A DNA stretch of 24,243 bases, from positions 1-24,243 of IMG/VR virus record IMGVR_UViG_3300010885_004199, one strand, 5' to 3'. The DNA comes from a virus. The notes below the pieces were generated by a model. It was not told the origin of the DNA and ran no database searches. It saw only the letters and a program-made list of their open reading frames with translations. A program made the position numbers and the translations under genes. Shown here piece by piece: positions 1 through 24,243 of this stretch. Numbering within the stretch: the first letter of the stretch is position 1; every line of letters begins with the position of its first letter.

Positions 1-597
1 GCACCACTTCCAGACCGAGTACCGAAAGCGTTCAGCGTTGCCGAACTGCAGGGCATCATGCGTGCCGCCGCAGCCACTCGCGGAACGGTCGGAGCAGTCA
101 CCGCAGCAGTGTGGTTCACGGCACTCGTCAGCGTTCTCTGGGAAACGGCAGAGCGAATCGGCGCGGTGCTGGAGTGCAGACCAGACGACCTGACAGACAA
201 GTCTCTGCACGTTCGCGCAGAGTATCGAAAGGGCGGGAAGCGCGACGCAGTCTATCGGCTGTCAGACGAAACGGCCTCGCTTGTTCAGTCAGCACGAGGC
301 GAGCATCGCCTTTTTGAATGGAACGGAAACCGTGGCTACCTCTGGCATCGGTACGCCGACGTCGTTGCCAGGGCGGGGCTGGGGAAGGGACGCCACCTGT
401 CGTTCCATGCCCTTCGTAGGTCAGCCGCGAGCCACTTTCAGAGCCTCGGCGGCGACGCCTCGGTACTGCTCGACCATTCGAATCCGAGAATCACGCAGCG
501 ATGGTATCTGGATCGCCGCATGACCAACCGTGGCCCGCAGCCGTGCGACCTACTTCCGGCGATCTGGCCTCAGGCACATGGGGGCAGCGGGGAGTGA
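1..597 (+). CDS. int: Tyrosine recombinase/integrase, C-terminal catalytic domain (5'-truncated by window edge)
   Basis: The frame is open from the first base, so the start and the N-terminal DNA-binding domain lie left of the window; the ATG at 58 is internal. The 198 visible codons carry the catalytic set of tyrosine recombinases: Arg in ETAERIG (about residue 52 of the fragment), a Lys in the RKGGKR beta-hairpin (about 77), FHALRR giving HxxR (136 and 139), His in LLDHS (about 159) and the nucleophile Tyr in QRWYLD (about 169). The family cuts and rejoins DNA at attachment sites through a 3'-phosphotyrosine intermediate, which fits a temperate phage integrase. It is the only + strand gene seen and converges on the late operon, ending 34 bp from it. 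No attachment site could be identified. A host XerC-like or mobile-element recombinase is the alternative. Confidence 0.88.
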   Translation, partial: APLPDRVPKAFSVAELQGIMRAAAATRGTVGAVTAAVWFTALVSVLWETAERIGAVLECRPDDLTDKSLHVRAEYRKGGKRDAVYRLSDETASLVQSARGEHRLFEWNGNRGYLWHRYADVVARAGLGKGRHLSFHALRRSAASHFQSLGGDASVLLDHSNPRITQRWYLDRRMTNRGPQPCDLLPAIWPQAHGGSGE

Positions 598-631
598 AAG
601 GGTGAAAACTCCCCGCCGCCGCGCCCATGGC

Positions 632-820
632 CTAGTCGTGTTCCTGTCGCCAGTACGGCGTCCGCTCCTCATCCTTGGCAGCAATTTCGGCAAGCAGTCT
701 CATGCGTTCCTGCAGCAGACGAAGTACGTCCGCAGCCAGAGTACCGCTCGTGCCCGTATACGCTCCAGAAAAACGCCGAGCGCGGTGCTCCATCTGTGCT
801 AAGTCATCGCTCGTCAGCAT
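632..820 (-). CDS. Small hypothetical phage protein (62 aa)
   Basis: This is the last gene of the minus-strand operon, adjacent to the convergent integrase. I do not recognise its family. The chosen ATG at 820 overlaps the end of the preceding gene (stop at 804) by 17 bp and has a strong ribosome binding site, GGGAGG, 9 nt upstream. A longer in-frame reading to 916 has no such site and lies wholly inside the upstream gene. The protein is highly charged, with a likely amphipathic helix in the middle (DVLRLLQERMRLLAEIAAKDEE), and has no membrane segment, signal peptide or Cys motif. Its helical, charged make-up is compatible with a small accessory or dimerising protein, but no function can be given. 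Confidence 0.55.
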   Translation of the reverse strand: MLTSDDLAQMEHRARRFSGAYTGTSGTLAADVLRLLQERMRLLAEIAAKDEERTPYWRQEHD

Positions 821-1187
821 CGTCCGTAGCCTCCCGGTAGAGAACGAGGGCGATGATCGCATACGCTGCAAGGTCGAGGAACGTATCTTCCAGGCCATCG
901 AACTCCACCACGCCACGGCGGAAGAACGACCGCAGCCGGTGCATCTTGTCGGACATTCTCACGACGCAGCCAGCATAGGCCGGGACGTTGATGACGTCAG
1001 CAGAGTTTCGGATGTTCGACAACGCATCTTCGTCGCTGCCGTAGTCCAGCGTCTTGCGTAGGTGAAGTGCCTTGATTTCGTCCAGCACTGCCAGGAATTT
1101 CTGAGACCCCTCGCGGAGTTCGGGAGCATCGTCGACGAATGTCTTCTCAATCCACCCCTGCGGCGTTCTCTTTTCAATCCAACCCAT
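804..1187 (-). CDS. Nmad1 (DUF1599)-like / MazG-like all-alpha nucleotide-metabolism protein
   Basis: The 127-residue protein has the pattern of the nucleotide-modification-associated domain 1 family: KTLDYG (about 45-50), then RMSDKMHRL (77-85), then GLEDTFLDLAAYAIIAL (98-113). The acidic residues E100, D101 and D105 and the basic D80/K81/R84 cluster resemble metal- and phosphate-binding positions of all-alpha NTP pyrophosphatases. The family is known from phages that carry modified bases; the exact reaction is not settled. The start is the ATG at 1187 (AAAGG upstream), 1 bp after the phosphoesterase stop; a longer frame to 1397 is antisense noise inside that gene. The N-terminus holds a short internal duplication, GWIEKRTPQ followed by GWIEK. 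Assignment is from motif recall, so a generic MazG-like protein is the main alternative. Confidence 0.6.
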   Translation of the reverse strand: MGWIEKRTPQGWIEKTFVDDAPELREGSQKFLAVLDEIKALHLRKTLDYGSDEDALSNIRNSADVINVPAYAGCVVRMSDKMHRLRSFFRRGVVEFDGLEDTFLDLAAYAIIALVLYREATDDADER

Positions 1188-1188
1188 G

Positions 1189-2361
1189 TCATTTGCCTTT
1201 CGGTGCCGCAACGTGCATGGCGACCAGCCCGCCGTCGCTTGAATAAAGAAACGTTTCCATCGCCTGCCGTGAACCGACGAACCCATTCGCAGCGTGCCAG
1301 TCGTCAGGCGGGCAGATGGCCGGTGCTGTTCTTGTAACGACGCCGTCCAGCGTTTCGATCGCCGCCTGAGAGTGGTAGTGCCCGGTGTGCCACTCACGAT
1401 ACGGGCAGCGGCTCCACTCGGCAGCAGCCTCCAACGCCATCAGTTGAGGTAGTTTCTTTTTTGCCCGATGACCATGGGCGAATCCGAGCAGGTTTTTGCC
1501 GTGCGAAAAATACTGCCGCCCCGTGAACTGCTCGCGGATCGTCACCGCACTCGACCCTCTGAATCGCTCCAGCAGAATCCGCTGAAACGCCCAGGTCAGA
1601 ACCTCGTCATGGTTCCCGTTCACGCAGAACACCTCCGTCGGCACAGTCGCAGCCGACTGCTCCACCAGAGACAGCAGGGTGTTGCACCCAACCGCGATCA
1701 TTTTCTGCAGTCGCCCGTCTCGCTCTAGGGGCGTGCCCGACGTTGTCGTGCCATGCGGAGTGTCGTAGTGGAACAAGTCACCCAGGAAAGCGATGACCCG
1801 TTTAGCGGGACGGTGCTGCTCCCCAGCGGCAAGCAGTTCCCGACCCGCCTCACCGACCAGTCGCTCCGCAATCCCCAGGTCGTAGTCGTCTCCACCCGTT
1901 GTTTTGTTCCACGCGTATTTTCCGAAGTGCGTATCGGCCACGACGAGGAGTTGCAATAGTCCAGAGCCTATCGGGGCCGGGCGTTTTGATAGCGCATGAC
2001 CTATCTTTTTCGAAGATGAAAAACCGCTTTTTGCGCCATCGATCATGGCCGCAATAGCCTCGCGGGCTGTCGGCCCTCCGCGAGGCTTGAGTCTCACGAA
2101 CACTCTGTGCAGTTCGACCGTACCGCCGTCGCCGTCACCGCACTCCCACTTCGTTGCCTCACTCGCGGCGACATCGTAGCGGTCAAGGTCCGCTTCGATG
2201 TGCCGAAGTAAGTCCTCGACCGTGCGGATACGGCGGCTTGTTGAGCGAGCCTCCAGAACGTCGCCGTCCTGCTTCTGCGTGACCTGTTCAGAGTCAGCCG
2301 ATGGAACAGGGGGCGGGAGTTTTGCCGAGACGTCAGTCAACGCTGCTTTGCGTCGAGCCAT
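1189..2361 (-). CDS. Calcineurin-like metallophosphoesterase
   Basis: All five blocks of the metallophosphoesterase fold are present in order: ADTHFGK (D143, H145), FLGDLFHYD (G194, D195), VNGNHDE (249-252), FAHGHR (H296, H298) and HTGHYH (H328, H330). These ligate a di-metal centre that hydrolyses phosphomono- or diesters. The first 130 residues are low-complexity and polar, outside the catalytic domain, and may bind DNA or a partner. The start at 2361 follows an AAGGGG ribosome binding site and overlaps the preceding gene by 25 bp. Phages often carry such enzymes for DNA processing or nucleotide salvage; the substrate cannot be told from sequence. Here it lies directly upstream of the Nmad1-like gene, so a role in nucleotide handling is plausible. 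Confidence 0.88.
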   Translation of the reverse strand: MARRKAALTDVSAKLPPPVPSADSEQVTQKQDGDVLEARSTSRRIRTVEDLLRHIEADLDRYDVAASEATKWECGDGDGGTVELHRVFVRLKPRGGPTAREAIAAMIDGAKSGFSSSKKIGHALSKRPAPIGSGLLQLLVVADTHFGKYAWNKTTGGDDYDLGIAERLVGEAGRELLAAGEQHRPAKRVIAFLGDLFHYDTPHGTTTSGTPLERDGRLQKMIAVGCNTLLSLVEQSAATVPTEVFCVNGNHDEVLTWAFQRILLERFRGSSAVTIREQFTGRQYFSHGKNLLGFAHGHRAKKKLPQLMALEAAAEWSRCPYREWHTGHYHSQAAIETLDGVVTRTAPAICPPDDWHAANGFVGSRQAMETFLYSSDGGLVAMHVAAPKGK

Positions 2362-2609
2362 GCAATGACCCCTTGGATGCCGCTCGTTCGCCAGCCACGC
2401 TCGCGTGCCACTTCCATGACAGCCAGAGCCACGCTTCGCTTCTGCCGCCCTCGTAGCTCGCCATCGCGGAACGCATTCCGCACGAGCGTCAGTTCGGCTT
2501 GCGCCTCAGGCAGGAGTTGATTGAACCAGGATCGGTACCCAGGGGTGCTAGCCACCACTCTCGCAGAGACTTCACTGAGCAGGCTTTTGCTTTTTGGCAT
2601 CCTTGCCAC
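2337..2609 (-). CDS. Small hypothetical phage protein, basic C-terminal half (90 aa)
   Basis: I do not recognise the family. The second half (GRQKRSVALAVMEVARERGWRTSGIQGVIAWLDAKQR, described here by its ends only: GRQKRSVAL to WLDAKQR) is basic, Trp-containing and probably helical, with the look of a small DNA-binding fold. The start is a GTG at 2609 with GGGAGA 5 nt upstream; the ATG at 2600 is possible but badly spaced from that site. It overlaps the preceding gene by 38 bp and the following phosphoesterase by 25 bp, so it is translated as part of the same packed operon. No membrane segment or Cys motif is seen. A function should not be assigned. Confidence 0.6.
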   Translation of the reverse strand: MARMPKSKSLLSEVSARVVASTPGYRSWFNQLLPEAQAELTLVRNAFRDGELRGRQKRSVALAVMEVARERGWRTSGIQGVIAWLDAKQR

Positions 2610-2766
2610 GCCGCTCTCCCTTCGTGTTCGCGGTTCGCGAACGCCTCAGGTAAATGTACCCGTCGTCGTCTGGGATTCCGCCCCCCGCAATTTCTTCATC
2701 GTCGTCCAACTCGGGCGGGAGGATTACGCCTTTGTCCGGTGGCTTTGGTTTTGGCTTGCGTGGCAC
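2572..2766 (-). CDS. Short Lys/Pro- and Asp-rich hypothetical protein (64 aa)
   Basis: The protein has three charge blocks: a basic Lys/Pro N-terminus (PRKPKPKPPDKG), an acidic middle (PELDDDEEIAG) and a basic Lys/Arg tail ending KDAKKQKPAQ. It is probably largely disordered. The start is a GTG at 2766 preceded by a near-ideal GGGAGG with 6 nt spacing, the best evidence that this ORF is real. It overlaps the next gene by 38 bp. The alternating charges are compatible with a small nucleic-acid- or protein-binding peptide, but no family is recognised. Confidence 0.55.
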   Translation of the reverse strand: MPRKPKPKPPDKGVILPPELDDDEEIAGGGIPDDDGYIYLRRSRTANTKGERRGKDAKKQKPAQ

Positions 2767-2801
2767 GGCTCGCCTCCCTGCGTGCCATTATGGGCAGCGC
2801 G

Positions 2802-3245
2802 TCAAGTCACCGGGCCTTGCTTCAATCCCTCGTTGGTCAACGGGCTGACGAGCATACTGTTGGCAATTGCCGCAACGTCGGACGGCTCAACGTGCGAGGG
2901 CAGGATGACCTGCAACGCTGCGTTGGCGGCACGTTCCACAACAGCCGACACAGCGGCACCGGCGGCGTCGAGCCTGCTGGCTCGCTGCTTGCACCCGCAG
3001 TCTTTGCCTGTGATTTTCTTCATGGCAAGCGGAGTAATGCCGACCCGCGCGAGAGTCTTCGATATAGCGGTGCCGACGAGCAGTGGCGGCACAGAAATGC
3101 GTCGATCCATCATTTGGTGTGCATAGACTTCGGCAGTCTCAACGAGAGTCATGCAAGCACGATGGAACGGCAACTCTTTTGCAGCGTACCCGCAGCGTCT
3201 GCATCGCTTCGTTGTCTCGTCGAAATTGCACAGGCTGCCGCTCAC
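2802..3245 (-). CDS. Small Cys-cluster (zinc-finger-like) phage protein of unknown function
   Basis: The N-terminus holds a Cys cluster, LCNFDETTKRCRRCG followed by HRAC, with four Cys (C6, C14, C17 and C31 from the GTG at 3245), suggesting a zinc-binding knuckle. A second CGC lies near residue 85 in GKDCGCKQRASRLD. The C-terminal half is hydrophobic and Ala-rich (AAGAAVSAVVERAANAAL) and could be helical. The start at 3245 gives a 4-bp GTGA overlap with the stop of the large upstream gene; an alternative GTG at 3272 also has a fair ribosome binding site (AAAGG) and would add nine residues. Proteins of this design next to the tail tip occur, as I recall them, in planctomycete prophages. Function unknown. 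Confidence 0.65.
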   Translation of the reverse strand: MSGSLCNFDETTKRCRRCGYAAKELPFHRACMTLVETAEVYAHQMMDRRISVPPLLVGTAISKTLARVGITPLAMKKITGKDCGCKQRASRLDAAGAAVSAVVERAANAALQVILPSHVEPSDVAAIANSMLVSPLTNEGLKQGPVT

Positions 3246-5953
3246 TCCTCCACCCCGATGAATACTGTCCACGCTTTCGATCCTTTCTCGGTTGAAATTG
3301 TGACGGTTCCCGTCAGGCCAGACGCATATCCATCAACGGGACCGACCGTGTATTCCGCTTCGGGGTCAATAGTCAGCGTGAACAGTCCGTCCTTTTTTTC
3401 TATCTTCATCCACGGCTCCGACCCGACCGCATCCCACTCACACGTTGTTCCTTCAAGCGTCGTCGGCTGGCATATGAGGCAACGCTCCTTCGTGAAGTCT
3501 TTATAGACGGTCGGCAACCCGCCTTGATTCAAGACAATTTGATTCGGCATGAATATAGCGGAAGCGTTCATCCATATCGGGTCGGATATACACTGGTCGT
3601 CCTCATCGCCGCCGTAGCCTTTCTGCGTGACAGTGGCGTGAGGTCGCTGGTATCCGCCGAAGTATTCGTTAAAATCCTCGTAGCCAACGCCGGTGCCCCC
3701 GTAGTTGACTTCACCAGTAGTGACTCGTCTTGTATACGCAGGGTCGAAAACCCGCGTCAGCGAAAAACGAGTTTTGTTCGGGCCAAGCGTGACCTGTGAT
3801 TCGCGCGACTGAACTCCATCCGTGATGACAGTCACAACGCCGCCCTCCGCCGGTAGCTCGGTCGGGGTGATTGACGTTATAGAAAACTCATACGGGGTTG
3901 GCGTCGATATTGGCTCAACGCTGACGAGTGGGTAGGACCTTCTCTGCCGCATCTTTCGGCTACCGTCGGGGTCGCACGCTGCGTAGGTGCTGTCTGGGAC
4001 TTGCGGATCGTTCCACCAGCCGGGTATCCACGGCGTATCAGGCCATCCGCCCGCTGCACTCGGAGGCCCGTCAAGCGTCCACGGGTTTGCAACCTCATAC
4101 GTTCCGTCGCAATTTTTTTTCACTTTGGCTGCTAAGTTCATCCCAGACACATATCCGTCATAAGTGTAGTACGCTTCGTAGCACGACGGCGATGCAAGCA
4201 ACTTGACTGTGTATTCAGTTGTGCCAGCCTGCCATCCATCGGGGCAGGCTTCAATCATATCGTTCGGAGTGTAGTACCCAATAACAGGCCCGCCCCCGCA
4301 ATGATATGGGGCAAAGCCTCTGGCACTTTCGTAGCCGGGGCAAGTGTCGTGCGCGGCGTAAGTGAATTTCATCGTCTCAGGCCAGCAGTCCTCTGTTGAC
4401 GAATAGTAGTCGATGACCCAATTTACACGCCGGGTGTATCCAATGTTCGTCCATCCAATCGCCGGACACATCTTCCGACCGATTGGTGCGTTGTGCTTCC
4501 GTTCGTTTGTTTCGTTGAGCGTATAGATTTCGGTCAGCCCATCGGTTCGCACTTGCTCATAGGTTGTGTTGCACGGGCCGTTTTCAATCGTCCATAGCAA
4601 GTCACCGCAGAAGAACGCACCGCCGCTCAATCGCCGGTAGATTTCCCCTTCGGCAGTACACGATCCGGCCACGTAAAGGTCATAGCTACAGTAGTCTGCG
4701 AACCCCTCGGCATGATGCTGCCCGCCAAGCAGGAATGAATTGAACGTCATTCTTTGCGGGGCGTTTATAGCCGTGAACGACCAAATTGGTGCTGGTTTCA
4801 CAAGCGGATAAGTGAGCGGCGAGCCGGGGTCTCCGAGCCGCCCATAGCTCCCCAGACCAGAGCAGCCGAGCATATCGTATTTCCAAGTCTGGCCGGGGCA
4901 CTCGGATGGAAGTTCCGCCGTCGCCATATACGGAACGAGCGAGTTCGCACCGCTGCCGAGGTCAAGCCCGCATAGCGGCGTGTCGCCTTGAATCGTTACG
5001 TCCCACTCAACGCCAGCTTGGTCAATGTATGTCTGTGGTTCGTCGCCATTCAAAAACTTGAGTACGTCCTCCTGCTCATATACCCACGGCTGCGATCCGT
5101 AAGGCTGCGCCATACCCTCCTGCCAGAATCGCAACCTGTTTACGTCGGCGAGCTTCAAATAGTATTCGTAGTTGTTGATGCAAACTTTGTCTATCGAAAC
5201 GTCATAGCCACTGTACCGCTTTCCCTCAAGCCAAAACGAAAGGTTGTCAGTCCAGTCCGCCCAGCCAAAATCGTGGCGGGTCACTCGTCGAATGTTTTCA
5301 GCAGTGAACGCGAGCGAGAGTTGTACCTCGTAGTCATTGCTCGCGCCGATCATTGAGTCAATCTCGGCAGCGGGATAAGTTATCGTCGTCGAGCGGTCGT
5401 CGATTTCTTCTTCAGTTTTTTCGGTCGCGGTCGTGCTTCGCTCAATCGTCCAGGTGTAAAGCACCTCCTGCTTGGCGGTGTTCTGCCCGTACCCCCATTG
5501 GTCCCAGACAATTTCGTATTCGCCCGTCCACGTTCCGAGCTTCACTTTCAGCGGAAAACTATCTTGCCTGATTGCACGGTAATAGGTCGTAAAATGGGCT
5601 GTGATTGTCGCCTCGGCAACCACTCGCTTCGCACCAACGTCCTCGGGTCGTCCAATCGAACGAGAGAATCCGTGCAGCGGCGAGACGGCTGGCTGAGTAT
5701 CTGGCGGGTAAAGCCCGACCCTGCCAGACGCATCGCCAACGTGACGACCGGAGCGAGTCTTTTTTTCTTTCGCCTCAAAACGAACGCACCGCTTGAACTC
5801 AAATTGGTCTTGGCATTTCATGCACGGGTCGCCGCCGTCGCCTCCGCAGCACTTGCTGCACGAGCCAAGCATGAACCCCAGCGGGTACAGACCAGCCGCG
5901 AACGCGAACACGGCCCAAATGACAAACGACAACGGTTCGGCGGCGTCAATCAT
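3242..5953 (-). CDS. Large Cys-rich, Tyr/Trp-rich putative tail tip / adhesin protein (903 aa)
   Basis: The protein opens with one hydrophobic segment (about 8-30) followed by a dense Cys cluster, SCSKCCGGDGGDPCMKC, and KRC near residue 56. About 26 Cys are spread over the protein, which is otherwise rich in Tyr, Trp, Gly and Asp, as in extracellular beta-rich binding proteins. Near the C-terminus, PTELPAEGGVVTV and a final beta-rich stretch of about 70 residues resemble BACON/Ig-like modules, a weak resemblance. The ATG at 5953 lies 1 nt after the previous stop with GGAG 7 nt upstream; a longer start at 5977 has no ribosome binding site. Its place after the tape measure and distal tail genes suggests a host-recognition or tail-tip part. 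No catalytic motif was found. Family unrecognised beyond a resemblance to planctomycete prophage proteins. Confidence 0.6.
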   Translation of the reverse strand: MIDAAEPLSFVIWAVFAFAAGLYPLGFMLGSCSKCCGGDGGDPCMKCQDQFEFKRCVRFEAKEKKTRSGRHVGDASGRVGLYPPDTQPAVSPLHGFSRSIGRPEDVGAKRVVAEATITAHFTTYYRAIRQDSFPLKVKLGTWTGEYEIVWDQWGYGQNTAKQEVLYTWTIERSTTATEKTEEEIDDRSTTITYPAAEIDSMIGASNDYEVQLSLAFTAENIRRVTRHDFGWADWTDNLSFWLEGKRYSGYDVSIDKVCINNYEYYLKLADVNRLRFWQEGMAQPYGSQPWVYEQEDVLKFLNGDEPQTYIDQAGVEWDVTIQGDTPLCGLDLGSGANSLVPYMATAELPSECPGQTWKYDMLGCSGLGSYGRLGDPGSPLTYPLVKPAPIWSFTAINAPQRMTFNSFLLGGQHHAEGFADYCSYDLYVAGSCTAEGEIYRRLSGGAFFCGDLLWTIENGPCNTTYEQVRTDGLTEIYTLNETNERKHNAPIGRKMCPAIGWTNIGYTRRVNWVIDYYSSTEDCWPETMKFTYAAHDTCPGYESARGFAPYHCGGGPVIGYYTPNDMIEACPDGWQAGTTEYTVKLLASPSCYEAYYTYDGYVSGMNLAAKVKKNCDGTYEVANPWTLDGPPSAAGGWPDTPWIPGWWNDPQVPDSTYAACDPDGSRKMRQRRSYPLVSVEPISTPTPYEFSITSITPTELPAEGGVVTVITDGVQSRESQVTLGPNKTRFSLTRVFDPAYTRRVTTGEVNYGGTGVGYEDFNEYFGGYQRPHATVTQKGYGGDEDDQCISDPIWMNASAIFMPNQIVLNQGGLPTVYKDFTKERCLICQPTTLEGTTCEWDAVGSEPWMKIEKKDGLFTLTIDPEAEYTVGPVDGYASGLTGTVTISTEKGSKAWTVFIGVEE

Positions 5954-5954
5954 C

Positions 5955-6302
5955 TCAGCACTCCGCAGAGACAACATAGAACGAGCCGTTGGCGCGGGCG
6001 ATCATCACCCACTTGCCAACCTTGACGTTTGCGAACTTATTCAACGCAGTAATGCTCTCGCCACTTGCCGCTTCGCTGCCCGGTTCACCCACCCAAATTG
6101 CGAGAGTCTGGCTAGTTCCTTTCGTCCACGCAGACGTTGTCTTGCTCAAGTAATGCGACGACGCATACGCTTGACCAGACGGCTTGATTCCCGGCTGCTT
6201 TCGGTCGCCGCCACGGACGGTGCGGACGACCTCCGCGATTTCTCGGGCAGCGTCAAGCGTGAACCTTACACCGGCCTTCGTGTTCGCTTTGTCGCGTGCC
6301 AT
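5955..6302 (-). CDS. Conserved-looking small tail-region protein (115 aa), function unknown
   Basis: The N-terminal half (VRFTLDAAREIAEVVRTVRGGDR) looks like a short helix-forming module, and the second half (W59 to the end) is beta-rich with GKWVMIARANGSFYVV, resembling a small barrel or SH3-like fold. It sits between a distal tail protein and the large putative adhesin, with gaps of only 3 bp and 1 bp, so it is probably a virion or assembly component. The ATG at 6302 has GGAA about 7 nt upstream. I recall similar short proteins at this place in planctomycete prophages but cannot name the family. It ends in a Cys (SAEC). Confidence 0.6.
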   Translation of the reverse strand: MARDKANTKAGVRFTLDAAREIAEVVRTVRGGDRKQPGIKPSGQAYASSHYLSKTTSAWTKGTSQTLAIWVGEPGSEAASGESITALNKFANVKVGKWVMIARANGSFYVVSAEC

Positions 6303-6305
6303 GCG

Positions 6306-7160
6306 TCATTCCGGCAGTTCGGTGAAAGCACCATTGAACGCGACCTCGTTGTATACCTTAAACGTCAACATATCTGGCGGCTGGCCGGGCGATTTCGCAC
6401 TGCCACCACTCAACGCAACCGGTTCGCTCACCGGCTCTCGCATCGCGTCGAGGATTTTCCTGCGCTCACCGTTGACGATTTGGTTGTAGCCAATGTCCCA
6501 TAGCTTGAGCTTCCAGCCTTCCGCCCGGTAGGCAATGTCCACAGATATTTGCCAGTACGCAACCTCTGCGTCGTCAACTTGTTCGACTTCGCGTTGCCCG
6601 TTTATTGATTGAACCTTGAGTGTGCCGGGCGCAAACCCAGACCACGAATCACTGTTTACGGCGTTTGCATAGCCCATCGCCATATCGTACGGAAAGTTTT
6701 CACGGTTGCCGCTGATCTGAATGTGCCACTGCGCGTACTCTTTTTCGGCACCCTCAAGCGGGTCGCCAGCAGAATTGACAATCAGCTTGGGTGCGGTGAA
6801 CCCGTCGTTGTAGTGGACAATTGCGGGGCCGCTCGTCGCTGAACCGCTGAACGTGAACTTATCCGCACGATCCCACGGCATCGGTTCGCGTTCTTCCTCG
6901 CGTACAAGGTCATAGGTGAACTCGACTTTGTAGTGGAGTGGGTCGCCGTCCTGCTGTGCGTTGATGTTCGTGCAGTAGACGGCACCAAACTCGGGGTGCG
7001 CGTCGAGCCAGTTGATTCCCGGTTCCTTTGAAATGTCAGACACAGACGTACTCGGATCGTCAATCGTGACAACGAACGTCCGCTTGCACTTCACGTTCTG
7101 CCCAAAGTCCTGCGAACCGCCACGACCATCAGCAGTCTCGACGCACGCGACGATACTCAT
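6306..7160 (-). CDS. Putative distal tail / baseplate-type protein (284 aa)
   Basis: The gene directly follows the tape measure gene with a 4-bp ATGA overlap, the place where siphoviruses encode distal tail or tail-tip proteins. The protein is soluble, acidic and beta-rich, with recurring aromatic strands (YWQISVDIAYRAEGWKLKLWDIGYNQ) and no signal peptide or membrane segment. This would fit a ring-forming distal tail protein or baseplate hub, but I find no diagnostic motif, so the role rests on synteny. The ribosome binding site is AGGTGGTGA close to the ATG. Two Cys lie near the N-terminus (VACVE and VKCKR). Confidence 0.6.
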   Translation of the reverse strand: MSIVACVETADGRGGSQDFGQNVKCKRTFVVTIDDPSTSVSDISKEPGINWLDAHPEFGAVYCTNINAQQDGDPLHYKVEFTYDLVREEEREPMPWDRADKFTFSGSATSGPAIVHYNDGFTAPKLIVNSAGDPLEGAEKEYAQWHIQISGNRENFPYDMAMGYANAVNSDSWSGFAPGTLKVQSINGQREVEQVDDAEVAYWQISVDIAYRAEGWKLKLWDIGYNQIVNGERRKILDAMREPVSEPVALSGGSAKSPGQPPDMLTFKVYNEVAFNGAFTELPE

Positions 7161-10100
7161 ATACTCACCACCTGTTCCTCGCGGAGTGCAGCGTCAACGC
7201 TCGCCAACAACTTGCTCTGCTTCTCAAGTTCCTTGAGTTGCTTCTTGGTCGGGTCGTCCTGCCCTCGCAGCAATCGGAAGAACGTGCTGGCACCCTCGCT
7301 GCTGTTTACGTCAACAGCTTGATTGGCTCGACGGTCTGGCCCCTCTTGATTCTTGCGAACGTCATCGACGCTCGACTCTAGTTCGTCCTTCAAGTTGCCG
7401 ACACGTTCCTTAAACGTCTCAGGGTCAATCGCCCCAGCGTCCAGCGCGTCCTGCAATTTCTTTTTGTCCTCTTTGAACTTATCCGCAGGCGTTTTTTCGT
7501 TCGCACCCGGCAGCGACTCTGCCATTTTCTTTTTGAGTTCAGCCGACCGTGAATCCAGTTCACCGCTATCAATCGCACCGCCGTCAAATGCCTCTTGCAG
7601 TTTTTTCTGATCCTCTCGGAACTTGTCAGCAGGAGTTTTCTCAGCGGCACCGGGCAACGCATCGTTGAGTGTCTTCTTCAAGTCAGCCGCTCGCCGCTTG
7701 AACTCGCCCTCGTCGATCACGCCATTGTCGAAAGCGTCTTGAAGTTTCTTCTGGTCGTCTCGGAACTTTTCCGTGAGCGACTTCTCGCCACCGGGTAACG
7801 ACCCCGCAGCCTTTTCCTTGACCTGTGCTTTTGCTTTTTCCTTTTCTTCCGGCGAGAGCGTCTTGTTGTCGTCGATTTTTTTCAACTCGGCGGCGACCTT
7901 TTCACCTTCCGTTTGCATCGACTCCCGCATCTTCTTGGCAAAGTCAACGTCCTCGCCCACTCGCTTGAGTTCCTCATTCATCGCATCGGTGGCTTCGGCC
8001 ATTTGCTTGCGAGCCTGCTCGGGGTCAATCAACCCGCTTTCCATTTGGCTCTTGATAGCGTTCGCGGTCGCAGCAAACTCGTCGCGTGCAGCCTGCCCAG
8101 CGGCACCAAGTTCCTTGCCAGCCTGCGCAGACTTTTCGATTTCTTTCGTAATATCTTCCGAGGCTTTTTTCTGTTCCTCTGCGGTTTTCTTTGCCGCCTG
8201 CGCGATTGGGTCTTGCTTGGCAAACTCGTCGCGAACCTTTGCCTCGGCAGCAGCACGCTGCTCGGCAGTCAGCAGCCCCCGCTGCTCCAGGTCGTTCAGT
8301 TCCGTCATCTTTTGCTGCAACTTTTCGTACGGCGAAAGAATGTCGTCCTTGATTGTGGCCGCGCGCTGCTCGGCTTTTTTCTGGTTTTCTTCCTCCTGCT
8401 TTGCAAGTTCTTTGCTCGCAGCCATCTGTTCTTCGATCGCCTCTTTGTCTTCTGGGCTCGTCATCTTCTTGGGTTCAATCCCCGCCCAATACTCAAGCTG
8501 CTCGACAACGTACGTCACCCAGCCACCGACCATCGCAAATGCTTGCCCGATAAGTTGCGCCCCGCCCGTCAACGATGAAAACAAACCAGACAAAAGATTG
8601 CTTTGTCCCACCCACTCCACCGCACCGGCTACGAGGTTACCGAAGATTGTGTAGACGGCGGTCATGCCGCGCAGGATGTTGTCGCTGACGAACGCAGCGA
8701 CCTGCTCCAGGCCAGCGACCATCGGTTCGATGAATGAATCCACCGCTTCGAAGTATCGCCCCCACTGGTCTACCGCCGCGCCGATTGCAGAAGCGATTAC
8801 GGTGATGCCACTCATCTGCCCCAACGCACCGACAAGTCTCAGGGCGTACCCAATTCCCTCGCCCATTCGTTCCACCACAAGCCCGATACCGCCACCCACC
8901 TCCGCAAACAGGTTGCCAATCGGAGCGAACGCTTTTGCCAGCCCGCCCGTTACCGCAGCAAGACCGTTGCCAACTCGTGTAAACAGTTCCGTAAACGGAG
9001 TCAGCAGAACCTTGCCAAGACGCGAGCCAGCCACGCCCACGTTGTCAAACGAATCGTCGAGGGCTGAGAACCGCTCGACGTCCACCTGACTCATCGTGCC
9101 ACCCAGGCGGGCGATGCCAGCCCGAGTCGCATCGATCGCAGCGAGGGCAGGCAGTACGTCGTTGCCAGATTTCCCGAACAGTTTCATCGACAGCGCGGCG
9201 CGGGTCGCCGGGTCTTCGATGGCGTTCAGTTTTTTTGCCGCCTGCTCCAGCAATTCGTTCGGATTCGTGTTGGCGATTTCTTGCTGAGAGAATCCGAGAG
9301 CAGCGAAAGCTGCCACCTGCTTCTCGGCTCCTCCACGAGCCTCACTGACGGCCTTGAGGAACTTCGTCTGCGCACCAGCCAACGCCTCGACGTCCACACC
9401 CGCATTTTTTGCAGCGACTCCGAGTACCTCGTACTCTTGGAACGAGACTCCCAGGCGTGTCGCAAGCTGTTGTGTTCGCTCGACCTCGGCCCCTACGGCA
9501 CCGAGTGCGCCAGTCAGGCGGGAGATGGCTGCAACAGCACCGCCGACCACCGCACCGATGACAGCGATCTGAGGAGCGATTCCAAGCAGCGAGGCACCGC
9601 CAGACGAAAACGCATTTGACAGTCCTCCACCAATGTCAGAAAACATGGTTTTCAGACCAGCCCCGAAGCCGCCAGAAAAGCCAGCCATCATGTTCTTGAG
9701 TCCACCCCCGAATTGGTCAAGAGCGCGGGCGGCAGCGCCGATCGGGCCGGGCATATTGCCGAACGCTTGTCCCAGAGTCTGAGCCTTTGGCACAGTTCCG
9801 TTCAGCGAGTCCTCGGCCTTTTTGCTTGCGCGTGCAAACGTCTCTTGAGAGATTGCACCTTGGTTGACCAGCCCGCGCAGGTCAGCCATCTCGGCATCGT
9901 ATCGTTCCGTTGCGGTCAGGTTCGCCTGCGTGACGGACTTCCCTCGGTCCATCGCAGCGTTGAGAGCCTTCACGGCAGGGTCAGCGGACTGGACCGCACG
10001 ATTGAAAGTCTCCTGCGTTATCGCACCCTGCGATAGCAAGCCTTGCAGCGAAGCCAGTTCCTGCTCGTACTTCTCCTGCTCAGTCAGGTTCGCCTGCGTG

Positions 10101-11005
10101 ACGGACGCACCGCGAGCCATGGCATCGTTCAACGCCTTTACAGCAGGGTCAGCAGCTTGAGCAGCGCGAGTGAACGTCTCTTGAGTAATTGCACCCTGTG
10201 AGAGTAGAGCCGACAGCGACGACAACTCTTGGTCGTACTTCTCCTGCTCAGTCAGGTTCGCCTGCGTGACAGACTTCCCTCGCTCCATCGCAGCAGCCAG
10301 GGCCGCTGCAGCAGGGTCAGCCGCAGCCATCGCGTCCCGAACGTGCTGTGTTGCAGCAGCGTACTGCTCGTCGTCAATGATGCCCCGCGCGAAAGCAGAA
10401 CTGAGCGTGTCGAGTTGCTTTTCATATTTTGCCGTCGGCCCACTCATTCCAGCCAGGACACTCTGCGTCTCTTGCATGACGCGGTTGAACGCCTGCTGAT
10501 CAGTCTCTGCGCCATTGATTGACCCAGGCAGCGTTGCGATCGTGGATCGGTACTGCTCGGCTGAAATCTTTCCAGACGCAAACGACGCACGGTTTTCAGC
10601 GAGACCGTTCTTGAGTTTCTCCAACGCAGGAGTCGCAGCCTGCGCAGCCGCAACGATCTGCGATTCAGCCTGCGCAAGCTGCTCCGCAGACATTCCAGCC
10701 GCAGCCTGAGACCCCCGCAATGCCTCCAGGCCAGACTGGATTCGGTCCGCCTCGCTGACCGCCCCCTTGAACCTAGTTTGCAGCCTTGCATACGAGGCTC
10801 CGAAAGCCTCAACCGAAGTGCCACCGCTAGCAAGCCGACCAGATAGGTCAGCCATTTTTGCGGCAAACTCTCCCTGCATTGCAGCAGTTCGCTTCGCAGC
10901 AGACGCGAAGTTGCCGAAGCCCCCCACGGACTGATTGATCGCACCGAGGAGTCCACTCGCTGACGCAGTGAACGTCGCCCGTACTGAACCAATCGCCTCA
11001 CCCAT
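7157..11005 (-). CDS. Phage tail tape measure protein
   Basis: At 1282 residues this is the longest gene, placed after the tail assembly chaperones as in nearly all siphoviruses. Tape measure proteins set tail length, fill the tail tube and help DNA entry. The N-terminal 240 residues are Ala-rich helical/coiled-coil. Residues 246-413 are three near-exact 56-residue repeats beginning VTQANLT. A hydrophobic segment lies at about 473-497 (PQIAVIGAVVGGAVAAISRL), with more Gly/Ala-rich hydrophobic stretches at roughly 650-850. Residues about 880-1060 are a charged coiled coil rich in Lys, Glu and Ala, and residues 1070-1212 are three 47-48-residue repeats beginning LPG. The ATG at 11005 has GGAGG 7 nt upstream and overlaps the chaperone ORF by 8 bp. 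No lysozyme or peptidase domain is evident. Confidence 0.93.
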   Translation of the reverse strand: MGEAIGSVRATFTASASGLLGAINQSVGGFGNFASAAKRTAAMQGEFAAKMADLSGRLASGGTSVEAFGASYARLQTRFKGAVSEADRIQSGLEALRGSQAAAGMSAEQLAQAESQIVAAAQAATPALEKLKNGLAENRASFASGKISAEQYRSTIATLPGSINGAETDQQAFNRVMQETQSVLAGMSGPTAKYEKQLDTLSSAFARGIIDDEQYAAATQHVRDAMAAADPAAAALAAAMERGKSVTQANLTEQEKYDQELSSLSALLSQGAITQETFTRAAQAADPAVKALNDAMARGASVTQANLTEQEKYEQELASLQGLLSQGAITQETFNRAVQSADPAVKALNAAMDRGKSVTQANLTATERYDAEMADLRGLVNQGAISQETFARASKKAEDSLNGTVPKAQTLGQAFGNMPGPIGAAARALDQFGGGLKNMMAGFSGGFGAGLKTMFSDIGGGLSNAFSSGGASLLGIAPQIAVIGAVVGGAVAAISRLTGALGAVGAEVERTQQLATRLGVSFQEYEVLGVAAKNAGVDVEALAGAQTKFLKAVSEARGGAEKQVAAFAALGFSQQEIANTNPNELLEQAAKKLNAIEDPATRAALSMKLFGKSGNDVLPALAAIDATRAGIARLGGTMSQVDVERFSALDDSFDNVGVAGSRLGKVLLTPFTELFTRVGNGLAAVTGGLAKAFAPIGNLFAEVGGGIGLVVERMGEGIGYALRLVGALGQMSGITVIASAIGAAVDQWGRYFEAVDSFIEPMVAGLEQVAAFVSDNILRGMTAVYTIFGNLVAGAVEWVGQSNLLSGLFSSLTGGAQLIGQAFAMVGGWVTYVVEQLEYWAGIEPKKMTSPEDKEAIEEQMAASKELAKQEEENQKKAEQRAATIKDDILSPYEKLQQKMTELNDLEQRGLLTAEQRAAAEAKVRDEFAKQDPIAQAAKKTAEEQKKASEDITKEIEKSAQAGKELGAAGQAARDEFAATANAIKSQMESGLIDPEQARKQMAEATDAMNEELKRVGEDVDFAKKMRESMQTEGEKVAAELKKIDDNKTLSPEEKEKAKAQVKEKAAGSLPGGEKSLTEKFRDDQKKLQDAFDNGVIDEGEFKRRAADLKKTLNDALPGAAEKTPADKFREDQKKLQEAFDGGAIDSGELDSRSAELKKKMAESLPGANEKTPADKFKEDKKKLQDALDAGAIDPETFKERVGNLKDELESSVDDVRKNQEGPDRRANQAVDVNSSEGASTFFRLLRGQDDPTKKQLKELEKQSKLLASVDAALREEQVVSI
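7370..7798 (-). repeat. Three tandem 141-144-bp (47-48-aa) repeats near the tape measure C-terminus
   Basis: Units begin with LPG codons at minus-strand positions 7798, 7657 and 7513. Each continues EK(S/T)..(E/D)KF(R/K)(E/D)D.KKLQ(D/E)A and a core of the form GxIDxxxF/L. This core resembles the GAITQETF core of the 168-bp array, so both arrays may stem from one helical-hairpin module. These units are more diverged from each other than the 168-bp units. Confidence 0.85.
9767..10270 (-). repeat. Three tandem 168-bp (56-aa) repeats in the tape measure gene
   Basis: The units start at minus-strand positions 10270, 10102 and 9934, exactly 168 bp apart, each opening with codons for VTQANLT and carrying a core of the form LLSQGAITQETF. 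The DNA is conserved as well as the protein, implying recent duplication or gene conversion. A diverged upstream unit (around 10270-10440, GPTAKYEKQL to AAAMERGKS) suggests the array was once longer. The whole array is in frame, so unit changes would alter predicted tail length. Confidence 0.9.
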
Positions 11006-11342
11006 CGCTGGCCTCCGGTGCGGGGGCTGGCTGGAACAGCCCGCCGAGTTTCATTAGTTCGCTTTGGATATCGGACTCATCCATGACTCGTTGGTAGTGG
11101 CACGGCATGAAGTTTCGTTCGTCAACGTCCTTCGCTCCAGCAGACCAAGCAATCGCAGACGCAATAGTTGCCGTCTGCCTCCAGGCATTGCCCCACGGCT
11201 CATGAACGTAATACGCCTGCCACTCAGCCAACTCAGCAGCGTCGCACCGCTGGAGCAACTCCCTGACGGTGCAGCCCAGAGCCAGCGCGAGTCGGAAATA
11301 GAACTTCCTTGAAACGTGGCCCTCTCGCGGAGGGCGGTCTAG
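10998..11342 (-). CDS. Tail assembly chaperone T-like part, made as a -1 frameshift extension (gpGT)
   Basis: This 114-residue reading frame lies in the -1 frame relative to the upstream chaperone gene and should be reached by ribosome slippage at 11342-11348, giving a fusion of about 228 residues. The sequence FYFRLALALGCTVRELLQRC, then YYVHEPWGNAWRQTATIASAIAW and RNFMP matches the pattern of lambda gpT/DUF4035-like proteins (a YxxEPxG helix turn and a closing DF-type motif). Such fusions bind the tape measure protein and recruit tail tube protein during tail assembly. There is no credible independent start: the GTG at 11396 lies inside the upstream gene with poor spacing, and the next ATG is far into the domain. 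It overlaps the tape measure gene by 8 bp. Confidence 0.82.
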   Translation of the reverse strand, partial: LDRPPREGHVSRKFYFRLALALGCTVRELLQRCDAAELAEWQAYYVHEPWGNAWRQTATIASAIAWSAGAKDVDERNFMPCHYQRVMDESDIQSELMKLGGLFQPAPAPEASDG

Positions 11343-11348
11343 TTTTTT
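11319..11348 (-). promoter_or_regulatory. Programmed -1 frameshift site: slippery heptamer plus downstream hairpin
   Basis: On the minus strand, codons GCA AAA AAC TAG give the slippery heptamer A_AAA_AAC (11348-11342) in the correct phase, immediately before the stop of the chaperone gene. Six bases later a perfect 6-bp GC-only-rich stem follows, GCCCTC/GAGGGC with loop CGCGA (11335-11319). A 6-nt spacer falls in the usual 5-9 nt range. After slipping, reading resumes at CTA GAC CGC into the T-like frame. The arrangement is the textbook element of lambda-type gpG/gpGT genes. Confidence 0.88.
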
Positions 11349-11683
11349 GCTGCTTCCTCCACTGCGGTCGTCTCGAAACCGTTGAGCCTCATGCACTCAC
11401 GGAACAGCCTTTCGATGACCAACGCGGACTTGTTCCCAAGCCCCTCAAGCTCGTCATCAGAGAACAGTGGCTGCCCTTCGTCGTCGCACAGACAACGCCG
11501 CAGCATCTTGAGTTTGTATTGCGGCAGGAGTTTGTCCTCGGTGGACTGCCACTCTCGCTCGAAAGATTCTCGTTCGGTTCCAGACATAACACGGAGCAAA
11601 ACAGAATCGCCCCATTCGGGAACTTTGATTTCCTTTGTGGAGCGATCATCGGCGGAAAGAATCTGTGCTTTTGACAGTGGCAT
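11339..11683 (-). CDS. Tail assembly chaperone (gpG-like)
   Basis: This 114-residue protein opens LSKAQILSADD and continues KEIKVPEWGDSVLLRVMSGTERESFE, the pattern of phage tail assembly chaperones that carry VPEWG and a following SG.ER.(A/S)FE helix. The gene sits between tail-tube-like genes and the tape measure gene. Its last codons include the slippery sequence, so most ribosomes would make this short form and a minority the extended gpGT form. Family members coat the tape measure protein until the tail tube polymerises and are not kept in the virion. The ATG at 11683 has AAGGAAG about 5 nt upstream. The C-terminus is acidic and helical (SALVIERLFRECMRLNG). Confidence 0.85.
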   Translation of the reverse strand: MPLSKAQILSADDRSTKEIKVPEWGDSVLLRVMSGTERESFEREWQSTEDKLLPQYKLKMLRRCLCDDEGQPLFSDDELEGLGNKSALVIERLFRECMRLNGFETTAVEEAAKN

Positions 11684-11701
11684 TTGTGCTTCCTTGCGTG
11701 G

Positions 11702-12073
11702 TTACGAAAACGACCTCTTGAAAGTGTAGCTCACCTTCAAAACGTCTCCGGCTTTCGCCACGACCTTCATGCTTTCCATGATCGCGTGCGGAAAGTTGAT
11801 TGACCATCCGCCAGCACCACTCACCGTCAACGCAGCCTTCGTTCCAACCGAGCTGGTATTAAACGAAGTCGCAATAGCCGACACGCTCATCGTGTGGTCG
11901 CACACGGTCTTTTCGTAGATAGACAGATAGCGACCAGCCTCGTCCACCGAGTTCCCCATCAGCGGGTGAATCTCGCGCGACGGGGAGTTGAACTGAGCGT
12001 CAATGTCCGTGACCTTGCCGAGGTTAGAACCACCGAAACTGATGGTAGTCCCCTGCGCAGATATGACAGCCAT
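11702..12073 (-). CDS. Tail-tube-like structural protein, paralogue C (123 aa)
   Basis: The third of three neighbouring genes with the same design: an N-terminal strand pattern ISFGGSNLGKVTDIDA, matching VTFSFGGAIGHLTGIDV in the middle gene, and a C-terminal AGDVLKVSYTFK, matching VGDIVKVSLTFK. Size, beta-rich composition and position just before the tail chaperones suggest a tail tube or tail-tube-like subunit. This copy is the most diverged and lacks the mid-protein VCT/ICT motif. GGGG lies about 8 nt upstream of the ATG at 12073. The tube assignment is by synteny; a minor tail or decoration protein is possible. Confidence 0.65.
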   Translation of the reverse strand: MAVISAQGTTISFGGSNLGKVTDIDAQFNSPSREIHPLMGNSVDEAGRYLSIYEKTVCDHTMSVSAIATSFNTSSVGTKAALTVSGAGGWSINFPHAIMESMKVVAKAGDVLKVSYTFKRSFS

Positions 12074-12091
12074 AAAAGCACCCCATAGAAA

Positions 12092-12448
12092 TCAGTCTGG
12101 CGGGGTGCCGAGCTTGAACGTCAGCGAGACCTTTACGATATCGCCGACGGCATACTTCACACTTGCCGCCGTGCAGACAGCCGTGCCAGAAATAGAGCCG
12201 AGCGAGGTCGTGACAGTCCCTTCAGAGCCGACAACTGGGTAGCTCTCATCAGACGAGAACAACGCCTCGACCTTGACTTCGTCGCCGTCGAGTAGCTGGG
12301 CTGGTTCGTAGGTTCGCGGGTCGCCGTCGTCCAGCGTGAGGTCGCTAGTGTCGATCGTCCCGCCAGCGCGGCTGACGTCGATGCCAGTAAGATGCCCAAT
12401 GGCACCCCCGAAAGAAAACGTAACACCCTGCGATGTATCAATGGGCAT
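12092..12448 (-). CDS. Tail-tube-like structural protein, paralogue B (118 aa)
   Basis: The middle of three paralogues. It has the N-terminal VTFSFGGAIGHLTGIDV, an acidic central part (DLTLDDGDPRTYEPAQLLDGDEVKVEALF), a conserved TAVCTAASVKYAVGDIVKVSLTFK near the end, and one Cys. It shares with paralogue A an identical 18-nt stretch covering the ribosome binding site and start codon, so the pair arose by duplication. AGGAG sits 8 nt before the ATG at 12448. No enzyme motif is seen. The likely role is a tail tube subunit or close homologue, built into a hexameric tube. Confidence 0.68.
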   Translation of the reverse strand: MPIDTSQGVTFSFGGAIGHLTGIDVSRAGGTIDTSDLTLDDGDPRTYEPAQLLDGDEVKVEALFSSDESYPVVGSEGTVTTSLGSISGTAVCTAASVKYAVGDIVKVSLTFKLGTPPD

Positions 12449-12461
12449 CCTTGCCGCTCCT
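12444..12461 (-). repeat. Duplicated ribosome-binding-site/start segment, copy 1 (gene at 12448)
   Basis: The 18-nt segment that reads AGGAGCGGCAAGGATGCC on the minus strand spans ribosome binding site, spacer and ATG, and is identical to the copy at 12862-12879. The surrounding sequence differs, so the initiation region has been kept while the coding parts diverged. Confidence 0.9.
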
Positions 12462-12485
12462 ATGTTTAGGTATACGAACTATCGG

Positions 12486-12866
12486 TCAGTCCTTGCTGAG
12501 CTTGAACGTCGCGCTGCCTTTGATCAGGTCACCGACCGAAGCCTTTACACTGGCTTGAGTGCAAATGGCCTTCGTGCAGACTCCAGAGTTCGTGCAGCCG
12601 AACGAGCCGGTCAGAGTGAAATCGTCTTTCACCCCAACGTCCGGCAGGCCAGAGCCTATGAAGTCGACCTTTACCTCTGGCGAATCAGACAGCGGAGCCT
12701 TTCGGAACATACGTCGCTGACCAGCCACGATGCCGAGGTGCGAAACGTCGATCTGAGCAGCCGTCCCAGAGACGTCAATGCTCGTGATTTTGGCAGACAG
12801 TCCACTGAACGTGAACTCTGCACCACTCTGCGAAGATAGAACTGTGCTAGTGGTTGACTCTGGCAT
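12486..12866 (-). CDS. Tail-tube-like structural protein, paralogue A (126 aa)
   Basis: The first transcribed of three paralogues. It has AEFTFSGLSAKITSIDVSGTAAQIDVSHLG near the start, an acidic loop, and ICTQASVKASVGDLIKGSATFK at the end, aligning by eye with paralogue B (VCTAASVKYAVGDIVKVSLTFK). It carries an extra Cys-bearing insertion, GCTNSGVCTKAIC, that could form a disulphide or metal-binding loop. AAGGAG lies 8 nt before the ATG at 12866. Coming straight after the tail completion gene, it is the best placed of the three to be the main tail tube protein. Confidence 0.68.
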   Translation of the reverse strand: MPESTTSTVLSSQSGAEFTFSGLSAKITSIDVSGTAAQIDVSHLGIVAGQRRMFRKAPLSDSPEVKVDFIGSGLPDVGVKDDFTLTGSFGCTNSGVCTKAICTQASVKASVGDLIKGSATFKLSKD

Positions 12867-12879
12867 CCTTGCCGCTCCT
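12862..12879 (-). repeat. Duplicated ribosome-binding-site/start segment, copy 2 (gene at 12866)
   Basis: This copy is identical over 18 nt to 12444-12461 and is likewise centred on ribosome binding site, spacer and ATG. Together they support tandem duplication of the tail-tube-like genes. Confidence 0.9.
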
Positions 12880-12893
12880 TGTTAGGTGTCGAA

Positions 12894-13331
12894 CTACTCC
12901 GCAATCCGAATCTGAAACGACTGCGACAGTGCGTAGATTGGAGTGGCTTTGCCATCCACCGGCACGGCAACTTCGTCGGACTCCGACGACTGAACCACTG
13001 TCAGTATTTTAGAGCCGTAGGCGTCACCCGTGTATGACGCAAGCACAGAGCGAACCGCACTCCCAGCCTCACGGGCAGCAGCATACGAGTCGGCATAGCA
13101 CTCGACCTGCAACTCCACCTGACTCGCGTTTATAAGTCCCGTCAGGTCAACCGTGTCCCGTTGTGTCGATAGCCTCCGGTAGACAGCAAACGTCCGCAGC
13201 CCAGCCGCCCCGGTCTTCGTCGCACCCTGCGGGGCGAGTACGGGGTAGACGCGATGCCCTAGCAGATACGCCGTCCGTGGGTCTGTGGTCAGCAGCCAGT
13301 GGGCGAACTTCTCGACCGTGTTTTGCAGCAT
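12894..13331 (-). CDS. Tail completion / tail terminator protein (DUF3168-like)
   Basis: The 145-residue protein begins with a helix (VEKFAHWLLT) followed by the RVYPVLAPQGA segment and FAVYRRL, the pattern of DUF3168 tail-completion proteins, in which a short 'variable-YP..p' start leads into beta strands (ELQVECYADSYAAAREAGSAVRSVL). These proteins form a ring that ends tail-tube growth and joins tail to head. Gene order fits: between the HK97 gp10-like gene and the tail tube genes. The ATG at 13331 overlaps the previous TAA by one base, with AAGGGG 8 nt upstream. Confidence 0.8.
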   Translation of the reverse strand: MLQNTVEKFAHWLLTTDPRTAYLLGHRVYPVLAPQGATKTGAAGLRTFAVYRRLSTQRDTVDLTGLINASQVELQVECYADSYAAAREAGSAVRSVLASYTGDAYGSKILTVVQSSESDEVAVPVDGKATPIYALSQSFQIRIAE

Positions 13332-13924
13332 TAGTCGAGCCCCTTCTGGCGTGTCTCGTCGATCGCCCTATCCAGAGCCTCGACCATTCCAGATGCGAGA
13401 ATGTCAGCACACCGCTGCGACACAGACGCATACGCACGGCCGAGCGGGTGGTATCCTCTCAGGCCAGCAGCACGTTGGACTCGGTACATCGGCCAACGTC
13501 CCGTCCACCCCGCAGGGGTGTACCCCGATGAGGCCAACCGATACGACGACAGCCCGTTGCCTTTCGGAACTCGGTCCTCGGTGCCGGTCTCAATCCACGA
13601 GGAGTGGTATCCCTTTTCGTCATTCGTCGGCTTGCTCACGAAACGCTTGTAGCCAACGATACCGAACACGACGCCGCCACCCTTTCCGCCGTACTTCCGA
13701 ACACGGTAGTCGGCAGAGTTCAGCAGGTTCCCGGTCGGGCCATGCGGCGTGAGCGACCTGAGTTCCTTGAGCATCGGCTGAACTGCGACTTTCATCGCCT
13801 TCGTTAGATGCTTGTTGGCGATCGCGGGCGGCAGACTCCGGAACGAATCAAGCAGCGAGTCGATGCCCTCAACTTTCATTGAGTTCGACTTATCGCCTTG
13901 GAAGCCCTCATCGTAGCGACCCAT
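13331..13924 (-). CDS. HK97 gp10-like head-tail/neck protein
   Basis: The protein shows the HK97 gp10 pattern: VEGIDSLLDSFRSLPPAIANKHLTKAMKVAVQPMLKELRSLTPHGPTGNL, with the TPxGPTGNL motif at about residues 58-66, then a basic, Gly-rich loop and a C-terminal helix (ADILASGMVEALDRAI). Family members sit at the neck or the head-proximal tail end. The ATG at 13924 follows the previous stop directly and has GGAGG 8 nt upstream; an internal ATG at 13879 would give a start closer to typical family length but has no better site. At 197 residues it is somewhat longer than many members. Confidence 0.82.
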   Translation of the reverse strand: MGRYDEGFQGDKSNSMKVEGIDSLLDSFRSLPPAIANKHLTKAMKVAVQPMLKELRSLTPHGPTGNLLNSADYRVRKYGGKGGGVVFGIVGYKRFVSKPTNDEKGYHSSWIETGTEDRVPKGNGLSSYRLASSGYTPAGWTGRWPMYRVQRAAGLRGYHPLGRAYASVSQRCADILASGMVEALDRAIDETRQKGLD

Positions 13925-14248
13925 TTAATCAGCCTCCTCGGCGCACAGAACCTCGACGTCCTCTAGTTGAGCCCCACGGTAGAGGATGCTTTGAATGTTC
14001 AGCACGCCGCCGTTCCACTGCAGCCGCATCCTCGTCGTGAGTCCAGGCACCCGACGCATCTTGACCTTGTATGAAATCACTGACTGCTGCCGTCCACTCT
14101 GCACAATCTCGCGGACGTTCAGCCCCTCAATCGCAGCCCACGCTGTAGTGAACGTCGCCCAGGTCAGCGTCGTCTCGCCGAGGCTGTTCACGGCCTCACG
14201 AGGCTGCTCAATCACCACGCGGCGTTTCAAGTCACCAGCGAACCACAT
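13925..14248 (-). CDS. Head closure / head-tail adaptor protein (SPP1 gp16-like)
   Basis: This 107-residue protein has the clear signature of the phage head-tail joining family: N-terminal AGDLKRRVVIEQP, then GETTLTWATFTTAWAAIEGLNVREIVQSGRQ and RVPGLTTRMRLQWNGGVLNIQSI. It forms a small beta-barrel ring that closes the connector channel after DNA packaging. The gene lies between an unknown structural gene and the gp10-like gene, the usual order. The start ATG at 14248 lies 4 bp after the preceding stop, with GGGAA about 9 nt upstream. Confidence 0.88.
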   Translation of the reverse strand: MWFAGDLKRRVVIEQPREAVNSLGETTLTWATFTTAWAAIEGLNVREIVQSGRQQSVISYKVKMRRVPGLTTRMRLQWNGGVLNIQSILYRGAQLEDVEVLCAEEAD

Positions 14249-14252
14249 GGCG

Positions 14253-14702
14253 TCAGTTCCCGAAGATGATGAACTTGTATGCGGCGCCTACAGTCCCACC
14301 GATGGCAATGTCTTTGATATTCGCGGTGACAGGCCAGCCGTCGTAATCGTTTGTTGCAAAGTCCACTTGTCCGCTAGAGACAGTAGCGGTTCGCGGCCCC
14401 CAGGCATCCGGCCCCACGCCACCAACGGTGACGACCAGACTTGAATCGACTGCCGGGTCGCTCGTGTTTTGCAGCAAGAAAACCTTTACGAATGAAAAAC
14501 CTTCCGCCTCCAGGTCGACCGCAACTCCACCAGGAACCACGACGCCAGCAGCGGCGTATACCTTGGTGCATTGGTATCCGGCCTCGCCATTTGTCAGCAG
14601 CCGTTCGAACGAGGCAGGATAGACCAGCAGCGAGTCGAACTCGGACTCGCTGCGAACGTGGCCCGTGACAGCCAGCGACACTCGTGCGGTAAACTCGCTC
14701 AT
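14253..14702 (-). CDS. Hypothetical structural protein between connector and head closure genes (149 aa)
   Basis: The gene overlaps the connector gene by 4 bp (ATGA), so it is coupled to it, and is followed 4 bp later by the head closure gene. The product is Gly/Val-rich and beta-rich (VAVDLEAEGFSFVKVFLLQNTSDPAV, SLVVTVGGVGPDAWG, GGTVGAAYKFIIFG), resembling an Ig-like or jelly-roll decoration fold, with only one Cys. This is an inference from composition only. A head decoration protein, a neck whisker or a small tail protein would be possible. I do not recognise a family. Confidence 0.6.
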   Translation of the reverse strand: MSEFTARVSLAVTGHVRSESEFDSLLVYPASFERLLTNGEAGYQCTKVYAAAGVVVPGGVAVDLEAEGFSFVKVFLLQNTSDPAVDSSLVVTVGGVGPDAWGPRTATVSSGQVDFATNDYDGWPVTANIKDIAIGGTVGAAYKFIIFGN

Positions 14703-15388
14703 GCGTACTGCCCCCAGGAGTGAATCGACAGCAACTCATCGACCCCCATCGGGACAGTCGTAGCAGTGATCCCGCCCGCCACAGTCACCGCCTCGCGGTT
14801 GTTGAACCAGTGGGCGGCTAGCATCATGATTGCGTGAACGACCCCCTTAGGGGTCGTCGTAGCATCCGGACCGTAGCCCGCCCACCATCGGATCGTCACG
14901 GCAGAACGAACCGGGCCGGTGACAGGCCAGTATCCATTGACAGCGGGTGTCAATACCGCAGGGGACGCGTCTCTCTGGGCGAGGAACTTGCCAGGGTTCG
15001 ATCCCGTTGACGGCTCACACTCCACCATCGTCAAGCGGTTCAGAGCGACATTGAGGTAGCTGACTTCGATGGTCTGCCTGCCAGCAGTCGGGCTGAACGG
15101 AGGCATCGGCAACGGCAGTTCGATAGCAGCCGGGAACGTGTCCGTCTGCATTTCAAGGCGGGTGTCGATAAAGCAGCGGTCGCACCTCTGCTCCGCGTAC
15201 TGCCTTCCCGCCCCTATCAACGCCAGTAAGTATTCGTCCTCGGCGTCGTGCTCAATCCGAAGGTGCTGCTTGAGTTGCCGCAGCGTCACAGGCTCAACGA
15301 CCGGCTGGGTAATTCTCTTGAGAGAGCGGTATCGCCGCCCCGTGTCGCCGAGATAAAGATTCGTGAATACGAGGTTGTTGTATGGCAC
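14699..15388 (-). CDS. Head-tail connector protein (HK97 gp6-like)
   Basis: The diagnostic stretch is ITQPVVEPVTLRQLKQHLRIEHDAEDEYLLALIGAGRQYAEQRC (about residues 26-69), the 'VTL..lK.HLRi....Ed.yL..Li.aAr...E' pattern of gp6-like connectors, followed by DTFPAAIELPLPMPPFS, where the family has 'FP..i.LP..P'. The protein forms a ring under the portal. A GTG at 15388 is taken as start because the only nearby ATG (15396) is out of frame; GGAG lies 10 nt upstream. It follows the capsid gene after a terminator-like hairpin and is coupled to the next gene by a 4-bp overlap. Confidence 0.85.
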   Translation of the reverse strand: MPYNNLVFTNLYLGDTGRRYRSLKRITQPVVEPVTLRQLKQHLRIEHDAEDEYLLALIGAGRQYAEQRCDRCFIDTRLEMQTDTFPAAIELPLPMPPFSPTAGRQTIEVSYLNVALNRLTMVECEPSTGSNPGKFLAQRDASPAVLTPAVNGYWPVTGPVRSAVTIRWWAGYGPDATTTPKGVVHAIMMLAAHWFNNREAVTVAGGITATTVPMGVDELLSIHSWGQYA

Positions 15389-15402
15389 GGCGGCATGGCT
15401 CC

Positions 15403-15448
15403 AGAAAGAAACGCGGGGCGGGCGGATTGTGCGTCCGTCCGCCCCGCG
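15403..15448 (-). terminator. Intrinsic terminator-like hairpin after the capsid gene
   Basis: The arms are 15412-15426 and 15434-15448, a 15-bp almost entirely GC stem with one mismatch (a possible G-U pair) and a 7-nt loop. On the minus strand it is followed by TTTCTTTCT, an interrupted U tract. It lies 43 bp after the capsid stop codon and just before the connector gene, so it could cut back transcription after the capsid gene or protect the capsid mRNA 3' end. Confidence 0.7.
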
Positions 15449-15490
15449 AGAAGTCAGCGGGCATCCCTGCCCTTGTCAGCCGTCCGTGGC

Positions 15491-16936
15491 TCAGTCGTTC
15501 CGAGTGGCGAGAGCCACGTACGAGCCAGCCACAATGTCGTCGCCCATGCCGTGAACGGCAATGTCGAAGCGAGTCGTGGCGACCATGAGGGTCTGGTCGA
15601 GTTCCGCGTACCGCTCCGTGCTGGTGCGAATGTTGACAGCCTTGCGGTCGCCGTAGATGGCGCCGAGTTCAAGGTCGCCGAACAGAACCTTGAGCTTGGC
15701 GTAATCGGTGCCGAGCGTGGAGTCCATCGCGTTGCACAGCACCACGGGGTACCCGAGGAAAGTCAGACCGAGAGCGTTCTGAATGTCGGACTGAGTGTTG
15801 CCACCAGACAGACCGTTCGAAGAACCGCTCGACAGAGCAAGGCGTTGCATCGACGATGCGAAGCCAGCCGGACTGACATACCACTTGGCGTTCGCTCTCG
15901 CGTACAGCGGGAGAGCCGCGAGGGTGCTGACGAAGTCCTGCACCGAGAACGTCTCAAAGCTGGACGCCGACGCCGACTGGTAGATGCCCTTGGCTCCGTT
16001 GCCCAGGCCAGCCGCGAGGGCAGGCACGAGGCCAGTGATGCCACCGTAGGTCGCGGTGCCGTCACCATTGAAGCCGCAGTTGTCAATCGTCTTGGCGAAC
16101 GCACGGCCGATTTCAACCGTGATGTACGAGGCCAAATCGATAATGCTGTCGGCGAGGATTTCACTCGACATGCGGTTCGACACAGCCAGTTTCTTCGCCA
16201 CGAGGTTGACCCGATCCCACGACGCATCGGAGTCAGGCAGCGAAGCGTTTTCGTTTACGAAGTACGCGGACAGACCGCCAGCACGACGCGGGATGGCAAG
16301 CGTCTCGCTGTTCATCGTGACAGTGCGGACGTTCGGCGTGAACTGGCCGTACTCATTCACGAGCACAATCACTTGGTCGAGCACTTCCTGCGGGAGCAGT
16401 GCGCCGCCGAGCGTTCCCATACCGCCGTGGTTGGACTGCTCACGAGTCTCGACGCCGTGATCCTTGCACCACCGACGCGACTCCGCATCGTTGAACACGT
16501 TGCCACGGTACCACTGACCGGCGCGATAGGCTCGCTCCTCGGCATTGGCACCACGGAAGCCACGAATGCTTGAAACGCGGGGCATGGCGGGGACGCTCAT
16601 TCGCTTGTCCTCTGTGATGGTTTCGGTGACGTCAGCCTTGACGACCGGCGTCACGGCAGGGGCAGCGCGGTTCAGAACTGCACGCAGTTCCTTTTCCTTC
16701 GAAGCGATCTTGCGAAGGCGGTCGATCTGAGACTTCAAGCCCTCGGCCCTCTTGCAAAGCTCGTCCATCTTGAGCGAGTTCGCTTCGGGCATCGGCTCCT
16801 CAGACGCTTCGGCTTCCTCGCCGAGAACACCCATCTCGGCGAGAACATTCGCCAGGGTGTCGAGCAGCATCTTGACCTGCTTGCCGTCAGCAACAACGTC
16901 GTCAGCGGGAGCAGCGGGGTCGAGTTCAGCAGCCAC
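15491..16936 (-). CDS. HK97-family major capsid protein
   Basis: At 481 residues this has the HK97 gp5 layout. Residues about 1-100 are an acidic, coiled-coil-like delta domain (ELCKRAEGLKSQIDRLRKIASKEKELRAVL) acting as internal scaffold. A linker at 110-170 is where the prohead protease would cut. The fold region starts with GALLPQEVLDQVIVLVNEYG and carries typical strands such as LAIPRRAGG and the late LGYPVVLCNAMDS and LFGDLELGAIYGDRKAVNIRTSTE. The start is a GTG at 16936 with GGAGG 7 nt upstream. The gene is set apart from its neighbours by hairpins on both sides, unusual in an operon where genes otherwise overlap. Whether subunits crosslink as in HK97 cannot be judged. Confidence 0.93.
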   Translation of the reverse strand: MAAELDPAAPADDVVADGKQVKMLLDTLANVLAEMGVLGEEAEASEEPMPEANSLKMDELCKRAEGLKSQIDRLRKIASKEKELRAVLNRAAPAVTPVVKADVTETITEDKRMSVPAMPRVSSIRGFRGANAEERAYRAGQWYRGNVFNDAESRRWCKDHGVETREQSNHGGMGTLGGALLPQEVLDQVIVLVNEYGQFTPNVRTVTMNSETLAIPRRAGGLSAYFVNENASLPDSDASWDRVNLVAKKLAVSNRMSSEILADSIIDLASYITVEIGRAFAKTIDNCGFNGDGTATYGGITGLVPALAAGLGNGAKGIYQSASASSFETFSVQDFVSTLAALPLYARANAKWYVSPAGFASSMQRLALSSGSSNGLSGGNTQSDIQNALGLTFLGYPVVLCNAMDSTLGTDYAKLKVLFGDLELGAIYGDRKAVNIRTSTERYAELDQTLMVATTRFDIAVHGMGDDIVAGSYVALATRND

Positions 16937-17018
16937 GGGGAGCCTCCATGCGTACGGTGTGATGGGGCTTCGTACCCCGATCCATTCAACGTACGTGCGA
17001 ACGGCTTCGCGGTGGAGT

Positions 17019-17046
17019 GCGTAGTGTTGTATTTACAACACTACGC
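17019..17046 (-). other. Perfect 12-bp inverted repeat between zinc-ribbon and capsid genes
   Basis: The arms gcgtagtgttgt (17019-17030) and acaacactacgc (17035-17046) are perfect complements around a 4-nt loop. The hairpin includes the stop codon of the zinc-ribbon gene and precedes the capsid start by about 80 nt. No U tract follows on the minus strand, so a Rho-independent terminator is unlikely; an mRNA stabiliser, processing site or protein operator would fit. Confidence 0.8.
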
Positions 17047-17220
17047 CTTCGGCTTTCGGTACAGAACGTCAGCCCGCACCACGCAGCGGCAAGTTGCACC
17101 GCACCTGCGGCACTCCAGGTATCGAAGCTGATACTCGCCGCGCTGCCTGCTTGAGCGAGTTCGCAGTCTCCCGCCACCGCACTCGCAGTCATCGCCAGTT
17201 TGCTTTTTAGCGTTTGCCAT
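17041..17220 (-). CDS. Small zinc-ribbon protein (59 aa)
   Basis: Translation from the ATG at 17220 gives a 59-residue basic protein with a zinc-ribbon pattern: CEC near residues 12-14 and CRRC at 37-40, plus C44 and C46 in TCRC. The Arg-rich middle (LRTRSSRQRGEYQLRYLECRRCG) is typical of small nucleic-acid-binding zinc ribbons. It overlaps the end of the prohead protease gene by 14 bp and ends inside a perfect hairpin. The ribosome binding site is weak (GGAG 13 nt upstream), so coupling to the upstream gene is probable. Similar tiny zinc ribbons are often missed in annotation because of their length. It might regulate late genes or act in packaging; neither can be shown. Confidence 0.7.
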   Translation of the reverse strand: MANAKKQTGDDCECGGGRLRTRSSRQRGEYQLRYLECRRCGATCRCVVRADVLYRKPKA

Positions 17221-17923
17221 TCTTGGCGAGCCACTCCATGTGTTCGGCGCGGATGGTCATGTATTCCTTCGCCTTGGCGATCAGTCTGTCCCGCTTCTCA
17301 ATCGCACGAACAGACTCTCTGGCGTATTGCTCAAACGACCGCTGAGCAACGCTCACGCTGCTATCCGGATACGCCGGGTATGTCACCGGGCCAACGTCCA
17401 TGAGGTCGGACACAGACGTAACGGTTCGAATATGTCTCCCTTCCTCAACGTGCCACGACTCCCCACCCTTGGCGATGACGAACGCGAAAGACGAGCCACG
17501 AATGTCGCCACGCTTGATGCTCTCAATCACACCACGCTGCGAGGCAGGCGGCAGCACTTCGTACCGCAGGCCAACGTCATCCACGGCAAGGCGAAGCGTA
17601 TCTGGGAAGCGACCCAGGACGAAGTTCGGATCGTGGTTGAAAAGTGCCCTCGTCATAAGAGGATTCTTTCGGCCTCGACGCTCCGATACGAGCGAGAACG
17701 CACCAGGGTCAATCCGCTCTACGAAGTCTCCCAGGTTCAGGCTTTCGACTCCGAACCGGGCAGCGTAGCCAACGATCCACTCCTCAGGCTCCCCGTCGCC
17801 ATTCTTCGCCGCGCGAGTCTCAACAGACAGCATCGGAACGGTGGCGTCATCGGCCTCCGTCACAAGGAACCGACGCTCTAGTCCACCGTGTTCGCCGAGG
17901 TCAAGCATTTGCTGGGTCGACAT
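17207..17923 (-). CDS. HK97-family prohead protease
   Basis: The 238-residue product carries the U35/S78 prohead protease pattern: EEWIVGYAARFG at about 47-58, the catalytic His in LFNHDPNFVLGR (H97), and the catalytic Ser in DIRGSSFAFVI (S144 or S145), with the typical LMDVGPVTYPAYP region afterward. The enzyme cuts the delta domain from the capsid protein and then itself during head maturation. The ATG at 17923 has GGAG 6 nt upstream and overlaps the portal gene by 23 bp; a TTG further out (17971) is not credible. The order portal, protease, capsid is that of HK97-type phages. Confidence 0.9.
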   Translation of the reverse strand: MSTQQMLDLGEHGGLERRFLVTEADDATVPMLSVETRAAKNGDGEPEEWIVGYAARFGVESLNLGDFVERIDPGAFSLVSERRGRKNPLMTRALFNHDPNFVLGRFPDTLRLAVDDVGLRYEVLPPASQRGVIESIKRGDIRGSSFAFVIAKGGESWHVEEGRHIRTVTSVSDLMDVGPVTYPAYPDSSVSVAQRSFEQYARESVRAIEKRDRLIAKAKEYMTIRAEHMEWLAKNGKR

Positions 17924-19412
17924 TTGGCACTCCGATTGGCAAGGGTTGCGGGGCGGGCTGCTTCGTGACAACGCCTGCCACGATTGCCGCCACCTGTTCG
18001 GGCGTGAGTTGCGGGAACGAAGCGGCTAGCACAGCGGTGGCTCCGTCAGGAGTCAGCAGGCCGGTCGAGATATTGGTCAGCACTTCCAGCAGGCTAGTGA
18101 TCTGCGCACCATTCAGAGCCGCCGCAGCGAAGTTTGCTTCGACGTCCGGTTCCGGCGCGGGTGCAGACTCAGCAACCGGGGCGGACTCCTCCACGGCAGG
18201 CGCAGACTCGACAGGTTCAGCCGACATTCGCTCCACCGTCGTCATGTTCAACGGGAAGAAATGCGAGTCGCCACCTTCGACCGGGTTCAGACTTTCAGCA
18301 GCGCGGGCCTCGTTGACGCTCATCACGCCACGGTCGATCATGCTGGTGAGGTACTGGCTCCGAGCGGCAACGTCGCCACGGAGTAGGCCACGTACGTCGA
18401 ACTCGACGAAGTATTCCTCAGGCTGCGTGATGAGGTCGCGGGTGAACGCAGACTCGAAACGCCGCAGCCATGGCAGCACAGAATACTGAACGAAGTCCAG
18501 AGACTGCTGTTCGATGTTGCTGAACGTCGCCCGGTCAAGGGACTGAACCAAATGCGGCGGCACTCTGTAGAGTCGGCAGATTTCTTCGACTTGGAAGCGG
18601 CGAGCCTCCAGAAATTGCGAGTCGGTATTTGTCGATCCGAGTTCGTGGGCCTTGAGTCCTCCAGTCAGCACCGCAGTCTTGCTCGACTTATCCGGCCCCC
18701 GGTGCATCCGTTCCCAATTTTCTCGAAGCCTTTCCGCAGCCTCGGCGGCTAGGTTCCCATCCGTCTCAAGCACAATGCCAGGACGAGCACCGTTTCCGAA
18801 ATAGCGAGCCCCGTGCATCTCGCAAGCGCGAGCCAGCCCGATCGCCTCTTTGCCCAGGTCAATTGGAACCTGTCCAACGATGCCGTCGTTGCTCATCCAC
18901 CTGATATGCAGAATCTGGTCTTGAGCGTAGACAGTCTTTGAACCAGACGGCTCCGTGTACGTGTATCGCAGTCGTCCGTTCTCAATTCGCTCGACCTGCA
19001 TCCGGCTAGGGTGCAGCGGTATGAGTTCGCTAATTGCTCCAGCAGCCCCCGCACAGATTTCGCTGTAGCAGTTTCCATAGAGTCCCAAGTGAATCATGCT
19101 CGTCTCGCGCCACTCAAACGAAGTCATCCACCCGTTCGGCGAGACAGCGAGCAGTTGATCCATCCAGCCAGGGTATCGCTCCTTGCCGCCAGTCGGCAGC
19201 CGTCGAAAAACGTGGACTGGGAGGCACGCAACCGTTTCAGCCAGAACTCGCACACACGCCAAAACGCACGTTGACTTAAACGCGTTCTCACTGGTGATTC
19301 GAACGCCCGACGAAGCGCCGCGTGCGAATCCGTAGTCGTCATCCAGCAGCGACCCGAAGAACCGTTGCTCGGTTGATACGTCCCACACGGCGGAAATGAT
19401 CTGGTCGCTCAT
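17901..19412 (-). CDS. HK97-family portal protein
   Basis: The 503-residue protein has the HK97 portal features: FKSTCVLACVRVLAETVACLPVHVFRR (about 45-71), LIPLHPSRMQVER, ARPGIVLETDGN, and FLEARRFQVEEICRLYRVPPHLV, followed by NIEQQSLDFVQYSVLPWLRRFE. It forms the dodecameric ring for DNA entry and exit. The last 100 residues are an extension: an Ala/Pro/Glu-rich linker with repeated ESAP/AESAP units, then LNGAQITSLLEVLTNISTGLLTPDGATAVLAASFPQLTPEQ, a helical module also seen at the end of some portal-type proteins. The ATG overlaps the terminase stop by 4 bp (ATGA). Confidence 0.93.
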   Translation of the reverse strand: MSDQIISAVWDVSTEQRFFGSLLDDDYGFARGASSGVRITSENAFKSTCVLACVRVLAETVACLPVHVFRRLPTGGKERYPGWMDQLLAVSPNGWMTSFEWRETSMIHLGLYGNCYSEICAGAAGAISELIPLHPSRMQVERIENGRLRYTYTEPSGSKTVYAQDQILHIRWMSNDGIVGQVPIDLGKEAIGLARACEMHGARYFGNGARPGIVLETDGNLAAEAAERLRENWERMHRGPDKSSKTAVLTGGLKAHELGSTNTDSQFLEARRFQVEEICRLYRVPPHLVQSLDRATFSNIEQQSLDFVQYSVLPWLRRFESAFTRDLITQPEEYFVEFDVRGLLRGDVAARSQYLTSMIDRGVMSVNEARAAESLNPVEGGDSHFFPLNMTTVERMSAEPVESAPAVEESAPVAESAPAPEPDVEANFAAAALNGAQITSLLEVLTNISTGLLTPDGATAVLAASFPQLTPEQVAAIVAGVVTKQPAPQPLPIGVPNVDPANA

Positions 19413-21022
19413 AGAAGAATGATCTCGGGTTCAGCGGGGGGCGGTTCCTTGCTCTCGGCAGACCACGCGCCGAGAGCCATCACGAGAGCGATGATTCCGT
19501 CCACCCTCTCCGTTGATGATTCCTTCGGCTTGACTGGTCGTATGTGCCCATCGGCGTTCTGCCTCACCGCAACATTGCCAGCCTGCCACTGAAGGACGGG
19601 GTTGCCGCCGTGTCGAAGTTTCCCGCCAGCGAGCAGTGACTCCAGCAGTTTGCTCGGGGCGTTCATCCCAGCGAACCCCTGCGGCCATAGAACCATGTTC
19701 AGTCCGTCGCCCTGCAGTTGGTTCGACAACTGCGTGGCGTTCCATCGGTCAATCGCCAGCCGCTTCACGTTGTAAGTGCTTGCAAACGCAGCAACGTCTC
19801 GGCGGATAACGTCATAGTCAGTCACGTTCCCGCTCGTCGCAGTCACGCACCCCGACTCCACCCATTGTAAAAACGGAACCCTGTCCCGTCTTTCACGCTC
19901 CGTCATGTTGTCTAGCGGTATCCAGAACTTCGCCAAGACGTCGAGCGTCCCATCCTCGCACGGGAACACAGCAACGAAGGCCGAGGTGTCAGTCGTCGAT
20001 GCCAAGTCAAGCCCGCACCAGCACTCCCGGCCAGCGAGGTCGTGCGGAGGCGTTGCGTTCGCAGCCTGCCACGCTTCCATTTTGATCCACCGGGTGTCTT
20101 GGCTCGTCCACTGATTCAGCCGGTAGCGGCGAAATGACCCCTCTTTGCTCACTGACATTTGTGCTTCGTGACAGTCAGCAGCGAAGTCCGACTCGTTTAT
20201 CGTCACCCCCCAGGACGGATTCGCCTTCGGCCATACTTCCGAATCCTTCCAGTCGTCCTCGGTCGGAACTTCATGGATGCAAGGGTAGAACGTCGGGTCG
20301 TGTTTCCAGTCAGCCAGCACTGCCTTCGCGTAGCTGTATTGCTCGTAGCAGATGCTCGACCTGTCGTAGCCAGCCGTGGTGATGCTCACGAGCAGCGGCT
20401 GGCTTCGGGCTGCTCCACCATACCGGAGCGAGTCGAACAGGCGGCGGTCGCGTGCAGCATGAAGCTCGTCATACAACAGTCCGTGAATGTTCAGACCCTC
20501 CGCACGAAACGCATCCGCAGACAGCACTCTGTAAAACGAAGACGCCTGCCGGTATGCAATCGTGCGGCGTGAGTCGATGACCTCCAGCACAGTCGAGAGC
20601 ATTGGCGACGCTCGCACCATGCTGGCTGCTTCACGGAACACAATCGAAGCGGACTCACGATCCGTTGCCGCGCCGTAGATTTCGGCCCCCGCTTCGCCGT
20701 CAGCGAGCAGCAGGTACAGCCCCACGCCAGCCAGGATCGTCGACTTGCCGGACTTCTTGGCAGTGCTGACATACGCCATGCGGTACCGACGCATATCGTT
20801 GTCGACTCTCACCCACCCAAACAACTCGGCCAGCATTTCCTGCTGCCACTCCAGCAGCGTGAACGACTGACCGGCGAATCTTCCCTTAGAGTGGCGAAGC
20901 CAGTCATGGAAAAACTCTATAACGTGGTTCGCCTTTTTTGGATCGAAGTAGAAGTCAAGCCCCTGCGCCGCCGCTTCGCTTTTTGACAAAGGCTGCAAGC
21001 GGATCGTCTTGTTGGCTTCCAT
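19409..21022 (-). CDS. terL: Terminase large subunit (ATPase/nuclease)
   Basis: The ATPase motor motifs are a deviant Walker A STAKKSGKST (86-95), Walker B GLLYDE (181-186) and coupling motif ITTAG (214-218). The nuclease domain has acidic residues at GLDLAS (D339), AIDRWN (D425) and RVDGI (D508), the RNase H-like metal triad. This is the Terminase_1 type used by HK97-like phages to cut and pump DNA into heads. At 537 residues it is full length. The ATG at 21022 has AGGTGA 7 nt upstream and lies 68 bp inside the small-subunit gene. It is coupled to the portal gene by an ATGA overlap. Confidence 0.95.
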   Translation of the reverse strand: MEANKTIRLQPLSKSEAAAQGLDFYFDPKKANHVIEFFHDWLRHSKGRFAGQSFTLLEWQQEMLAELFGWVRVDNDMRRYRMAYVSTAKKSGKSTILAGVGLYLLLADGEAGAEIYGAATDRESASIVFREAASMVRASPMLSTVLEVIDSRRTIAYRQASSFYRVLSADAFRAEGLNIHGLLYDELHAARDRRLFDSLRYGGAARSQPLLVSITTAGYDRSSICYEQYSYAKAVLADWKHDPTFYPCIHEVPTEDDWKDSEVWPKANPSWGVTINESDFAADCHEAQMSVSKEGSFRRYRLNQWTSQDTRWIKMEAWQAANATPPHDLAGRECWCGLDLASTTDTSAFVAVFPCEDGTLDVLAKFWIPLDNMTERERRDRVPFLQWVESGCVTATSGNVTDYDVIRRDVAAFASTYNVKRLAIDRWNATQLSNQLQGDGLNMVLWPQGFAGMNAPSKLLESLLAGGKLRHGGNPVLQWQAGNVAVRQNADGHIRPVKPKESSTERVDGIIALVMALGAWSAESKEPPPAEPEIILL

Positions 21023-21479
21023 TCGTTGTCACCTGTGACCGGCTGCTCGGCGTCATGCCGAACTCTTGCTCAATCCGAAGCATCGCCATGTGGTGCTTGT
21101 GCATCTGGGACGCCCACGGTGCGACCTGCGTGTATTTGATTCGCAGCTTGCCATCGGTTCGATTCGGGTCAGGCTCCCAGTGGATGTACTCCTCGCCCGC
21201 TGACTTCACTTTCTCATAGCACGCAAGGTACAGCACCGTTTCGATGCAGTATCGCGTCAGCGTCGGAACGTCAGCGTCAGTCAGAACTCGCATCCGTGCC
21301 AATTTCGGAACCGTGTCAGCCCAGACTTCGATGCACTTTCCCTCAAGCACCTTCGGCGGCGGGAAGTCAAACGCAATGAGTGCAGGAGTTGGCTCCGCAG
21401 TATTCAACGCTTCCTTGCTCGGGTTCCCTCGGATGTATTTCAGAATCGAAGGCTCGGGGGCCGGGCCACGCTTTCCCAT
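20955..21479 (-). CDS. terS: Terminase small subunit (P27 family)
   Basis: The 174-residue protein begins MGKRGPAPEP and continues ILKYIRGNPSKEALN, EPTP, then EVWADTVPKLARMRVLTDADVPTLTRYC, the classical P27-family sequence of small terminase subunits that recognise phage DNA for packaging. The ATG at 21479 (GAGG 5 nt upstream) is preferred over a longer frame to 21536, which has no family match and lies inside the glycosyltransferase gene. It ends with a basic, disordered tail and overlaps the large-subunit gene by 68 bp. It follows the glycosyltransferase stop by 2 bp, showing that packaging and modification genes share a transcript. Confidence 0.92.
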   Translation of the reverse strand: MGKRGPAPEPSILKYIRGNPSKEALNTAEPTPALIAFDFPPPKVLEGKCIEVWADTVPKLARMRVLTDADVPTLTRYCIETVLYLACYEKVKSAGEEYIHWEPDPNRTDGKLRIKYTQVAPWASQMHKHHMAMLRIEQEFGMTPSSRSQVTTNGSQQDDPLAAFVKKRSGGAGA

Positions 21480-21481
21480 CA

Positions 21482-22354
21482 CTACCTCGCTTTGCGGTAC
21501 TTGTCGGAGATGATTCTCGGCACGGCATACTTCCACTGAACCATGTGATGAACACGACGGTTCGTATCACCCATCATAGAAACCTTGACGCACGACGGCG
21601 CATACATGACGGTCGTGAATGCCTTCACGTACGTGCCATAGTCCCGGTACATGTCAGAGACTCCACCACCCTGCGACTGAGTTGGAAGTTGCGAGACCCT
21701 CAACCGTGGAGCCGTGAAGAAAAGCTCGCCGCGACCACCGGACACGACATACGCAGTGACGTCCTCGTTCATGATCCCTCGGAAGTCGATAGGCCGGTCA
21801 ACGTGGCAAAGGAAGGTGTTCATGGCCTTCCGTGCGAAGCGGCCCTCCGCCGCGAGCATGGCGAATCGCCCCTTCCCACCGCCAATGAAGTCACCGCCCT
21901 GAGAAAACGCCAGCGTTTTCGCCCCGCTTGTTTCGAGGAACTCCAGGCAGGCGGCAAGCACGTTATCGATATTGAGAATTCGGCTTGACGCATTTGCGTT
22001 GAGAAATCTCCCACGGTTGTCCGACGACCAGTTGAAGGTCGTATAGTCGTCGTCAAGCTGCCAGAAATATCGAAGCCCTAGTTTTCTGGCAACGTCGTAC
22101 GCTGCGTGGCGGGCGAACAGAATCCCAGCACGTTTCCCCAGGTTGTTCCCTGAGTCGCAGCGGCCGACGTACTCCTGCTTATTGAACACGACAACAGCGT
22201 CACCATATTCCTGCTCGTACGCGGCACGCTGGTCGTCCTCGTCGTCGAGCAGGATAAAGAGCTTGCCCGTATAGCCGGATCGCATGAGCGAGCGGTACGT
22301 CACGACATTTTTTGCTCTGCCGTGAGTCAGAATGAACGTGGCGAAGTTTTCCAC
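21482..22354 (-). CDS. TET-associated-type glycosyltransferase (TAGT-like), putative DNA base glycosyltransferase
   Basis: The 290-residue protein matches the pattern of the glycosyltransferase family found beside phage TET/JBP oxygenases (and as a domain of animal GREB1). ATFILTHGR at 5-13 is followed by VVTYRSLMRSGYTGKLFILLDDED, then LGLRYFWQLDDDYTTF with the nucleotide-sugar-binding acidic DDD at 101-103. The C-terminus has QGGGVSDMYRDYGTYVKAF, a MYAPSCVKVSMMG segment and RVHHMVQWKYAVPRI. Members are proposed to add sugars to oxidised 5-methylcytosine in phage DNA. The GTG at 22354 overlaps the ParB-like stop by one base, with AAGGA 7 nt upstream. No TET/JBP gene is in the window, so the substrate is inferred. 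The call is from motif memory; the match across the whole length is convincing. Confidence 0.85.
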   Translation of the reverse strand: MENFATFILTHGRAKNVVTYRSLMRSGYTGKLFILLDDEDDQRAAYEQEYGDAVVVFNKQEYVGRCDSGNNLGKRAGILFARHAAYDVARKLGLRYFWQLDDDYTTFNWSSDNRGRFLNANASSRILNIDNVLAACLEFLETSGAKTLAFSQGGDFIGGGKGRFAMLAAEGRFARKAMNTFLCHVDRPIDFRGIMNEDVTAYVVSGGRGELFFTAPRLRVSQLPTQSQGGGVSDMYRDYGTYVKAFTTVMYAPSCVKVSMMGDTNRRVHHMVQWKYAVPRIISDKYRKAR

Positions 22355-23139
22355 TATTTGTCCTTTTCGCTTGCGTACGACTCACGAAGCAACTCACCGA
22401 GCCTCGCCCATCCGTTTTCGATTGCCTTGTCAACGTCCACGATCACGCAGGCACTGTTCTCGAAAAGCCTCTGCACCTCAGGTTCAGAGCCAGCATAGTA
22501 GTTTGCAACGCGCTCGAAATCGAAGACAACGTGCCGCATCGCAGCCATTCGCAGGAACTCTTTCTCGTCCTCAGGCACTCCGCTCGCCTCAATCTCTGCG
22601 AGCAGTTGCTTTGCCTTTGAGGAGTCGCAGAGTTCGGGCAGCGTCGGCTTCGGCCCCGTGACCTCGTAAGGCGGCGCGCCGATCTTTGCCGTGTACGGGT
22701 TGTCTCCACCTTCATCGTCCACCAGTTCGTCGCTGAGACCAGCGCTAGAGGAAACGAAGTCGAGCAGCGTCTTGACAGATTCGTTGTCCGTCGAGACTTG
22801 CCCCAGCAGCGCAGCGAGTTTTTCCTCGTCAGCGACAGCCATCGCAGCCAGCGGGTCGAGGGTTGCCAGGATTGTGTCGGCTTCCTCCTCGGTAACGTCG
22901 AGTACCAAAACTGGTACGGTCTCGTCAGCAGCAGTCTCGGCACGAAGGTGCCCATCGACCAGCATGAGTTCGCCGTTAGGTAACTCCCTCGCAAGACACG
23001 CATCGGCGAATCCAATTTCCTCCAGCACGCCACGCAGTGCAGACTTCTGAGAATCAGGATGCGTTCGCCAGTTTTTGGGGTTCGGGATCAGTTGCGAAGC
23101 GGGTACTCGGCGGAACTCTTTGATTCGATCCTTAAACAT
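22354..23139 (-). CDS. ParB/Srx-like nuclease-domain protein
   Basis: The N-terminal half matches the ParB-like fold: VPASQLIPNPKNWRTHP, then ALRGVLEEIGFAD and ELMLVDGHLRAETA with the DGHxR motif at 62-66, followed by VPVLVLDVTEEEADTILATLDPLAAMA. The C-terminal half is a second conserved-looking domain (SKAKQLLAEIEASGVPEDEKEFLRMAAMRHVVFDFERVANYY) with AMRH. In phages such proteins occur beside DNA modification enzymes and may act as nucleases, CTP-binding proteins or specificity factors. The ATG at 23139 has GGGAG at ideal 8-nt spacing; the ATG at 23145, two residues longer, is too close to that site. It overlaps the radical SAM gene by 8 bp. No methyltransferase domain is fused. Confidence 0.85.
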   Translation of the reverse strand: MFKDRIKEFRRVPASQLIPNPKNWRTHPDSQKSALRGVLEEIGFADACLARELPNGELMLVDGHLRAETAADETVPVLVLDVTEEEADTILATLDPLAAMAVADEEKLAALLGQVSTDNESVKTLLDFVSSSAGLSDELVDDEGGDNPYTAKIGAPPYEVTGPKPTLPELCDSSKAKQLLAEIEASGVPEDEKEFLRMAAMRHVVFDFERVANYYAGSEPEVQRLFENSACVIVDVDKAIENGWARLGELLRESYASEKDK

Positions 23140-24103
23140 TCGCATCGCTCCCAGGGTTCAAGCACGGGCCGCAAACGGGATGCGATGCCCACTGTCCAGA
23201 CGCGTGCGTGTTCCTCAACTCCACCAACGACGGGTGGTTCCAAGCATCTCGCAGCGACATATTGTTGACGTTCCCGACGATCAGTTTCTTGCCAGCCAGC
23301 TTGCAGCACGGCTGAATGTTCCCCAGGTGGTCAACGACGAGTTGCTTAAACGGGAAGTCACAACCACTCGCCTTGCTTTCAATCACGGGCAGGGTCAGAT
23401 TCGTCACCCGATCGGGAACCTCATTCATCGTCTGGAAAGTCACAATGTCAGCGACGTTCTCCCACTGCCTTCTGAACTGTTCTTCCTCGTGGATGTTGAC
23501 AGCGTTCTTGAGAAAGCTGACTCGCACCAGCGGGAAGCCCAGGCCACGAGCGTTCCGCATCTCAATGAACCGCAGCACGTTCGCCACCACGAGGCCGAAC
23601 TTACCAGACAGTCGTTGCTTGTCGTACGTCTCAGGCGTTGCAGCGTCGATGCTGATGAATAGTTTCGTCAGCCCGCAGCCTAGCAGCGACTCCGATCTGC
23701 TCTCAGTCAGCAGGGTGCCATTCGTCACCACGAACACGTTGATGATCCCAGCATCGCGGGCAAAACGGATGCACTCCTCCAGGTCGCGGCGCATCAACGG
23801 CTCGTTGATGTAGTTGAGCTTGAGACTCTTTGTGCCAAGTGAGACAGCCTCCCGCAGCACCTTTTCGAAGACGTCTCGCCCCAGGTTCACGTTCGGGATT
23901 TTGTCGTACCCGTGGATGCAGAACGGGCAACGCATGTTGCAGCCACCGTTCAGTTCGACGTCGATCTGGATTGGGAAGTCAGCCGGTTGCAACTTCTCCC
24001 GGCGGGCAAACTCGGCTCGGAACTCCACCCACTGCTGCGGGTCAACGTCGGGCGGGCAGCGACTCAGCAGTTCACGCCCCACAATGTCGAAAAATGCGTC
24101 CAT
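23132..24103 (-). CDS. Radical SAM enzyme with SPASM-like C-terminus
   Basis: The 323-residue protein has the CxxxCxxC cluster motif at C55, C59 and C62 (GGCNMRCPFC), a GTNG-like VVTNGT near 127-130, and SISIDAATPETYD near 150-161, all typical of the radical SAM core. The C-terminal third has C248, C266/C267 and C311/C314, resembling the SPASM/twitch auxiliary iron-sulfur site. Such enzymes use S-adenosylmethionine to start radical reactions, often on peptides or carbohydrates; an auxiliary cluster suggests a substrate contact or redox step. It lies upstream of the ParB-like and glycosyltransferase genes in the operon, so a role in base or sugar modification is plausible. The ATG at 24103 has GAGG 7 nt upstream. 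It does not look like the shorter QueE enzymes. The substrate is unknown. Confidence 0.88.
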   Translation of the reverse strand: MDAFFDIVGRELLSRCPPDVDPQQWVEFRAEFARREKLQPADFPIQIDVELNGGCNMRCPFCIHGYDKIPNVNLGRDVFEKVLREAVSLGTKSLKLNYINEPLMRRDLEECIRFARDAGIINVFVVTNGTLLTESRSESLLGCGLTKLFISIDAATPETYDKQRLSGKFGLVVANVLRFIEMRNARGLGFPLVRVSFLKNAVNIHEEEQFRRQWENVADIVTFQTMNEVPDRVTNLTLPVIESKASGCDFPFKQLVVDHLGNIQPCCKLAGKKLIVGNVNNMSLRDAWNHPSLVELRNTHASGQWASHPVCGPCLNPGSDANV

Positions 24104-24243
24104 CCTTGGACCTCACGTTCGTGTTTGGATACCAGAACAATGCTTTTCGGTAGCGAAAAAGCCTATTAAAAGAGTGTTTTTTCGCACGCAAAAGGTCAAA
24201 AATACCCGGCTACCCCACCCCCCCCTGCAAAACTCCCGGCCAC
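24104..24243 (-). promoter_or_regulatory. AT-rich leader upstream of the late operon, possible promoter and hairpin
   Basis: No gene is supported here. The first 90 bases upstream of the radical SAM gene are clearly more AT-rich than the rest of the window. Minus-strand TTGCGT (24191-24186) and TAATAG (24168-24163) are 17 nt apart, a weak sigma70-like pair. An imperfect hairpin GCTTTTTCG/CGAAAAGC lies at 24142-24162. A run of eight C on the + strand sits at 24218-24225. A short frame from the edge ends at about 24196 and could be the tail of a neighbouring gene, which cannot be decided here. Confidence 0.3.

Follow-up and report, generated by a model that had tools for sequence, protein, structure and literature searches.

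The window analysed here, a virus record, comprises 24,243 bases, and according to family matches its minus strand carries terminase, capsid, tail and tape measure genes. The site lies on this strand between the place of the tail tube gene (upstream) and the tape measure gene (downstream), which is the location of a G/GT-type chaperone pair. The following features were identified, listed in the direction of translation:

11339 to 11683, minus strand: zero-frame gene for a G-like tail assembly chaperone of 114 amino acids (PHROG 344, E 5.1e-28)
11356 to 11360, minus strand: Shine-Dalgarno-like GGAGG, 7 nt upstream of the heptamer, a likely stimulator judged by the motif position in relatives
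11342 to 11348, minus strand: slippery heptamer A_AAA_AAC, in phase, read from the sequence and conserved in relatives
11339 to 11341, minus strand: zero-frame stop codon TAG, read from the sequence, flush with the heptamer
11319 to 11335, minus strand: hairpin with a 6-bp stem (GCCCTC/GAGGGC) and a 5-nt loop (CGCGA), starting 7 nt after the heptamer
10998 to 11342, minus strand: −1 frame extension with a Phage_tail_T domain (PF06223, E 1.1e-8, above the cut-off; PHROG 337, E 1.2e-14)
7157 to 11005, minus strand: tape measure protein gene, matched by tape measure families, directly downstream of the T extension

The 3′ end of the chaperone gene reads GAG GAA GCA GCA AAA AAC TAG. The heptamer fits the pattern X_XXY_YYZ and lies within a stretch that is open in both frames; it is the only in-phase A_AAA_AAC among the ∼7,100 codons of the minus-strand genes of the window (expectation ∼6e-5 per codon position). 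The T-like domain in the −1 frame runs on from the chaperone, which also matched PF06222 weakly, below the cut-off. The original prediction had described a tail chaperone gene with a gpT-like −1 extension, an in-phase A_AAA_AAC directly before the stop, a 6-nt spacer followed by a perfect 6-bp hairpin, and a fusion of about 228 residues. All of the elements that it placed at 11319-11348 were recovered, on the minus strand, which it had left unstated: the heptamer at 11348-11342, TAG at 11341-11339, the spacer TAGACC (6 nt with the stop included), and GCCCTC-CGCGA-GAGGGC at 11335-11319. The PHROG 344 and PF06223 matches fall in the right frames, and the computed fusion is exactly 228 amino acids. 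The GGAGG was absent from that description.

The site is very probably one of −1 programmed ribosomal frameshifting, as in lambda G/GT, yielding a G-T fusion. Alongside the observed sequence anatomy, conservation and family assignments, we infer the slippage, its rate and the roles of both products in the following scheme. Most ribosomes would read A_AAA_AAC, meet the TAG and release the 114-residue chaperone, and a minority would be slowed by the downstream hairpin and perhaps also by the upstream GGAGG. The slowed ribosomes would slip back one base on the heptamer, enter the T frame and make the fusion of 228 residues. If the analogy with lambda holds, its G part would bind the tape measure protein and its T part would recruit the tail tube protein.

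A perfect 6-bp stem at such a spacing occurred at 1.2% of the minus-strand positions and in 1.7% of synonymous recodings, and the stem by itself is modest evidence against chance. When the whole region (89 nt) was folded, the result was not better than that of shuffles (z = +0.35). The predicted probability of the hairpin ranged from 0.01 to 0.99 depending on the stretch folded, with longer-range pairing displacing it in some fold windows. A downstream stimulatory structure, common at such sites and not universal, is nevertheless suggested by the retention of the stem in close relatives. The site had no match in Rfam, and the NCBIfam search gave no match. By eye, a possible pseudoknot was seen between the loop CGCGA and a UCGCG ∼40 nt further on, a pairing that does not look conserved among the relatives.

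The strong evidence for the predicted frameshift site is comparative. Viral contigs with chaperones 69-83% identical to that of the window retain the heptamer, the flush TAG and the stem. Seven distinct sequences, six relatives plus the window, make up the close set. Where the encoded residue is conserved, the codons were invariant in all columns of the heptamer, first −1 codon and four-codon stem (7/7), compared with 14/89 comparable columns elsewhere (Fisher p 1e-5); the stem codons taken alone were 4/4 invariant (p 0.001). The first −1 codon is CTA, which creates the stop. The loop and spacer codons vary among the seven sequences and the surrounding synonymous codons drift. Because the stem never varies, no covariation could be scored and no compensatory change was seen in this clade, and the invariance speaks for constraint only.

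These comparisons also bear on whether T might be a gene of its own, with translation beginning at a separate start once the chaperone has terminated (by reinitiation or translational coupling), and the heptamer incidental. In favour of this, a GTG lies in frame at 11396 of the window, an ATG is found at +23 past the stop in some relatives, and two separate genes are annotated here in several named phages. However, neither the GTG nor the ATG is retained across the clade, and the codons of heptamer and stem have been preserved against a background of synonymous drift. In two close relatives, L003 and L004, no start codon occurs from the upstream T-frame stop to +74 or +62, respectively, and by these positions the conserved T region has already begun. 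Separate initiation of the full T domain is therefore unlikely in the close clade, in agreement with the earlier statement that the T frame lacks a good independent start, and as a general account of the site we regard a separate T gene as very improbable.

One relative, L006, is identical to L008 in the T region apart from the loss of a single base (∼4433), which breaks its T frame. The missing base is probably an assembly error. Such a single-base difference could be taken to mean that the frame change in the window is itself a sequencing or assembly error, or that the gene has decayed. However, dozens of contigs assembled independently of one another, and named phages as well, show the same frame arrangement, and this explanation, to which we give next to no credence, is thereby refuted. 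A wider set comprised 108 distinct homologues from viral contigs, bacterial genomes and named phages. A heptamer stood directly before the stop in 79 of the 108 (A_AAA_AAC in 72, G_GGA_AAC in five and others in two). The remaining homologues either lacked a canonical heptamer or had one at 3 nt, 36 nt or a greater distance upstream of the stop. A second class of site, in which exactly 36 nt separate the heptamer from the zero-frame stop, was observed in L109, L112, L118, L120, L129, L135, L023 and L026. A nucleotide search of named phages gave no matches.

The G_GGA_AAC homologues argue against transcriptional slippage, in which the six-A run would give rise to mRNAs with an extra base and the fusion would be made without ribosomal frameshifting. 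Insertion of one A into the run would lead to the same frame, but a run of six is short for bacterial RNA polymerase to slip on, and the corresponding heptamer of these homologues, in identical position and phase, contains only three A. Transcriptional slippage is unlikely for this reason; moreover, the conserved phase, hairpin and spacing are not needed by such a mechanism, and we consider it scarcely credible here.

For ribosomal frameshifting, a role of structure is also suggested outside the close clade. The sequences downstream of the flush sites were predicted to be more stable than their synonymous recodings (mean z −1.5 over 63 sequences, which are related and thus non-independent). 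Two subclades have longer GC-rich hairpins, which start 7-8 nt past the heptamer and have registers that differ by one base. Pairing reached 98.8 and 90.5% of cells, whereas slid controls did not exceed 64%; in each hairpin, two pairs show changes on both sides, as expected of compensatory change. These pairing counts are supportive and do not amount to a blind test, because the subclades and structures were chosen after the sequences had been seen. Different predicted hairpins thus sit at nearly the spacing of the window in other subclades. A single common register for the distant clade was rejected, since two registers one base apart were needed.

Of 74 relatives with a flush site, 60 have GGAGG, GAGGA or AGGAG at the corresponding position upstream of the heptamer. 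The region encodes a conserved Val-Glu-Glu, and the first Glu is GAG in 60/67 sequences, compared with 67% for the other Glu codons in the same genes. Both the motif and its position resemble the dnaX stimulator, and by this analogy it is plausible that the GGAGG stimulates frameshifting.

The frameshift, the chaperone and the gpT-like extension of the original prediction were thus supported by the family matches, by the conservation of heptamer, stop and hairpin, and by the want of a usable T start in close relatives, but its suggestion that the adjacent stop may raise slippage was not supported, and data from the HIV-1 element point the opposite way (PMC4373837). In mammalian cells, a stop placed right after the HIV-1 slippery site cut −1 frameshifting by ∼70% (PMC4373837), and the release factor competed with frameshifting at that stop (PMC4373837). 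The same authors report that the adjacent stop lowered frameshifting by this element in bacteria too, and that a raised level of RF2 abolished the frameshifting there (PMC4373837). Some other frameshift sites have an adjacent stop by nature (PMC4373837). The HIV-1 element differs from the window in its heptamer and partly in the ribosome, and the stop effect carries over only indirectly; by analogy, the flush stop in the window may reduce the yield of the fusion.

Among the 79 homologues with a flush stop, TAG was used in 31, TGA in 30 and TAA in 18. On a chaperone tree built without the C-terminus, parsimony gave 14 changes among the three stops, a count that depends on a poorly resolved tree, of which the well-supported branches force only a few stop changes. 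Mean distances from slippery site to stop of 26 nt (SEA-PHAGES set) and 36 nt (Xu set) have been reported (PMC10885494); compared with these, the 79 of 108 indicate that the flush stop is common in this chaperone family and less typical elsewhere. CTA accounts for 5% of the leucine codons of the window and for 1.8% of those in homologous genes, and this rarity is only suggestive of selection for the stop because the homologue set was picked for the flush stop. Conservation of the flush stop across the family could reflect release-factor competition or simply the need for a clean end of the short product. That the stop has been selected for tuning, and is more than a neutral end, is a doubtful proposition in our view. 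If it were true, the stop would stand in the A site while the release factor competes with slippage, and both release factor activity and the choice of stop codon would influence the ratio of G to G-T in the chaperone family. Many of these phages retain a flush stop yet alternate among TAG, TGA and TAA, and they offer a natural set for testing the influence of release factors on −1 frameshifting.

The slippery site of lambda is G_GGA_AAG, whereas the window has A_AAA_AAC abutting the stop. In both, the tape measure gene is preceded by a chaperone and a T domain that continues from it in the −1 frame, and PF06223 (Minor tail protein T) matches the extension in the window. Lambda G/GT is the type case of tail chaperone frameshifting (PMC5009743), and measurements on two further tail chaperone genes of phages gave 6-7% frameshifting (PMC3711429). 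A point against the reading given here is that A_AAA_AAC slips less readily in E. coli than A_AAA_AAG does (PMC5009743).

Homologous chaperones, with 35-36% identity to that of the window, occur in the Streptomyces phages phiSASD1 (gp35/35.1) and Dubu (gp13/14), in which G_GGA_AAC stands directly before TGA and GenBank annotates a joined CDS; they differ from the window in this heptamer and in the downstream sequence. A homologous chaperone is also found in Acinetobacter phage AbIPP1 and Psychrobacter phage Psymv2, with A_AAA_AAC directly followed by TAA and a T frame open for >120 codons, but there two separate genes are annotated and the stem of the window is absent. The shift in E. coli dnaX makes the shorter product, on the heptamer A_AAA_AAG. 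Shared with dnaX are a heptamer of the A_AAA_AA type, an upstream Shine-Dalgarno-like stimulator and a 3′ hairpin (PMC5009743), and in some other bacteria the zero-frame dnaX stop is thought to come directly after the site (PMC5009743). In Acinetobacter phage Loki (gp12/gp13), AAAAAAC adjoins the chaperone stop as a likely frameshift site (PMC5313236); the likeness of Loki to the window lies in the heptamer-stop arrangement. The site is thus of an already described kind, the flush heptamer having been noted in Loki and annotated in phiSASD1 and Dubu. A reading made from the sequence alone had found a real recoding signal, and dozens of uncultured phages are added to a well-known frameshift family.

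Upstream of the chaperone, where the tail tube gene is expected, three adjacent and mutually related small genes were found on the minus strand (11702-12073, 12092-12448 and 12486-12866). They show 26-28% identity to the first, their family matches are weak, and they are possible tail tube paralogues. Inside the tape measure gene, a tandem repeat with a period of 168 bases (2.4 copies) lies at 9915-10321, and the tape measure protein has SHOCT-like matches in repeated stretches. A phage integrase match was found at 58-597 on the plus strand, opposite to the structural genes, and a radical SAM protein with a SPASM domain is encoded at 23132-24103 on the minus strand. A strong match to the TET-associated glycosyltransferase family (PF20691, 5.8e-35) at 21482-22354 on the minus strand hints at DNA base hypermodification in this phage.

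Follow-up and report, generated by a model that had tools for sequence, protein, structure and literature searches.

Gene content and organization of the locus

The window analyzed here, 24,243 nucleotides in length, comprises the whole IMG/VR fragment, so that the record holds nothing to the right of it. ORF calling on the minus strand yielded the gene order radical SAM/SPASM enzyme, ParB-like protein, TAGT-family glycosyltransferase, TerS and TerL (Table 1). In agreement with the original prediction of a trio tightly packed ahead of terS, the ORFs together with Pfam and PHROGs searches bear out the identities of all three proteins. The radical SAM and ParB-like genes overlap by 14 bp (8 bp if the second ATG serves as start), the TAG stop codon of the latter and the GTG start codon of the TAGT gene have one base in common, and 2 bp separate the TAGT gene from terS. 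The leader upstream of the cassette possibly lies near the end of the packaged genome. In the related loci L002 and L004, the contigs end 151 and 244 bases ahead of the radical SAM ORF, respectively.

Table 1. Features of the cassette and the adjoining terminase genes in the window.
Feature	Position	Strand	Basis
Leader of 140 bases up to the contig end	24104..24243	-	L002 and L004 contigs end comparably near the radical SAM gene
Radical SAM/SPASM enzyme (323 aa), encoded first in the cassette	23132..24103	-	Pfam Radical_SAM 1e-13, SPASM 4.8e-11
ParB-like ORF	22354-23145	-	phrog_620, Noc/ParB profile match, model fold
ParB/Srx-like N-terminal head, residues 1-128	22762..23145	-	Noc/ParB profile 2.3e-9, Foldseek 1.9e-5
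C-terminal partner domain, about residues 150-263	22357..22698	-	Block conserved in alignment A3
TAGT-family glycosyltransferase, 290 aa, GTG start	21482..22354	-	Pfam PF20691 5.8e-35
Terminase small subunit TerS	20955..21479	-	Pfam Terminase_4 1.9e-16
Terminase large subunit TerL	19409..21022	-	Pfam TerL_nuclease 4.6e-43, TerL_ATPase 2.3e-28

Features of the encoded proteins

The ParB-like protein matches phrog_620 (1.8e-20), its family profile matches solved ParB/Noc chains and its structural model, which is of moderate quality (pLDDT 68), resembles Noc/ParB in Foldseek searches (Table 1), while a Pfam scan returned no ParB family among the matches listed. By sequence and predicted fold, the N-terminal domain thus appears to belong to the ParB/Srx superfamily. 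It is followed by a partner domain of about 110 residues, located at the C-terminus of the ORF that precedes TAGT.

TAGT scores 121.5 bits against PF20691, for which the curated cut-off is 27.5, and matches phrog_842 (3.6e-63). An acidic DDD stretch (D101-D103) is invariant in all 22 rows of alignment A2. A fold search retrieved nucleotide-sugar glycosyltransferase chains with Z scores of up to 12.8, which we take to be of the GT-A class, and TAGT is accordingly predicted to adopt a GT-A-like fold with a DxD-type acidic motif. The structural neighbors are mostly protein or glycan glycosyltransferases, which speaks against DNA as the target, though the likeness is at the level of the fold only. 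The TAGT profile matched none of the sequences of solved structures, and NCBIfam searches gave no match for either TAGT or the ParB-like protein.

The radical SAM enzyme carries a CxxxCxxC motif (CNMRCPFC) in addition to the SPASM domain. Its closest solved relatives are BtrN (1.8e-13) and the cytosylglucuronate decarboxylase BlsE (1.1e-8), which act on an amino-cyclitol and on cytosine-linked glucuronate, respectively. A role as sugar or adduct tailor is possible. Editing of sugars is only one reading, since the best NCBIfam scores belong to cofactor and peptide maturases, all far under the cut-off. A search for the radical SAM protein in named phages gave no match.

The ParB-TAGT pair is the conserved core

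Related loci were collected as the best 80 matches per scan, so that the sample leans toward close relatives, and their gene strings are approximate owing to greedy ORF picking. Among the matches listed, a ParB-type ORF directly precedes TAGT in 86/86 loci (L002-L087), with overlaps of 4, 8 or 11 bases when starts are picked by script as those closest to the homologous start. In a set of 139 related loci that leaves out 18 repeated contigs as well as L001, L088 and L089, an ORF with the partner domain lies ahead of TAGT in 138 of the matches listed, and the remaining locus ends at the contig edge. TerL follows at most 2.6 kb downstream in 119 of the 128 testable loci, at a median distance of 470 bases among those with a match (matches listed). 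The conserved core of the cassette is thus the ParB-TAGT pair. Because its order is kept across divergent relatives and a radical SAM gene of the same cluster accompanies it in several loci, the arrangement of the trio is not due to chance.

A second set comprised 159 further loci. The partner domain was present in 34 of these (matches listed), nine of them on contigs of the first set; 33 encode TAGT and one runs off its contig. TAGT was absent from the retrieved stretches of the 61 loci that have a ParB head and lack the partner domain (62 minus L258, a repeat of L173). In addition, the partner domain stands alone ahead of TAGT in L100, L101, L113, L164 and one Vibrio phage. These stand-alone pairs adjoin DNA polymerase A in L101, primase/helicase in L100 and, in the Vibrio phage, genes annotated as DNA ligase and primase; clamp-like genes next to the pairs in L101 and L113 both score below Pfam's cut-off, and the region of L164 contains no clear replication enzyme. 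In L101 and L164 the pair sits away from the terminase. Taken together, the partner domain is a probable obligate partner of TAGT.

An exchangeable slot ahead of the terminase

Behind 39/61 partner-less heads lie homologues of other DNA modifiers. A fused DNA methylase occurs in 22 loci, i.e., in all 22 heads with long tails, TET/JBP in eight, TGT-like proteins with Que genes in six and Mom in three (L278 by Pfam with 1.8e-53, L274 and L292 by similarity). GNAT or formyl transferases are also found, with FkbM alone (three loci) and GNAT (four loci) as weaker cases, and 14 heads are followed by none of the effector families looked for. As TAGT and other DNA modifiers alternate behind homologous ParB heads, TAGT seems to sit in an exchangeable pre-terminase slot for DNA modification. 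A DNA methylase is present in just one of 140 TAGT loci (L109), at its far upstream end; L099, where a PAPS-reductase-like gene precedes the pair by 3.7 kb, is an exception to mutual exclusion.

The radical SAM gene is not a constant part of the cassette, because members of the same cluster adjoin the pair in only 12/140 loci (four TAGT clusters, window included), before ParB in three and after TAGT in nine; the one following TAGT in L085 is distant and has no SPASM match. Sugar genes of several kinds, i.e., radical SAM, UDP-galactopyranose mutase, cytidylyltransferase-like, epimerase, methyltransferase and sulfotransferase, lie next to TAGT in 38/140 loci from 16 clusters vs. 2/61 partner-less heads among the matches listed, a contrast biased upward by the definition of the slot families from TAGT loci. 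A methyltransferase match in L107 (7e-7) was left out as it falls on the TAGT ORF itself. With different donor-making or decorating enzymes at the same place, the adduct should differ between phages.

Mobility of the cassette

The trio of L002 is 93-97% identical to that of the window, compared with 61% for TerL, 49% for the portal and 42% for the capsid protein, and no TAGT was seen in the closest TerL relatives (83-84%). The trio has therefore moved horizontally, independently of terminase and capsid. Among Lactobacillus delbrueckii phages, c5 has retained the whole pair, but only a reduced version is left in Ld17, LL-Ku and Ld25A. This pattern would suit a function that can be dispensed with; Ld17 keeps its terminase nonetheless. 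The TAGT match of phiLdb falls in two pieces across two annotated genes and was not counted as intact. Phage c5 is annotated without integrase and with a cos site at base 1, and its ParB gene starts at base 90.

Proposed function and alternatives

We propose, with a probability of about two in three, that the cassette is a mobile DNA-glycosylation unit of the phage late region. The ParB-like head would hold the enzyme on phage DNA and the C-terminal partner domain would couple it to TAGT, which would move a sugar from an activated donor onto a base of replicated DNA, presumably shortly before the terminase packages it. The radical SAM/SPASM enzyme may edit the sugar, on the donor or on DNA, by oxidation or decarboxylation in analogy with BtrN and BlsE. 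Shielding from host nucleases would be the likely benefit. Of the originally predicted base decorated with a sugar and a radical SAM-derived group at packaging, the packaging-linked position of the unit is supported, DNA is most likely the target, as we infer, and tailoring by the radical SAM enzyme is possible; the route via TET and 5hmC is not supported. It is conceivable, if rather doubtful, that ParB, partner domain and TAGT are self-sufficient and glycosylate an ordinary, never hydroxylated base in duplex DNA, and that the neighboring genes make DNA sugars not seen before, for example oxidised, furanose or sulfated ones.

GREB1 is reported to glycosylate protein. TAGT could likewise modify a DNA-bound or virion protein such as terminase or capsid, with the radical SAM enzyme editing the glycan or a peptide; the fold neighbors of TAGT, the peptide maturases among the sub-threshold NCBIfam matches and the proximity of head genes are in line with this. 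It is nevertheless improbable, as the ParB head is homologous to those fused to DNA methylases and preceding TET, Mom and TGT-like genes, the stand-alone pairs of L100 and L101 adjoin replication genes, the cassette has travelled separately from terminase and capsid, and the best solved relatives of the radical SAM enzyme act on sugars.

The original prediction tied TAGT to TET/JBP and glycosylated cytosine derivatives. In the canonical 5hmC pathway, the hydroxyl group would come from a TET or hydroxymethylase whose gene lies in another part of the phage genome, or else from an enzyme of the host. The family name and the T-even and kinetoplastid relatives (T6 in the excerpt of PMC13216743) would fit, as would the fragmentary nature of the window. 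However, Tet_JBP, C5-methylase (PF00145) and thymidylate synthase (PF00303) families, the last including dCMP hydroxymethylase, were found in 0/36 TAGT-bearing records tested (the window genome being incomplete), while Tet_JBP matched in 10 of the 12 TAGT-free sister records, eight of which had been preselected as already TET-labelled. Four of these 36 records are complete genomes, those of c5, phi jlb1, HHTV-2 and NTR1, so that TAGT would need an acceptor unlike that of the T-even enzyme. A TET profile built here had no match in the retrieved stretches of 140 TAGT loci or in the window, itself a genome fragment, and 24 unannotated c5 proteins (the largest of 208 aa) contained no known base-modifying domain. 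We therefore dropped this pathway as the default for the TAGT branch and regard it as less probable still than protein glycosylation. In sister phages (L173, L254, L255), TET/JBP loci likewise feature a ParB head, a pre-terminase position and tailoring-type genes; they lack the partner domain and TAGT, just as the tested TAGT loci lack TET, and TET would appear to take the place of TAGT in the slot.

We give little credence to the idea that the head directs site-specific glycosylation near cos or pac and that this regulates the terminase, whether or not it also protects DNA. The terminase neighbors the pair in most loci, the c5 cos site lies close to ParB, and contig ends recur 45-140 bases upstream of partner-less heads (18/47). 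Yet methylases, TET, Mom and Que-type genes fill the same kind of place, the pairs of L101 and L164 lie away from the terminase, and Ld17 retains its terminase with a reduced pair. For TAGT loci in general, contig ends do not recur in this way (8/103 within 50-300 bases), and their relation to packaging ends is kept here as an observation. Lysogenic conversion by alteration of host surface glycans, with which homologues of UDP-galactopyranose mutase, epimerase and sulfotransferase are familiarly associated, is very remote given the integrase-free annotation of c5 and the constant coupling to a ParB-type partner.

Relation to known systems

Mom of phage Mu modifies DNA late, before packaging, by a reaction other than glycosyl transfer. 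Judging by gene order, the cassette may likewise act late and ahead of packaging, and Mom-family genes follow heads homologous to that of the cassette (L278, L274, L292). BtrN and BlsE, although the closest solved relatives of the radical SAM enzyme, stem from antibiotic biosynthesis and are only distantly similar.

The beta-glucosyl-HMC-alpha-glucosyltransferase of T6 belongs to the same Pfam family as the cassette TAGT (PF20691) and, according to the excerpt of PMC13216743, its model has a GT-A-type fold. It acts on glucosylated 5hmC, in contrast to TAGT loci with their lack of thymidylate synthase, TET and C5-methylase families in all 36 records, and unlike it, the cassette TAGT has a ParB-type partner beside the terminase. 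In RB69-type arabinosylation, a sugar is likewise placed on phage DNA as proposed for the cassette; that route relies on a 5-hydroxy-dCMP synthase, the base being made before polymerisation (excerpt of PMC13390438). The excerpt of PMC12783734 describes fusions of ParB with DNA methylases as well as ParB located near CmoX. What the cassette shares with these systems is a ParB domain that adjoins a DNA modifier or is fused to it, but its effector is a glycosyltransferase joined via a partner domain instead of a methylase or carboxymethylase. As to the earlier statement that no described system with exactly this trio was known, no paper on ParB-TAGT ahead of the terminase was found among the top literature matches listed, but the pair itself is common and ParB beside phage DNA modifiers is in print.

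Solitary TAGT genes occur in 288/753 phage genomes and are without tested function according to the excerpt of PMC13216743 (2026). The pairing suggests concretely what the role of some of these genes may be, naming a probable obligate partner and an exchangeable pre-terminase slot. If DNA is modified with no base hydroxylase involved, the chemistry at the acceptor would be new.

A homologous pair with at least 80% query coverage is present in 885/5,426 Escherichia coli genomes. As it is part of a common prophage type, with about 45% (TAGT) and 35% (ParB) identity to the window, laboratory strains are suited to testing the question. A literature search on ynaK showed one genome announcement among the matches listed. 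In E. coli S30, the pair lies between the lysis genes and terS.

Conserved Core of the Cassette

The genes for the radical SAM/SPASM enzyme (rSAM), a ParB-like protein and the glycosyltransferase TAGT (PF20691) lie where the original prediction had placed them, as confirmed by ORF reading, and are followed, after a gap of 2 bp downstream of TAGT, by terS and then by terL, portal, protease and capsid genes. The window is the entire IMG/VR record, itself a genome fragment. Family assignments within the cassette are well supported, ParB excepted on the Pfam side, as a Pfam scan of the window's ParB-like protein returned no ParB family among its matches. Its assignment is based on PHROGs, a family-profile match to solved ParB/Noc proteins and the predicted fold; in a moderate model (pLDDT 68) the fold neighbors of the N-terminal domain are ParB/Noc and sulfiredoxin.

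Cassette genes in the window
Gene	Position	Strand	Basis
rSAM/SPASM	24103-23132	minus	ORF reading
ParB-like	23145-22354	minus	ORF reading
TAGT	22354-21482	minus	ORF reading

The conserved core of the cassette is ParB-TAGT. Among 139 distinct TAGT loci from viral contigs (the best 80 of 150), a second scan (among the matches listed) and bacterial genomes, 138 contain a ParB-type ORF, located at most 150 bases from TAGT in 137 when raw ORF starts are used. The distance outlier, L082, is an artefact of the ORF start, and the locus lacking the ORF, L116, is cut there by the contig end. With script-chosen starts, ParB and TAGT overlap by 4, 8 or 11 bases in 86/86 loci (L002-L087). The pair also occurs in a haloarchaeal virus and on 17 bacterial contigs drawn from many groups. 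Phage records, several of them GenBank/RefSeq doubles, comprise 37 with TAGT and 32 with the ParB, 28 being common to both; in the four ParB-only records the match is confined to residues 4-132, and these are annotated as DNA methylase/methyl transferase (three) or putative sulfiredoxin (one). TET and the enzymes associated with it were surveyed in 2013 by Iyer and colleagues, whose work may already record ParB beside TAGT.

The ParB ORF consists of two domains, an N-terminal head and a C-terminal partner domain. Profiles for both matched 121 of the 138 ParB-type ORFs, while only the partner was matched in ten truncated by a contig end and in seven others, i.e., four short ORFs and three of ~290 aa from Bacteroidales contigs. 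In a second set of 159 further loci, among the matches listed, the partner domain was found in 34 (nine on contigs already counted in the first set), 33 of which contain TAGT; the contig of the remaining one, L327, ends first. Heads without partner domain were accompanied by TAGT in 0/62 loci (61 after repeat removal) within the sequence stretch examined. The partner domain alone precedes TAGT in L100, L101, L113, L164 and a Vibrio phage. These pairs adjoin DNA polymerase A in L101 and primase/helicase in L100, clamp-like matches below Pfam's cut-offs occur in L101 and L113, and a short gene annotated as DNA ligase and a primase gene lie nearby in the Vibrio phage. Around the L164 pair, no replication enzyme could be clearly recognized.

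The Pre-terminase Slot and Its Occupants

Of the 128 testable loci, 119 have a TerL start no more than 2.6 kb downstream, and the number rises to 121 at a limit of 5 kb; the other 11 of the 139 loci were too short for this test, which slightly biases it toward matches. Three TerL profiles gave no match in seven loci, of which at least L163 has, as read from its sequence, a different type of terminase-like gene.

Within 3 kb of the 61 partner-less heads we found fused DNA methylases (22, all confirmed), TET/JBP (8, with L177 added by Pfam), TGT-like proteins with Que genes (6), GNAT with or without formyl transferase (4), Mom (3), FkbM alone (3) and a PAPS-reductase-like gene (1); none of the effector families searched lay that close to 14 heads. 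One representative each of Mom, Tet_JBP, N6_N4_Mtase, FkbM, formyl transferase, PAPS reductase and GNAT was confirmed by Pfam, while Pfam returned nothing for the two TGT-like proteins, whose label comes from reading their sequence and from the adjacent Que genes. Chiefly because partner-less heads lead to DNA-modifier homologues, the TAGT substrate is inferred to lie in DNA, an assignment also drawn from the common heads, the common slot and some replication contexts. In the best reading, the phage DNA would be glycosylated under ParB guidance before it is packaged, and the editing of the sugar would be exchangeable. The literature considered comprised PMC13216743, PMC13390438, PMC12783734 and PMC8670742.

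Several individual loci deserve mention. In sister phages (L254:978-1856, L255:3422-4339, L173, L182) the head is followed by a TET/JBP gene before the terminase, with GT4-like, FkbM or P-loop genes as companions (GT4 and P-loop labels from sequence reading). In L282:4998-8124, L264, L268, L269, L279 and L287 it precedes TGT-like and QueC/QueD/QueE-like genes, so named from sequence reading, the QueE-like one matching Radical_SAM by Pfam; these genes possibly form a 7-deazaguanine DNA cassette that occupies this type of slot. A P-loop/GNAT protein follows the head in L172:1910-3686, L277, L283 and L285, joined by a formyl transferase in two of them, and could possibly represent an undescribed acyl-type DNA modification. 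L257:1775-3895 combines a head with a PAPS-reductase-like gene and, as read from sequence, a second ParB-like and a cupin-like protein.

Acceptor and Proposed Sugar Editing

The original prediction had linked the trio to TET/JBP oxygenases and glycosylated cytosine, a link not supported by the TAGT-bearing relatives. Tet_JBP, C5-methylase and thymidylate-synthase families were each found in 0/36 TAGT records, a selection from the TAGT loci including four complete genomes, and a purpose-built TET profile had no match in the examined stretches of 140 TAGT loci. Control genomes were positive for the C5-methylase and thymidylate-synthase searches and none for Tet_JBP; the latter search was positive in 10/12 sister records, eight labeled TET beforehand. 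In the complete Lactobacillus delbrueckii phage c5 (31.8 kb), 24 unannotated proteins scanned contained no base-modifying domain. As these families are absent from the records examined, T-even/TET logic does not explain the acceptor. At fold level the TAGT model (pLDDT 74) is similar to nucleotide-sugar glycosyltransferases, most of which act on proteins or glycans.

Genes near TAGT encode rSAM (12 loci, 4 clusters), UDP-galactopyranose mutase (10, 3), cytidylyltransferase-like proteins (8, 2), NAD epimerase/dehydratase (7, 6), methyltransferase (4, 3; L107 excluded) and sulfotransferase (4, 1). Any sugar gene was present in 38/140 TAGT loci (16/46 clusters) vs. 2/61 partner-less heads, a contrast biased by the picking of these families from TAGT loci. 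The closest solved relatives of rSAM are BtrN and cytosylglucuronate decarboxylase, a relationship arguing that it may edit a sugar; its top NCBIfam scores, far under cut-off, are to cofactor and peptide maturases and lend no support to sugar editing.

Mobility and Possible Genome Ends

The trio of a related contig, L002, is 93-97% identical to that of the window; for TerS, TerL, portal and capsid identity is 82, 61, 49 and 42%. In L171-L174, TerL is 83-84% identical to the window's, heads are partner-less and TAGT was not found. The pair is complete in the L. delbrueckii phage c5; of the other phages of this host, phiLdb has its TAGT split into two pieces, and reduced forms occur in Ld17, LL-Ku and Ld25A. 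This reduction and the transfer pattern of the trio fit an accessory function.

With the L084 pair as query, matches were obtained in 1,572 of 5,426 complete E. coli genomes and covered at least 80% of its length in 885, a number that may include pairs that are not intact. In E. coli S30 the pair is placed between lysis genes and terS. In other E. coli strains the ParB partner beside the glycosyltransferase is annotated ynaK; the MG1655 Rac prophage retains a short ynaK (L169:7378-7641) that looks like a shortened E. coli ParB partner, with no annotated glycosyltransferase or terminase within the 10 kb viewed.

All three rSAM-first contigs stop 140-244 bases before rSAM (window 24104-24243; L002:1-151; L004:1-244), and in 18/47 partner-less loci the contig ends 45-140 bases before ParB. 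In c5, the annotated cos site lies at base 1 and ParB starts at base 90; by analogy, the recurrent contig ends may mark where the packaged genome ends.
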